64,000 nt of DNA from Oscillospiraceae bacterium (GTDB lineage: Bacteria; Bacillota; Clostridia; Oscillospirales; Acutalibacteraceae): positions 248,001-312,000 of the forward strand of contig SVOT01000002.1 in assembly GCA_015066225.1 (NCBI GenBank). Direction: 5' to 3'. Positions 1 through 64,000 of this stretch are shown one piece after another. The position numbers and the translations under genes were made by a program. Within the stretch, counting starts at the first letter, position 1. Every line of letters starts with the position of its first letter. Below the pieces are notes generated by a model that was not told the DNA's origin, did not search any database, and saw only the letters and a program-made list of their open reading frames with translations.

Positions 1-983
1 AGAAGACCGTAGTCAACAACGCTGTATGCTTTTGAAACGCCAACCTTTTCGATGAAGGTGCGAAGTGCCTTTGCGGGGTATCCCCTTCTTCTCATACCGC
101 AGATGGTAGCCATTCGTGGGTCATCCCAACCGCTGACCAGGTTATCTGTAACAAGGCGGATATTTCTTCTTTTACTTGTGATGCAATAGTTAAGGTTAAG
201 ACGCGCAAACTCAATCTGTCTGGGGGGCTCCTCAAAGCCAATCTGCTCAAGGAACCAGTTGTAAAGAGGTCTGTGGTTTTCAAACTCGAGAGAGCAGAGA
301 GAGTAGGTTACGCCTTCACGTGCGTCGGAAAGGGGGTGTGCAAAGTCATAAATGGGGTAAACGCACCATTTGTCGCCTGTCTGATGGTGGTCAACGTGCA
401 TAATTCTGTAAATAGCGGGGTCACGCATATTCATATTGGGTGACGCCATATCAATTTTTGCGCGAAGCACCTTTGCACCGTCGGGAAATTCGCCGTCGGT
501 CATTCTCTTGAAAAGGTCAAGGTTTTCTTCAACGCTTCTGTCACGGTAGGGGCTGTTTTTGCCGGGCTCGGTAAGGGTGCCTCTGTATTCACGCATTTCT
601 TCTGCGGTGAGGTCGTCAACGTAAGCCTTGCCGTCCTTAATGAGCTTTATTGCACATTCATAAAGAAAATCGAAATAGCTTGAAGCATAAAGGCACTTCT
701 CCCATTTGAAGCCAAGCCACTCAATATCCTCCTTGATGGATTCGACGTATTCTAGGTCTTCCTTAGCGGGGTTTGTGTCGTCAAGACGAAGGTTGCAGAC
801 ACCGCCGTATTTCATAGCGGTTGTGAAGTCAATGCAGATTGCCTTTGCGTGACCGATGTGAAGATAGCCGTTTGGCTCAGGGGGGAAACGTGTCTGAACT
901 CTTGTGTTGACACCCTCTGCCAATTCTTCATCAATGATATCGTGGATAAAGTTTGATAAATTTTCTGTTTTGATTTCGTCCAT
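1..983 (-). CDS. glnS: Glutaminyl-tRNA synthetase, partial (C-terminus beyond window start)
   Basis: Reverse-strand translation from ATG at 983 reads [24 protein letters not shown]...[23 protein letters not shown]...; [13 protein letters not shown] is the GlnRS HIGH-motif context. Confidence 0.9.
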
Positions 984-994
984 AATTTATCTCC

Positions 995-2659
995 TTAAAG
1001 TGATTTGAGAACGTTGTTGATTCTTGCTTCGATTTTTTCTTTTCCGAGAAGGCTCATAATTGAGCAAAGGTCGGGAGTGTTTTTTCTTGAGGTTACCGCA
1101 AGGCGGATAACGGTTGAAACGTCACCCACGTGACCCTTGAAAAGCTCGGGGTTCTTTTTGTATTCTTTAACGTTTGGTGTGAAGCCGAGGGGCTCGCAAA
1201 GGTCCTTGATTTTTGAGAACCAGACGTCTTTGTCATCTTCGGTGCTGTAAACCTTGAGGTAGCTTTCAAGAATTGCCTTGGCATCCTCTTTTTGAATGTT
1301 TTCGGGGAGCTCAAAGGCGGGAGCATAGAACTCGTCAAACATATATGAGAAATATTCTTTAACCTCGCTCCATTTTGCAATATCCTTTCGGGGCTTGGGA
1401 CTTTCCCTGTCAATGTTGACCATCGCTTTTGATTTTTCGGGGTCAGCGGTGAAAACGTTGAAAAAGTCTTCATCGTATTTTTTTGCCCATTCTGCGATAT
1501 AGCTGTAAACATCTTCTGCATTCATAACAGAAATAACGTTTTTGCTGACATCGTTGAGCTTTACAAGGTCAAAAAGGCAACCGCTGGGGCTCATTTTTTT
1601 CAGGTTGAAGGGGAAGCTGAAGGCGTCTGCCTTGGGATTTGCTCTGCGCCAATCCTCGAAGTTTGAGTTGAGAAGAGTGAGAAGGTACTCAATAAGGCTT
1701 TCTTTCGGGAAGCCCTCTTCAACAAAATAGCTGACAGCCGCTTCGGGGTCCTTACGCTTTGAAAGCTTGCGTTTTGTGCCGTCTTCTTCATCAATTTTCA
1801 TAACCTGAGGGGTGTGGGCGTATTTTGGCACCTTGAAGCCACAGGCCTTGAAAAGAGCGATGTGCTTTGGCACGGATGAAATCCATTCCTCACCACGAAT
1901 AACGTGGGTTGTTCTCATAAAATGGTCGTCACAAGCGTGTGCGAAGTGATATGTGGGGATGCCGTCTGATTTGAGAAGCACCTCGTCGATGATGTTTTCG
2001 GGCATTTCAATTTTGCCGCGGATTATATCGTCAAAGGAAATTCTCTTATCCTCCTGCCCGTCGGAACGGAAGCGGAGAACATAGGGCTTGCCCTCTTGTA
2101 TATTCTTTTCAATTTCCTCCAAAGAAAGGTCACGGCATTTTGCCCATTTGCCGAAATAGCCCCAGATAAGTGCATCGCCCTTTTCCTGCTCGCTACGGAT
2201 TTGGGAAAGCTCATCCGCCGTGCAGAAGCAGGGATAGGCAAGACCTTTTTGCACCAATTCCTTTGCAACAATGTGATAAATCTCAGCACGTTGGCTTTGG
2301 GTATAGGGGCCGTAATCACCCTTTTCTGTGTTGAAGCCCGTAACACCCTCGTCGAAATCAATGCTGAAGGAGTTAAAGCCGTTGATTATTGCGGAAACGC
2401 CGTCGTCAATTTCACGCTTTTTGTCGGTATCCTCAACACGGAGATAGGCAACGCCGCCCGTAGCCCTTGCGGTGAGCACGTCAACGAGTGCGCCGAAAAG
2501 ACCGCCGATGTGAAGATAGCCTGTGGGCGAGGGGGCGAAACGTGTAACACGTGCACCCTCCTTGAGATTTCTTTCGGGGTATTTTTCTTCAAGCTCTGCA
2601 ACAGTACCCGTAACGTCGGGGAACAGAAGCTCGGCAAGTTTGTTTGTGTCGTAATTCAT
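995..2659 (-). CDS. gltX: Glutamyl-tRNA synthetase
   Basis: 554 aa; APSPTGYLHIGG class I HIGH motif and KLSKR KMSKS-type motif. Confidence 0.93.
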   Translation of the reverse strand: MNYDTNKLAELLFPDVTGTVAELEEKYPERNLKEGARVTRFAPSPTGYLHIGGLFGALVDVLTARATGGVAYLRVEDTDKKREIDDGVSAIINGFNSFSIDFDEGVTGFNTEKGDYGPYTQSQRAEIYHIVAKELVQKGLAYPCFCTADELSQIRSEQEKGDALIWGYFGKWAKCRDLSLEEIEKNIQEGKPYVLRFRSDGQEDKRISFDDIIRGKIEMPENIIDEVLLKSDGIPTYHFAHACDDHFMRTTHVIRGEEWISSVPKHIALFKACGFKVPKYAHTPQVMKIDEEDGTKRKLSKRKDPEAAVSYFVEEGFPKESLIEYLLTLLNSNFEDWRRANPKADAFSFPFNLKKMSPSGCLFDLVKLNDVSKNVISVMNAEDVYSYIAEWAKKYDEDFFNVFTADPEKSKAMVNIDRESPKPRKDIAKWSEVKEYFSYMFDEFYAPAFELPENIQKEDAKAILESYLKVYSTEDDKDVWFSKIKDLCEPLGFTPNVKEYKKNPELFKGHVGDVSTVIRLAVTSRKNTPDLCSIMSLLGKEKIEARINNVLKSL

Positions 2660-2815
2660 AAAAACTGCTCCAATTTAAGTTTGCATAATTCAACACCTTA
2701 TTATTGCAGAAAAATCGAAAACTATCAATAGTTTTACGCAATTTTTTTGATGATTACTTGTAATTATACATATTATTTGGTAAAATTTTTAAAGAATGTT
2801 GAGGGGGCGGATAAT

Positions 2816-3589
2816 ATGGAGGTTTCTGAGGTCAGGGTTTTAGCCCGCAGAGCAAACGGGATACTGATTGTCACACCTGTGCCGATGTTGTTTACCGGGC
2901 TTCTGTTTTTTTATTGTTTTCTTGTTGCGGTTCGGGTAATTGTGCCCGATAAAGAAGTTTTGTTAGCTGTATATATGGGTGCAGCCTCTATTTTCGGAAG
3001 CAGAAGAAGGTACAGTTCACTGCACTGGGTTAAACAAAATTTTGAGCTTGCGTGGTGTGAGCAGTTCGGTGGCGAATGTGATTATACAAGCACTGATGCC
3101 GTGACGAGAATAATAGACCGCTACAATGAAATGCTGTGCTATTGCGTGATTGTTTACGGCGTGTTATTTTTGTTGTTTTTGATACCGTTTGTTGAGCGGC
3201 TGTTGACGCCGAAAATTATGATTGAATACGATGATTACGGGCTTTATATTTACCAAAGGGGAAAGGTTACTCTTTTGAAGTATAAGGAGCTGTGGAGCAC
3301 ATATTCCACAAAGGATGTTGAAAGCATAAGTCTGTGTTATCACCGAGGGCTCTGGGGACTTTTTAGTGTGCTCGCCAGTGAGCTTCTGTGGAGCTTTGTT
3401 AAGACGGGTTCAATAAGAATTGAAACCCCCGATGGATTTATAGTTCTTCACGGAGTATATCACGTTAGGGATGTTGAATTTGAAATAAAAAAGATGATAA
3501 GGGAGCACAGAAAAAGGTTCATTGAGGAGCTTGAAAGAAGCGTTGAGGAAGAACGTATGCATAAATTGCAGCAAAGACTTGATACGTAA
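2816..3589 (+). CDS. Hypothetical membrane protein (YcxB-like/PH-like C-terminal half suspected)
   Basis: ORF with internal ATG at 2816 preceded by a G-rich SD (gaggggg); two hydrophobic segments, then a soluble domain. Confidence 0.6.
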   Translation: MEVSEVRVLARRANGILIVTPVPMLFTGLLFFYCFLVAVRVIVPDKEVLLAVYMGAASIFGSRRRYSSLHWVKQNFELAWCEQFGGECDYTSTDAVTRIIDRYNEMLCYCVIVYGVLFLLFLIPFVERLLTPKIMIEYDDYGLYIYQRGKVTLLKYKELWSTYSTKDVESISLCYHRGLWGLFSVLASELLWSFVKTGSIRIETPDGFIVLHGVYHVRDVEFEIKKMIREHRKRFIEELERSVEEERMHKLQQRLDT

Positions 3590-3611
3590 TTTGAATAAGA
3601 GGGTGTGAAAA

Positions 3612-4226
3612 ATGAAGCTGTACATAATCCGTCACGGTGAAACCTTCGGCAACCTTAACGGCGACGGCTTTTCCGAAACCGATTTGACGCCAAAAGGCGA
3701 AAGACAAATTGAATTGCTTGGCGAAAGGTTCAGAAACGAAAGAATAGATAAATTCTATGTCAGCCCCTTGGTTAGGGCGGTTAAAACCGCAAACGCCGTG
3801 AGAGAGCATCACAAAAGCACCCCTATAATTATTGATTCACTTCTTCTCGAAAAGGGCACAGACCCCGGGTATATAGGGCTCGCAGACGAAAAAATAAAAA
3901 AGCTTTGCCCCGATGCACAAATTAATCACCGAACTCCGTTGGGAGAGGAAAACGACGAAAAAGCATATAGCAGAGCAAAGCGCATTATAGAAAAAATCAA
4001 AGAAGAAAACGATTTTGATAGCACGGTTGTTGTAATTGCCCACGGCACCTTTAACAGCTACCTTGTTCTGGCGGCTCTCGACTTTCCGCTGAAAGAAAAC
4101 TTCAATTTTTCACACGTTAACACGGGTGTTACGCTTGTGCAGACAATTAAAGAAAACGGGATTGTGAAAACAAAGCTGAAATTTCTTAACGACTACTCAC
4201 ATCTCGATGAAAAACCGCAACTGTAA
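3612..4226 (+). CDS. Histidine phosphatase family protein
   Basis: N-terminal MKLYIIRHGETFGNLNG (RHGE motif) and later VVVIAHGTF. Confidence 0.9.
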   Translation: MKLYIIRHGETFGNLNGDGFSETDLTPKGERQIELLGERFRNERIDKFYVSPLVRAVKTANAVREHHKSTPIIIDSLLLEKGTDPGYIGLADEKIKKLCPDAQINHRTPLGEENDEKAYSRAKRIIEKIKEENDFDSTVVVIAHGTFNSYLVLAALDFPLKENFNFSHVNTGVTLVQTIKENGIVKTKLKFLNDYSHLDEKPQL

Positions 4227-4233
4227 AGCCGAA

Positions 4234-4260
4234 AGAGCAGACCACGTCTGCTCTTTCGTC
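4234..4260 (+). terminator. Intrinsic terminator after histidine phosphatase gene
   Basis: AAAGAGCAGACcacGTCTGCTCTTT hairpin followed by a T-rich tract. Confidence 0.7.
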
Positions 4261-4414
4261 ATTTTATTTTGGTTGAGATTTTGTTATAGAGCGAAGATTT
4301 GATGAACGAAGGCGTATGAAAGCGATTTGAGAAGCCGATAAATTAAGATGCAGAATGTGTTTTGTTTACCCCGAAGGTGTATAAATATACTCCGAGTGGG
4401 TAAAAAACACATAG

Positions 4415-4447
4415 AAAAAAAGAGCAGATTTCATCTGCTCTTTTTTC
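4415..4447. terminator. Bidirectional terminator-like hairpin next to rnpB 3' end
   Basis: AAAAAAAGAGCAGATttcATCTGCTCTTTTTT. Confidence 0.75.
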
Positions 4448-4467
4448 CGTTCTGCGCTAAATTTATC

Positions 4468-4822
4468 GCTTATCGGTAAAACTGTAAGCCGGGTTCTGTC
4501 GTTTAAGGCAATCATCTATCTACGCCATTTGTTGCCAAATGGCTCAAGCCACCCGTCGGGGTTGCGAAAAATTCGCGGCACGGCTCCACCCCTGTCGGTG
4601 TTGCATCGGGTAGGGTTTACATGGCCGTGATGTCTCCACCACGCCGGTGAGCTCTTACCTCGCCTTTCCACCCTTACCGAAAAAATTCGGCGGTATCTCT
4701 CTGTTGCACTTTCCCTAAGGTTTCCCTCGGCTGCCGTTAGCAGTTACCCTGCCGTGAGATGCCCGGACTTTCCTCATCTATGCTGAAAGCATATCCGCGA
4801 CTGCCCATTTTACCGAGGAAGA
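4468..4822 (-). ncRNA. rnpB: RNase P RNA (class A)
   Basis: Reverse strand contains GAGGAAAGTCCGGGC near the 5' end, GGTAAGGGTGGAAAGGCGAGGTAAGAGCTCACCGG..., and GACAGAACCCGGCTTAC at the 3' end. Exact ends approximate. Confidence 0.95.
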
Positions 4823-4970
4823 TTTTACAATAAAAAGCTGCTTTCGTCAAGAGGTAAAAAGAGGCGTTTTTTCAAAAAACGAGTCGACAAAATGATATTG
4901 CAAGTAATGGAATCTTATAGTATAATGTATTTGTGATATTATATAATTCCACTTGTTAAGAGGTGTAACA

Positions 4971-5522
4971 ATGGAGCTTGAAGAAAAGAAAATTTCTTCC
5001 GAAGAAATTTTTGACGGTGTGGCAATACACCTTTTTAAAGATGAAATATTGCTTCCCAACGGCAATAAAGGCGTGAGGGAGATTATACGCCATCCCGGTG
5101 CGGTGTGTGTTCTGCCCGTTACCGATGGGGGCGAGGTTGTTTTCGTTAATCAGTTCAGATACGCTATGAACAAGGTTACCCTTGAGGTGCCTGCAGGCAA
5201 GCTTGAAAAGGGTGAGGACCCGAAAGAAGCCGCTCTTCGTGAGCTTTCTGAGGAAACGGGGCTTTCAGCGGGAAGGATTTTTCCCATAGGCGAGCTTTAT
5301 ACAACACCCGCACTTATTGACGAGGTCATTTATATGTACATTGCAACTGACCTTGCAGAGGGAGTACAGCACCTTGACACAGACGAGTTTGTCAACGTTT
5401 TAAAAATGCCGCTTGAAAAAGCTGTTGATATGGTAATGGCGGGCGAAATAAAAGATTCTAAAACTCAGATATGTGTTTTAAAAGCAGATAAGCTTTTTAA
5501 AGCTTCGGGGGAGGTTAAGTGA
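4971..5522 (+). CDS. NUDIX hydrolase (ADP-ribose pyrophosphatase-like)
   Basis: Nudix box GKLEKGEDPKEAALRELSEETGL. Confidence 0.9.
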   Translation: MELEEKKISSEEIFDGVAIHLFKDEILLPNGNKGVREIIRHPGAVCVLPVTDGGEVVFVNQFRYAMNKVTLEVPAGKLEKGEDPKEAALRELSEETGLSAGRIFPIGELYTTPALIDEVIYMYIATDLAEGVQHLDTDEFVNVLKMPLEKAVDMVMAGEIKDSKTQICVLKADKLFKASGEVK

Positions 5523-7567
5523 TGATAAAGGCTAAAAAAATAATATCACTTGTTCTTGCGGTGTTGTGTTTTTGCTCCGCTTTTGCGGTGAACTCCTTTG
5601 CCGCCGTTAAAAAGAAATCTTACGATGGTAAATACGGTAAGGTTATTCCTGTTAAGGAGGATTACAAAACCACCTGTAAATCATACTCTGCAAACGGGGT
5701 AACGGTAAAAATCCCCTTTGCCTTTAAAAGCAAGGGCTATGAAAAGAACGTTTATTTCAACGTATCTGTTTATTCCGATAAGGAGAAAAAGGACAAGGTT
5801 TTCGAGGTTGAGCAGAGCTTTCCGGTAAAAAACCTCAATGCGACTCTCTCCCTTGATTTTTCAAAGGATGACAGCGGAGTGTATTACGGTCAGTGCTACA
5901 CCTACAGAGTCAGCGGTGATGATGAAATCATAGACAGCGATACAATAAAAAGCTTTTCAATAAAAATCAATAAGGTCGGCAATGCCACAACCGAAATAAT
6001 CGGTGCCAATGCCTATGTAACGGGCAACAGCATAGAGTGGAAAAGCATTAAATATGCCGACGGTTACTATGTTTACAGAAAGCAAGCCGGCGAAGGCTGG
6101 AAAAAGCTGGATGAAACAGAGGATTGCAGCTATTTTGATGAAACTGCTGTTATCGGTGAAGAGTATTTTTACACCGTCAGAGCTTATGACACAAGCAACT
6201 CATATAAAAGCGGATACAACAAAAACGGAGTTTCGTTGATGTTTATTGAACCCGTTCAGTTTGACGGCGACGGTGAAATTCTTTCAGACGGTCAGATAAA
6301 GCTCGAATGGTTACCCGTTGAAAATGCGGATACCTACAGAATCTATCGCAAAAACGATGACGGAAAATATAAACGCCTTGCTATAGTTGATGCAGACGTT
6401 ACGGAGTTTGTTGACAAATCTGAAAAAGAAAACGGCGAGGTTTATTCTTATAAGGTAAGAGCATATAACGGCACTAATGCAGGTCTTTTATCAAAGCGAC
6501 TTGACGTTGAAATGTTCGGCCCCTTTACTCCGTCTGTTCATTGTGACGGTAATATTGTTGACATAACCTGGGATGAGGTTGAAGGCGCAGACTATTATTC
6601 ACTTTTCAAGAAAAAGGGCAATGGGGAATGGTTGCCCCTTGCCGGCGGCAGCTTGTTGACGCAGTATTCTGATGAATACATTGAAAAAGGCGAAAAATAC
6701 TCATATACCCTTGTGGTTGAAAAGGACGGCAGGGTGAGTAGCTATGATTCAAAAGGCGCGAGTGTTTATTGCCTTAAAGAACCCAAAATAACATCTGTAG
6801 GCTCTACAATAAAGGATTCCATACTCATAAAATGGGGCAAGGTCAGCGGGGCGAAAAGCTATAACGTTTATCGCAAGGCTGAGGGCGGAGAATATCAGCT
6901 TGTCGGCAACACAAAGCTCACAAGCTTTTATGACACAACAGATAAAAAGAATAATCTCAAATACACCTATCATGTTGAAGCGGTGGGACAAAACAGCATC
7001 AGCCAAAGCGGGAATAACACAAAAACCCACCTGTATATGACAGCACCCGAGCTTGTATCCGTTAAATGGGACGGCGACGGCAATGCTCTGAAATGGGAGC
7101 GTGTTGCGGGTGCAACCTCATACAGTATTTACAGAAAAGCTCCTGATGGAAGCTATAAAAAAATCGCTGATACAACAAAGAATCTTTTCTATGTTGACAC
7201 AACTGCTAAAAAAGGCGGTAAATACTATTACACCGTCAGAGCTATGAACGGCAAGGTCAGCGGTGCTTATGAAAGCGGTATTGGTGTTAATTGCCTTGAT
7301 ATTCCCGAAATAACAAGCATTAAAAACGATAAATCCGGCAACACAAAAATTGTGTGGGGTAAAATCAGCGGAGCCGATGGCTATTACGTTTATAGAAAAA
7401 CAGAGGGCGGAAGCTGGAAAAAGCTGACAAAGACAACCTCGCTTTCATACACAGACAAGTCACAGCGCAAGAACGGCGAAAAGTATATTTACACCGTTAA
7501 GGCATACAACAAAAACGGCACATCGCTGTATGATAAAGTCGGTGAAGCAATAGTATATAAAAAGTGA
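5522..7567 (+). CDS. Secreted protein with six fibronectin type III-like repeats
   Basis: Signal peptide MIKAKKIISLVLAVLCFCSAFAVNSFAA; six YxxYRK...W/YKKL repeats. Start overlaps NUDIX stop (ATGA-type). Confidence 0.8.
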   Translation: MIKAKKIISLVLAVLCFCSAFAVNSFAAVKKKSYDGKYGKVIPVKEDYKTTCKSYSANGVTVKIPFAFKSKGYEKNVYFNVSVYSDKEKKDKVFEVEQSFPVKNLNATLSLDFSKDDSGVYYGQCYTYRVSGDDEIIDSDTIKSFSIKINKVGNATTEIIGANAYVTGNSIEWKSIKYADGYYVYRKQAGEGWKKLDETEDCSYFDETAVIGEEYFYTVRAYDTSNSYKSGYNKNGVSLMFIEPVQFDGDGEILSDGQIKLEWLPVENADTYRIYRKNDDGKYKRLAIVDADVTEFVDKSEKENGEVYSYKVRAYNGTNAGLLSKRLDVEMFGPFTPSVHCDGNIVDITWDEVEGADYYSLFKKKGNGEWLPLAGGSLLTQYSDEYIEKGEKYSYTLVVEKDGRVSSYDSKGASVYCLKEPKITSVGSTIKDSILIKWGKVSGAKSYNVYRKAEGGEYQLVGNTKLTSFYDTTDKKNNLKYTYHVEAVGQNSISQSGNNTKTHLYMTAPELVSVKWDGDGNALKWERVAGATSYSIYRKAPDGSYKKIADTTKNLFYVDTTAKKGGKYYYTVRAMNGKVSGAYESGIGVNCLDIPEITSIKNDKSGNTKIVWGKISGADGYYVYRKTEGGSWKKLTKTTSLSYTDKSQRKNGEKYIYTVKAYNKNGTSLYDKVGEAIVYKK

Positions 7568-7583
7568 AGTAACATAAACAGAA

Positions 7584-7618
7584 AGACCGTAAGGCTAGAG
7601 CCTTACGGTCTGTTTTGT
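7584..7618 (+). terminator. Intrinsic terminator
   Basis: AGACCGTAAGGC-taga-GCCTTACGGTCT followed by GTTTTGTTGTT. Confidence 0.8.
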
Positions 7619-7630
7619 TGTTCGGAAATA

Positions 7631-8311
7631 TTATTTTACTCTGTCGAGCATGCCCTTTTTGTACATAAACAAAGCACCGCCTACGGAAGCAACAATACCA
7701 ACGAAAAGGAGTGTGCTTGCGCCCATTGTGGGGGCAAATACAAGGACAATAATCATAATTATAATGGGGAAGAAAGAAATTCTCCAATGCTTGATGAAAT
7801 AGCCTGCACCGAGAGCACCGAAAAGCGCAGGAAGAACCTGTGCGAAAGCGGGTTTCAAAAGCTCATTGTCGGAGAATGATTGAAGGAATGGTGCGAAAAT
7901 AATAACACCGATTGCAAGGATGATTGTTGTAACAATAGATGATGTTGCAATAGCGATTGTTGAAACAACCTCGCCCTCTTCTGAGTTTGCTTTAACGTCT
8001 GCACCCTCCATTGCGTTGATTGCACAAGGAAGCTTGAGGTTTGCAATGTTACCTGTAACGAATGAAAGGTATGTACCGCCTGCGCCCAGCATAGGTGTGT
8101 AAACGATAACCTCAACTACAGCAACTGTCCAATAAGTCGGGATAAGCTTGAGAAGACCTGAAAGAATGCCGTTTATAGACGGAAAAACATCAAGGTAAAG
8201 GCAAATTGCCACGGGGAACATAAGAAGTGCACAAAGTGCGGTGATTGTTGAAATTCTGCCCCATGAATGAACACGGTCAATATAGGGCTTGTTGTTTTTG
8301 TTTTTAGCCAT
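7631..8311 (-). CDS. Polytopic membrane protein
   Basis: Multiple hydrophobic segments; ATG at 8311 with SD GGAGGGG. Confidence 0.75.
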   Translation of the reverse strand: MAKNKNNKPYIDRVHSWGRISTITALCALLMFPVAICLYLDVFPSINGILSGLLKLIPTYWTVAVVEVIVYTPMLGAGGTYLSFVTGNIANLKLPCAINAMEGADVKANSEEGEVVSTIAIATSSIVTTIILAIGVIIFAPFLQSFSDNELLKPAFAQVLPALFGALGAGYFIKHWRISFFPIIIMIIVLVFAPTMGASTLLFVGIVASVGGALFMYKKGMLDRVK

Positions 8312-8313
8312 TT

Positions 8314-9150
8314 TTAACCCCTCCATTCAAACATTGCAATGTCTTCGGGAAGAACATTGAAGAATATAATTGCGGCAATCATTGCAATAATCATACCGAT
8401 AGGCATAACGAAAGGCTCCAACCAAGTAAGCTTGAGCTTTTTTGCAAGAAGCTCAAGAGCGATTGAAACTACAACAGCCACAACAAGAGTAATTATTGAA
8501 AGAACACCTGCACCGTCGCCAAAGGTTTCGGGTTTACCGCCACCGATTATTGCGCGGGCAATAAATGCACCGATAAGGCCGATGAAAATTGCGGGGGTTG
8601 CAAAATCGTTGATGAAGCCGTTGAGACTTCTTTTTTTCTTGCCGTCTGCAGGAGTAGCTTCTGTTGCTTCAGCGGTGGGTTCTTCTTTTTTCTTGCCTGC
8701 TGCAAGGAATTTTTTGTGAAGAGGCTTTGCAAGGAAGGGAAGCACCACAAGTGAAAAGCAAATGCCAAGCGTCATAACCCACGCAATACCGGCGTAAACC
8801 TTGGGGTCTTCAACGGGGACAGCCATACCACCCTGGTGACCGAATGCCTCCATTGCGGCTTCTGCAGCGGTTGTTTCATACATCAGGTTACCGATAACCG
8901 AAAGGCGGACCCAGGGAATAACGGGACCCAATGCGGGAACAAGTGCAATAATTGTTGCAAGAATGGAAAGCGCAGAGGGAATTGTAAACAGTGCGCTTGA
9001 TGTAATAGCGTTGCGCAGCTTGGATTTGTCCAACCCGAGAGCTCTGCCTTGTTTAAATGCTTTAACAAGGAAAAAGATAGACTGGGCGAGAACAAAAAGG
9101 ATAACCGCACCGGCTATAAGATATAGCCCAAGGGAATACTTGAAATCCAT
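8314..9150 (-). CDS. DUF5058-like polytopic membrane protein (family assignment tentative)
   Basis: MDFKYSLGLYLIAGAVILFVLAQSIFFLVKAFKQG...; directly upstream of the 7631-8311 membrane protein. Confidence 0.6.
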   Translation of the reverse strand: MDFKYSLGLYLIAGAVILFVLAQSIFFLVKAFKQGRALGLDKSKLRNAITSSALFTIPSALSILATIIALVPALGPVIPWVRLSVIGNLMYETTAAEAAMEAFGHQGGMAVPVEDPKVYAGIAWVMTLGICFSLVVLPFLAKPLHKKFLAAGKKKEEPTAEATEATPADGKKKRSLNGFINDFATPAIFIGLIGAFIARAIIGGGKPETFGDGAGVLSIITLVVAVVVSIALELLAKKLKLTWLEPFVMPIGMIIAMIAAIIFFNVLPEDIAMFEWRG

Positions 9151-9206
9151 ATTTATCACTACCTTTTCAAAATATGCTAACAGTTTAACAGTATAATCCG
9201 AAATTG

Positions 9207-9686
9207 TCAACAAATTGACAATTTTTTGTGGATAAACATTGTGCCGTTGTCGGTGATGTCAATAACACCGTAGCAGCCGTCCTTTATGCTGCCGGGGTTA
9301 AAAAGCTGAACGCCAAGCTCGGTGTTGTTTTTGTGCAGGGGCGTATGTGTGTGTCCGAAAAGGGCAATAGTGTATTTTTCATAGAAAGAGTCCTGCTCAA
9401 GCTTTGTTAAGCCGAATTTTACGTATTCGTTGTGACCGTGGGTTGCAAGTATTTTTTCACCACCGATTGTGCGTATGTCTTTGTCGGGGAAATCGCAATA
9501 AAAATCACAGTTGCCACGCACACAAATAAAAGCTTTTTTGTCACCGAAAGCCATTTTTGCTTCTTCTATATCGGTATAGCCGTCACCGAGAAAATATACA
9601 ATTTCGGCGGTTGGCTCCGCTTTTATGGCGGCAAAAAGATTGTATTTATTTTTGTGTGAATCGGATATTACGAGAATTCGTACCAT
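9207..9686 (-). CDS. YfcE/MJ0936-type metallophosphoesterase
   Basis: MVRILVISDSHKNKYNL, FLGDGYTD, VRGNCDF, THGHN, FGHTHTP motifs. Confidence 0.9.
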   Translation of the reverse strand: MVRILVISDSHKNKYNLFAAIKAEPTAEIVYFLGDGYTDIEEAKMAFGDKKAFICVRGNCDFYCDFPDKDIRTIGGEKILATHGHNEYVKFGLTKLEQDSFYEKYTIALFGHTHTPLHKNNTELGVQLFNPGSIKDGCYGVIDITDNGTMFIHKKLSIC

Positions 9687-9752
9687 ACATAAACACCACC
9701 AAATGAAAATATAATGTTACAGACATTATATTATTTAAGGTGGGGGATTTCA

Positions 9753-10004
9753 ATGGATAATCAGAAAAACGGTAGCATCGATGTTAACGAATTGCTGAAA
9801 AAAGCGGCTTCGGGTGAGCTTTCACAAAATCCCGACAGAAGAGAGATTGATAATTTTATTGACAATAATCTTTCGTCGTCACAGGCTTCTGCCATAAAGG
9901 ATATTCTCGGTGACGAGGAAAAAACCAAGGCTATTCTCAACAGCGATGCGGCGAAGGCCTTGTTTAAGAAGTTTTTCGGGGGTCAGAGCAATGGCGGATT
10001 TTGA
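9753..10004 (+). CDS. Small conserved-looking hypothetical protein (gene 1 of 3)
   Basis: ATG at 9753 with upstream G-rich SD; overlaps the next ORF. Confidence 0.65.
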   Translation: MDNQKNGSIDVNELLKKAASGELSQNPDRREIDNFIDNNLSSSQASAIKDILGDEEKTKAILNSDAAKALFKKFFGGQSNGGF

Positions 10005-10371
10005 TATAAACTCTATTTTATCCTCCCTTTCCTCAGAGGATATAGAAAACCTGAAAAAAACCGCCGCCGAGGTTTTGGGAAATATGGGTGGAAAACAAGA
10101 ACAGCCACGGGAAAAATCCCCACCCGAAAAGCCTAAAGCCCCCGATATAGGGTTGAATGCGTTGGGCGATTTGGGTATGCCGGATTTGTCACAGCTCACA
10201 CAGCTTCTGCCAATTTTTCAAGCGTTGAACACCAAGGATGAGAGAATGGATTTTATCAATGCCCTAAGACCGCTTCTCTCGGATGATAAAAAGAAAAAAG
10301 CCGACGAAGCAATGAAGCTTGTCAGACTTTTGTCGGTTATACCCTTGCTCAAGGAAAGGGGCTTGATGTAA
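9991..10371 (+). CDS. Small hypothetical protein (gene 2 of 3)
   Basis: Internal start MADFDINSILSSLSSEDIENLKKTAAEVLGNMGG; overlaps neighbours on both sides. Confidence 0.65.
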   Translation: MADFDINSILSSLSSEDIENLKKTAAEVLGNMGGKQEQPREKSPPEKPKAPDIGLNALGDLGMPDLSQLTQLLPIFQALNTKDERMDFINALRPLLSDDKKKKADEAMKLVRLLSVIPLLKERGLM

Positions 10372-10754
10372 TGGGCGAATATACATACACAGAGCTTATG
10401 AAAATGCAGAACGACGCAATACGCCGTGTTGAGGATATGCAACGCCGGGCAAGGCAGAGCGCAGGACTTGAAGCAGAAAAGAAAAAAGAAGAGCCTAAGG
10501 TGATTGTGCGTGATGAGCCCCGCAGAGTTCCCATGCCAAATGATTATCTTGAAAAACTCAAGGAGCTTGCAGAAGAGTCGGGGAAGCCTCATAATAATCA
10601 GGCTGCTGAAGCCCCGAAGCCACAGAAAAAAGATAGCTTCGGCGATTTTGAAATGGATAGCGACACGGCGCTGTTGCTATCCCTCGTTATGCTCCTTTCA
10701 GAAGAAAAGGCAGATGAAACCCTTATAATGGCACTTTTATATATGCTCACATAA
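10371..10754 (+). CDS. Small hypothetical protein (gene 3 of 3)
   Basis: Start overlaps previous stop (TAATG); charged helical protein. Confidence 0.65.
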   Translation: MGEYTYTELMKMQNDAIRRVEDMQRRARQSAGLEAEKKKEEPKVIVRDEPRRVPMPNDYLEKLKELAEESGKPHNNQAAEAPKPQKKDSFGDFEMDSDTALLLSLVMLLSEEKADETLIMALLYMLT

Positions 10755-11562
10755 CCTTTTCGGCAATCATATCTTCTGAGATTTCTGCTGTAAACAATGC
10801 TTTTGTCAATCGGTAATAGGGGATGACATAAAATAGAGGTAAAATGAAAATACAGCTCATAAACCACGGGAAAAAGGATATATTCAAAGCGGCTTCGTTC
10901 AAAAGAAAGCTATCTGTTATAAGGGTGCTTTTTTGGATTGCGATTTTTGGGGAAGTCTTTTCTTCAATAAACAAAAAGCCTGCCGCAGAATATCGGAGCA
11001 GGGTGAATCTCCACATAAAAAACGCAAACCAAAAGAATAGTATCAGCCCCGTTTCAAGGATTTTAAAGGAAAGGTCCGGTAAAGCAGAGAAGCTTTTGAG
11101 GTATTGCACCATAAGAAAACACAGCCCTACGGGAGTCGTGTAATATAAAAGCCAGCCTGTTTTAAGTGCTGTGAGGCGACAGTGAAAGGCAAAGCAGCTA
11201 AAGGCTTTCGTGGGGTGAAGAAATTTAAAAATATCTGTGAATGTCGGCGTGTGTGTTGAAGAGTAGTTTTTTAAAAAAAGGCTTTCGCCCATTTTCAAAG
11301 CAGAGAATAAAGCAAAACCGAAAAACACAGATAAAGAAACCGCTGTAACAAATACTGTTAAAATAATAGTATTGTTATAGCGGTTTGTCAGTGCTTCCAA
11401 AAGGTCACCGCTCACAAACAGATATACTCCCGCAAATGGAAAAGCAATGCACAGGATTTGTAACAGAAATGACACAAGAAATGCTGCTGTGACGATAACG
11501 GTGTATTTAAGTAAAAGAATTTTTGCTTTTATTTTATATTTTCCCAAAAGAGTCACCACCAT
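10747..11562 (-). CDS. Hypothetical polytopic membrane protein
   Basis: 271 aa with several predicted TM segments. Confidence 0.65.
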   Translation of the reverse strand: MVVTLLGKYKIKAKILLLKYTVIVTAAFLVSFLLQILCIAFPFAGVYLFVSGDLLEALTNRYNNTIILTVFVTAVSLSVFFGFALFSALKMGESLFLKNYSSTHTPTFTDIFKFLHPTKAFSCFAFHCRLTALKTGWLLYYTTPVGLCFLMVQYLKSFSALPDLSFKILETGLILFFWFAFFMWRFTLLRYSAAGFLFIEEKTSPKIAIQKSTLITDSFLLNEAALNISFFPWFMSCIFILPLFYVIPYYRLTKALFTAEISEDMIAEKVM

Positions 11563-11591
11563 TTTTAATAGTATTGACCCGTAAAAAGGGA

Positions 11592-13070
11592 TTAATCATT
11601 GATTTTTCTTTTTATGTTTTCTGCCACGTAGTACGGAATGGCAAGGTCGCCCGTTCCAACGCCGATTTCTATGTGGGGCTTCATTTCTGCGTGGTAATCG
11701 GAGCCGCCCGATAAAACGAAAGAAAAGCTTTCAGCTATGGTGCGGTATTGGGTTATCTGCTCGGGGGAGTATTCTGTGTAATACCCCTCAATGCCGTCAA
11801 GACCATAGCCTTTGAATTTTTCAAGTAGGGCGCGAAGCTCACTATCATCAAAGCCCGTCTGGTTAAGGTGGGCGAGAAAAGCAAGCCCGCCTGCGGCTTT
11901 TATTGTTTTTATGGCTTCTTCTGCGGTGAGCTCGTTTTTCTCAGTGTATGCAGGCTTGCCCATAGCGATATATTTTTCAAAGCATTCCTTGACGGTTTCG
12001 CAATAGCCCTTGTTCACCATAAGCTGTGCAATGTGAGCCCTGCCGATAAAATCCTTGCCCGAAAGCTCGGCACATTCCTCAATGGTTACCTCAAAGCCGA
12101 GGCTTTGCAGCTTGCGGCAGGTTTCTTCCATTCTTTTGCGGCGACAGCTACGAAGCTTTTCAATAGTATTCAAGAGGATTTCGTTTTTGCAATCCACAAA
12201 GAGCCCTATGATATGGGTTTCTGTTTCCTCGGCGGCAGAAAATTCAATGCCGGGGATGAAGTCAATTCCAATTTCTGCGGCGGCTTTTGCAGCCTCATCT
12301 ATTCCGTCAACGCTGTCGTGGTCTGTAAGAGCTATAAGCGAAACTCCCTTTTCCTTTGCGTGGCGTACAAGCTCCGTCGGGGTCAAAGTGCCGTCTGAAC
12401 AGGTTGAGTGAGTGTGCAGATCGATTTTTCTTTCATCAAAAAGATATTTTTCAACCTCTTTGAGATTTTCAAGCGTGAACGCATTGTGCTCTTCAAGAAG
12501 CTTTCTTCCCTGGTGGCCATAGGCTACAAGAACGCAATCAATCCCCAGAGCATTTGCGGTTTCAAGGTCGTGAAGAGTGTCACCGATGAAAATTGCTTCA
12601 TTGGGGTGAATGCTCAAGGATTCGAATAAATCCCTTGCACGTTGAATTTTACTGCCCGCCAACGTGTCGGAAGCCCCTAAAATACGGTCAAAGCAATCGC
12701 TTATGCCGAATTTCTCAATAAGGTCAGTGGCTTCATCAATCTGGTTTGCGGTTACTATGTATTGGTGCGCCCCCATATCCTTCAGCTTGTGAAGAAGCTC
12801 GTGGGCACCGTCAGCAAGCCGGGTCTGGTCCATATGGGTTGCGTAATCTTTATGAAAATCGGCAGAAATTTCCTCGAAATTCAATTCCTCGGGGGGCAGA
12901 ATGTGGCGATAGAAGCCTATAATCGGTGTTTCAACGTATTCATAATATTGCTCAAGGGTGATGGGGGCTTTGCTTTTTCTTAACAGCATATCGTTAACAC
13001 AGCACAAAGCGTTTCGCACATCGTCAATAATTGTGCCGTTGAAATCCCAGAAAATGTGTTTGTAGCGCAT
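11592..13070 (-). CDS. HAD hydrolase / PHP phosphoesterase fusion
   Basis: N-terminus IFWDFNGTIIDD...IFIGDTLHDLETA (HAD); C-terminus KIDLHTHSTCSDGTLTP...ALTDHDSVDG...IPGIEFS (PHP, TrpH-like). Confidence 0.88.
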   Translation of the reverse strand: MRYKHIFWDFNGTIIDDVRNALCCVNDMLLRKSKAPITLEQYYEYVETPIIGFYRHILPPEELNFEEISADFHKDYATHMDQTRLADGAHELLHKLKDMGAHQYIVTANQIDEATDLIEKFGISDCFDRILGASDTLAGSKIQRARDLFESLSIHPNEAIFIGDTLHDLETANALGIDCVLVAYGHQGRKLLEEHNAFTLENLKEVEKYLFDERKIDLHTHSTCSDGTLTPTELVRHAKEKGVSLIALTDHDSVDGIDEAAKAAAEIGIDFIPGIEFSAAEETETHIIGLFVDCKNEILLNTIEKLRSCRRKRMEETCRKLQSLGFEVTIEECAELSGKDFIGRAHIAQLMVNKGYCETVKECFEKYIAMGKPAYTEKNELTAEEAIKTIKAAGGLAFLAHLNQTGFDDSELRALLEKFKGYGLDGIEGYYTEYSPEQITQYRTIAESFSFVLSGGSDYHAEMKPHIEIGVGTGDLAIPYYVAENIKRKIND

Positions 13071-13139
13071 AGAAAAATCTCCTTAACGGACTGCAGGGTA
13101 TTTTAAACATATTTTATCACAAATCACCTTTTAAAGCAA

Positions 13140-13400
13140 TTAAAAAAGGAGAGATCCTGCAATTAATCCGATAATAAATGCCAGACACAAAAATCCTGCG
13201 GATTTTAAAAATGCAGTTTTCCCAAAAGACTTGATTTTGGGGGGAGTGCCTGTTTTTTCAAGCTCCTTTCGGGCGTTTTCACGCAATTTTCCCTCGGAGA
13301 GCCCGCTGTATTCGGGCTTTACAAAAAATATTGCTTTTTCAAAATATCCGTTTTCTGTTTCTGTTAATTCCAGCACCTGTTTATTAACACCTTTTATCAT
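13140..13400 (-). CDS. Small hypothetical protein with C-terminal TM helix
   Basis: 86 aa, coherent soluble region then AGFLCLAFIIGLIAGSLLF. Confidence 0.6.
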   Translation of the reverse strand: MIKGVNKQVLELTETENGYFEKAIFFVKPEYSGLSEGKLRENARKELEKTGTPPKIKSFGKTAFLKSAGFLCLAFIIGLIAGSLLF

Positions 13401-13959
13401 AAATATATACTCCTTTTTCTGTTTTTTTCTTTATTTATGATGTGAAAAAATGCAGATAATTATTCGTGTCGTCACAAAAAAGAAAAAGGACAGAATTTCG
13501 ACGGTGATACGAAAAGCAACAGGTGTCATTTTTGTCGTTTGGACAGGTGTTTGGCAAAAATGACTATACAAAAAATATACAATTTGTATAATCGACATTA
13601 CGGCGAAAATGTTCAAAAGTGTGTTCAAAATGTTTACAACACATACCCGAAACCCATTATAAATAGAGGTTTTCGACATTTTTGAAAGTGTTTTCGACAA
13701 TTCTTTCACTATGGCAAAATATACTAAATGTTTTAGTCTCTTTACAAATTATACAGAATGGAAACAGATTTTTCGACGAAAAAATAAATGTTCGTTGGTA
13801 GTTTTTACCATTGGAAATGAGTACAAAAAAACTGAAAATTTATGTTCAAAACATAGAAATTAGCGCAAAAAAAAGATTTGACTTGACAAGCTATTTACTA
13901 TTTTTAAACTTTGTTATATTGTAGTAACGTAAGATAAATTCACACGGCGAGGTGAGATA

Positions 13960-14772
13960 ATGAAATTTTATGCAGAGGGCGAGAATTTTGTTTTGCAAAA
14001 CGTGGAATGCCTTGATATTGCCCTTTCTTTGGATTGTGGTCAGGCATTTCGCTGGGTAGTTGATGGCGACGGTGTATGGCAAGGGGTTGTAAAGGGCAAA
14101 GAGCTGAAAATCAGCCAGCAGAAAGACAGGATTGTTTTGTATAACACCACACAGTATGATTTTGAAAATCTGTGGGAGAGTTATTTTGATTTAAAAAGAG
14201 ATTATAAAAGTATAATTGATTCCTATGATGACGAGAAGCTTGCGATTGCCTGCAAGGAATATAACGGCATAAGAATTCTCAAGCAGGATGAGTGGGAGGC
14301 GATCTGCTCCTTTATAATTTCCGCAAACAATAATATTCCGCGAATAAAAGGGATTATTGAGCGTTTCTGTGAAAATTTCGGTGAAAAAATAGGTGAGAGA
14401 TATTCCTTTCCGTGTGTTGATACGGTAGCCCGTCTCAGCGTGGACGACCTGGCAGTTATTCGTTCCGGCTTCAGAGCAAAATATATTATTGATGCCGCCC
14501 AAAAGATTGCTTCCGGCGAGGTTGATATTGAAAAAATTAAAGAAATGGATTTTGAATCCGCTAAAGCCGAGCTTCTCAAAATAAAAGGCGTTGGTGAAAA
14601 GGTGGCTCAATGTGCTCTTTTATACGGCTTCGGCCGAATGGAGGCTTTCCCCATTGACGTTTGGGTCAAACGAATAGTGTCCGAGCTTTACCCCAACGGG
14701 CTTCCTGAATGTATAAAAGGTAGTGAGGGAATAGCCCAACAGTACCTCTTCCATTGGCGTAGAAATGTCTGA
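13960..14772 (+). CDS. ogg: 8-oxoguanine DNA glycosylase (OGG1-type HhH-GPD)
   Basis: SLDCGQAFRW, HhH LLKIKGVGEKVAQCALLYGFGRMEAFPIDVWVKR, QQYLFHW end. Confidence 0.88.
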   Translation: MKFYAEGENFVLQNVECLDIALSLDCGQAFRWVVDGDGVWQGVVKGKELKISQQKDRIVLYNTTQYDFENLWESYFDLKRDYKSIIDSYDDEKLAIACKEYNGIRILKQDEWEAICSFIISANNNIPRIKGIIERFCENFGEKIGERYSFPCVDTVARLSVDDLAVIRSGFRAKYIIDAAQKIASGEVDIEKIKEMDFESAKAELLKIKGVGEKVAQCALLYGFGRMEAFPIDVWVKRIVSELYPNGLPECIKGSEGIAQQYLFHWRRNV

Positions 14773-14855
14773 TTTGGCGCATATGGCTTTTTTCTGCCCA
14801 CTCGACGTATACCAAAGACGTATACCAAATACGTCGTCGGATGCACAAGCAACGA

Positions 14856-14893
14856 AAAAACAAGGTGTTTTCCAAATCGGAAAACACCTTGTT
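14856..14893 (-). terminator. Intrinsic terminator of the 1010-aa FN3 gene
   Basis: Perfect 14-bp stem ACAAGGTGTTTTCC-aaatc-GGAAAACACCTTGT, U-tract on the reverse strand. Confidence 0.85.
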
Positions 14894-14901
14894 AATTTTA
14901 T

Positions 14902-17900
14902 TTATTCTGCAGGAGCTTCGGGCTCTGTGGGAACCTCAGGCTCTACGGGATCTGCGGGCCAGCAGAATTCTGCACCGATTTCGTTTATTGTGCTGGTAAG
15001 TCCCCCGGCGGTGGCAACAACTGTATAGACGTATTCAACACCCTGTTCAATGGTGTGGTCATCATAGGTTGTTACGGATGTGTCGGGGAAGATAAAATCA
15101 ATTATCTCCCACTCGCCGCCGGCAGTTTTTCTGAGAATATCGTATTTCTGAATGTTTTTGTTTTCAACTGCATCCCAGGATATTCTGGCAACTGTTTTTT
15201 CAATACCGTCTTCAATAACGGTTGCCTGCTGAGCGATTATGCCTGCAACAGCAGCGATTGGCTCATAAACAGCGGTTGTTTTGCCATCTTCGTTATAGAG
15301 GCTGTCTCTGTCAGAGGCAACAGCCTTCACTGTATAAGAATATTTAACCTCGGCATCAACGTCAACGTCTGTAAAGGTGTATGCTTCAGAGGTAACCTTG
15401 TCGGCAGAAACAGTGCCGATTTTAACCCACTTTGTCTGTGCGCCGAAGCGTTTGTAAACAACATATTCTTCAGCGAATTCAACGGGTGTGAACGTGATGT
15501 TTACACGAGCACCGTCATCGTCGAAAACGGGCTCCAACTCAAATTCAACAGCCCTGAGCGGGTCGTGGGGATAGGTGGCGGTTGCGCTGTTTTCGAAAGC
15601 AACCTTACCTTCTTTATATGTTTTTATTGTGTAGGTATATGTGTTTCCGGGGAGAATAGCCTGGTCTGTAAGCTGTGTGATTTGCTCGTCGCCATTCTGC
15701 AACACAGCAATCATAACGCTTTCATCATCGGCAGCTGATTTGTAGATTTCTATGAAATCGTAATCGTCGCCATATGCCCAGTCAAGGGTTACAAACGCCG
15801 AGTTATTTTCACCCTCGGGGGTAAAGGTTGCTGTGAGCTCGTCAACCTCGGCATAGTTTTTAGCACCGAATGCATCGTAGTCGCTGAGGAAACCGTCGGA
15901 TTCTGCAACAACCGTGTAAAGGAAGGCGGTTGTTTTAGCTTCATCCGATGTGTCGGTGTATGAGTTCAGGGAGTATGAACCGATAGCTGACCACTCCGCG
16001 TCGGGCGTTCTTCTGTAGATATAGTAGGTATCGGCACCGGGAATCTTGTTCCAATTGAGCTCAACACCATTTTCTGTGACAAGTGCATTTTCAATAACGG
16101 GTCTTTCCAGGGCAACCATTTTAACTGTGTTGTATTTACTCAAAGAATCACCGTTGATTGCTTTGACACAATACTCATAAGCGGTATTGCCTGAAATCTT
16201 TGTATCGTGGAAATTGAGAGCGGTTATGTTTGTTGCGATTCTCTTCCACGAGGTATTGACAGCATCTCTTCTGTAAACGTGGTAGGTTTTTGCACCTGTA
16301 ACCTTTTTCCAGGAAACGTTGATTCCGACTTTTGCACTATCGGTAGTTTTGTTGGCTGCAGAAAGAACGGGCTTTGAAAGGAACATCTGAGAGGTGCCCT
16401 TTGAGTTGTAGCTGCTGACTACCTTTCCGTTAACAGCTTTAACGGTGTAGGTGTAGGTTTTGCCGGATTCCTTCTTTACTTTGTCGGTGTATGAAACCTT
16501 TGAACCGTCGGTAATATCTGCAATTTTAGTCCAGCTTTTTTCACCGCTGATTTTTCTGTAAACCCTGTAGCCTTTGGCACCGCTGACTTTCTTCCAGGTT
16601 ACCTTTGCTCTCTCTGATGAGTCAAACTTAACCTCGCCCAGAACGGGTGCAGAGAGGAATTTTGCAGAGATTCCGTTATCGTTGTATGCACCGGGGTTTG
16701 TGTCGGCACAGGCTCTTACCATATAGGTATAGGTCTTGCCGCTCTTTACGGTCTTGTCAATGTATGATTTTGCGGTGGTTGTTCCGATTTTTTCCCAACC
16801 GTCGCTTGATTCACGGTAAACTGCATAGTAATCGGTTGTGGAGTTGGGGTCACTCCAGGTAATTTTTATGCCGTCAATGTGAGATGCCGCACTCTTTAAA
16901 ACCGGAGCCTTGAAGAATGTGAAATCCACACCGTCCTTGTTGAAATCACTGACACTGGAGCCGTTGTATGCTTTGACGGTATATGTGTAATACCAGTCTG
17001 TGCTTTTTGCTTTTTTATCAACGTATGAAACTGTTGAGCCGCTTTTTACGGTAGCGATTTTTTCCCACGTTGAGTCACTTAACGAGCCACCTTTTCTGTA
17101 AATGTAGTAGCCCTTTGCACCGCTGACCTTGCTCCACTGCACTTTTGCGTAGCCCACGGGACCTGAGCCGCCGACCTTTGAAAGCTTTGGCGTTGAAAGG
17201 TAGGTGCAGGACACGCCTGTTTTATTGTAAAGGCTTGGGTAGTCGCCATCATAGCATTTTACGGTGTATGTGTATTTTTTGCCGCTTTTTACAGATTTAT
17301 CTGTGTAGGAGGACTTGTTTTCGCCAAGGGTTTTGATTTTAGTCCACTTGGTTTCGCCGGGGGCTTTTCTGTAAACAACGTATTTTGTGCCTGTTGCCAT
17401 AGTAACCCAGGAAACCTTGACACCGTCTTTTGTGTTTTTAACAGAATTTATTTTAACTGTTTTTTTACCGACACGGTCGATTGTTATTTTGAATTCTCTT
17501 ACAGAGTCGGAGTCTATAACGGGACCGTCATCTCTTTCGACATATGCATAGCATTTGCCGTAGTAAACCCCGCTGGGAGTGTCTTTGAAGCGCCATGTAA
17601 TTTTGTAGGGCTTGTTGCCTGCTTCGCCGAATTCCTCGCTGAGGCTTCTGATGGGCTCTGTGTATTTTTTGTCTGCATAGATTTCAATGGTAAAGCAAGC
17701 GTTCTTTTTACCTTCGCTTATACGCATAAAGTAAAGCTCCGCGCTGTCACCGCTGAAGGAATATGATTTTTTCGGTGCCGCAAGCTTTGAATCCGTGGGG
17801 ATTATCTGCCCATATTTGTTGTTGTAGGCATATTCACGGTCTTCTGCAAAACCCGTAACAGCCAAGGTACAAACAAAAAGCAGGGTTGCAAGAGCAAGCA

Positions 17901-17934
17901 GCAGTGCTTTTTTTGCAAAGCGTGAGTGTTTCAT
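14902..17934 (-). CDS. Secreted protein with about nine fibronectin type III-like repeats
   Basis: Signal peptide MKHSRFAKKALLLALATLLFVCTLAVTGFA; N-terminal module similar to the 5522-7567 protein; PVEPEVPTEPEAPAE tail. Confidence 0.8.
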   Translation of the reverse strand: MKHSRFAKKALLLALATLLFVCTLAVTGFAEDREYAYNNKYGQIIPTDSKLAAPKKSYSFSGDSAELYFMRISEGKKNACFTIEIYADKKYTEPIRSLSEEFGEAGNKPYKITWRFKDTPSGVYYGKCYAYVERDDGPVIDSDSVREFKITIDRVGKKTVKINSVKNTKDGVKVSWVTMATGTKYVVYRKAPGETKWTKIKTLGENKSSYTDKSVKSGKKYTYTVKCYDGDYPSLYNKTGVSCTYLSTPKLSKVGGSGPVGYAKVQWSKVSGAKGYYIYRKGGSLSDSTWEKIATVKSGSTVSYVDKKAKSTDWYYTYTVKAYNGSSVSDFNKDGVDFTFFKAPVLKSAASHIDGIKITWSDPNSTTDYYAVYRESSDGWEKIGTTTAKSYIDKTVKSGKTYTYMVRACADTNPGAYNDNGISAKFLSAPVLGEVKFDSSERAKVTWKKVSGAKGYRVYRKISGEKSWTKIADITDGSKVSYTDKVKKESGKTYTYTVKAVNGKVVSSYNSKGTSQMFLSKPVLSAANKTTDSAKVGINVSWKKVTGAKTYHVYRRDAVNTSWKRIATNITALNFHDTKISGNTAYEYCVKAINGDSLSKYNTVKMVALERPVIENALVTENGVELNWNKIPGADTYYIYRRTPDAEWSAIGSYSLNSYTDTSDEAKTTAFLYTVVAESDGFLSDYDAFGAKNYAEVDELTATFTPEGENNSAFVTLDWAYGDDYDFIEIYKSAADDESVMIAVLQNGDEQITQLTDQAILPGNTYTYTIKTYKEGKVAFENSATATYPHDPLRAVEFELEPVFDDDGARVNITFTPVEFAEEYVVYKRFGAQTKWVKIGTVSADKVTSEAYTFTDVDVDAEVKYSYTVKAVASDRDSLYNEDGKTTAVYEPIAAVAGIIAQQATVIEDGIEKTVARISWDAVENKNIQKYDILRKTAGGEWEIIDFIFPDTSVTTYDDHTIEQGVEYVYTVVATAGGLTSTINEIGAEFCWPADPVEPEVPTEPEAPAE

Positions 17935-18092
17935 AGGATACCTCCATAGTTAGGTCGAAAGGAATTAGATAACTCATTTCACCTTTGGTTATACACATAC
18001 AGTATAATCTAAAAATTTTTCTATTTCAATAACAAATTGTGAATTATATTTGTATAAAAACAACATTTTTTGAACAAATTTGTAAAAAGAGG

Positions 18093-18142
18093 TTGACGGT
18101 TGAGCGTGTATTCAACTATAATATGGTTGAGCAGTTGTTCAA
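18093..18142 (+). promoter_or_regulatory. Promoter with two ArsR/SmtB-type operator candidates
   Basis: TTGACG (18093-18098), 18 bp, TATAAT (18117-18122); inverted repeats TTGAGCGTGTATTCAA (18100-18115) and TTGAGCAGTTGTTCAA (18127-18142). Confidence 0.7.
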
Positions 18143-18155
18143 TTGAGGTGATTAT

Positions 18156-18512
18156 ATGAAAAAAATCTGTTTGGAATGTGACTGTAAGGTTTTGCATAAG
18201 GATAGCGTAGAAAAGGTCAGCTCGCAGATGGCAGACGACGTTAAAATGCAGGATATTGCAGATTTTTTCAGCGTTTTTGGTGACAGTACACGTGTGAAAA
18301 TATTGTGGGCTCTGGATAAAGGCGAGCTGTGTGTTTGTGATATTGCGGCAATATTGGGGATGACCAAATCCGCGATTTCACATCAGTTAAGGGTGTTAAA
18401 GGATAACCGCTTGGTTGCTTCGAGAAAAAGCGGAAAAGAAGTGTTCTATTCCTTGCACGACAGTCACGTAAAAGAAATTTTCGAAAAGGCGGCGGAGCAT
18501 ATAGATGAATAA
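18156..18512 (+). CDS. ArsR/SmtB family metal-responsive regulator
   Basis: Cys-containing N-terminus, FSVFGDSTRVKILWAL...ELCVCDIAAILGMTKSAISHQLRVLK. Confidence 0.9.
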   Translation: MKKICLECDCKVLHKDSVEKVSSQMADDVKMQDIADFFSVFGDSTRVKILWALDKGELCVCDIAAILGMTKSAISHQLRVLKDNRLVASRKSGKEVFYSLHDSHVKEIFEKAAEHIDE

Positions 18513-19401
18513 CCATAGCCACCATCATCACCATTCACACAGCTCACAAAAGAATATAGGAACGGCTTTTTTCTTGAATTTGCTGTTTGTATTTGTGGAG
18601 CTTGCAGGCGGTTATCTGACAGGGAGCTTTGCAATTTTATCTGATGCCATACACGATTTCGGGGATTGTGCAACAATAGGTTTAGCGTGGATTCTTGAGA
18701 AAATTTCTCATAAAAAAGCCGATGAAAAATACACCTACGGATACAAAAGATATTCTTTGATTTCAGGGTTGATGACTTCTGCGGTGCTTGTTGCAGGCAG
18801 TGTGGGGGTTATTATCGGTTCGGTGATGAATTTCTTTGAGATACGCGAAATAAACGGCATAGGAATGCTTCTGATTTCGGTTTTTGGCGTTGCAATAAAC
18901 GGTTTTGCCGCACACAAAACATCTCACGGAAACGGAGCTGGTGAAAAAGCCATAAATCTTCATCTGCTTGAGGATGTGTTGGGGTGGCTGGCTGTTTTTG
19001 TCGGAAGTATATTCGTGTATTTTTTAAATTGGTGTTTTATTGACAGCCTATTATCCTTGATTATTGCTGCATTTATTTTGTGGAACGCCGTAAAAAACGT
19101 TATTGATGTTTTATGTGTGATGCTGGAAAAAACACCGGTCGGTTTTTCTGTTGAAGAATACAGAAAAGCACTAACGGCGGTTGAGGGTGTTGTTGATGTT
19201 CATCACATTCACATATGGTCTCTTGATGGCGAAAAAAACCTTGCAACCGTTCATATAACGCCCGAAAAATCCATTGAAATTCCACATTTGAATGATATAA
19301 AAAAAGAGGTTATCGATGTCAGCAAAAAAAGGGGGATAGAGCATATAACCATTGAGTTTGACTTTGCAGAAGGTGAGGATAGCGGAAATTGCGGTATTTA
19401 G
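18505..19401 (+). CDS. Cation diffusion facilitator transporter (CzcD-like)
   Basis: His-rich N-terminus MNNHSHHHHHSHSS; SFAILSDAIHDFGDC; C-terminal VEGVVDVHHIHIWSLDG. Confidence 0.93.
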   Translation: MNNHSHHHHHSHSSQKNIGTAFFLNLLFVFVELAGGYLTGSFAILSDAIHDFGDCATIGLAWILEKISHKKADEKYTYGYKRYSLISGLMTSAVLVAGSVGVIIGSVMNFFEIREINGIGMLLISVFGVAINGFAAHKTSHGNGAGEKAINLHLLEDVLGWLAVFVGSIFVYFLNWCFIDSLLSLIIAAFILWNAVKNVIDVLCVMLEKTPVGFSVEEYRKALTAVEGVVDVHHIHIWSLDGEKNLATVHITPEKSIEIPHLNDIKKEVIDVSKKRGIEHITIEFDFAEGEDSGNCGI

Positions 19402-19552
19402 TAATAAATCCGTAACATTCTGTTAATATGTTTTATAAACTCTTACCAAAAAACCGTGTTCAATTTTGGATGCGGTTTTGTTTGTTTTTCGTTGCTTTTT
19501 TCTATATGAGATGTTATTATATATATAATTAGGCGTATGTTTGGTGAATTTT

Positions 19553-20215
19553 ATGATTAATGATAATATTCAGTTGCACAAAGCCGCTTTTGACAAAATC
19601 CCTCAGGAGAAAAGAGACCGTATTGTTCGTGTAGCAATTGAGGAATTTGCAAACAACGGCTTTGAGAACACATCGATACAGCAGATTGCAAAAAAATCTG
19701 AAATAAGTGTTGGCTCGGTGTACAAATATTTTGAAAATAAAGAAACCTTGTTTACTATGGTTGTTCAGAATGGGCTTTCTTCTCTGGAGGAGCTGCTTCT
19801 CAGCCTTGCAGATTCCTCGGAGGATATTCTTGTAAAGGCTGAAACAATCATCAGGGCGCTCCTTGATTTTTCAAAAAAACAGCCGGAGTTTATTAAGCTC
19901 TATTGCAGGCTGACTACCACCGAGAATTCAGACGTCATCGCAGGTTTTTCGCAACGTATTGAGGCAATGTCGGCTTCGGTTTACACAGTTGCCATAAGCA
20001 ATGCACAGCGAACAGGCGACGTCAGAGATGATATCAACCCTGCATTTTTTGCATTTTTGCTTGATAACATTTTTATGATGCTTCAGTTTTCCACCGCCTG
20101 TGACTACTACAAAGAGCGGTTCTTTATTTACACAGGCAAGCAGGCACACGAAAGTGACGAATTAATAGTTGAGCAGACGCTTCGCTTTTTGAAAGCAGCT
20201 TTCAACTTCAAATGA
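19553..20215 (+). CDS. TetR/AcrR family regulator
   Basis: N-terminal HTH IVRVAIEEFANNGFENTSIQQIAKKSEISVGSVYKYFENKETLF. Confidence 0.9.
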   Translation: MINDNIQLHKAAFDKIPQEKRDRIVRVAIEEFANNGFENTSIQQIAKKSEISVGSVYKYFENKETLFTMVVQNGLSSLEELLLSLADSSEDILVKAETIIRALLDFSKKQPEFIKLYCRLTTTENSDVIAGFSQRIEAMSASVYTVAISNAQRTGDVRDDINPAFFAFLLDNIFMMLQFSTACDYYKERFFIYTGKQAHESDELIVEQTLRFLKAAFNFK

Positions 20216-20244
20216 TAACGGTTTATTAAAGAAAGGTGATTACA

Positions 20245-21336
20245 ATGAAAAAAATCCTCTCGATAATTTTAACAATATGCATGCTTATGTCAGCGCTTTG
20301 TATTTCTTCCTATGCTCTTACAGAGCAGGAAATTTACTCTGCATTTGATTTTGATAACGACGGTGACGTTGACGTTAAGGATGCAAGAACGGTTCTTCGT
20401 GTTGCCGCAGGTATCGATGCCCCCATTGAAGGCAAGGTTTATGATATTAACGGCGACGGCTACATAACCTATGAGGATGTTAAAACGGCGCTTTACATTG
20501 CCGCGGGTATCGGCACAGAGGATATTGCCGTTAACAGCGATGAGTACAACCTCAACCTTTTCAAAAAAGAAATTAACAGCATTAAAGAAGTGAGACCCGG
20601 CTTCACAAAAAATGCTACCGCACAGTGCGCATCCATGCTCGTTACAACAAGAAATGCGCCCGATTCCAGTCTTAACGTTACAAATATGGAGTTTGATGAC
20701 TACACAAACAAAACCTGTGATTATATGGAGGATCTTCTTGATGGTGCTGCAGGCTTGCTTATCCCCTCAGCACAGAAGGCTGAGTTAAGGCAAAACATAG
20801 CCGATCTCAGACAAAAGGCTACAGATATGTACAAACCCCAGACAACAAAGAAAACCGTTGCAAAGAGAACAACAACCCACTATACGGATTTCCCCATAAA
20901 CAATCTCGGTTATTCCTGTTACCTCACACTTGACGACATTGAAAGCATCAGGTGTTATGAAGAGGGCGACTATTTCTACAGAGAAGTTACTATGAAAACA
21001 GATACGTACGTTGGTAATGAGTACCCCACAGGCTCTGCGGGCTTCAAGGACAGATACCAGAAAATTTCCTACGGTAAGATTTTCAACATCCCCGCTCTCA
21101 GCGAAACAGACGGTTCTGTTGTTAACAAGGTTACCTTCAAAGACGGTAAAATCACTTTGAAGCTTGATAAACTTACAGGTATGCCTGTTAACGTTGAATA
21201 CTATTATGTTTACGTTACAGATATTGATTCACCTGTTCAGGTTGATGAAAATGGTGACCCCGGCATTGAAATGAACAGCGTAACAACAATGGTTACAAGC
21301 GAGAAGTATGCAATTAATCCTGTGGAGGTGAATTAA
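20245..21336 (+). CDS. Secreted protein with N-terminal dockerin-like module
   Basis: Signal peptide, then [23 protein letters not shown]...[23 protein letters not shown] (two calcium-binding loops). Confidence 0.82.
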
Positions 21337-21337
21337 A

Positions 21338-21829
21338 ATGGAAAAAGTAAAGGTTACAATGGAAAACGGCGGCGAGTTTATTATTGAGCTTTGCCCCGAT
21401 CAGGCTCCCATAACCTGTGAAAACTTTTTGAAGCTTGTTAAAAAGGGCTTTTACAATGGGCTCACTTTCCACAGAGTTATTGATGGCTTTATGGCTCAGG
21501 GCGGTGACCCTGAGGGAACAGGTTGCGGTGGCAGCGATGAAAACATCAAGGGCGAGTTCGCAATGAACGGTGTTATGAATATGCTCTCACACACAAGGGG
21601 CGTTGTTTCTATGGCTCGTTCACAGAATCCCAACTCTGCGAGCAGTCAGTTCTTTATCTGCTACGGCGACTGTACCTTCCTTGACGGCCAGTATGCCGCA
21701 TTCGGTAAGGTTACAGAGGGTATGGAGGTTGTTGACGACTTCCTCAAAATCGAACGCAGAATGAGCTTTGGCGGCGAACGCTCCACACCCGTTGAACCCA
21801 TCGTTATGAAAACTGTTGAAGTTTTATAA
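21338..21829 (+). CDS. Cyclophilin-type peptidyl-prolyl isomerase
   Basis: [44 protein letters not shown]. Confidence 0.93.
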
Positions 21830-21855
21830 TAGATCAATAAAAAGGAGAAAAAGGA

Positions 21856-23418
21856 ATGAATTCAAAAATCAACGGATTGCTTCATAAGCTTTACGGCACA
21901 AAGCCTGATGACGGCAATCTTCAGCCCAAGGAAGCCCTCGCTTACGGTATAGCAGGCTTCGGTCAGAACTTTATATGCACCATCATCGGTTCATATCTGA
22001 CAATTTTCTTAACAGATGCACTTCTTTTCGGTGCGGATGGTGTTACAATCGGCACATTGACCGGCTCAATGGCTGTTGCATACCTTATGCTCGGTACACG
22101 TATTTTTGATGCCTTCAATGACCCGATTATGGGCTCTATTGTTGACAAAACCCGCACAAAATGGGGTAAGTGCAGACCCTATCTTAAATGGATGGCTTTC
22201 CCCATTGCAATTATGACAATTGCTTGCTTCTTGCCCGTTTTTGAGGCAAAAGCACCTGCAACCTTCATTATTATTGCTATTGTTTACGTTATCTGGTCAG
22301 TTGTTTACACAGTCGCAGACGTTCCCTATTGGGGTCTTTCAACCTGTATGACAAATGACACGGTTGTTCGCGGAAATATGCTTACAATCACACGTCTTCT
22401 TTGCACATTGGGCGCAGGTATTGTTACTGTTTTTGTTCCCATTATTACAGGCGCGGTTACAGCTAAATATAAATACCCCGATACAGCAGAGGGTATTGCT
22501 CAGATTATGGCTGATAAGGGTGTTGATGCTGAGGGTGCAAAGGTATTTGTGGGCACTGTTATCAAGGGTATGGAGGTTGCCAACGCAAACACTCTCAAAT
22601 GGACATATTTCATTGCTGCTGTTGTTCTTGTTGTTGCGGCGGTTCCCATGTTCTTCTATGGCTTCAAGAATACTAAGGAACGCTTTACCGCAAACGACAA
22701 TCCCCCCAGCCTCGGTCACAACCTCAAGCTTCTTTTTAAAAACAGAGAGCTTCTTCTTATCGTTCTTTCAGGTATCCTCGGCGGCGCAAGAATGGTTTAT
22801 ACATATACCGGCGGTCTTTACTTCGCAAAATACGTTCTTCAGAACGAAGGTATGTACAGCCTTATAACTCTTTTAGTTGTTCCCGGCGGTCTTGTAGCAT
22901 CTGTTCTTGTTCCCTGGATGTCAAAGAAATTTACAAAAAAATGGGCATACATTGCAGTTCACCTTTTCGGTGGCGTTGTAATGGCAATTATGTATTTTGT
23001 TGGCTATGATGCTCCTTGGAAGCTTATTGTTGCCGCAATCGCACTTGTTCTTCTCGGTATTCCTCAGGGTGTTAACAACATCATCACCTATGCTATGATT
23101 GGTGACACAGTTGACTACCTCGAATGGAAAACAGGTGAACGTGGTGAGGGTATCTGCTTTGCTATGCAGACACTTATCAACAAAATCGGTATGGCTGTTG
23201 GCGCATTTATCGGCGTTATTTCATTCTCTGCTGCAGGCATCAACTCCGAAACAGGCTTCATTTCAACCGAGGGTGCAAACACTCTTTGGAATATGCTTGT
23301 TCTTTCAGGTGTTATCAGTATGTTTGCTTGTGCAGTTCCCATGTTCTTCTACAGAATTACAGAAAAACGTCAGGCAGAAATGGTTGCAGAAATCGAAGCA
23401 AGAAAAGCTGCAAAATAA
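21856..23418 (+). CDS. GPH family (glycoside-pentoside-hexuronide) MFS transporter
   Basis: DAFNDPIMGSIVDKTRTKWGKCRPYLKW motif; about 12 TM segments. Confidence 0.88.
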   Translation: MNSKINGLLHKLYGTKPDDGNLQPKEALAYGIAGFGQNFICTIIGSYLTIFLTDALLFGADGVTIGTLTGSMAVAYLMLGTRIFDAFNDPIMGSIVDKTRTKWGKCRPYLKWMAFPIAIMTIACFLPVFEAKAPATFIIIAIVYVIWSVVYTVADVPYWGLSTCMTNDTVVRGNMLTITRLLCTLGAGIVTVFVPIITGAVTAKYKYPDTAEGIAQIMADKGVDAEGAKVFVGTVIKGMEVANANTLKWTYFIAAVVLVVAAVPMFFYGFKNTKERFTANDNPPSLGHNLKLLFKNRELLLIVLSGILGGARMVYTYTGGLYFAKYVLQNEGMYSLITLLVVPGGLVASVLVPWMSKKFTKKWAYIAVHLFGGVVMAIMYFVGYDAPWKLIVAAIALVLLGIPQGVNNIITYAMIGDTVDYLEWKTGERGEGICFAMQTLINKIGMAVGAFIGVISFSAAGINSETGFISTEGANTLWNMLVLSGVISMFACAVPMFFYRITEKRQAEMVAEIEARKAAK

Positions 23419-23439
23419 CCAATTTGACAACAAACAAAA

Positions 23440-23480
23440 ATCCTTTAATCCGAGAAATCGGATTAAAGGATTTTTTTATT
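23440..23480 (+). terminator. Intrinsic terminator
   Basis: AAATCCTTTAATCCGAgaaaTCGGATTAAAGGATTTTTTTATTT. Confidence 0.85.
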
Positions 23481-23492
23481 TACTGTAATTTA

Positions 23493-24317
23493 TTAAAGAT
23501 TAAGAAAATCTTTTCTTACCTTGTCGTGGATACCGAAGCTGCCTGCAACGTCCCAAAGGTTCTGGTCTGTGATAGTGTTGATTCTTGCACCGCTTGCGGT
23601 TGCAATCATATAAAGCTGAGCCGCTTTTTCAACTGTCTCGATAAGACCGAAGGCTTCGTCAATATCCTTGCCACAGCCGTAGATGCCGTGAAGACCCCAA
23701 ACAACAAGGCGGTAATTCTTCATTTTTTCAGCTGTTGCAATACCGATTTCGTTGTTGCCGCAAACCATCCAGGGAAGAACACCGATGCCGTCAGGGAAAA
23801 CAATGATGCACTCTGTGCACATCTCCCAAAGGGTGTGGGTGAGCTCTTTTTCATCAAGCTTGTGAATGTGGTTCATTGCAAGAGTGTATGTAGGGTGAGT
23901 ATGCATTATAACTCTGTTTTCGGGGTTAACCCTGAGTCTTGAGATGTGGCTCATAAGGTGGGCGGGGAGCTCGGAGGTGAATCTGCTGCCGTCCTTGTAG
24001 CCCCAAAGAAGCTCGGCGGTTGTGCCGTCTTCTGCAATACGGATAATACCGAGATTTGTTTCGGGGTCAAACTCAACGTTTTTAAAGTATTTGCCTGTGC
24101 CGGTTACAATAAATATTTTGCCGATAAGCTCCGTTGCATCAAAGCCTGTGGGAATTGTGCGGATAACATAGCTGAGGTCAAGGTATTCCGCAACCTCATC
24201 TTCTTCGAGCATATAGCTGATGTTACCGCCGTTTCTTTCTGCCCAGCCCATACGGTACATATTGGCGGTTACTTTTTTCATTTCTTCCACAAAGGGTGCC
24301 TCAAGTATGTTTTTCAT
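23493..24317 (-). CDS. rhaD: Rhamnulose-1-phosphate aldolase
   Basis: Class II aldolase features GWAERNGGNISYML, MHTHPTYTLAMNH, GLHGIYGCG; adjacent to rhaA. Confidence 0.9.
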   Translation of the reverse strand: MKNILEAPFVEEMKKVTANMYRMGWAERNGGNISYMLEEDEVAEYLDLSYVIRTIPTGFDATELIGKIFIVTGTGKYFKNVEFDPETNLGIIRIAEDGTTAELLWGYKDGSRFTSELPAHLMSHISRLRVNPENRVIMHTHPTYTLAMNHIHKLDEKELTHTLWEMCTECIIVFPDGIGVLPWMVCGNNEIGIATAEKMKNYRLVVWGLHGIYGCGKDIDEAFGLIETVEKAAQLYMIATASGARINTITDQNLWDVAGSFGIHDKVRKDFLNL

Positions 24318-25555
24318 TTTCTGTTCACCAAAATTTCACTTTCATATTTTTTTATTTCTGTAAGATAATCGCTGTCTGTTTCTTCGCGCTTTAAAAACTC
24401 TGCCCATATATCGCCCAGCGGAGCTGTTTTCAATTCTTCAGAAAGAACCATAAGCGATGTGAAATCGCCGTTCTGTTGAAGCTCTTTCATTTTTTCTGAA
24501 GGCATAAGCAAAGCGTTGAGAAGGGCTTTTTGAAGATTTCTGACACCGGTAACCCAGGCAGAAATTCTGTTTATTGAAGCATCGAAATAGTCGGTTGCTA
24601 TAAACACTCTGTCAAGAGCATCGTGGTTGACAATTTCTTTTGCAATTTCTTTTGTTTCGTCATCAAGAAGAATAACGTGGTCTGAATCCCAACGGACAGC
24701 TCTTGTAACGTGAAGTGCGATTTTTTCGTTAAAGAGGAGCAGTGAGGATATTTTATCCGACACAAGCTCTGTGGGGTGGTAGTGACCGTTATCCATAAGG
24801 GGGGTGATTCCCTTGCTTGCAGAGTATGAAAGACAGAATTCTGCGGAGCCAACGGTATAGCTTTCAAGACCTATTCCGAAAACCTTTGACTCAAGAGTTA
24901 CATAAACCTTTGATTTGTCATAGGGTGTGTTGAGGATTTCATCAAGGGATTTTTTGAAGCGTGCACGGGGAGCGAGCCTGTCAGCGGGGATATCCTTGTA
25001 GCCGTCGGGAATCCAGATATTCATAACACAGGGGTATCCGGTTTCTTCTGCAAAATACTCGGCAATTTTAAGACACTGTATGCCGTGCTGCACCCAGAAT
25101 TTTCTTGTTTCTTCGTCGGGCGAGGAAAGGGTAAGGCCGTCTTTAACCATTGCGTGAGAGAAGAAGGTGGGGTTAAAATCAAGACCCATATTTCGCTCTT
25201 TTGCAAAATCCACCCATTTTTTAAAGTGTTTGGGAAGAAGTGCGTTTCTGTCGGCAAATTCACCGTCTTCAAAAATGGCGTAGCTCGCGTGAAGATTCAG
25301 CTTTTTCTTGCCGGGGATGAGTGAAAAAGCTTTATCAATATCTGCCATAAGCTCAACGGGTGTTGTTGCTTTGCCGGGATAGTTACCGGTTGTCTGAATA
25401 CCGCCGGAGAGAGCAGCTTTGCTGTCAAATCCCGTAACATCGTCGCCCTGCCAGCAATGAACGGAAACAGTAACGTTTCTGAGAGCTTCAAGAGCTTTTT
25501 CTGTATCCACACCGTAGGCTGAATAGATTTTCTTTGCCTCTTCGTATCTTGACAT
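24314..25555 (-). CDS. rhaA: L-rhamnose isomerase
   Basis: SVHCWQGDDVTGFD, NLHASYAIFEDGEFADRN, GITPLMDNGHYHPTE; 4-nt overlap with rhaD. Confidence 0.93.
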   Translation of the reverse strand: MSRYEEAKKIYSAYGVDTEKALEALRNVTVSVHCWQGDDVTGFDSKAALSGGIQTTGNYPGKATTPVELMADIDKAFSLIPGKKKLNLHASYAIFEDGEFADRNALLPKHFKKWVDFAKERNMGLDFNPTFFSHAMVKDGLTLSSPDEETRKFWVQHGIQCLKIAEYFAEETGYPCVMNIWIPDGYKDIPADRLAPRARFKKSLDEILNTPYDKSKVYVTLESKVFGIGLESYTVGSAEFCLSYSASKGITPLMDNGHYHPTELVSDKISSLLLFNEKIALHVTRAVRWDSDHVILLDDETKEIAKEIVNHDALDRVFIATDYFDASINRISAWVTGVRNLQKALLNALLMPSEKMKELQQNGDFTSLMVLSEELKTAPLGDIWAEFLKREETDSDYLTEIKKYESEILVNRK

Positions 25556-25676
25556 AACGGACCTTCTTTCGTAAAAATACATACGAAATAAGTATATAAT
25601 TTCTTTGAAAAAAAGTCAATTAATAAGTAACAAAAAATGTAAAAAATCATAATATAACCGGTGAAGGGGTGGTATT

Positions 25677-26762
25677 ATGAAAGACACAATTCTTCCCGTG
25701 TCATTTTTCTTTGGCGTGAATAATAGGAGTGGTTATTGCTCCTTGTTCGGTGAGATTTATGACCCGTATGAAAAAGGTGAACATATTATTTTAAAGGGCG
25801 GACCGGGAACAGGTAAATCGACTTTGATGAGAAAGGTTGCAAAAGAGGCAAAGAGCAAAGGCTATTTTGTTGAACGTGGCTTTTGCAGTGCAGATCCGTC
25901 TTCACTTGACGTTGTTATTGCGCCCGAAATCAACTTTTCGATTGTGGACGGCACCGCACCCCACACGTTTGACCCGAAAATGACAGGTATCAGCGAGCAT
26001 ATTGTGGATTTGGGTGTTGCGTGGGACAGAAAAAAGCTGCAATCCCATATATATGAAATAGGTCAGCTTATGCAGTCGAACTCATTACAGCATAAAAGAG
26101 CTTCGGAGTTTTTACACGTGGCATCGCAGATTGAAAAGGAAAGCGCAGGGATTTGCGGCAGCTTTACAGACACAACTAAGCTGGAACGCTTTGTGAAACG
26201 AATTGCAAGCAGAGAAATACCGGCCAGAAAGGCTGTTAAGCAGGGCAGGCGAATAAAAAGGTTTTTGTCGGCAGTTTCACCCGTGGGTATGAGTGTGCAG
26301 CACGAAACTGTTGTAGCATTATGTGAAAGAATAATAACCCTTGAAGATGAATTTTCAGCAGTTTCCCCCTTTGTTGCGGCATATCTGAGCAATTACGCAA
26401 GGGGCAACGGATACGATGTTATAGAGTGCTTTTGCCCAATATTTCCCACAACAAAAATCGAGCATCTTATAATCCCCGAGCTGAAGCTGGCATTTTTTAC
26501 ACAAAACAGCTACCATTCTTCCATAGATGACGGAGAGAAAACAGTTCACGCAACACGGTTTTATGACAAGGACAGCTTCGCGCGCAACAGAGAAAAGCTG
26601 AATATACAGAAAAAAGCCAAAAGGGAGCTTATAGACGAAGCGGTGCGAAAGCTTGCGCTTGCAAAGGATATTCACGACAAGCTGGAGGCATATTATATAG
26701 AGGCAACAGATTTTGGTGTTATTAATGAAATAGGCGAAAAGATTCTTAATTCCATAAAATAA
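25677..26762 (+). CDS. P-loop ATPase (PRK06851-like)
   Basis: Walker A LKGGPGTGKSTLMRKVA; ATG with AAGGGGTGG upstream. Confidence 0.8.
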   Translation: MKDTILPVSFFFGVNNRSGYCSLFGEIYDPYEKGEHIILKGGPGTGKSTLMRKVAKEAKSKGYFVERGFCSADPSSLDVVIAPEINFSIVDGTAPHTFDPKMTGISEHIVDLGVAWDRKKLQSHIYEIGQLMQSNSLQHKRASEFLHVASQIEKESAGICGSFTDTTKLERFVKRIASREIPARKAVKQGRRIKRFLSAVSPVGMSVQHETVVALCERIITLEDEFSAVSPFVAAYLSNYARGNGYDVIECFCPIFPTTKIEHLIIPELKLAFFTQNSYHSSIDDGEKTVHATRFYDKDSFARNREKLNIQKKAKRELIDEAVRKLALAKDIHDKLEAYYIEATDFGVINEIGEKILNSIK

Positions 26763-26764
26763 AA

Positions 26765-26793
26765 ATTCCCCCGATTGGTTTCAATCGGGGGAA
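26765..26793. terminator. Bidirectional terminator between convergent genes
   Basis: ATTCCCCCGATTG-gttt-CAATCGGGGGAAT. Confidence 0.75.
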
Positions 26794-26798
26794 TCAGT

Positions 26799-27563
26799 TT
26801 AAACATTAAAAAGCCTTTTTGTGTTTTCGGTGGCAATATTGAGCACTTCTTGTGGGTTAAGTCCCGTTATTTCACCCATCTTTTCTGCCACAAAGGGAAT
26901 CAACGAAGAGTCGTTTCGCTTGCCGCGCATGGGCACAGGAGCCATATATGGGCAATCTGTTTCAAGAAGAAGTCTGTTGGGTGGTAGCATTTCTGCCACC
27001 TCGATAGCTTTTCGAGCGTTTTTAAAGGTCAGTGCACCACCGAAACCGATATACATACCAAGCTTCAAAACTTCCTTTGCCATTTCTACACTACCCGAAA
27101 AGCAATGTAAAACCCCTTGGGGCTTGTGCTTTTTCAGGATTTCAAGAGTGTCGCCGTGGGCTTCTCTGTCGTGGACTATTATGGGAAGATTCAGCTCTTC
27201 TGCAAGAAGAAGCTGTTTTTCAAAAACCTCTTTTTGCTTTTCTTTTGTATCCTGGCGCCAATAATAATCCAGCCCTATTTCGCCGATTGCAACGCATTTT
27301 TCGTGCTGTGCAAGCTCTCTTAGAATATCAAGGTAGTTTTCAGGAAGCTTTTCCACCTCTTCGGGGTGGATTCCGCAGGCAAAATAAATGTAATCGTATT
27401 CTTCGGAAAGCTTCAAAGCTTCTTTTGACGATTCCAAATCTGCGCCGCAGTTTATAACACCGCAAATGCCCGACTCTTTAAGGGAGCCGAGCATATTTCT
27501 GCGGTCATCATTGAACGCTTTGTCTGTGTAATGTGCGTGTGAATCAAAAATGTTTTTATACAT
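26799..27563 (-). CDS. TatD family hydrolase
   Basis: FDSHAHYTDKAF, IGEIGLDYYW, LHCFSG, LLLETDCPYMAP. Confidence 0.93.
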   Translation of the reverse strand: MYKNIFDSHAHYTDKAFNDDRRNMLGSLKESGICGVINCGADLESSKEALKLSEEYDYIYFACGIHPEEVEKLPENYLDILRELAQHEKCVAIGEIGLDYYWRQDTKEKQKEVFEKQLLLAEELNLPIIVHDREAHGDTLEILKKHKPQGVLHCFSGSVEMAKEVLKLGMYIGFGGALTFKNARKAIEVAEMLPPNRLLLETDCPYMAPVPMRGKRNDSSLIPFVAEKMGEITGLNPQEVLNIATENTKRLFNV

Positions 27564-27571
27564 ATTTTATA

Positions 27572-29500
27572 TTAACTCAACTGTGTGCCTGCGGGGAGAC
27601 CGTCAACAAAAGCAACCTTAACGTCGTTTTCGCCGATTTCACCTGCAAGAATCATACCGTGGCTTTCAACACCGCAAAGTGTTCTTGGTGCAAGATTTGC
27701 AACAACAATAACCTTTTTGCCGATAAGGTCGTCGGGGCTGTACCAGTTTGCAATACCGGAAGCAACCGTTCGGGGTGTTTTTGTGCCATCGTTAAGTGTG
27801 AGCTCGAGAAGCTTCTTTGCTCGCTTTATGGGCTTGCAATCAACAACCTCACACACACGAAGCTCAACCTTTGCGAAATCGTCATACTGAATTTCTGCAA
27901 GACCTTCAATTTCAGGCTTCTCTTCCTCCGGCTGGGGGAGAGATGCTTCAATCTCTGCAAGAGTTTTTTCAACGTCAAGACGTGAGAAGAGCGGTGTTGC
28001 AACACCAACCCTGTCGCCTGCCTTGATTGCACCGAATTCTGCGAGAGAGTCAAGTGTATTGACATCCGAGCCGATTTGCTCAAGTATTTTTGCACTTGTT
28101 TCGGGCATAAAGGGCTCAAGAAGAACTGCAATAAAGCGGATTCCCTCAAGAAGATTATAGAGAACTGTGCCGAGTCTTGCTTTCTTTTCTTCGTCCTTAG
28201 CAAGAGCCCAGGGCATTGTTTCGTCAATATATTTATTGCAACGCTTTGCAAGGTCAAGCACCTTAGAAAGTGCATCGCTGACCTTGTAGGTGTCAAGAAG
28301 CTTTGCAACCTCGCCCAATGTGGAAAGTGCGGTTTCTTTAAGGTCTGTGTCAATATCCTCAGCAGCTGTGGGAGCCTGAATAACACCGTCGAAATATTTG
28401 TTGTTCATTGCAACCGTGCGGTTAACAAGATTGCCGAGAGTGTTTGCAAGGTCGGAGTTGAATCGCTCGATGATTGTTTCATAGGTGATTGTTCCGTCCT
28501 GTGCGTGGGGCATTTCTGAAAGAAGGTAGTAACGCACGGCGTCAACACCGAAGCGGTTGCAAAGGTCATCTGCATAAATAACATTGCCACGGGATTTTGA
28601 CATTTTGTCGTTACCCGAAAGAAGCCAAGGGTGACCAAACACCTGTTTGGGAAGGGGCTCGCCCAATGCCATAAGCATAATGGGCCAGTAAATTGTGTGG
28701 AAACGAAGAATATCCTTGCCGATAATGTGAACGTTAGCGGGCCAGTATTTTTTGTATAATTCACCGCTACCGTCGGGGTCGTAACCGAGGCTTGTGATGT
28801 AGTTTGAAAGAGCATCAATCCAAACATAAACAACGTGTTTATCGTCAAATGGAACGGGTACACCCCATTTGAACGTTGAGCGAGAAACACACAAATCCTG
28901 AAGACCGGGCTTGATGAAGTTGTTTATCATCTCTTTTTTGCGGCTTTCGGGGTAGATGAAATTGGGGTTCTGTTCAATATATTCTTCAAGCTGCTTCTGA
29001 TATTTACTTAATTTAAAAAAGTATGTTTCTTCTTTTTCTTTTTTTACTTCTCTTCCGCAATCGGGGCATTTGCCGTCAACAAGCTGTGAATCTGTAAAGA
29101 AGCTTTCACAGGGCACACAGTACCAACCCTCGTATTCACTCTTGTAGATATCGCCTTTATCATAAAGAGCTTTAAAGATTTTCTGAACAGCTTTTTCGTG
29201 GTCTTCGTCTGTTGTGCGGATAAATTTATCATAGGTTGTATTAAGGCAATCGCAGATATCCTTGATTTCGCCCGCAACCTTGTCAACATATTCTTTGGGT
29301 GAAACACCTGCCGCAGCAGCGTATTCCTCGATTTTCTGACCGTGCTCGTCGGTGCCTGTCTGGAAGAAAACGTCATAGCCCTGCATTCGTTTAAACCTTG
29401 CCAAAGCATCGGAAAGCACGATTTCATAAGAGTTTCCGATATGGGGTTTTCTAGAGGTGTATGCAATTGCTGTGGTAATGTAATAGGGCTGTTTGCTCAT
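27572..29500 (-). CDS. metG: Methionyl-tRNA synthetase with C-terminal tRNA-binding domain
   Basis: YTSRKPHIGNSYE (HIGH), KMSKSRGN (KMSKS), C-terminal DFAKVELRVCEV (EMAP/Trbp111-type). Confidence 0.95.
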   Translation of the reverse strand: MSKQPYYITTAIAYTSRKPHIGNSYEIVLSDALARFKRMQGYDVFFQTGTDEHGQKIEEYAAAAGVSPKEYVDKVAGEIKDICDCLNTTYDKFIRTTDEDHEKAVQKIFKALYDKGDIYKSEYEGWYCVPCESFFTDSQLVDGKCPDCGREVKKEKEETYFFKLSKYQKQLEEYIEQNPNFIYPESRKKEMINNFIKPGLQDLCVSRSTFKWGVPVPFDDKHVVYVWIDALSNYITSLGYDPDGSGELYKKYWPANVHIIGKDILRFHTIYWPIMLMALGEPLPKQVFGHPWLLSGNDKMSKSRGNVIYADDLCNRFGVDAVRYYLLSEMPHAQDGTITYETIIERFNSDLANTLGNLVNRTVAMNNKYFDGVIQAPTAAEDIDTDLKETALSTLGEVAKLLDTYKVSDALSKVLDLAKRCNKYIDETMPWALAKDEEKKARLGTVLYNLLEGIRFIAVLLEPFMPETSAKILEQIGSDVNTLDSLAEFGAIKAGDRVGVATPLFSRLDVEKTLAEIEASLPQPEEEKPEIEGLAEIQYDDFAKVELRVCEVVDCKPIKRAKKLLELTLNDGTKTPRTVASGIANWYSPDDLIGKKVIVVANLAPRTLCGVESHGMILAGEIGENDVKVAFVDGLPAGTQLS

Positions 29501-29579
29501 TTTCGTTTTTTCTCCTTATTTATGATTTAGAGTTTACCACCTCTCGAATGGGAGAGGTGGTTTGAGAATCATTATAGTA

Positions 29580-31940
29580 TTATTCGCTCTTTAAGTCAAG
29601 TTTAACCTTGCCGATTCCTTTTGCGTCAACGGTAACGGTAATGTCGCCTTTTTCACCGTTTGTGCGAATCCAGAACGCTCTGTCGCCGCCTATGAGCGGG
29701 AATTCAGAGGGACCGATAAGCTCTGCCGCGCCTTTAACGGTAACCTTTATTGAGCTGTCTGCAAAGGGAACTCTGTTACCGTTCTGGTCTTTGGCAACAA
29801 TTTCGATTCTTGTTGCATCGTAGGTATCCTCTTCTTTAAGAACATAGGAATCAGCCTTAACGTCGATGTGTAGCTCTGTAACAGCAGTTCTCACTACCGT
29901 TGCAACACATTCGCCGTCCTTATAGCCCTCGAAGGCGTAGGTAATCTGCTCGTTACCCCAACCGCCGATATATTTTGTGACAATATCGAACATTCTGTTA
30001 AATGGGATTTTGCCGACTACCATTGCGGCGCCCGCTTTAACGAATTTTGAGGGCGGCAGCTTCCACTGCTTTGTCTGGGCGGCAACAAGTGTATCTGTAA
30101 GGAGTGCCGCTGCTTTGGGGTCAAGACCATCATCTGTAACGAGTGCATCGCCGATAAAATCGGATGCAATCATCGGGGGATGGGGAAGGTTTTTGAATTT
30201 TGAAGAATCGGGGTAAATTGTGCTTGTATATTTACCGTTTTTATAAAGCTTTACGTAATCGCAGTTTGTAAACACCCAAACGTCGCCGATTGTTCCGCCG
30301 GGATGCTCACCGATATCCATAGCGGAGGTAACCTCAAGGAAAGGCTTGTCATCCTGCTGTGAACGGTAGATTGCGGCACCCATTTTGGGAACGCGGAACA
30401 TATCCGTTACACCGTGGTAGCAGATTCTGTCACCGCTGCCGAAGTCCTTGTGGGTGTTGTAGTCTGCCATACACCAGCCGATAGCACCGCTTGTTCTGGG
30501 GTTGCCATAGGCTGAGTTGAGAACTCTTGTGTGGCGAAGGGCGTGCTCTGCTCTTACACCCTCTTTGTCAAAGCTCTTTGTGGGGAACATATGGCCGTTG
30601 TGCTCTGTTACGAGATAGGGAGCAGTAAGGCTTTTTGTGACAAGAGCCGGGGGGAGAAGGTTGATAAAGCTACCTGAATGAATAAAATCGTTCATTGTGT
30701 AAACGTCTTCAAGAAGGTGGCTCATAGGCATATTTCTTACGCCGCCTGTCTGACGTGTATTGTCAAGCTCCCTTGCAAGAGCGTTTGTCTGTGTGTAGAA
30801 TTCGTCGCAATCAAGACCCTCGTTAACACGAACACCCCAAAGAATAACACAGGGATGGTTTCTGTCACGAAGCACCATTCTGCGGACGTTATCGAGGCAG
30901 ATATCTCGCCATTCACCCTCACCAAGGTGCTGCCAGGAGGGCATTTCTGTGAAAACAAGAAGACCGATTTCATCGCAACGGTCAAGAAAATGAACGCTGT
31001 CAGGGTAGTGAGAGGTTCTTACAAGGTTAACGCCCAATTCATATTTGAGCAAGTCAGCATCGGCTTTCTGTACGTTTTTTGGCATAGCGTAGCCAACATA
31101 GGGATAGCTCTGGTGGCGGTTAAGACCACGGATTTTGATTTTTCTGCCGTTGAGGTAGAAGCCGTCAGTTAAGAAACGGCATTCTCTGAAGCCGAAGCGT
31201 ACAGAGATTTCGTCTTTTTCATCAAGCTTTACCTTGAGAGTGTAAAGCTTGGGGTTTTCTGTATCCCACAGTTCAACGTCTGTTACTGCCCACTTTGCGT
31301 TAATAACTCTGCCGCTGAAATCTGTTTTCTTTTCGCCGATAACAGTGTCACCGTCAAGAAGTGTAAAGGTAAGCTCGCCCTTTGCACTTTCAGAAAGAGT
31401 AACGTCAATGTCAAGAACCTTTCTGGGCTGAAGAATGTTGAGAGTTCTCACAAAAGCATTGTCAAGATAAACCTCGCTGACCTCTTCAAGCCAAACCTCG
31501 CGGTAAATACCGCCATATACGAGGTAGTCAACAACGTTGCCGAAGGGCGGGATTTCTTTTCTTTCGGTGGAGTCAAGCTCAACCACCAGAAGGTTTTCGC
31601 CCGATTTTACTTTTTCGGTGATGTCAAAGGTAAAGGGGTTATATGCTCCCTTGTATTCGCCAATAAACTCACCGTTGAGATAAACCTTTGAATAAAGTGA
31701 AGCGCCTTCGAAATGGAGAATAAGGCGGGTGCCTTTTGATTTTTTAACCTTGAAGGCTTTGCGATAACAGCTGACAAACTGGTACGACTTTTCGTCAAAG
31801 TAATTCAAAGGCAATTCAAGATTTGTGTGGGGGATATCTACGGTTTGAAATTTACTGTCGTCAAATGAGGGTTTAATCATTTCCTCTTTGAATGAGGGGG
31901 AGTATTTCCAACCGAAGTTAAGAGATTGAACGTTACGCAT
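29580..31940 (-). CDS. Glycoside hydrolase family 2 (beta-galactosidase/glucuronidase-like)
   Basis: Sugar-binding, Ig-like and TIM-barrel order; RGLNRHQSYPYVGYAMP, NLVRTSHYP, ILWGVRVNEG. Confidence 0.88.
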   Translation of the reverse strand: MRNVQSLNFGWKYSPSFKEEMIKPSFDDSKFQTVDIPHTNLELPLNYFDEKSYQFVSCYRKAFKVKKSKGTRLILHFEGASLYSKVYLNGEFIGEYKGAYNPFTFDITEKVKSGENLLVVELDSTERKEIPPFGNVVDYLVYGGIYREVWLEEVSEVYLDNAFVRTLNILQPRKVLDIDVTLSESAKGELTFTLLDGDTVIGEKKTDFSGRVINAKWAVTDVELWDTENPKLYTLKVKLDEKDEISVRFGFRECRFLTDGFYLNGRKIKIRGLNRHQSYPYVGYAMPKNVQKADADLLKYELGVNLVRTSHYPDSVHFLDRCDEIGLLVFTEMPSWQHLGEGEWRDICLDNVRRMVLRDRNHPCVILWGVRVNEGLDCDEFYTQTNALARELDNTRQTGGVRNMPMSHLLEDVYTMNDFIHSGSFINLLPPALVTKSLTAPYLVTEHNGHMFPTKSFDKEGVRAEHALRHTRVLNSAYGNPRTSGAIGWCMADYNTHKDFGSGDRICYHGVTDMFRVPKMGAAIYRSQQDDKPFLEVTSAMDIGEHPGGTIGDVWVFTNCDYVKLYKNGKYTSTIYPDSSKFKNLPHPPMIASDFIGDALVTDDGLDPKAAALLTDTLVAAQTKQWKLPPSKFVKAGAAMVVGKIPFNRMFDIVTKYIGGWGNEQITYAFEGYKDGECVATVVRTAVTELHIDVKADSYVLKEEDTYDATRIEIVAKDQNGNRVPFADSSIKVTVKGAAELIGPSEFPLIGGDRAFWIRTNGEKGDITVTVDAKGIGKVKLDLKSE

Positions 31941-31989
31941 TTAATCACCCTTTTCTGTATGATTCCATAATTATATATATTCTATACTA

Positions 31990-33306
31990 TTATAATTGGT
32001 ATGTCAATAAACTTGTTTTGGTGTTCTCGACCTTGCCTTCAATAACAGCATTTAGCAAATCGTTGAGAGCTTTGCCGATATCTGAACCCGAGTAGCCTTT
32101 CTTTAAAAGGTCGTCACCTGTTACGGAAAGCTGTGATATTTTGCAGCATTCGTTGTTTTCCTCTATTTCGCGAAGCCACTGAAGACATTGTTCGGTTTCC
32201 TTCGAAATGTCACGGTAGCTTTCGCTCAAAGCACCCCTGTCACTTTTTTTGATAACAAGAAGTGTGCGTATATCCTCGGGGGTTTTTGTTTTAAGGTGCT
32301 TTTTGAGCTCTGTTTTCGTTTCGGGTGGCTCAAAATCGTGGTAACCCACAAGAAAAGAAACTCTGTTTATTGTTTTTTTATCGAATTTCAGGCGGGTGAG
32401 AATTTCTTTTGCCATTTCGCCGCCCACGGCTGCGTGATTTTTAAATGTGCTGTCGCCTTTGTCGTTTAATTTGTGGGTGGGCACCTTGCCGAGGTCGTGC
32501 AAAAACATCGTAAGACGAAGAATTCTGTCCTGCGGAATGGTATCCACCGTGTGGCAGATGTGCTCCCACACGTCATAGGCGTGTTTTTTACCGTATTGCT
32601 TGAAGCTTATTGCCGGCTTTATTTCGGGTATTATAACTGCGAAAACGTCGGCGTAATCCATAAGAATTCTGAAAGCGTTTTTGCCGCAAAGAAGCTTTGT
32701 GAGTTCAACGGCGATTCTTTCAGCTGAAATATTTTTTAAAAGCTCTTTGTTTGTGTGAATTGCAAAAGAGGTTTCTTTTTCTATCTCAAAGCCCAAAACA
32801 GATGCAAAACGTAATGCGCGCATTATGCGAAGACCGTCCTCGTTAAAGCGTTTGTGAGCATCGCCAACTGCTTTAATTATACCATTATATATATCTGTCG
32901 TTCCGCCGAACAAATCAACTATGCCCGTAGCGGGATTGAATGCAAGGGCATTTACCGTGAAATCACGTCGGGAAAGGTCGTTGGCAATTTTGTCTGTGAA
33001 GTTTATGGATTTCGGGTGACGGTTGTCGTCATAGTCACCATCTATTCTGAAGGTTGTGATTTCAAAGGGCATTTTATCAATAACCACAGTTAAGGTGCCG
33101 TGCTTCAGCCCGGTATCAATAGTTTTGAAATCCGAAAATATTGCTCGTGTTTCTTCGGGCAGGGCAGAAGTGGTAATATCCCAATCCTCGGGTGACAAGC
33201 CCATAAGCGTGTCACGCACACAACCGCCGACGCAGTACGCCTCAAACCCTGCATTTTCAAGACGGTCAAGTATCAGCTTAACGTTTTTGGGAAGATTGAA
33301 AGTCAT
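31990..33306 (-). CDS. cca: CCA tRNA nucleotidyltransferase
   Basis: AYCVGGCVRDTLMGLSPEDWDITTSALPEE; RRDFTVNALAFNP; HD domain FLHDLGK. Confidence 0.92.
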   Translation of the reverse strand: MTFNLPKNVKLILDRLENAGFEAYCVGGCVRDTLMGLSPEDWDITTSALPEETRAIFSDFKTIDTGLKHGTLTVVIDKMPFEITTFRIDGDYDDNRHPKSINFTDKIANDLSRRDFTVNALAFNPATGIVDLFGGTTDIYNGIIKAVGDAHKRFNEDGLRIMRALRFASVLGFEIEKETSFAIHTNKELLKNISAERIAVELTKLLCGKNAFRILMDYADVFAVIIPEIKPAISFKQYGKKHAYDVWEHICHTVDTIPQDRILRLTMFLHDLGKVPTHKLNDKGDSTFKNHAAVGGEMAKEILTRLKFDKKTINRVSFLVGYHDFEPPETKTELKKHLKTKTPEDIRTLLVIKKSDRGALSESYRDISKETEQCLQWLREIEENNECCKISQLSVTGDDLLKKGYSGSDIGKALNDLLNAVIEGKVENTKTSLLTYQL

Positions 33307-33565
33307 AAAGCTACCTCTCGCATACTATATATAATATATATTATGGTGTGAGTTTTGGCGCCTGTCAACTAAAAATTACAGTTTGACAGAAAAAAGCCTT
33401 TGAAAACCCCTAAAAGTTACAAAGTTGTAATTTTTGTAGTTTTAACCAAAACACATTAGAAAACACTTGTTGTTTTTTATATAAAAACAGGGTTAAGTGT
33501 AATATAATGTTGTTTTGGGTAGAAAACCTTTGTGAATTGTTAACAAAATATGCATTTCCACACAT

Positions 33566-33593
33566 TTGACTTTTAAAGAAACTTGGTTATAAT
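33566..33593 (+). promoter_or_regulatory. Sigma-A-type promoter of the G5/3D protein gene
   Basis: TTGACT (33566-33571), 16 bp, TATAAT (33588-33593); implies a ~145-nt 5' leader. Confidence 0.7.
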
Positions 33594-33747
33594 ACCTTGT
33601 GCCATAGGATAACGGCGATTTTGCCGGCAATATTGGGTTGAAACTTTGGCAATTCAGCACGCTATTGCGGACAAAAAAGCCTACCAACAGCAGCTTTTTT
33701 AAAATAAGAAAGGTAGTAAAAGCTGCTTGTCTAAGGAGATTAACACC

Positions 33748-35001
33748 ATGACAGTCAGAAAAATAGGCGAAACGGCAGTTCATTCGCCACTTAAAAGAGC
33801 TTCTCTTTTAGTGCTTGCAATTCTGTTTTTTGTTTCAGCAACTGCTTTCGCCACACCGTCAGTAATATATGATGTTACTATTTATGACGGCGACACAGTC
33901 GTTTCTGTTTCAACCGTTTCTACAGATGCGGAGGATGTTCTTGAAAATGCGGGCATAACAATCGATGCCGCAAAGGGTGATGAGGTAAACCTCACAAACT
34001 TCACAGGCACAGAAGGCAGTGTCATTTTTATAAAAAGAGGCGTTAAGGTTACGATTAAAAGCTTTGATGGCTCCTCTTATGCCGTTTACGCTTCAGGCAC
34101 GGTAAGTGATGCAATTGAGGCGGCGGGGATTACGCTCCCGAAGGGCACAGCACTTAACTTTGGTGCGGATGAAATCCTTAAAGACGGTATGAAAATAGAA
34201 ATATATGATATTTTCGATGTTACTATTGCTGTTGACGGCAAAAAGCTTACCGGCAAGGTTTCGGGTAAAACTGTTGCAGATGCACTTGAGGGTATGAATG
34301 TTTCATTGGATGAAAATGATTTCACAAAGCCTGCTCTTGACTCCGAAATTAAAGACGGTATGAAAATCACCGTTAACAGAGTTACTCTCAAAGAGAGAAC
34401 AGAAGAAGAAAAAATCGGATATGATACACAGTACACATATTCCGACTCTCTTTACAAAGACCACACAAAGGTTCTTAAAAAAGGCGAATACGGCTCAAAA
34501 GCAGTTGTGTATGAGGATCGTTACGTTAACGGTAAGCTTGAGAAATCTGTTGTAAAAACAGAAACAGTTCTCAAAAACAGCGTAAGCGAGCTCGTTCAGG
34601 TGGGAACAAGAGTTAATTCAGCTCCTTCTACCCTCCCTGTAGGCACACCCATAAGCGAAATGGCAATGCCCTCATACCTTAATATAGGCTCAAACGGCTT
34701 GCCCACAAGCTACAAATCAGTTATTAATGCAAAAGCAACGGCATATTGCATCCCCGGCGGTATCACCTCAACGGGTAAAAAGGCTCAGACAGGTTACATT
34801 GCAGTTGACCCCAAAGAGATTCCTTATGGCACAGAAATGTATATCGTTTCTGCCGACGGTCAGTATGTTTACGGCTACTGTATTGCGGCTGACACCGGCA
34901 GCTACATTTACGACGTTGACTGGACAGTTGACTTGTTTATGAACTCTGAAGCACAGTGTGTTAAGTGGGGCAGACGTGATATTATAATTTATGTTCTGTA
35001 A
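33748..35001 (+). CDS. YabE-like cell-wall protein (DUF348 repeats, G5 and 3D domains)
   Basis: DVTIYDGDTVVSVSTVSTDAEDVLENAGI repeats; KSVINAKATAYCIPGGITSTGKKAQTGYIAVDPKEIPYGTEMYI (3D). Confidence 0.88.
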   Translation: MTVRKIGETAVHSPLKRASLLVLAILFFVSATAFATPSVIYDVTIYDGDTVVSVSTVSTDAEDVLENAGITIDAAKGDEVNLTNFTGTEGSVIFIKRGVKVTIKSFDGSSYAVYASGTVSDAIEAAGITLPKGTALNFGADEILKDGMKIEIYDIFDVTIAVDGKKLTGKVSGKTVADALEGMNVSLDENDFTKPALDSEIKDGMKITVNRVTLKERTEEEKIGYDTQYTYSDSLYKDHTKVLKKGEYGSKAVVYEDRYVNGKLEKSVVKTETVLKNSVSELVQVGTRVNSAPSTLPVGTPISEMAMPSYLNIGSNGLPTSYKSVINAKATAYCIPGGITSTGKKAQTGYIAVDPKEIPYGTEMYIVSADGQYVYGYCIAADTGSYIYDVDWTVDLFMNSEAQCVKWGRRDIIIYVL

Positions 35002-35047
35002 TTAAAAAGGGGCTGTAAAAAAAGCGCAGACCGCACAAAACTATATA

Positions 35048-35095
35048 AAACAAGGGACTTTTATAGGTTTAAAGCCTGTAAAAGTCCTATTTTTT
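35048..35095 (+). terminator. Intrinsic terminator after the G5/3D gene
   Basis: GGACTTTTATAGGtttaaaGCCTGTAAAAGTCC then TATTTTTTAA. Confidence 0.65.
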
Positions 35096-35097
35096 AA

Positions 35098-35143
35098 TAA
35101 AAAGGAACAGTAAAAAACAAAGGTTTTTTACTGTTCCTTTTAG
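35098..35143. terminator. Terminator-like hairpin at end of convergent glycerophosphotransferase gene
   Basis: AAAAAGGAACAGTAAAAAAC-aaag-GTTTTTTACTGTTCCTTTT. Confidence 0.7.
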
Positions 35144-36421
35144 TTATTTTTTCTTTTTATTTTTCTTGATATCATCGAGAATGAAGCGGGTAAGTCGTCG
35201 GGATGCGTTACCATCTTCAACACAACCGAGCTTATCTAAAAATACCACACGCTTTGCTTCGTATTTTTCAGGGTCAAAGCTGAGAATATTTTCAATTAAT
35301 TCATCGTTGTTACGCGCAATGGGGAAGGGTGTATCCTCCAACGGGTAGTAGAAGCCTCGCTCTGTAACGTAGGAGTCAATGTCTGTTGTGAAAAGGAAGC
35401 CGGGCTTACCCGAAAGGACAAAGTCACAAATCCAGCTTGAATAGTCAGTCATACCGATATCGCTGGCTACCTGCAGGATTTGAATGTCTGCATAATCGTT
35501 GGCATCAATTACAAAATCGGGGAGTTCAATTTTTTGATTCTGTAAAGCTCTGACAGTATGAAAGTGGAATCTTGAAAGTATAATCCATTCCCCGCCAAAG
35601 CGTTTCTCGAGAGCTGCTTTTAATCTTTCGTAATCAACATCAAAATATTCAATGGAGTCGGTGTCATCCCGGAAAGTGGGGGCATAAAGGAAAAGATGCT
35701 TTTCGGGGTCAATGCTGTATTTTTTACAAACCCTGAGTTTGAGCTTTTCTTTGGCAGCATCGCTGAAAAAGAAAACATCGTTTCTCGGGTGACCGTATTT
35801 GAGAAGTGGGTTTGTGGGCCAGTAGGATGTGCGGAAAACCATTTCTTCAAAATCACTGTTTATTAAACAGTAATCGGTCTTTGTTTTTGCAAGCTCGCCT
35901 GCAGCGCGACGTCTTTCGTTTGAGTCGGAATCAGGGTCGATTTTTTTTAGGCCCAAGGAGCCGTGCCACAAGTTTATTAACACCTGTTCATCCTTTTTAG
36001 GGAAATTTTCCCAAAGGAAGCCGTGGGCGTTATCAATCCAGTATTTGCTTTGTGCCATAGCCTTGTAGTATTCATATGAACCGTATCTTACCAGCTTTAC
36101 TCGTTCGTCCTTGGGGAAATGAGCTGATTTTTTTGTTTTTCTAGAATACACCCAAATAATTTTTACCTTGGCTTTTGTTTTAAGAAGGTATCTACAAAAG
36201 TATTTTGGGTTACAGGTGTAATTGTTCTGATATGTTTTGAACATTATCTGGTTGTTTATTACACGTGTGTTTTTGCTCAGTCGCTTCCAAGCCCAATGAG
36301 CAATTTTCAAATCCCACTTTTTCTGAATAGAACCTCTTTTTTTGTGTATTTTTTGGAATAATTTGTATAATAATCTCTTTTCAACTGCAAAAGCAAAATA
36401 TTTGTGAAGCAGCTTTCTCAT
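35144..36421 (-). CDS. CDP-glycerol glycerophosphotransferase family protein
   Basis: LWHGSLGLKKID, LKYGHPRNDVFF, LFLYAPTFRDD, SDIGMTDYSSWICDFVLSGKP. Confidence 0.9.
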   Translation of the reverse strand: MRKLLHKYFAFAVEKRLLYKLFQKIHKKRGSIQKKWDLKIAHWAWKRLSKNTRVINNQIMFKTYQNNYTCNPKYFCRYLLKTKAKVKIIWVYSRKTKKSAHFPKDERVKLVRYGSYEYYKAMAQSKYWIDNAHGFLWENFPKKDEQVLINLWHGSLGLKKIDPDSDSNERRRAAGELAKTKTDYCLINSDFEEMVFRTSYWPTNPLLKYGHPRNDVFFFSDAAKEKLKLRVCKKYSIDPEKHLFLYAPTFRDDTDSIEYFDVDYERLKAALEKRFGGEWIILSRFHFHTVRALQNQKIELPDFVIDANDYADIQILQVASDIGMTDYSSWICDFVLSGKPGFLFTTDIDSYVTERGFYYPLEDTPFPIARNNDELIENILSFDPEKYEAKRVVFLDKLGCVEDGNASRRLTRFILDDIKKNKKKK

Positions 36422-36699
36422 GGTGAAAGTCCCCTTTAGATGTACTTTATAGTACGTTACAATATTCTCAAGCAGAAAAATTGTAGCACAAATCGAATGG
36501 TAATGTCAATAGATGGCGGATTATCGCGAAAAATGAATAATATACAAGTGAAATGTATAAAAAACCGAATAATATGCAGGCGTCAAAAGGTTTTTTTGGG
36601 AGAGAATATGAAAAAATACACAAAAATTTCATAAGAAACACAGGGTTTTGTTGCAAATGGGCAAAAATAATATAAAAAAGAATAATTTCTGTAAAACGG

Positions 36700-36769
36700 T
36701 TGACTTTTTTAACGCGAAGGTGTATAACTATGCATATCGAATGAATATTTTTACAAGAGCACAGCTCTT
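36700..36769 (+). promoter_or_regulatory. Promoter of arg operon with weak ARG-box candidate and leader hairpin
   Basis: TTGACT (36700-36705), 17 bp, TATAAC (36723-36728); TGAATATTTTTACA (36742-36755) partly matches the ARG box; AAGAGC-aca-GCTCTT hairpin before the SD. Confidence 0.55.
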
Positions 36770-36786
36770 AAACGGAGGAAATAAAA

Positions 36787-38022
36787 ATGGATAAGAAAAA
36801 TATCAAAAAGGTTGTTCTCGCATATTCCGGCGGTCTTGATACATCAATCATCATCCCCTGGCTCAAAGAGAATTATAATAATTGTGAGGTTATCGCTGTT
36901 TCAGGCGACGTTGGTCAGGGCACAGAGCTTGACGGTCTTGAAGAAAAAGCAATCGCGACAGGCGCTTCAAAGCTCTATATTCTTGATTTGAAGGAAGAGT
37001 ACGTTGAAGAATATATCTGGCCCTGTCTCAAAGCCGGTGCAGAATATGAGCAGTACCTTCTCGGTACCTCTCACGCTCGTCCCTGTATTGCTAAAGGTCT
37101 TGCAGAAATTGCAATCAAGGAGGGTGCAGACGCAATCTGCCACGGTTGCACAGGTAAAGGTAATGACCAGGTAAGATTTGAGCTTACGCTTAAAGCATTT
37201 GCTCCCGAAATGGCAATTATCGCTCCCTGGAGAGAGTGGGATATCAAATCACGTGAGGAAGAAATTGAGTATGCAGAAGCACACAACATTCCCCTTAAAA
37301 TAAACCGTGAAACAAACTATTCAAAGGATAAAAACGTATGGCACCTTTCTCACGAAGGTCTTGACCTTGAGGATCCCGCAAACGAGCCTATGTACAACAA
37401 AGAGGGCTTCCTTGAAATGGGTGTTTCTCCCGAACAGGCTCCCGACGAACCCACATACGTTTCAATCCACTTTGAAAAGGGCGTTCCCACCGCTATTGAC
37501 GGTGTTGAAATGAAGGGTCTCGCAATTGTTGAAAAGCTCAATGAAATCGGTGGAGCAAACGGCATCGGTCTTCTTGACATTGTTGAAAACAGACTTGTCG
37601 GTATGAAGAGCCGTGGCGTTTACGAAACTCCCGGCGGAGCAATTCTTTACAAGGCACATGAGCTTCTTGAAATGATTACTCTTGACCGTGACACATCACA
37701 CTACAAAAAGCTTGTTGCTCAGAAGTTCGGCGAGGTTGTTTACAACGGACTTTGGTTCACACCTCTCAGAGAAGCTCTTTCAGCTTTTGTTGACAAAACA
37801 CAGGAAACTGTTACAGGTGACGTAAAGCTCAAGCTCTATAAGGGTAACATCATTAATGCGGGTATCACATCACCCTATTCACTTTATGATGAAAACGTTG
37901 CATCCTTCGGCGATGACGGCGGTGCATACAACCAGCAGGATTCTGCAGGATTTATTAACCTCTTCGGTCTTTCAATCAAGGTTAAGGCACTTCTCGACAA
38001 ACAGAGAAACGAAGAGAACTAA
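36787..38022 (+). CDS. argG: Argininosuccinate synthase
   Basis: [37 protein letters not shown]. Confidence 0.97.
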
Positions 38023-38097
38023 TTAGATAAATGCGGCAAAGGTGAAATATTCCTTTGTCGTATTGTTAATATATGAGTTAATTTAGGAGACAGAAAT

Positions 38098-39468
38098 ATG
38101 CAGCTCTGGAAAGGCAGATTTTCAAAAGAAATCGACCCTAAAACAAACGATTTCAATTCATCCATAAAATTTGACAGCCGTATGTATAAAGAAGATATCG
38201 ACGGCAGTATTGCTCACGCAACAATGCTTTGTGCACAGGGCATTATTTCGGGCGAGGACCTTGCTCTTATAGTTGACGGTCTCAAGGCTATAAAGGCAGA
38301 GATTGAGTCGGGGGATTTACTTATAGATCCCAACGCAGAGGATATTCACACTTTTGTTGAGGGTGAACTCACCTCACGAATCGGTTCAGCGGGCAAAAGA
38401 CTTCACACAGCACGTAGCCGTAACGACCAGGTTGCTCTCGATATAAGACTTTTCCTTCGCCACGAATGTGACGATGTATATAATCAGCTCACAGAATTGG
38501 TGGACGTTCTTTGCAAAAAGGCTGAACTGTATGCTTATGCGGTTATGCCCGGCTACACACATCTTCAGCGTGCACAGCCCATTACCTTCGGCCATCATCT
38601 TCTTGCCTATGCAGAAATGCTTATGCGTGACAAGGAAAGGCTCCTTGATGCAAAAAAACGTATGAATTACTGCCCCCTGGGCTCCTGTGCTCTTGCAGGC
38701 ACAACCTACAACACCGACAGGGAAATGACCGCAAAGGACCTTGGCTTCAGCGGTGCAATGCAGAACTCCCTTGACGGCGTTTCGGACAGGGATTTTTGTA
38801 TGGAGCTGGCATCTGCTTTGTCCATTCTTATGGTTCACCTTTCACGCTTTTCTGAGGAGATTGTTCTCTGGTGCTCGTGGGAGTTCAAGTTTATTGAGCT
38901 TGATGATGCTTTCTCAACAGGCTCATCAATTATGCCCCAGAAAAAGAACCCCGATATCACAGAGCTTATCCGTGGCAAATCGGGCAGAGTTTTCGGCGAT
39001 CTGACAACACTTCTCACAATGATGAAGGGTCTGCCCCTTGCTTATAATAAAGATATGCAGGAGGATAAGGAGGCTATTTTTGATGCCTTCGATACAGTTA
39101 AAATGTGCCTTACGGCATTTATCCCTATGCTCGACACAATGACTGCTCTCCCCGAAAATATGAGAAAAGCCGCGGCAGGCGGATTTATAAATGCAACGGA
39201 TTGTGCGGATTACCTTGTCGGTAAGGGTCTTCCCTTCCGTGATGCCTATAAAGCAACGGGTGAGCTTGTTGCACTTTGCATAAACAAGGGTCTTACCCTT
39301 GAAACCTTACCTCTCGAAGAATACAAGGCTGTATGCAGTCTTTTTGACGATGGCGTTTTTGAGGCTATAAACCTTGATAAGTGTGTTAATGACAGAACAT
39401 CTCTCGGCGGACCTGCACCCGAAAACGTGTTGGCACAGGTTAAGAAAATGAAACAGAGGAACAGTTAA
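38098..39468 (+). CDS. argH: Argininosuccinate lyase
   Basis: LWKGRFSKEID; TGSSIMPQKKNPDITELIRGKSG. Confidence 0.97.
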   Translation: MQLWKGRFSKEIDPKTNDFNSSIKFDSRMYKEDIDGSIAHATMLCAQGIISGEDLALIVDGLKAIKAEIESGDLLIDPNAEDIHTFVEGELTSRIGSAGKRLHTARSRNDQVALDIRLFLRHECDDVYNQLTELVDVLCKKAELYAYAVMPGYTHLQRAQPITFGHHLLAYAEMLMRDKERLLDAKKRMNYCPLGSCALAGTTYNTDREMTAKDLGFSGAMQNSLDGVSDRDFCMELASALSILMVHLSRFSEEIVLWCSWEFKFIELDDAFSTGSSIMPQKKNPDITELIRGKSGRVFGDLTTLLTMMKGLPLAYNKDMQEDKEAIFDAFDTVKMCLTAFIPMLDTMTALPENMRKAAAGGFINATDCADYLVGKGLPFRDAYKATGELVALCINKGLTLETLPLEEYKAVCSLFDDGVFEAINLDKCVNDRTSLGGPAPENVLAQVKKMKQRNS

Positions 39469-39470
39469 TT

Positions 39471-40400
39471 ATGACAAAAATATTTGTTGACGGCAGTCAG
39501 GGTACCACAGGACTCAGAATATTTGACCGCCTTTCAGAATTCAAGGATATTGAATTAATTACACTTCCCGAGGAGCTCAGAAAAGACAAGGATGCACGAA
39601 AAGAAGCGCTTAATTCTGCGGATGTTGCATTTCTTTGCCTTCCCGATGATGCGGCACGGGAATCGGTTTCTTTAATAGAAAACGAAAACACCGTTGTTAT
39701 TGACACATCAACAGCCCACCGAACTCTTGACGACTGGGCATACGGCTTCCCTGAGCTGTCACAGTCACACCGTGAAAAGCTCAAAAGCTCAAAAAGAATA
39801 GCGGTGCCCGGTTGCCACGCAAGCGGATTTATTGCCCTTGTTTACCCACTTATTGAAGCAGGCGCTATTGATGAGGATATTCTTCTATCCTGCTTCTCTC
39901 TGACCGGTTATTCAGGTGGCGGCAAAAAAATGATTGCCGAATATGAGGAGGAGCCGGATGTTCTTTTAGAGGCTCCCAGACAATATGCTTTAGGTCAGAC
40001 CCACAAGCATCTTAAAGAGATGGTTAAAATATCGGGTATCAACAATGCTCCCGTATTCTGCCCCGTAGTTTCATCCTTTTATTCGGGTATGGAGGTTACG
40101 GTGCCTCTGTTTAAAGAACAGCTAAAAAACGGCTTCACATTTGAAAAAATCAAGGCACTATATAAAGAAAAATATAACAGCGAGCTTGTAAAATACCAAG
40201 AAGACCTCAGCGAGGGCGGTTTTATTTCCGCGGGCGTTCTTTCGGGTAAGGATAATATGATTGTTTCTGTTTTCGGTAACGACGACAGAATTATACTCAC
40301 CGCACGCTACGACAATCTTGGCAAGGGTGCCTCGGGCGCGGCAATAGAATGCCTTAATATTGTTCTTGGAAACACAGATACTCAAGGCTTGGAAGTTTAA
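39471..40400 (+). CDS. argC: N-acetyl-gamma-glutamyl-phosphate reductase
   Basis: FVDGSQGTTGLRI; AVPGCHASGFIALVYPL; GYSGGGK. Confidence 0.95.
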   Translation: MTKIFVDGSQGTTGLRIFDRLSEFKDIELITLPEELRKDKDARKEALNSADVAFLCLPDDAARESVSLIENENTVVIDTSTAHRTLDDWAYGFPELSQSHREKLKSSKRIAVPGCHASGFIALVYPLIEAGAIDEDILLSCFSLTGYSGGGKKMIAEYEEEPDVLLEAPRQYALGQTHKHLKEMVKISGINNAPVFCPVVSSFYSGMEVTVPLFKEQLKNGFTFEKIKALYKEKYNSELVKYQEDLSEGGFISAGVLSGKDNMIVSVFGNDDRIILTARYDNLGKGASGAAIECLNIVLGNTDTQGLEV

Positions 40401-40418
40401 TATAAATCGGAGAAAATT

Positions 40419-41630
40419 ATGGAACTTATAAATGGCGGCATTTGTGCCGCAAAGGGCTTTACCGCAGGCGGAATTCATTGTGGTATAAGAAAAAATAAAA
40501 CAAAAAGAGACGTTGCACTTATTTTCAGCGAGAAAAAGGCAAGTGCAGCGGCGGTTTACACAACAAACCTTGTTAAGGGTGCACCATTGGCTGTTACCAA
40601 AATGCATCTTCTCGACGGCAAGGCTCAGGCTGTTATCTGCAACAGCGGCAATGCCAATACCTGCAATGCAAACGGCATTGAGGTTGCACAAGCCATGGCA
40701 AAGCTCACAGCCGACACATTAGGTATCAGTGAGGATGACGTTGTTGTTGCCTCGACAGGTGTTATCGGTCAGCCTCTTGACGTAACACCCATAAAAAACG
40801 GTCTTCCCGCTCTTAAAGAAGCACTCGGGGAAAACAGTTCTGAAGCTGCAGAGGGTATTATGACAACCGACACCGTAAAAAAGGAAATCGCTGTTTCTTT
40901 TGAAATTGACGGTGTGGAGTGTAAAATCGGCGGTATTGCAAAGGGCTCGGGTATGATTCACCCGAATATGGCAACAATGCTTGTGTTCATCACAAGTGAC
41001 GTTGCAATTTCCTCCGAAATGCTCCAAAAGGCACTTTCTGCCGATATTCAGAACACCTTTAATATGGTTAGTGTTGATGGCGACACCTCCACAAATGATA
41101 TGGTAACAGTTCTTGCAAACGGCATGGCAGGCAACAAGGAAATCACCGAAGACGGTGAGGCTTTTGACACATTTATGAAGGCCCTTAACACAGTTACGGT
41201 TCACCTCTGCAGAATGATTGCAGGCGACGGTGAGGGTGCAACAAAGCTCCTCGAATGCCGCGTAACAGGTGCCGCGGACGAAAAAACTGCAAAAACTGTT
41301 GCAAAAAGTGTTATTTGCTCATCTCTTACAAAGGCGGCAATGTTCGGTGCAGACGCTAACTGGGGAAGAGTACTTTGTGCAATCGGCTACAGCGGTGCAG
41401 ATGTTGATGTAACAAAGGTTGATGTTTCTTTTGAGTCTGCAAAAGGAATCATTCCGGTTTGTGAAAACGGCTCGGGTATTGAATTCTCCGAAGAAATAGC
41501 AAAAGAAATACTTCTTGAAAAAGAGATTGTTATAAACGTTGGTCTTAATTCGGGTGATTTCTCTTCAACAGCCTGGGGTTGTGACCTTACTTATGAATAC
41601 GTAAAAATCAATGGCGATTACAGGACGTGA
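40419..41630 (+). CDS. argJ: Ornithine acetyltransferase/N-acetylglutamate synthase
   Basis: GSGMIHPNMATMLVFITSD self-cleavage context; GDGEGATKL. Confidence 0.96.
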   Translation: MELINGGICAAKGFTAGGIHCGIRKNKTKRDVALIFSEKKASAAAVYTTNLVKGAPLAVTKMHLLDGKAQAVICNSGNANTCNANGIEVAQAMAKLTADTLGISEDDVVVASTGVIGQPLDVTPIKNGLPALKEALGENSSEAAEGIMTTDTVKKEIAVSFEIDGVECKIGGIAKGSGMIHPNMATMLVFITSDVAISSEMLQKALSADIQNTFNMVSVDGDTSTNDMVTVLANGMAGNKEITEDGEAFDTFMKALNTVTVHLCRMIAGDGEGATKLLECRVTGAADEKTAKTVAKSVICSSLTKAAMFGADANWGRVLCAIGYSGADVDVTKVDVSFESAKGIIPVCENGSGIEFSEEIAKEILLEKEIVINVGLNSGDFSSTAWGCDLTYEYVKINGDYRT

Positions 41631-41634
41631 TGAA

Positions 41635-42504
41635 ATGGAAAATTTGAATATTACAAATCTTCAGCGTGCAGAGGTTATTACCCAGGCGCTTCCCTATATT
41701 CAGAAATACCACAACAAAATTATTGTTGTAAAATACGGCGGCAACGCAATGATTAGCGAGGAGCTCAAGCTCCAGGTTATGGAGGACTTGGTTCTTTTGT
41801 GGCTTATCGGCGTTAAACCCGTTCTTGTTCACGGCGGCGGCCCCGAAATTTCAGATATGCTCAAAAAGGTGGGTAAGCAAAGCGAGTTTGTTGACGGTCT
41901 TCGTGTTACCGACAAGGAAACAGCAGAAATCGTTCAGATGGTTCTTGCGGGCAAAATCAACAAACAGCTTGTTAATCTTCTTGGCGAGTTTGGCGGTAAT
42001 GCAGTGGGCATCTCGGGTATCGACGGCCACCTTATTGAAGCAAAGGTCAAAGACGAAAGACTCGGCTTTGTTGGTGAAATCACTAAAGTTAATGTTCAAC
42101 CTATTCTTGACCTCATCGAAAAAGAGTATATTCCCGTTGTTTCAACCGTTGGTTGCGATAAAGAGGGCAATGTTTACAACATCAATGCCGACACAGCCGC
42201 TTCATATATTGCGGGTGCTATGAAGGCAGAAAGACTAATTACAATGACCGATATCCCCGGTATTTTAAGAGATGTTAACGACCCTGATTCAATAATCAAA
42301 CGTGTAACCACTGAGGAAGCACGTCAATTATTCCGTGACGGCGTTATTTCAGGCGGTATGATTCCCAAGGTTGAATGTTGTATTGAAGCTATCGAAAAGG
42401 GCGTAAGAAGAGTAACAATTCTTGACGGCAGAGTGCCCCACGCACTTCTTCTTGAATTGCTCACAGATGAGGGTGCAGGTACACTTGTTAAGGGGACAGA
42501 TTAA
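41635..42504 (+). CDS. argB: Acetylglutamate kinase
   Basis: VVKYGGNAM; PVLVHGGGPEIS; VFINGL-type arrangement; GGMIPKVECC. Confidence 0.96.
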   Translation: MENLNITNLQRAEVITQALPYIQKYHNKIIVVKYGGNAMISEELKLQVMEDLVLLWLIGVKPVLVHGGGPEISDMLKKVGKQSEFVDGLRVTDKETAEIVQMVLAGKINKQLVNLLGEFGGNAVGISGIDGHLIEAKVKDERLGFVGEITKVNVQPILDLIEKEYIPVVSTVGCDKEGNVYNINADTAASYIAGAMKAERLITMTDIPGILRDVNDPDSIIKRVTTEEARQLFRDGVISGGMIPKVECCIEAIEKGVRRVTILDGRVPHALLLELLTDEGAGTLVKGTD

Positions 42505-43667
42505 TGAATATTAAAGAACTTGATAAAAAATATGTTGCCAATACCTATGCACGCTTTCCTATTGAGCTTGTGTCGGGAAAAGGCAGTAAGCTTTATGACA
42601 GCGACGGCAAAGAGTACATTGATATGGGTACAGGTATCGGTGTAAGTGCTTTCGGCGTTGGCGATGAAAAGTGGGTTGATGCTGTAACTAAACAGCTCAC
42701 AACACTTCAGCACACCTCTAATCTTTATTACACAGCGCCCTGTGCAAGGCTTGCAGAGCTTCTTTGCGAGAAAACAGGCGCCAAAAAGGTTTTCTTTTCA
42801 AACTCCGGAGCAGAGGCTAATGAGTGCGCAATAAAGGCAGCAAGAAAATATGCCGCAGAGAAAAAGGGCGCAGAATATTACAACATCATAACTCTCAACA
42901 ACAGCTTCCACGGCAGAACAATAACAACTCTTGCCGCAACGGGGCAGGATACGTTCCATAAGGATTTTCTCCCCTTGACAGACGGCTTCCTTTATGCAGA
43001 TTCAGGGGATCTTGAAACTGTGGAGAAATATATAAAGGAAGAAAAGGTTGCCGCAATAATGTTTGAAACCGTTCAGGGTGAGGGCGGCGTTGTTCCCCTT
43101 TCACAGGATTTTGTAAACGGTCTTTCAAAGCTTGCACAAGAAAACGATGTTCTTCTTGTTGTTGACGAGGTGCAGACAGGCAACGGCAGAACAGGTGCGC
43201 TTTACGGCTATATGAAATATGGCATAACACCCGATATTGTTTCAACCGCAAAGGGTATCGGCGGCGGTCTTCCCTTGGGTGCTACAATGCTTTTCGAAAA
43301 AACAGAAAATGTTTACGGACCCGGTTCGCACGGCTCAACCTTTGGCGGTAACCCTGTGTCGTGTGCGGGTGCAATAAGCATAATTGAAAGACTTGATGAC
43401 GACTTCCTTTCAGAGGTTGAAAAGAAAAGTCAGTATATTATCAATGAGCTTTCTGCTGTAAAGGGTGTCAAGGGCATAACAGGTCTCGGACTTATGCTTG
43501 GCGTCGAAACAGAAAAAGACGTTAACGAGGTTCTTTCGCTTTGTCAGCAGAACGGAGTTCTTCCCATAAAAGCAAAAAACAAGCTCAGACTTTTGCCGCC
43601 CTTGAACATTCCTTTTGAGGATTTGGAAAAGGCAATCAATATTATTAAAAAGGCTTGCGAGGTATAA
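42504..43667 (+). CDS. argD: Acetylornithine aminotransferase
   Basis: [53 protein letters not shown]. Confidence 0.96.
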
Positions 43668-43669
43668 AA

Positions 43670-44653
43670 ATGAACTTAAAAGGCAAAGATTTTTTAAAGC
43701 TTCTTGATTACACAAGTGAAGAAATAGAATACCTTATTAATCTTGCGGCGGATTTAAAAAAGAAAAAGAAAAGCGGTATTCCCCACGATATTCTCAAGGG
43801 TAAAAATATTGCGCTTATTTTTGAAAAAACAAGCACAAGAACACGTTGCAGCTTTGAGGTTGCGGCAAGGGATTTAGGTATGGGTGTAACCTATCTTGAC
43901 CCCGGTGCATCGCAGATTGGCAGAAAAGAGAGCATTGCCGACACTGCAAGAGTGCTCAGCTCAATTTATGACGGCATCGAATACAGGGGCTTCGGGCAGG
44001 AGATTGTGGAGGAGCTTGCAAAATACTCCACTGTGCCCGTGTGGAATGGCTTAACAAATGAATTCCATCCCACACAGATTCTTGCAGATTTCCTCACAAT
44101 AAAAGAGAAATTCGGCAGATTGAAGGGTATTAATTTTGTGTATCTCGGTGATGCAAGATACAATATGGGCAACTCGCTTATGGTGGGCTGCGCAAAAATG
44201 GGTCTTAACTTCACAGCCTGCGCTCCCGAAAAATATTTCCCCGACACAGACCTTGTTGATGAGTGCAGAAAAATTGCAAAGGAAACGGGCGCAAAAATAA
44301 TCTTTGAAGAGGACCCTGTAAAGGCAACAAAAAATGCCGACGTTATTTACACAGACGTCTGGGTTTCAATGGGTGAGCCCGAGCTTGTGTGGGCTGAAAG
44401 AATAAACGACCTTTCAGATTACCAGGTTACAAAAAAGATTATGAAAAATGCAGGGGAAGACGCAATATTTATGCATTGCCTGCCCTCATATCACGACAAA
44501 AAGACAGAAATCGGCAAACGCATTTGCGACAAGTTCAATCGTGATTCAGTTGAGGTTACAAACGAGGTTTTTGAAAGTGAGCAGTCTGTTGTTTTCCAGG
44601 AAGCAGAAAACAGAATGCACACGATCAAGGCAGTGATGTATGCGACTCTTTGA
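43670..44653 (+). CDS. argF: Ornithine carbamoyltransferase
   Basis: [34 protein letters not shown]. Confidence 0.97.
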
Positions 44654-44957
44654 GAACGTTTGCATCAACTATTTTCAGAAAATCACTGTTATCAAACCTG
44701 TTTAAAATTTCGGAACAAAACCATTCAGGTGCACCGTAGTTTATAAGAACTACGGTGCTGTTTTTATGTATGGAGCACAGCTCGCAGAATGAACGTATAT
44801 TATATATTCTGTTGATTATTTCTTCATCGGAATCGGTCAGGGTTAGCGTAAATGTGAAATGCTTTTCGCTCCAGACGGTGAGCTTGAAAACAACCGTGAA
44901 AAGTATAAATATAATGCCGATAACGGCAAGCGCCATTGTAACTATATCAGATAACAT
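44625..44957 (-). CDS. Small membrane-anchored hypothetical protein
   Basis: 110 aa, N-terminal TM; SD GGGAGG 7 nt upstream of the ATG, within the preceding terminator hairpin; 3' end overlaps argF. Confidence 0.6.
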
Positions 44958-44999
44958 AAAAAAACCTCCCGCATTATTGTATGCGGGAGGTTGGGTTTT
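44958..44999 (-). terminator. Intrinsic terminator of the metallophosphoesterase gene
   Basis: Reverse strand: AACCTCCCGCAT-acaata-ATGCGGGAGGTT then TTTTTTT. Confidence 0.9.
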
Positions 45000-45014
45000 G
45001 GTTTATTTTATTGC

Positions 45015-46037
45015 TTATTTAACGTCAACAACGATATCCCAATCGGTAATGTTTTTGCCGAGAGCAAAATCTCTTGCACGGAAATAAACTGCATCGGGAG
45101 TAACTTCAACGAAGTAGCCTGTTCCGGGGTTGTTGTATGCACCATCTTTGTTGTTGATGCCAACAGAGGGAACATTGATGCCGATAACATTGTTTTCTTC
45201 GTTAATTACCTGGTAAGAGTTTTTACCAAAGCCTGTGTGAAGGTGGCCTGTGATGAAGATAACGTTTTTGTAGCTTGAAATAATATCGAAAACCTCTTCT
45301 GACTGTTTGCCGATGCTACCGGTAAAGTCGGGATCTTCGGGTACTTCGTATGTAGGAAGCTGACCATAAACGTCGTCGCTGTTTGCTGAGCCCCATGTTC
45401 CGGGAAGACCGTGGCTTTCAGCGAGAGGATAGTGGCAAAGAACAAAAACGGGTTTGCCGGTTTTTGTTGCTTCTTTGAGCTCGATGTTGAGCCACTGAAG
45501 CTGAGCGTCGCTGATGAAGGCATCTTCAAAGTTAGCCTTTTCAGAACCCATAACGAGGAATGTGTAATCTTCAACCATATATTTGAAGTAGATTTCATTC
45601 TGTGCATTCTCTTCAGCGTTAAGGCTGTTCATAAAGTCGAGGAATCTGCCTTTAGCCTGGTCAATATCACGAAGACGGATATCGTGGTTACCTGTGACCA
45701 TAACGTAGTTTTTAACGTTGAAATCACAAATATGGCTGTAAACTCTGTCGAATTCTTCTATCATGCCGTTTTCTGCGATATCGCCAACGATCATAAATGC
45801 GTCGAGCTCGATATCAGAGTTGTTGATGTCTTCAGCAAGAGCCATAAGATTAGCTTCACGCTCGGGCATATAGTCGCAAACCTGAGTGTCGCCTGTTAAA
45901 ACAAAGTCGATAACTGTGTCGGGAGCAATGTTTTTGATAATTTGGTTTGTTGAAGGTGTTACAACGCCGCCGAACAAAGTGAGAATTGATAAAAGAAGTG
46001 CTGCAATTTCCTGGAATAAGCCTTGAATGTATTGCAT
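45015..46037 (-). CDS. Membrane-anchored/exported calcineurin-like metallophosphoesterase
   Basis: N-terminal hydrophobic helix; TGDTQ, IVGDIAENG, VTGNHDIR, VLCHYPL, ITGHLHTG. Confidence 0.88.
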   Translation of the reverse strand: MQYIQGLFQEIAALLLSILTLFGGVVTPSTNQIIKNIAPDTVIDFVLTGDTQVCDYMPEREANLMALAEDINNSDIELDAFMIVGDIAENGMIEEFDRVYSHICDFNVKNYVMVTGNHDIRLRDIDQAKGRFLDFMNSLNAEENAQNEIYFKYMVEDYTFLVMGSEKANFEDAFISDAQLQWLNIELKEATKTGKPVFVLCHYPLAESHGLPGTWGSANSDDVYGQLPTYEVPEDPDFTGSIGKQSEEVFDIISSYKNVIFITGHLHTGFGKNSYQVINEENNVIGINVPSVGINNKDGAYNNPGTGYFVEVTPDAVYFRARDFALGKNITDWDIVVDVK

Positions 46038-46208
46038 ATAGACCCTACCTTTTCATTATATTTTCCTAGATTATAACACTTTACCCATTTTTCGTCAATG
46101 CTTATTTTGCTATAAAATACAATTATTTAGGATTGAAAAAAATTTTTTCGTATGTTATGATGACTATGTATAATGCTTTAATGCAAATTTTTTTATTTGG
46201 AGATTACT

Positions 46209-47981
46209 ATGGAAAGATTGTTAACAAGATGGGGCAAAGAGCTTGACAAGACCTTGCCTCTCAACGATTATCCCAGACCTCAGCTCAGACGTGACAGCTT
46301 CATTAACCTTAACGGTGAGTGGAACTACGCTATTCTTGACGAGCACAAAAAATTCAACAACTATCAAGGCAAAATAACTGTACCCTTCAGCCCCGAGTGC
46401 ATTCTCAGCGGCGTTGAAAAGGTGCTTCACCCCAATGAGATTCTTTACTACCAGAAGTTCTTTAATTTCAGAAGAACAAACCACCGTGTTCTTCTCCATT
46501 TCGGTGCAGTTGATTATAAATGCGAAATCACACTTAATAACAGCTATGTAGGTGAGCATAAGGGCGGTTACCTTCCCTTTACATTTGATATCACAAGCCT
46601 TGTGCTTGATGGTGAAAATGATTTGAGGGTAAAGGTTACAGACCCCACTCAGACAGGCACCCAGGCACGCGGTAAGCAGACCTTCAAAAGGGGCGGTATC
46701 TGGTACACACCCCAGTCAGGTATCTGGCAGACCGTGTGGATTGAAGAGGTTTGCGAGGGCTATATTGAATCAATGAAGCTCACTCCCGATATTGATAATG
46801 ATGAGCTCAGAATTGAAATAAACTACAACGGAAAGCCCACCGATGAAATGGCAGCTATCGTCCTTGACAAAGGCGAGGTTAAATCTGCCTGCAAGCTTGT
46901 TGACGGCAAGGGCGTTATAAAGCTTTCGGATTATGAGCTGTGGAGCCCTGAAAATCCTTATTTATATGACTTGAAAATTGCCGCAGGCAAAGACAGGGTT
47001 GAAAGCTATTTCGGTATGCGTAAATTCAGCACAGGTACCGACAGCGAGGGCACACCCCGACTTATGCTCAACAACAAGCCCTATTTCTTCAACGGTCTTC
47101 TTGACCAGGGCTATTGGAGCGACGGTATGTACACCGCCCCCTCTGATGAGGCACTTATTTACGACATTCAGACAATGAAGGACCTTGGCTTCAACACACT
47201 CAGAAAGCACATCAAAATTGAGCCCTTGCGCTGGTATTACCATTGTGACAGACTTGGTATGATAGTCTGGCAGGATATGATTAACGGCGGCGGTGCGTAT
47301 AACTTTATGGCTATCGGCACAGCTCCGGCTTTAGCAATGATTTTTAACAATAAGCACGTGGGAAAGGTCAGCGACGGTCCTAACCACTACAAGTATTTTG
47401 CAAGAGAAGACGAGGCGGGCAGACAGGAATTCTATGAGGATTCTGAGGGTATGATTGACCTTCTGTATAACGTCACATCTCTCGCTTTGTGGACCCCTAT
47501 GAATGAGGGATGGGGTCAGTTCGATAGTGTCAAGGCTTGCGAATTCTATCGCAAAAAAGACCCCACGCGGCTTATTGACCACGCAAGCGGTTGGGTTGAC
47601 CACGGTGCAGGTGATGTGAACAGCTTCCATATTTATTTCACACCCTTCCTGTTCCCCAAATATAACAAGGATGACAATCGCCCCATTGCACTTACAGAGT
47701 TCGGCGGTTATTCAATGCAGCTTAAAGACCATTCCTTCAATAAAGATAAGTTCTTTGGCTACAGAAAATATTACAGTCAGGAAAAATTTGATGCCGCAAT
47801 AAAAAATCTTTATGAAAACAGAATTTATAACTGTATGAAAAATAAAGGTCTTTCGGCAATTATTTACACAGAAGTAAGCGACGTTGAGGATGAGTGCAAC
47901 GGTCTTCTCACATACGACCGCGAGGTAGTTAAAATCACTCCCGAGGTTATGAAAGCCGCAAACGAAAAATTGAAATATTAA
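46209..47981 (+). CDS. Glycoside hydrolase family 2 protein
   Basis: YPRPQLRRDSFINLNGEWNYAI; GGIWYTPQSGIWQTVWIEEV; FNTLRKHIKIEP; LWTPMNEGWGQFD. Confidence 0.9.
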   Translation: MERLLTRWGKELDKTLPLNDYPRPQLRRDSFINLNGEWNYAILDEHKKFNNYQGKITVPFSPECILSGVEKVLHPNEILYYQKFFNFRRTNHRVLLHFGAVDYKCEITLNNSYVGEHKGGYLPFTFDITSLVLDGENDLRVKVTDPTQTGTQARGKQTFKRGGIWYTPQSGIWQTVWIEEVCEGYIESMKLTPDIDNDELRIEINYNGKPTDEMAAIVLDKGEVKSACKLVDGKGVIKLSDYELWSPENPYLYDLKIAAGKDRVESYFGMRKFSTGTDSEGTPRLMLNNKPYFFNGLLDQGYWSDGMYTAPSDEALIYDIQTMKDLGFNTLRKHIKIEPLRWYYHCDRLGMIVWQDMINGGGAYNFMAIGTAPALAMIFNNKHVGKVSDGPNHYKYFAREDEAGRQEFYEDSEGMIDLLYNVTSLALWTPMNEGWGQFDSVKACEFYRKKDPTRLIDHASGWVDHGAGDVNSFHIYFTPFLFPKYNKDDNRPIALTEFGGYSMQLKDHSFNKDKFFGYRKYYSQEKFDAAIKNLYENRIYNCMKNKGLSAIIYTEVSDVEDECNGLLTYDREVVKITPEVMKAANEKLKY

Positions 47982-47999
47982 TGTACGTGAGTTGAGAAA

Positions 48000-50063
48000 A
48001 TGGACGCAATAAAAACAGGTAAATATCCGCAAAAGATAGTTGAAAGAATAGAGCTTGACGGAAAAATCAGCTCTGTTGCCGTTACGGAAAACGGCGATAT
48101 TTACGCCTGCTCAGAAAGCGGATTTTTCCGTTACAGAAACGGCGGGTGGCACAAGCTTTTTGCAGACGGCGTTTTCACAAGGGTTTTTTGCGACAAAAAA
48201 GGCAGAGTGTTTGCATCAATAGGCAAAACACTTTATGCCATTGAAGAAACAGGTGCACGCAGAATCAGAGAATTTGATTATGAAATAGCTGATTTGGCGG
48301 GCGAAGAAGCTCTTTATGTTCTCACAAGGCGCTCCCTTTACGTTGAACAGGGCGAGGATTTTTACAATCTTCAGGAAATGGGAATGGATGAAAGAAGCCT
48401 TGCTGTGTTCGGCGATAAGGTTTGCGTTGCAAGTGAATTGTGCCTTCAAAGAATGGAGGGCAAAAGAAGAACCTGGCGTTGCATTTTCCCCGCTCATTCC
48501 ACAATGCCCGAATTGCACATCAACGTGATTTCGTTTGATAAAACGGGTTATCTTCTCGTTGGTGCAGATGAAGGTTTGTTTATTTATGATTACAAAAGCG
48601 GATGGTACAGCCATAAAGAGATGCCTGCACTCCCGCAGGAGAGTGTTTTTGCAATAACAGTTTGTGAAGACGGCAGCTTCCTTTTGGGAACAGATGCGGG
48701 TGCGGTGCACATTAAGAACGGCATAGCAAAATATCTGCCCGCAACAAGGTACGCCTTTGACACAAGCGTTACAGCTGTTGCGGAAAAAGGCGGGGCTTTA
48801 TACACCGCTTCTGAGGGTGGAGTTGTGAAAATAAGCGAAAAGCTTATGACACTTGAAGAAAAATCAAAAATTCTTTTTGAAACCACAGAAAAATACTTCC
48901 CCAGAAAGCACGGCTACGTTACCTGGGTGAAATCCCTTGACGGTAACGATTGCTCACACCCCACAGACAACGACGGTCTTTGGACTCATTCATACCTTGC
49001 AGGTCTTGCAATGTGGTATGCAGTAACAAAGGATGAAGAGGTGCTCAAGGCCGCAAGGCGAACAAAGGATGCGATGCTTTTCCTTACAAGAGCCCCCGAA
49101 ATCAAGGGCTTTACCGCCCGTGCGGTGCGTTTCCCCGATGAAGAAAATTGGGGCACAGATATTGAATCTACTGAAATCGGCAGAGAATGGCACCGTTCCT
49201 CTGACGGCTCATACGAGTGGTTGGGCGAAACCTCAAGCGATGAAATGTCGGGTCACTATGCAGGCTTCTCGCTTTATTATGACTTGTGTGCAGACGAAGC
49301 AGAAAAGAAAGAAATCTGTGAGGCTGTTTGCAATATTACAGACCACATTTTAGATAACGACGGTTACCTTATTGATAAAGACGGCAAACCCACTTCATGG
49401 GCTTGCTGGAATGAAGAAGCTCTAAACACAGACAGTATGTGGATGTGGGAAAAGGGCGTAAATTCTCTTGAAATGCTCAATTTCCTTAAAATTTCTTACC
49501 ATATGTCGGGCAACGAGAGATATAACGAGAAATATATGAGCCTTATAAAGGACCATCATTTTCTTATAAATGCGGCATATCACAAAAGGGCAGACGGGCA
49601 CTCCTGCCACATTGACGACAATCTGGCAATGCTCAACACCCTTTCGTATCTGCGCCTTGAAAATGACCCGGCAATCCGTCAATATCTTCTTATGGGTCTT
49701 GCTTCTCACTATGAATATGAAAAAATCGAGGGTAACCCATATTTTGCCTTTGTTTACAAGGGTTTCACAGGTGCGCCGTGTGACGTGGACGGTTGTGTCA
49801 AGGCTCTCAAGGATTATCCTTGTGATTTGAAAAATTATAAAATGATTAACAGCAATCGCCGAAACATCGAAATGGATAACGAGCCCCTCAAGTGGTATGA
49901 GGAGCCACATATTAAAACTCCGTTTGCGTGGGATGAAAGACCGTTTTCAACGTTGGGTCTGAGACCCTTTAAGATTGACGGCGGTAACGGAATGAGCTAT
50001 GAAAACGGAATGTCATTCATTTTCATTTATTGGCTCGGCAGATTTTTTGGTATCATTGAGTAA
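48000..50063 (+). CDS. Beta-propeller plus (alpha/alpha)-barrel glycosidase-like protein, no signal peptide
   Basis: N-terminal repeated blade-like segments, C-terminal region resembling six-hairpin glycosidases. Confidence 0.65.
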   Translation: MDAIKTGKYPQKIVERIELDGKISSVAVTENGDIYACSESGFFRYRNGGWHKLFADGVFTRVFCDKKGRVFASIGKTLYAIEETGARRIREFDYEIADLAGEEALYVLTRRSLYVEQGEDFYNLQEMGMDERSLAVFGDKVCVASELCLQRMEGKRRTWRCIFPAHSTMPELHINVISFDKTGYLLVGADEGLFIYDYKSGWYSHKEMPALPQESVFAITVCEDGSFLLGTDAGAVHIKNGIAKYLPATRYAFDTSVTAVAEKGGALYTASEGGVVKISEKLMTLEEKSKILFETTEKYFPRKHGYVTWVKSLDGNDCSHPTDNDGLWTHSYLAGLAMWYAVTKDEEVLKAARRTKDAMLFLTRAPEIKGFTARAVRFPDEENWGTDIESTEIGREWHRSSDGSYEWLGETSSDEMSGHYAGFSLYYDLCADEAEKKEICEAVCNITDHILDNDGYLIDKDGKPTSWACWNEEALNTDSMWMWEKGVNSLEMLNFLKISYHMSGNERYNEKYMSLIKDHHFLINAAYHKRADGHSCHIDDNLAMLNTLSYLRLENDPAIRQYLLMGLASHYEYEKIEGNPYFAFVYKGFTGAPCDVDGCVKALKDYPCDLKNYKMINSNRRNIEMDNEPLKWYEEPHIKTPFAWDERPFSTLGLRPFKIDGGNGMSYENGMSFIFIYWLGRFFGIIE

Positions 50064-50076
50064 CAGGTGAATAAAA

Positions 50077-51039
50077 ATGTCAGAAAGTATTTTCATAACT
50101 AAATACGTGGCTCAGTTAAAGGCGCTTTCGCCGAAATACGATGTGGTGTATGATGTTTCAAAAGAAAATCCCATCGTTTTCAAAGACAGCGAAAACGTAA
50201 AGCTTTCTTTTGCTATGATTGCGGATACACATCTAATCGACAACGAAATTGCAGAAAAAAATCTTGCAAATGTGTTTGAGGATGTCAGAAATTCCGAAGA
50301 GAAGTTTGATGCACTTCTTATGGCGGGCGATATTGCCGAATATGGCAAAAAGAAAGAATATCAGCGGTTTTTCAGAGCTGTGGATGAGAATAAAGATGTT
50401 TTCCCCCATGTTTTTCTCACTATGGGCAACCACGACGTAAGATTTCAATACAAGCGCAACCAGAAAATCATAATGGATAAGGTCAACGAATGCCTCGGCA
50501 TAAACACCAACGGCAAAAGCTATTATTCTTATGATATAAAGGGCTATACATTTATTGTTATCGGCACAGAGAAAAGGGTGCTTGAAAAGGCGCACATCAC
50601 ACAAGAGCAGATTGATTTTCTTGACAGAGAGCTTCAAAGGGGCACAAAGGACGGAAAGCCCGTTTTCGTAATGTGCCACCAGGCATTTCAAGAAACTCAC
50701 GGCTTGCCCGAGGTCTGGAAAACAGGCGATATGGGTGAACAGTCTGACCAAGTCAGAGCCGTTATGGAAAAATATAAAAACGTTATCTTCATAAACGGTC
50801 ACCTCCACGGCGGAATCTATGAAAAAACATTTGAATATCTCAATAAAGAAAACAATGTTTGCTCGTTGAGTGTTCCCGGCTACAGAAAAGAAAATAACTT
50901 TGGTATCAAGCCCTGCGGAATGGGCTATTATGCCGAGGTTTATTCTGACAAAATCGTTTTCGTTGCCCGCAACTTTATGTTCGGCGAATACGTAAAAGGC
51001 GATTGCGAGTTTGTTGAGTTTGAAATTCAGTTGATATGA
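50077..51039 (+). CDS. Calcineurin-like metallophosphoesterase (cytoplasmic paralogue)
   Basis: MIADTHLID, LMAGDIAEYG, TMGNHDVRF, VMCHQAF, INGHLHGG. Confidence 0.88.
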   Translation: MSESIFITKYVAQLKALSPKYDVVYDVSKENPIVFKDSENVKLSFAMIADTHLIDNEIAEKNLANVFEDVRNSEEKFDALLMAGDIAEYGKKKEYQRFFRAVDENKDVFPHVFLTMGNHDVRFQYKRNQKIIMDKVNECLGINTNGKSYYSYDIKGYTFIVIGTEKRVLEKAHITQEQIDFLDRELQRGTKDGKPVFVMCHQAFQETHGLPEVWKTGDMGEQSDQVRAVMEKYKNVIFINGHLHGGIYEKTFEYLNKENNVCSLSVPGYRKENNFGIKPCGMGYYAEVYSDKIVFVARNFMFGEYVKGDCEFVEFEIQLI

Positions 51040-51040
51040 T

Positions 51041-51353
51041 AAAAAACACCTGCCATAAAGGGAGCGTAAATAAGGGATTTATTAGGTTTAAACTTAATAT
51101 TTTCCGTTAATACTTTATGAAAACACACCGTAGGCGCCAGCCTGACGGTGTGTTTGTCATTTCGTCTGAACGAAAACTATTTAAATTTAAACTGCTTTGC
51201 ACCTTAAATCTTTTAAATTTGGATGCAAAGCAAGATACAAATGGGAGGGCACCCTGACGGGTTCCCTCCCATTTTAACGACGCTATGCGCCAAAGTTAAT
51301 GATTTAAGGCTATTAAATCCCTTGTTTACACTCCCTAAGGCGGGTGCTTTTTT
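51041..51353. repeat. Inverted-repeat-bounded noncoding element with three internal hairpins
   Basis: Ends AAAAAACACCTGCCATAAAGGGAGCGTAAATAAGGGATTTA and (reverse complement of right end) AAAAAAGCACCCGCCTTAGGGAGTGTAAACAAGGGATTTA. Confidence 0.7.
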
Positions 51354-51405
51354 GTGCCGTTTTTCGGATGGAGCGAAGCTCTTTTTGTTCATAAGTTATT
51401 GGAAG

Positions 51406-52002
51406 CTAGTCTTCTCTTTGTTCGGCAAGGTACATTCCCCAATCTGCAAACATTTGAGGTATATCAAAAATATCTTTGCCGTCAGTTTTAATTCTTTCTG
51501 ATTTGCCCGGATTGTTTTCAGTGAAAGTATCCCAAGCGGTTATAAGTTTATCAACACGCTTTAATTCAGTTTTTTCTAAAAGTTCGATATAACTATTTGG
51601 ATTTATCGAATAGATAGTGATAACATTATATTTACCAACCATTATTTCATCATGTGAAATATGGCAACCAAAGCCGAAAGAAGATAATCCATCATTTATG
51701 AGAAGTTTATCAATTCTGCTTAAAATAGTGAAAGCTTGTTCTTGTGTGCAGCCATCAATATAATAAACATCTTTGTGAAAACTATCCACTATACCTGGTT
51801 TTATTTCGGTTTCGTCATATTGCTTTGAGGGGATTTCTAAAATAAAAAATAATGGTTCGTTATGAAACTTTATAAAATCTAATAAAAAGTTTTCAATTTT
51901 ATCAGCATTTATATTTGCAATTATGTAATTATCATTCAGCTCATACTCTTCGTTAATTCTTTCCGGATATGTAACATTGCAACCTTTTCTGAATTTAAGC
52001 AT
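51406..52002 (-). CDS. Orphan hypothetical protein
   Basis: Start MLKFRKGCNVTYPE with SD GAGGTGAT; acidic soluble protein, no family recognised. Confidence 0.6.
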   Translation of the reverse strand: MLKFRKGCNVTYPERINEEYELNDNYIIANINADKIENFLLDFIKFHNEPLFFILEIPSKQYDETEIKPGIVDSFHKDVYYIDGCTQEQAFTILSRIDKLLINDGLSSFGFGCHISHDEIMVGKYNVITIYSINPNSYIELLEKTELKRVDKLITAWDTFTENNPGKSERIKTDGKDIFDIPQMFADWGMYLAEQRED

Positions 52003-52330
52003 AATATCACCTCTCGAAAATATTATATGCATTGAAAAATCAAAAATCAAGGTGCTGTTATTATTGAGAAACCCACCTGACATCTTTACACAAGTATTTG
52101 CGAAAGTGTCATAGTGGGTTACAAACTTTAGATATGAAGATATAAAAACTTAGTATTAACAAGTTAAAGCCCTTATGAATACTCAATGTGGTACGGATGT
52201 TCATAACACAAGTAGTTCTCCGGCAATACATATTCTATCTTTTTTAATGTAACACATTTCCTATTCAATAATGAACCACCGCAGAAATTATAACTAATAC
52301 AACCTTGACAGAAAAATCAATGCGGTATTT

Positions 52331-52618
52331 TTATTGGTTTTCTTTTATACTATTTACTGTTAATCTGACAGTATTGTCTTCAATAATACCAAAGCCGTCA
52401 GAAGTTTCGACAGATAAAATCAGTTTATCACCCGTATATGCAGTAACTACACCTGCACTGAGAGAAAAAATAGTATTTGCATGTCCTTTTTTTATTCCGT
52501 AGGAACCTGAAAACTTTCCCTTAATATCATCGGCAATATTCAGCCGTATATTGTCACATTCCGGAATTTCAATTTGTCGGTCAACTGTAAAAATCGTAAG
52601 CGAAAGATTATCTTTCAT
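52331..52618 (-). CDS. atpC: ATP synthase epsilon subunit, beta-sandwich domain only
   Basis: LTIFTVDRQIEIPECDNIRLNI...GSYGIKKGHANTIFSLSAGVV; last gene of atp operon; no C-terminal helical domain. Confidence 0.75.
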   Translation of the reverse strand: MKDNLSLTIFTVDRQIEIPECDNIRLNIADDIKGKFSGSYGIKKGHANTIFSLSAGVVTAYTGDKLILSVETSDGFGIIEDNTVRLTVNSIKENQ

Positions 52619-52623
52619 ACTGG

Positions 52624-54027
<1,404 letters not shown>

Positions 54028-54864
54028 TTATTTCTCTCCCTTCATTGAGTATTCAGCCGAAATTTCAATAACATCGGCTGTAACTTGACTTTGACGTATG
54101 CAGTTTATCTGCGTTTCAAGCTGTGTGCTGTATTCACATGCAGTATCATAAGCAGAGCGCATAGTTGTAAGAGTTGCAGCCTGTGCGCCTAAAGCAGTTT
54201 CAAGTATTTTTTTATACATAATTGAAGTAAATGTTTTTTCTGCGGTATTATTTATAACTGTATCTTTGTCGGGAACAAATATGAAATTATCACCTTCATC
54301 TTTCCCTTCATCAATAGTAAACAGATCGCATAAAACCGGCTCTTGCTTAATCATATTTATATATTCAGGATATACCATTCTGACTGATGAAACGCTACCT
54401 TCCTTCATAAGAGAGCGTATTTCCTTAAACAACTCGCTCACTTCTGAATAAGAGGGGACATCATTGAATATATAAGCCTTTTTATAGGGGATTCCGTTAG
54501 ACTGAAAGTGTTCTCTGACTTTCTTGCCGCAAGTAAAGATAACAGGTGTTTTTTTCTCTTTTTCAAGTATTCCATCAAAAAAACTGAGAAGGTCTGCATT
54601 AAAAGCACCGCACATACCCTTGTTTGCTGCCATAACTATATAGCATATAGGGGCATCTGCATTATTAAGACAAAATACGCTATTGAACTCTTTTCGATAA
54701 GTCTCATACAGACGACTGCACTGTTTTTCGTATTTTTCATAACTGCTGTAAAGACCGCTTAAACGGGAATATTTGACAGTAGAGGCAGTTTTTATCGCCA
54801 GAGTAGTTTTACGGGTTGAACGGATAACCTGAAGTTTCTTTTTTAAGTTTTGTACTGTTGCCAT
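54028..54864 (-). CDS. atpG: ATP synthase gamma subunit
   Basis: Between alpha and beta; KGMCGAFNADLL and C-terminal MRSAYDTACE...INCIRQSQVTADVIEISAEY. Confidence 0.93.
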   Translation of the reverse strand: MATVQNLKKKLQVIRSTRKTTLAIKTASTVKYSRLSGLYSSYEKYEKQCSRLYETYRKEFNSVFCLNNADAPICYIVMAANKGMCGAFNADLLSFFDGILEKEKKTPVIFTCGKKVREHFQSNGIPYKKAYIFNDVPSYSEVSELFKEIRSLMKEGSVSSVRMVYPEYINMIKQEPVLCDLFTIDEGKDEGDNFIFVPDKDTVINNTAEKTFTSIMYKKILETALGAQAATLTTMRSAYDTACEYSTQLETQINCIRQSQVTADVIEISAEYSMKGEK

Positions 54865-54866
54865 AA

Positions 54867-57077
54867 TCAAAACCTCTCAGCAAATTCACCGATAGCTTCA
54901 CTGAGTTCATTTTTTAGTTCATTGTCAAATTTTTCTGCAGTTTTCACCTTATCGGTAAGTTCTGCTTTTTCTTCGGTAAAATATTTATAGAGTTTCTTTT
55001 CAAAATCTTCCATATTTTCCGGAATGATTTTGTCAGCATATCCGGTGCTTACGGCAAAGATAAGAATTGCCTGCAAATAATCGGGAACGGTGTTGTATCT
55101 GTTCTGTTTTAGAGCCTCTGTGAGAAGTCTGCCGGAAGCAAGAGTGGCTTTTGTAGCATCGTCAATATCAGAACCGAACTGCATAAATTCAGCAAGTTCT
55201 CTGTACTGGGCAAGACGGGTGCGCAGAGAAGATGATATCTTTTTCATAACGGGATTCTGTGCCGCACCGCCTACACGAGAAACAGAAAGTCCTACGTTGA
55301 CAGCAGGTCTCTGACCTTCATTGAACAGTTCAGAGTCAAGAAAAATCTGTCCGTCAGTAATTGAAATAACATTGGTGGGAATATATGCTGATATATCACC
55401 TGCAAGTGTTTCGATAATCGGAAGTGCAGTTATTGAACCGCCTCCGAGATCTTCAGAAAGATGAGCTGCTCTTTCAAGAAGTCTTGAATGGAGATAAAAA
55501 ATATCACCGGGATAAGCTTCACGCCCTGACGGACGGTGAAGGAGAAGCGACAGTTCACGGTAAGCTACGGCATGTTTTGAAAGGTCATCATAAATAATCA
55601 GAACGTCCTTGCCGCTGTACATAAAATGTTCAGCTATAGCAGTAGCTGAGAAAGGCGCAATATACTGAAGAGCTGCTGAAGAAGACGCAGGCTCAGCAAC
55701 GATGATTGTATAATCAAGCGCTCCGTGAGATTTAAGCTTTTCTTTGATCTCTGCAACAAGTGTTTCTTTCTGACCTATTGCAACATATATACAGATTGTA
55801 TCCTTACCCTTCTGATTGATGATTGTATCAACAGCAATAGCTGTTTTGCCTGTTTGTCGGTCACCGATAATAAGTTCTCTCTGTCCTTTACCAATCGGAA
55901 CAAGAGCATCAATAGCCTTGATACCGGTATGGAGAGGTTTATTAACCGGAGCACGGTCAAGAATACTCGGTGCCTTGAATTCTATAGGTCTTACTTCATC
56001 ATAAGGGAGATAACCTTCCGCATCAATAGGATTACCGAGAGCATCCACCACTCTGCCAAGAAGGGCATTACCTACGGGAACAGATGCGATTCTGCCGACT
56101 CTTCTTACCGGAGTACCGCTTTCGATATGAGCAAAATCGCCGAAGATAACACAACCGATGCGATTCTGTTGAATATCGAGCACCATACCTCTTTCACCGC
56201 ATTCAAATTCAACGACCTCGCCGTACATAATATCGGCAAGACCATCCATCCAGCATATACCGTCTGAAACAGTAATAACTCTGCCAAGCTGAAATACGTG
56301 AATATGAGGTCTGTAGGACTCAGCCTTTTCCGAAAACTCCTGAATAAGATGACCTACGGTATCTGTTGTCAGGATAGGCTCGTGGTTAAGATTCTGTGAG
56401 AATTGATAAAGCTCCTCGGCAACTGTTCCGTCATATACCGTATCGCCGATTCTCAGTTTGAGTCCGCCAATAAGAGACGGGTCCTCAAGTACCCATAATG
56501 AGGTTTTACCGCCTACCTCGTCAAGCATCGCGGTTGTAACCTCATCAACCTTTTTAACAATAGCCTTATCAAGCGGATAAGCCGACATAAGGGTAACATA
56601 GAGAACATCGTGATGCTTTAAGTATGCCGTATCACCGGGAGTCAGTTTAATCTGCGGAAGAATTGCATCTATTATATTGGTATCAAGATCTCTTATTTCT
56701 TTTTGATATTTTTCATAAGAGAAAAGTTTTACGACATTTTCTCTCATAATTGAGAAAAGTTCTTTACGTGCATCCTCAATCATTTCACGGTGAATTTCGC
56801 GATGAATATGACCGCTAAATTCTTCTATCTGAGCAATTTTTTCATCAAGAACAGCTCTTGCAATTATAGTTTCTTCTGCACTGTTTTCGTCGTATTCTTC
56901 ATGCTGATACTCCTCGAAAACAGGCATAGCTATTTTTTCTGTAGCTTCCACTTCGTCAAGTTCACGATTGATTCTCTCAAAGCGGGAGTTAAAAATAGAC
57001 CTGATCTTTTTCCTTCCGAACAAAAACAGTATAATTGCAAGAATTATAAAGTTTATAATCACATATTGTATTTCCAT
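54867..57077 (-). CDS. atpA: b-like / delta-C-terminal-domain / alpha subunit fusion of ATP synthase
   Basis: 736 aa: N-terminal TM plus coiled coil; delta-like VLEDPSLIGGLKLRIGDTVYDGTVAEEL; then full alpha (GDRQTGKTAIAVDTI, DDLSKHAVAYRELSLLLHRPSGREAYPGD). Confidence 0.9.
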   Translation of the reverse strand: MEIQYVIINFIILAIILFLFGRKKIRSIFNSRFERINRELDEVEATEKIAMPVFEEYQHEEYDENSAEETIIARAVLDEKIAQIEEFSGHIHREIHREMIEDARKELFSIMRENVVKLFSYEKYQKEIRDLDTNIIDAILPQIKLTPGDTAYLKHHDVLYVTLMSAYPLDKAIVKKVDEVTTAMLDEVGGKTSLWVLEDPSLIGGLKLRIGDTVYDGTVAEELYQFSQNLNHEPILTTDTVGHLIQEFSEKAESYRPHIHVFQLGRVITVSDGICWMDGLADIMYGEVVEFECGERGMVLDIQQNRIGCVIFGDFAHIESGTPVRRVGRIASVPVGNALLGRVVDALGNPIDAEGYLPYDEVRPIEFKAPSILDRAPVNKPLHTGIKAIDALVPIGKGQRELIIGDRQTGKTAIAVDTIINQKGKDTICIYVAIGQKETLVAEIKEKLKSHGALDYTIIVAEPASSSAALQYIAPFSATAIAEHFMYSGKDVLIIYDDLSKHAVAYRELSLLLHRPSGREAYPGDIFYLHSRLLERAAHLSEDLGGGSITALPIIETLAGDISAYIPTNVISITDGQIFLDSELFNEGQRPAVNVGLSVSRVGGAAQNPVMKKISSSLRTRLAQYRELAEFMQFGSDIDDATKATLASGRLLTEALKQNRYNTVPDYLQAILIFAVSTGYADKIIPENMEDFEKKLYKYFTEEKAELTDKVKTAEKFDNELKNELSEAIGEFAERF

Positions 57078-57081
57078 AACG

Positions 57082-57507
57082 TCATACCCTGTGCATAATT
57101 ATATTTTTGGCAAATATTGCTGCTGCAGTTTCCATTTCAGGTGCTACAGATTTGACAATATCTTCATATTCATCAATAATGCTCTCTCTGTATGCCTTTA
57201 TTTCATCAAGACTTTTTCTTTGAGCAGCTTCAATTTCTTTTTTTCCTTCAGAGTGTATTTTTTGTGCTTGTTCTTTGGCTTCTTTTTTATGGACCTCAAT
57301 ATCAAACTCTCTCTGCTTCTGAATGTATTCTTCATTTTCGGCAGTAATCCTTTCGATTTCAGCCTTCTTTTTCCTTGCACCTTCAATTTTTTCTTTTCTG
57401 TTGTCAAGCATTCTTAGCACAGGTTTAAAAAGAAGATTTTTCAATATCAGCATAAGAAGCAAAAAACAGATCACAGTCCAGACTACAACGGAAATCTGTA
57501 TATTCAT
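57082..57507 (-). CDS. atpF: ATP synthase b subunit
   Basis: N-terminal TM, FKPVLRMLDNRKEKIEGARKKKAEIE coiled coil, position between c and alpha. Confidence 0.92.
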   Translation of the reverse strand: MNIQISVVVWTVICFLLLMLILKNLLFKPVLRMLDNRKEKIEGARKKKAEIERITAENEEYIQKQREFDIEVHKKEAKEQAQKIHSEGKKEIEAAQRKSLDEIKAYRESIIDEYEDIVKSVAPEMETAAAIFAKNIIMHRV

Positions 57508-57541
57508 AAGATTACTCCTTAGATAACATTATAAAACTGTC

Positions 57542-57775
57542 TTAGGCAATTTTCGAAACGAGCATAAATGCAATGAGAAGTCCGTAAATTGTAAGAGCTT
57601 CCATGAGTGCAAGAGAAATGATAAGTGTTGAACGGATATCTTTTGCGGAATCAGGCTGACGGGCAATACTTTCCATAGCCGCTTTGGCTGTCATACCCTG
57701 ACCGATAGCAGGTCCGAGTGTACTGATTGCGATTGCGATTGCTGCTGCGATTGCGATAATAGCTGAATTTGTCAT
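57542..57775 (-). CDS. atpE: ATP synthase c subunit
   Basis: 77 aa; [22 protein letters not shown]...[15 protein letters not shown]. Confidence 0.95.
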
Positions 57776-57818
57776 TTTTAAATACTCCTTTAGTTGAAAA
57801 TTTATTATTTTTTAAATA

Positions 57819-58487
57819 TTATTCTGTAACTTCATCCAAATAGATTGATACAAGCATTGTGAATACGATTGCCTGTAAGGCGCAAAACAGAAGTGAAAGC
57901 ACCATCATTACAACAGGCGCGCCTATGGGGAGAATGTGATAAAGCTCCTCGGTCACCGTTTCTTCGCCGAAAATGTTACCATAAAGCCTTAATGCCAGAG
58001 ATGCAGGCTTGATTATTTCATCAAGGAGCATCAGAGGAAGCATAAAGAACATCGGTGATACAAAACGTTTAAAATAATGCTTGGTATTGTGTTTTATACC
58101 CGAAATCTGGAGGAACACAAATGTAACGATACCAAGACCCAAAGTTACGGAAAGACTCGCCGTAGGTGCCTTGACATATTCTGTAAGACCTACTCCCGGA
58201 ATAAGTCCTGAATAGTTCGAGAAAATGATAAAGATAAAAAGCGATGATAAAAATGTAAAGTATTTTCTTGCTTTTTTCTTGCCGAGAGTATCTGAAAAGA
58301 AATTATCAAGATACTCAACACCGGTTTCAATAATGTTCTGAAATTTACCCGGGCGTTCCTTGAGATTTTTCTTTACGACAAGAGAAAGAACTGTAATAAC
58401 CGCAAGAATAATCCACATAGTTACGACCTCTCCTGTAACGTCGAGAAAACCAAAAATTTTGAAAAGCACTTCAGATTTTTCACCCAT
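57819..58487 (-). CDS. atpB: ATP synthase a subunit
   Basis: Polytopic; SLALRLYGNIFGEE conserved Arg helix. Confidence 0.95.
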   Translation of the reverse strand: MGEKSEVLFKIFGFLDVTGEVVTMWIILAVITVLSLVVKKNLKERPGKFQNIIETGVEYLDNFFSDTLGKKKARKYFTFLSSLFIFIIFSNYSGLIPGVGLTEYVKAPTASLSVTLGLGIVTFVFLQISGIKHNTKHYFKRFVSPMFFMLPLMLLDEIIKPASLALRLYGNIFGEETVTEELYHILPIGAPVVMMVLSLLFCALQAIVFTMLVSIYLDEVTE

Positions 58488-58806
58488 CTACTTCTTCCTC
58501 CTTTCTCTTTTCTTTACTGCGAAGAGTTTCATTAAGGGTGAGAAGCTTCTTAGTAAAAATAAACATCGGTACTGTTATACCCAAAACAGCACCAACTAAA
58601 AGATACATCGGGTCGTAGTTCGTTTTTTTACTGATAAAATATACAATAACAAGAAATGCTATCTGTACTATCTGCCGCAACACCGTTGTAGCAGAATATT
58701 TATCAGGGATTTTTTCGAGAACAGTTTTCGATATGAGGTAATTTACGAATGCCACACCTACACCGACTACCGCCACAACAACCGCACCGATAATATTCGA
58801 AATCAT
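58480..58806 (-). CDS. AtpI-like ATP synthase accessory membrane protein
   Basis: First gene of operon, polytopic, overlaps atpB start. Confidence 0.6.
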   Translation of the reverse strand: MISNIIGAVVVAVVGVGVAFVNYLISKTVLEKIPDKYSATTVLRQIVQIAFLVIVYFISKKTNYDPMYLLVGAVLGITVPMFIFTKKLLTLNETLRSKEKRKEEEVDG

Positions 58807-59097
58807 AAGTTCACCTTCTTGATCCTACTTCGTTTTTTAATTATATTATTTTATTATCGTTTTTTCAAGTAAAACACAAATTTTTTAGAGAGGTTTTGAT
58901 TATGGATGAAAACAAAAAATTAATAAATATTATAAAAAGTTGTTTTAATTCTAAATTATAAAAATAAATTCCACTTTTGTAAAAATACTATACTTTTTGT
59001 CCCCCCCAAAAAAAGTTACCCCGCAAACAAAAAAATAATTTATAATAATGTCATCAAAGATTCAAGCAGGCTTTTTACCTGCATAGGAGGTGCACAA

Positions 59098-59391
59098 ATG
59101 GGGCACAGAATACGTGACGGTGACCTTTATAAAAGCGCTGTGATTGCGGATAAGAGCTTCACCACACGCTACGGATATTCTACTGAATCTGAGCGTGAAA
59201 AGTGGGAGCCGACTCCGATATATCCCGATTTTATTTCCGGGCCTGTTTACACGGCAAAGGGAATTCCCTTTGCAACGGCTTATCAGGATGTGTGTGAGCA
59301 TTATGTCGCCAAACCGAACATTAACAGTGAAAAATGGTGCGATAAAGGCTGTAAGAGCACTTCACAAAAAAATGTATCCCGATTGGGCTGA
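59098..59391 (+). CDS. Small hypothetical protein, possibly frameshifted near C-terminus
   Basis: Strong SD (AGGAGG) before MGHRIRDGDLYKSAVIADKSFTTRYGY; A7 tract near the 3' end. Confidence 0.6.
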   Translation: MGHRIRDGDLYKSAVIADKSFTTRYGYSTESEREKWEPTPIYPDFISGPVYTAKGIPFATAYQDVCEHYVAKPNINSEKWCDKGCKSTSQKNVSRLG

Positions 59392-59484
59392 AATGATAAA
59401 CAAGTCAGTCGTGTCAAATCTTTCCGAAAGGAATGCGACGATACATAAAAACTATTAAATTATATACAAAACTCTATTTTAAGC

Positions 59485-59531
59485 AAAAAAATTGAGCACT
59501 CACAGGTCAAATCCCTTATGAATACTCAATA
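59485..59531 (-). terminator. Intrinsic terminator at distal end of the tRNA-tail array
   Basis: Reverse strand ATTGAGTATTCATAAGGGatttgaCCTGTGAGTGCTCAAT (G-U tolerant stem) then TTTTTTT. Confidence 0.75.
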
Positions 59532-60161
59532 TGGTCCGAGTGGCGAGACTTGTGGGCTCTGCCCACAAATTTGCTTCGCAAATGCCCGATTGTGTTCGGC
59601 TTCGCCGAGGGAGTTCAAGTCTCGCCAAAAACTTTGAGAAAACAAAAAAACAAAGAGCAACCAAAAGGTTACTCTTTGTTTTTGGTCCGAGTGGCGAGAC
59701 TTGTGGGCTCTGCCCACAAATTTGCTTCGCAAATGCCCGATTGTGTTCGGCTTCGCCGAGGGAGTTCAAGTCTCGCCAAAAACTTTGAGAAAACAAAAAA
59801 ACAAAGAGTAACCAAAAGGTTACTCTTTGTTTTTGGTCCGAGTGGCGAGACTTGCAGGAGTGCTACGCACAGCCTGCAAGCAGTCTTATTGTATGTCCCT
59901 CGTGTCTCCGCCAAGGCGAACCGACACGAGATGGACTATTTCGTTCAAGTCTCGCCAAAAACTTTGAGAAAACAAAAAAATAACAGATAACCATTGGTTA
60001 TCTGTTATTTTTGGTCCGAGTGGCGAGACTTGTGGGCTCCGCCCACAAATTTGCTTCGCAAATGCCCGATTGTGTTCGGCTTCGCCGAGGGAGTTCAAGT
60101 CTCGCCAAAAACTTTGAGAAAACAAAAAAATAACAGATAACCAACGGTTATCTGTTATTTT
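59532..60161 (-). repeat. Tandem array of four tRNA-Pro 3'-end-bearing hairpin units
   Basis: Units begin (plus coordinates) at TGGTCCGAGTGGCGAGACTTG: 59532 (151 bp), 59683 (151 bp), 59834 (178 bp), 60012 (150 bp); the same sequence is the tRNA 3' end at 60162. Confidence 0.95.
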
Positions 60162-60237
60162 TGGTCCGAGTGGCGAGACTTGAACTCACGGCCTCTTGAC
60201 CCCCAGTCAAGCGCGCTACCAACTGCGCCACACCCGG
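60162..60237 (-). tRNA. tRNA-Pro (anticodon GGG), CCA encoded
   Basis: Reverse strand CCGGGTGTGGCGCAGTTGGTAGCGCGCTTGACTGGGGGTCAAGAGGCCGTGAGTTCAAGTCTCGCCACTCGGACCA; acceptor, D, anticodon and T arms all pair. Confidence 0.95.
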
Positions 60238-60249
60238 ATAGCGAATGAT

Positions 60250-60278
60250 ATAATATCACACCCGTTAGGTTTTTGCAA
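60250..60278 (-). promoter_or_regulatory. Promoter of tRNA-Pro
   Basis: Reverse strand TTGCAA, 17 bp, TATTAT just upstream of the tRNA. Confidence 0.7.
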
Positions 60279-60384
60279 GTGTTTTTTTGAAAATTTTCAA
60301 ATTAATTTTCAAGAGGTGGTTTTCCGACTCATGTTTTATATTGTAAATCCTTTGAATAGTATTAAATGAGTATAATTTTAAAGG

Positions 60385-61419
60385 ATGATTATTTTGATTG
60401 ACGTTTTGGTTTCTTCCCCTATTGCATTGTTTTCTTCGGCTTTGACGTTGTGCGTTATTTTTGTAAACGGGCTCACGGATGCACCAAATGCTGTTTCCAC
60501 GGTTATTTCAACACGGTGTCTTGGCTTGCGCCCCGCTCTTTTTATGTCGGCGGTGTTCAATTTCCTGGGGGTGAGCGTTATGAGTGCACTCAATAACTCT
60601 GTTACTATGACAGTTTCAAACATCGTTGATTTCGGTGATGATTCATATTCATCATCGGTGGCACTCAGTGCCGCGCTTTTTGCCATTGTTCTTTGGGCAA
60701 TACTCGCCTGGTATTTCGGCATACCTACAAGTGAAAGCCACGCACTTATAGCGGGGCTTACAGGTAGCGCCGTGGCAATAAACTCGGGCTTTGGCGGTGT
60801 TAACGCCGGTGAATGGTTTAAAGCAGTAAAGGGTCTTGGGGTTTCCTGTGCTTTCGGTTTTTTTGCGGGACTTTTGATGTGCAGAATTATTATTGCTGTT
60901 TTTCGCAACGTCAAAAGAAGCAAGGCGGACAGGTTTTTTAAATACGGTCAGATTTTTGCCGCCGCATCAATGAGCTTTATGCACGGCGCACAAGATGGGC
61001 AGAAGTTTATAGCCGTTTTGATGCTGTGTTCCTCGTTTTCAGGTGTGGCTTCAAAGCTTTCGGGCAGCAATACATATATAATCGCCTTGTGCTCTGCTGT
61101 TATGGCGTTGGGCACACTTGTGGGCGGCAAAAAAATAATAAAATCTGTTGGTATGGATATGGTAAGGCTTGAAAAATTCCAAGGCTTTTCTGCAGATTTG
61201 TCTGCTTCGTTGGCTCTTTTGCTCAGCACCTTGTGGGGCTTCCCTGTTTCAACAACCCACGCAAAAACAACTGCTATGATGGGTGCGGGTGCCGCCGTTG
61301 ACAGGCGAAGCATCAACGGTGCAGTGATTAAAGATATTTTGCTGACGTGGGTGCTGACCTTTCCCGGGTGTGCACTTTTGGGATTTTTTGCAACTAAAGT
61401 TTTTTTGAAATTATTTTAA
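60385..61419 (+). CDS. PiT-family inorganic phosphate transporter
   Basis: VNGLTDAPNAVSTVIST; GIPTSESHALIAGLTGSA; HGAQDGQKF; WGFPVSTTHAKTTAMMGAGA. Confidence 0.92.
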   Translation: MIILIDVLVSSPIALFSSALTLCVIFVNGLTDAPNAVSTVISTRCLGLRPALFMSAVFNFLGVSVMSALNNSVTMTVSNIVDFGDDSYSSSVALSAALFAIVLWAILAWYFGIPTSESHALIAGLTGSAVAINSGFGGVNAGEWFKAVKGLGVSCAFGFFAGLLMCRIIIAVFRNVKRSKADRFFKYGQIFAAASMSFMHGAQDGQKFIAVLMLCSSFSGVASKLSGSNTYIIALCSAVMALGTLVGGKKIIKSVGMDMVRLEKFQGFSADLSASLALLLSTLWGFPVSTTHAKTTAMMGAGAAVDRRSINGAVIKDILLTWVLTFPGCALLGFFATKVFLKLF

Positions 61420-61423
61420 AAAA

Positions 61424-61458
61424 GACCGACGAAAACAAGCGTTTCGTCGGCTCTTTTT
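61424..61458. terminator. Bidirectional terminator
   Basis: AAAAAAGA-CCGACGAAAacaagcgTTTCGTCGG-CTCTTTTTT. Confidence 0.75.
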
Positions 61459-64000
61459 TAATAATCCTTGCCCCAGTTTTTTCTTTCAAAGAACTTTTTG
61501 TCGTGAAGAACACGTTTTCTGCGTCTTTCAACATATCTGAATTTTTCTTTGAGTGTCATTTTAAAGGTAAAAGGCCTTTCCTTAACCTTGTCGCAAAGAG
61601 GAGCTGCAAGCCTTGCAGAGGGGGCGTTAACAACTGCGGCGCTGAGAATAACAATATCCTCATCCTTAGGAAGTGTGACGGTTGTTTCACCGCCGAGGGG
61701 AAGCTCTGCTTCAAAGAAATACATTATTTTAGCTGTAGCATCCTTGCCGTTTTTGTGGCAATGGGTGAGCTCAAGCGCAACCTTACAATCCTTGATTTTT
61801 GCAGTTTCCCTGAAGTCGTACATATCCCAACGGGCAGGTCTTTCGAAAATATCATATATTTTAATTTTTTCGCACCTTTCACCAACACCGAAGGTAGCTG
61901 TTTTGTCGCCTTTCAAAGATGCGCAAAGAAGTACAAGCCTTTCGCCCTCGGGCACAGAAAGCTTCTGCTCCTTTGCGACAACGGCGTTTTTCTCGCCCTT
62001 GTTGATTTTGTAGCAAATCCCGCCAAACGTAATCTCTTCGGGTGTGATTTCATAGGGGAGAGTGTATTCTCTGTCGCCCATATCATTTTGCTTTGTGATG
62101 AGCTTTGTGTCAAAGGGCAAGTCGACCTGTATGCAATTCAGCGGTTTTGCATTTGTATCGTTTTTCTTGAGCGTGAGGGCAAATGATTTTATTTCATAGG
62201 GGGCAAAGGATGTAACCAATTTGCCGTCAACAACCGTTGCATCGGCAATGTGCTCCTCGCTTGCGAAAACCTCACGGGCCTTTTCGATTCCGTCGCCAAG
62301 GGTGAGGGTAAAGCTTTTAATCTCATTTTTTGTGCCCTCGCCGAGGCGGACAATTATTTCTTCGGATTCCTCTGCTTTTTTCATTGCTCGAAGAATGACG
62401 GAGTTATCAGAAACAGAGCCGAAGGAATAGCTTGCACCAAGCTCGCCGTCATGTCTTGTGCAGACGTATGCTGACATTGGCTGTGTGAAAAGCCTTGCCT
62501 GGAGCTGTGTGGGTGCGCCGACCTTACCCTTGTGGCTGAAGATACCGAACGAGTAACGGTTAAGCCCTAGATCCATCATTGATTGCATTGAGTCGATTCG
62601 GTAGTTATCCTTGGGTGTGTGAACAACCGTAAGGCGAAGGGTGTTGTTGTCGAATTTATCCCAACCGTATTTGCATTCGCTGAGAACAGAAATGCCGAAA
62701 TCGCCGTTTTTGTCGGTTAAATCCGCCCATTTCTGTGCGGGTACCTCGTAAAGCTGCTTTGTCATATTCCCGCGCTCAATTGCACCTAATCCCAGGTCGT
62801 ATGTTGCTTTTTCGTTTTCAGCGGTGAAGGAGAAAACATTTTTAGCCATTGTTCTGAGTGATTGCCACTCGATTTCGGCTTTTATTTCTACTGTTTCGCC
62901 GCCGTCTGAAAGTGAAATTATGTTGGTGAAAATGCTTCGGTCATCCTTTTGGGTAACCTTGAGGGATACCCTTGAAGCACCGTTATCATATTCTTCAATT
63001 TTTATAAGCTTCGGGCTTCTGTCGGGGCGTTTGTCAGCCTCTTTGAAATTCATTTCCCAAGCGGGCCAATCCCAAGAGCCTGTGTAGTTAAAAAGACCGA
63101 GGCTGACAGGTGCCTTGAGAAGCTCCTTGTTGTTTAAGGTTTTGTCGATTATTGAAGAAATATCGCCGTTTTTGTTAAGTGTAACAATGTATTTTTCGTT
63201 TTCGAGAGTGTTGTTTTTTAAAGAAATGACACTCTCGCCGTTGTAGGGTGTTTCGCTTTCTCTGACGTGATATATTTTTGTGCCGAGGCTTTCGACGTCT
63301 GCCGAGAAAACAATTTCTGAAAGACCGTTTTCAAGCTTTTTGCATTGACTTTTTACTTCTTTTTCACCGTCAAAAACTCTGACATAGTTGGCGGAAATGT
63401 TACTGAGCAGAACAGTTACACTGCCGTGGCGGTCAGCCTCAATGGGGTTGAAAACGGCAACAGGTGTACCGGCTGCTCCGTCTGTTTTCATAAGAGCAGT
63501 AATCGCCGAAACAGAGGCTTCAAGCTCGCTTTGAAATTGGTTTATTGAAACGTACAGATCATTCCATGAGCGTTTGTAAACACGCTGGCATGATGTGCCC
63601 GGCATATCGTCGTGGAAATGGTGGGCAATCACACGCTTCCACGAACGTGTCAGGCTTTCGCGGTTGTATTTATATGAGCCAAGCCAATCGCCGATAACGG
63701 AGCCACGCTCTGCCATATCCGCCATATCCTCGGCGTGGCGGTTCCAACGCTTGCTCATAACCCTTGAGGTGTAGCCGCCGATGGCGTGCTCGCTCATAAC
63801 AAGCTCGTTGCTCCAAAGGGGAAGCTTTTCTCTCTGCTCGGGTGTGAGCTTTGTTTCAATGTCACGGTACAGTTCATCTGCTTTTGCCTGATAAACCTCA
63901 ATATCGCTTGTTGCGTTTTCTTTCATAGCTTCTTCAACGTAGGCAACAGAGCATTCCTTGGGTGCACCGCCACGGTCACCTGTTCCGTGGAAAACGGTTG
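61458..64000 (-). CDS. Alpha-mannosidase-like glycoside hydrolase (GH38), N-terminus beyond window
   Basis: Frame stays open upstream of the listed Met (...VFHGTGDRGGAPKECSVAYVEEAMKEN); WKRVIAHHFHDDMPGTS matches the GH38 HHD context. Confidence 0.85.
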   Translation of the reverse strand, partial: TVFHGTGDRGGAPKECSVAYVEEAMKENATSDIEVYQAKADELYRDIETKLTPEQREKLPLWSNELVMSEHAIGGYTSRVMSKRWNRHAEDMADMAERGSVIGDWLGSYKYNRESLTRSWKRVIAHHFHDDMPGTSCQRVYKRSWNDLYVSINQFQSELEASVSAITALMKTDGAAGTPVAVFNPIEADRHGSVTVLLSNISANYVRVFDGEKEVKSQCKKLENGLSEIVFSADVESLGTKIYHVRESETPYNGESVISLKNNTLENEKYIVTLNKNGDISSIIDKTLNNKELLKAPVSLGLFNYTGSWDWPAWEMNFKEADKRPDRSPKLIKIEEYDNGASRVSLKVTQKDDRSIFTNIISLSDGGETVEIKAEIEWQSLRTMAKNVFSFTAENEKATYDLGLGAIERGNMTKQLYEVPAQKWADLTDKNGDFGISVLSECKYGWDKFDNNTLRLTVVHTPKDNYRIDSMQSMMDLGLNRYSFGIFSHKGKVGAPTQLQARLFTQPMSAYVCTRHDGELGASYSFGSVSDNSVILRAMKKAEESEEIIVRLGEGTKNEIKSFTLTLGDGIEKAREVFASEEHIADATVVDGKLVTSFAPYEIKSFALTLKKNDTNAKPLNCIQVDLPFDTKLITKQNDMGDREYTLPYEITPEEITFGGICYKINKGEKNAVVAKEQKLSVPEGERLVLLCASLKGDKTATFGVGERCEKIKIYDIFERPARWDMYDFRETAKIKDCKVALELTHCHKNGKDATAKIMYFFEAELPLGGETTVTLPKDEDIVILSAAVVNAPSARLAAPLCDKVKERPFTFKMTLKEKFRYVERRRKRVLHDKKFFERKNWGKDY

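Follow-up and report, generated by a model that had tools for sequence, protein, structure and literature searches.

The tRNA-Pro(GGG) gene in the window (the whole 64,000-nucleotide stretch of DNA analysed here, from a ruminant-gut bacterium) is followed by four units whose two arms reproduce parts of the tRNA itself, and homologous units were found behind some 20 tRNA kinds and tmRNA, in one genus (about 17 species) and in two others. The units share a defined architecture, their arms match the tRNA gene that they follow, and their helices covary among homologues. We think it probable, with moderate confidence, that they are non-autonomous, mostly gene-less and integrase-less cassettes that recombine at the T-arms of tRNA and tmRNA genes; in this proposal we infer a recombinase, a single-stranded substrate and a direction of events.

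Anatomy of the array behind tRNA-Pro(GGG)

The array consists of four units of about 150-178 bp each (minus strand, 59532-60161) on the 3' side of the tRNA-Pro(GGG) gene, and these roughly 150-base inserts contain no genes. Units are lettered A to D from the tRNA outward and numbered 1 to 4 in plus-strand order. Their parts are given below, with the basis of each assignment in brackets.

60162-60237, minus strand: tRNA-Pro, anticodon GGG, the host gene whose T-arm is the proposed target (ARAGORN; Rfam tRNA 63.6 bits)
60108-60161, minus strand: unit A, adjoining the tRNA, terminator and linker (inverted repeat I9 and T-run)
60091-60107, minus strand: unit A left arm TGGCGAGACTTGAACTC, reverse complement of the tRNA-Pro T-arm, with positions 51-63 at 60091-60103 (inverted repeat I7)
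60033-60090, minus strand: unit A type-1 core (folding; covariation)
60076-60088, minus strand: unit A hairpin H1, GAA loop
60049-60063, minus strand: unit A hairpin H2, GAA loop
60031-60047, minus strand: unit A hairpin H3, GGA loop
60012-60032, minus strand: unit A right arm CAAGTCTCGCCACTCGGACCA, copy of the tRNA-Pro 3' end (exact match, 0 expected by chance)
59958-60011, minus strand: unit B terminator and linker (inverted repeat I4)
59834-59957, minus strand: unit B, third along the plus strand (folding; exact tail match)
59943-59957, minus strand: unit B left arm
within 59834-59957, minus strand: unit B type-2 core with a GTCC..GGAC stem, of differing sequence but with the same closing stem
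59834-59854, minus strand: unit B right arm, the tRNA 3' end
59779-59833, minus strand: unit C terminator and linker (inverted repeat I8)
59683-59778, minus strand: unit C, type-1 core (inverted repeats; exact tail match)
59762-59778, minus strand: unit C left arm
59683-59703, minus strand: unit C right arm
59628-59682, minus strand: unit D terminator and linker (inverted repeat I10)
59532-59627, minus strand: unit D, type-1 core, most distant from the tRNA (inverted repeats; folding; exact tail match)
59611-59627, minus strand: unit D left arm
59532-59552, minus strand: unit D right arm

The 21-nt tRNA-Pro 3' end has five exact occurrences including that in the tRNA itself, and each unit ends in one of them. 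The initial annotation had described unit cores built from mini-hairpins and enclosed by a 12-bp stem (TGGCGAGACTTG/CAAGTCTCGCCA), and both are present: the minus strand of units 1, 2 and 4 carries TCGGC-GAA-GCCGA, ATTTGC-GAA-GCAAAT and TGTGGGC-AGA/GGA-GCCCACA, with the stem around them. What had been overlooked is that this stem represents, in both orientations, the 3' strand of the T-arm of the neighbouring tRNA-Pro, its left strand being the reverse complement of the T-arm and its right strand lying inside the 21-nt tRNA 3'-end copy, and that the repeat period of the array takes in a terminator hairpin as well as the complete tRNA 3'-end copy.

Two other features of the window were recorded. 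The array ends in TATTGAGTATTCATAAGGGATTTGACC... (59482-59531, minus strand), which is also found at other tRNA loci (L053, L108), and in G011 a related end, TAGTGAGTATTCATAA, lies next to the gene of a large serine recombinase; these are probably the end of a different island family that cuts at CCA. At 54867-57077 (minus strand) a 736-aa frame of ATP synthase alpha type, extended by an additional N-terminal region, lies beside other ATP synthase subunits and is a possible subunit fusion.

Arms, folding and distribution of the units

A covariance model of the unit gave 26 matches in the genome of the window (G000), behind Pro, three Leu, three Ser, Gln, Met, Tyr, Lys, Glu and Arg tRNAs. The arms match their own tRNA in every one of these units and the core is shared, mostly of type 1 (CTCGSCGAAGSCGAACAYAATCG plus two further hairpins), with type-2 cores at Pro, Tyr and Glu tRNAs. 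An exact pattern search of GTDB genomes returned 74 stretches, all of which, except five chance matches, come from ruminant-gut Oscillospiraceae/Clostridia MAGs, and in a survey of 60 relatives the pattern was limited to the window's genus (17 genomes including G000). The covariance model added one more genus, in which Leu-GAG and Val-UAC show this layout, and inspection of Leu-GAG loci independently of the core added a third, whose arm is perfect and whose core differs. Searches of 50,697 phage and 72,556 plasmid records gave no match, nor did 2.9 million viral contigs, and a phage or plasmid origin was rejected on these searches.

Related arrangements were also seen. In two or more genera (L046, L274, L120, L133) a type-3 core of about 200 bp (AAACAGTCCGGTGGACTGTTTT hairpin and others) is flanked by a reversed T-arm on one side and a tRNA tail on the other. 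At L089 (3640-4010, minus strand) a unit with a tmRNA-type tail has as its upstream neighbour the end of a recombinase-like open frame in place of the tmRNA gene, perhaps because an island has come between the two.

Across 49 anchored units the left arm is the complement of positions 51-63 of the unit's own tRNA, with a match of 0.92-1.00 per position, compared with 0.52-0.65 for random tRNAs at the variable positions, and its edges are sharp, the match dropping to 0.47 at positions 50 and 64. This 13-bp block, centred on position 57, consists of the 7-nt T-loop and the three T-stem pairs that flank it. Among the 57 units with a tRNA upstream, the left arm agrees with that tRNA at 13/13 positions in 40 and at 12/13 in 14 (at most one mismatch in 54), and the right end is the tail of the same tRNA, with at most one mismatch, in 47, the figure for other tRNAs being 2%. 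The left arm tracks even the T-arm allele within an isoacceptor, as seen for Pro-CGG (AAG..CTT versus GGG..CCC), Pro-GGG and Met; Pro-CGG arms have 0 mismatches to their own allele and 5 to the other. In Arg-ACG and Leu-GAG variants the right arm departs from the tRNA at 58 yet still follows it at 57, which suggests that bases up to 58 may belong to the element and that exchange would occur at or beyond 58/59.

A fold with a closing stem and three triloop arms had been proposed for these units, together with selection on a folded single strand, and both ideas are supported. When the minimum free energy of each unit was compared with that of 200 dinucleotide shuffles, an excess of stability was found for DNA (z -4.8 to -5.5) and RNA (z -4.2 to -5.2) alike, and no shuffle equalled it. 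In an alignment of 48 homologues, 97.1% of the cells of the closing stem, H1, H2 and H3 are paired, both sides have changed in 15 of the 25 pairs, and the covariation score is 0.327; shuffling lowers it to 0.139 and sliding to 0.076 or less. The initial annotation had named the lack of both covariation and excess stability as the outcome that would refute its proposal, and this outcome did not occur. Covariation in the closing stem reflects the match of both arms to the tRNA; that of H1, H2 and H3 is independent of the stem.

The emphasis that the initial annotation placed on d(GCGAAGC) did not survive. The array holds 6 copies of the exact heptamer; the whole window holds 14 where 7.9 are expected, a count of 14 being reached by 5 of 100 shuffles, so that by itself it is unremarkable. 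The H2/H3 loops of homologues vary, with C(NNA)G triloops in 76 of 82 cases, GNA in 38 and TNC in none; it is thus the hairpins that are conserved, and d(GCGAAGC) was rejected as the conserved signal. Both strands fold about equally well and energy therefore cannot identify the folded strand. The NNA triloops and an excess of G.T over A.C pairs on the tRNA strand (22:5, mostly in one column, with many cells inherited together) would favour the tRNA strand as the one that folds.

The conserved helices, the RNA z-scores above and the position of the units directly after tRNA genes might also be expected of a functional RNA, whereby a read-through or antisense transcript would pair with the T-arm and modulate tRNA processing or termination, the arms being kept by selection for pairing. 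We regard this as very unlikely: a terminator precedes the units, Rfam 15 gives only RNase P and the tRNA above the gathering cut-off in the whole window and the units match no family, units are present or absent at orthologous tRNAs, and a displaced 3' end with CCA would not be needed.

Insertion polymorphism, recombinases and a proposed mechanism

Comparison of congeners reveals precise insertion polymorphism, each difference being a gain or a precise loss. Leu-GAG carries 0, 1 or 2 units: in G014 the site is empty and the tRNA is followed by AACTCCACCTTTTCG..., while G000 has an additional 148 bp and G003 an additional 148 + 216 bp, each then continuing into the same downstream sequence. 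Lys-UUU carries 0 or 1 unit, being empty in G013 and filled by 140 bp in G017, with an identical 45-nt flank. The inserts duplicate the tRNA 3' end and bring their own terminator, and since old and new terminators differ (identity about 0.4 at Leu-GAG and Lys) they did not arise by tandem duplication of the end already in place. In some congeners the Pro-GGG locus has a further unit, located between the tRNA and an older terminator or unit, and the Pro arrays of G020 and G008 contain an extra tRNA-proximal unit relative to G013, as a gain there or a loss in G013; in integrons it is at the anchored end that new cassettes enter.

Replication slippage or template switching, by which tRNA 3' ends would be duplicated, quasi-palindrome correction would create the inverted arms and generic hairpin repeats would be trapped, sits poorly with the unlike first and second terminators of these insertion pairs, with the recurrence of one three-hairpin core and exact arm limits at many tRNAs, and with left-arm bases 51-56, which have no right-arm partner for correction. 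Several tandem units do have near-identical terminators, and hairpin-rich repeats are common in the window's genus, but we give this explanation hardly any credence.

Cores that stand at one tRNA kind but come from different genomes have a median likeness of 0.85, versus 0.74 for within-genome or unrelated pairs, which argues that hops of the core between tRNA kinds are rare or old; on this comparison the units appear to be mostly tRNA-bound lineages. Identical H2-H3 stretches do occur at different tRNAs. Concerted evolution within a genome was rejected, as within-genome cores are no more alike than those between genomes. A hybrid unit at L049 (1-320), in which a Leu-CAA terminator and linker are fused to an Arg-ACG arm and tail, suggests that units belonging to different tRNAs have exchanged parts, unless it is a misassembly.

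Genes are absent from nearly all cassettes. At tRNA-Met a unit forms the end of a 2.3-kb segment (L029) that encodes an amidase and a DUF4760 protein, at Leu-UAA units flank a 9.7-kb segment with a two-component system, an ABC exporter and DUF5677, and a 1.25-kb single-gene segment beside the units of a Thr-CGU array ends in a longer tRNA repeat that has no core. Apart from the units, a further hairpin-array family stands behind tRNA genes, often directly after the terminator, with AACTAAATCCACCC...GTGAAAT, GTGATATC or TATGTAATC spaced mini-hairpins (L008 at Gln, L018 at Tyr, L122, L124, L126, L153). Fragments of tRNA anticodon arms or 5' halves also lie about 30 to >100 nt upstream of intact tRNAs (G006:C25:15912-15936, G013:C42:3151-3173, G020:C25:184-204, and similarly near Leu and Pro tRNAs).

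No integrase gene lies inside the 140-220-bp units. G000 (95% complete) encodes a single tyrosine recombinase, XerC/D-like (222/197 bits), outside the units and adjoining the gene of a membrane protein that we read as SpoIIM-like; it scores 83 bits against the integron integrase model TIGR02249, whose cut-off is 265, and looks like a housekeeping XerC/D. Serine recombinases are absent from G000 and G008, and Y1 transposase (PF01797) was found 0 times in G000, G008, G006 and G013, with positive results in control genomes; G008 nonetheless has 11 units, as does G020 (98% complete), which has one tyrosine recombinase. With neither a serine recombinase nor a Y1 transposase and only the one Xer-like protein in G000, the units are non-autonomous, and the actor would be the Xer protein, a visiting enzyme or one since lost. 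We rejected an encoded tyrosine integrase, given that G000 has only the Xer-like protein and G020 a single tyrosine recombinase despite its 11 units, as well as a serine recombinase, given its absence from G000 and G008. Membership of the IS200/REP systems, which had been suggested initially, falls with the lack of a Y1 transposase in the genome and with the strict placement of units behind tRNA/tmRNA genes.

The units could alternatively be minimal remnants or satellites of ordinary tRNA-targeting integrase islands, deleted internally down to the two attachment ends; visiting integrases of the tyrosine or large serine type would move them as duplex att sites, and the hairpins would be integrase or directionality-factor sites. 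An integrase typically recognizes one tRNA or a small number of them, whereas here the same core stands at about 20 tRNA kinds and tmRNA; an exact inverted 51-63 arm and covarying helices are unexpected for duplex att sites, and G000 and G008 are rich in units without a serine recombinase. We consider this origin unlikely, although tRNA 3'-end duplication is a hallmark of such islands (PMC4383910), congeners contain many integrases, and integrase-less islands with 45-bp tRNA repeats occur at the same tRNA-Pro. One such case is a tandem pair of integrase-less 6.5-6.8 kb islands at tRNA-Pro in G018 (L178), each ending in a 45-bp tRNA-Pro repeat, with a unit after the pair. Tyrosine-recombinase islands at tRNA-Pro were rejected as autonomous parents, as unit-like ends were found neither at their tRNA (L175) nor in the integrase-less islands.

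The reading that we prefer, cassettes that recombine at T-arms, can be formulated as follows. On the tRNA strand, a cassette comprises the tRNA 3' end (57-76, CCA), its own terminator, a linker, a reversed T-arm (complement of 63-51), the three-hairpin core and a junction to the displaced tRNA 3' end. Because it begins with a tRNA 3' end and terminator, insertion would restore the tRNA, supply it with a new terminator and push the old 3' end downstream; repeated insertion, or unequal exchange, would yield an array. The left arm would pair with the displaced 3' end (57-63), closing a folded single strand with H1-H3 inside, and a putative trans-acting site-specific recombinase could use this strand as an attC-like partner of the duplex T-arm, in which the 7-nt T-loop would lie between 3-bp inverted half-sites, centred on 57. 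The recombination substrate envisaged in the initial annotation fits with precise insertion at tRNA ends, its likeness to attC holding as an analogy only. Against this reading, no excised or circular form of a unit was seen, the one recombinase of G000 has the look of a housekeeping enzyme, and the likeness of cores suggests that moves between tRNA kinds are rare or old. More tentatively, one might picture an integron-like platform in which all tRNA/tmRNA T-arms would be anchors for folded cassettes with the reversed T-arm as guide or pairing arm, a trans recombinase (possibly the single Xer) would act on them, the tRNA would be rebuilt with a new terminator, and genes could be carried.

Comparison with known systems

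Integron attC sites are characterized by a GTTRRRY core and a RYYYAAC inverse core site (PMC3053210). Like attC sites and CALINs, the units are imperfect inverted repeats that fold as single strands, their structure conserved and their loops variable, and form cassettes in one orientation at a fixed anchor, in CALIN-like arrays without an integrase. They differ in their anchor, which is attI in integrons and any tRNA/tmRNA T-arm here, and in lacking GTTRRRY/RYYYAAC, since their left arms end in a conserved GAAC (G before AAC) and the right junction has no GTT. In addition, they are three-armed whereas attC is single-stem, their cassettes are nearly all gene-less and rebuild a tRNA, and G000 has no IntI, although that absence alone would be compatible with a CALIN. 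Islands targeted to tRNA genes regenerate the tRNA and leave a displaced tRNA fragment (PMC4383910), and the units share with Islander-type tRNA/tmRNA islands the regenerated tRNA, the displaced 3' fragment, tandem insertion and the T-loop region as site. In contrast to these islands, however, they are about 150 bp long, lack an integrase, contain an inverted T-arm copy and keep a folded core across many tRNA kinds. REP/REPtron (RAYT) and IS200/IS605 elements are likewise non-autonomous copies with mini-hairpins that act as single strands, but G000 has no Y1 transposase and the units are tRNA-specific with a long tRNA direct repeat. Short, non-coding, non-autonomous and palindromic as MITEs are, the units differ from them in inserting site-specifically at tRNA ends, with arms that follow the target sequence.

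No published description of such units was found in open-access full text, subscription papers lying outside this scope, and our data point to a tRNA-targeting mobile cassette of a kind so far undescribed. If this is true, it would be a cassette system that uses the tRNA gene set as insertion anchors, swaps tRNA terminators without harm to the tRNA, and bridges tRNA-targeted islands and folded-site (integron-like) recombination. The units offer a testable case of an element whose arms follow its target, and they explain short tRNA-tail repeats that could mislead tRNA/ORF annotation in rumen genomes. With no internal integrase, no GTTRRRY/RYYYAAC and no IntI, they work like islands and integrons and are classed as a member of neither; their anatomy is closest to a cross of tRNA-targeted islands and integron cassettes with a folded attC.
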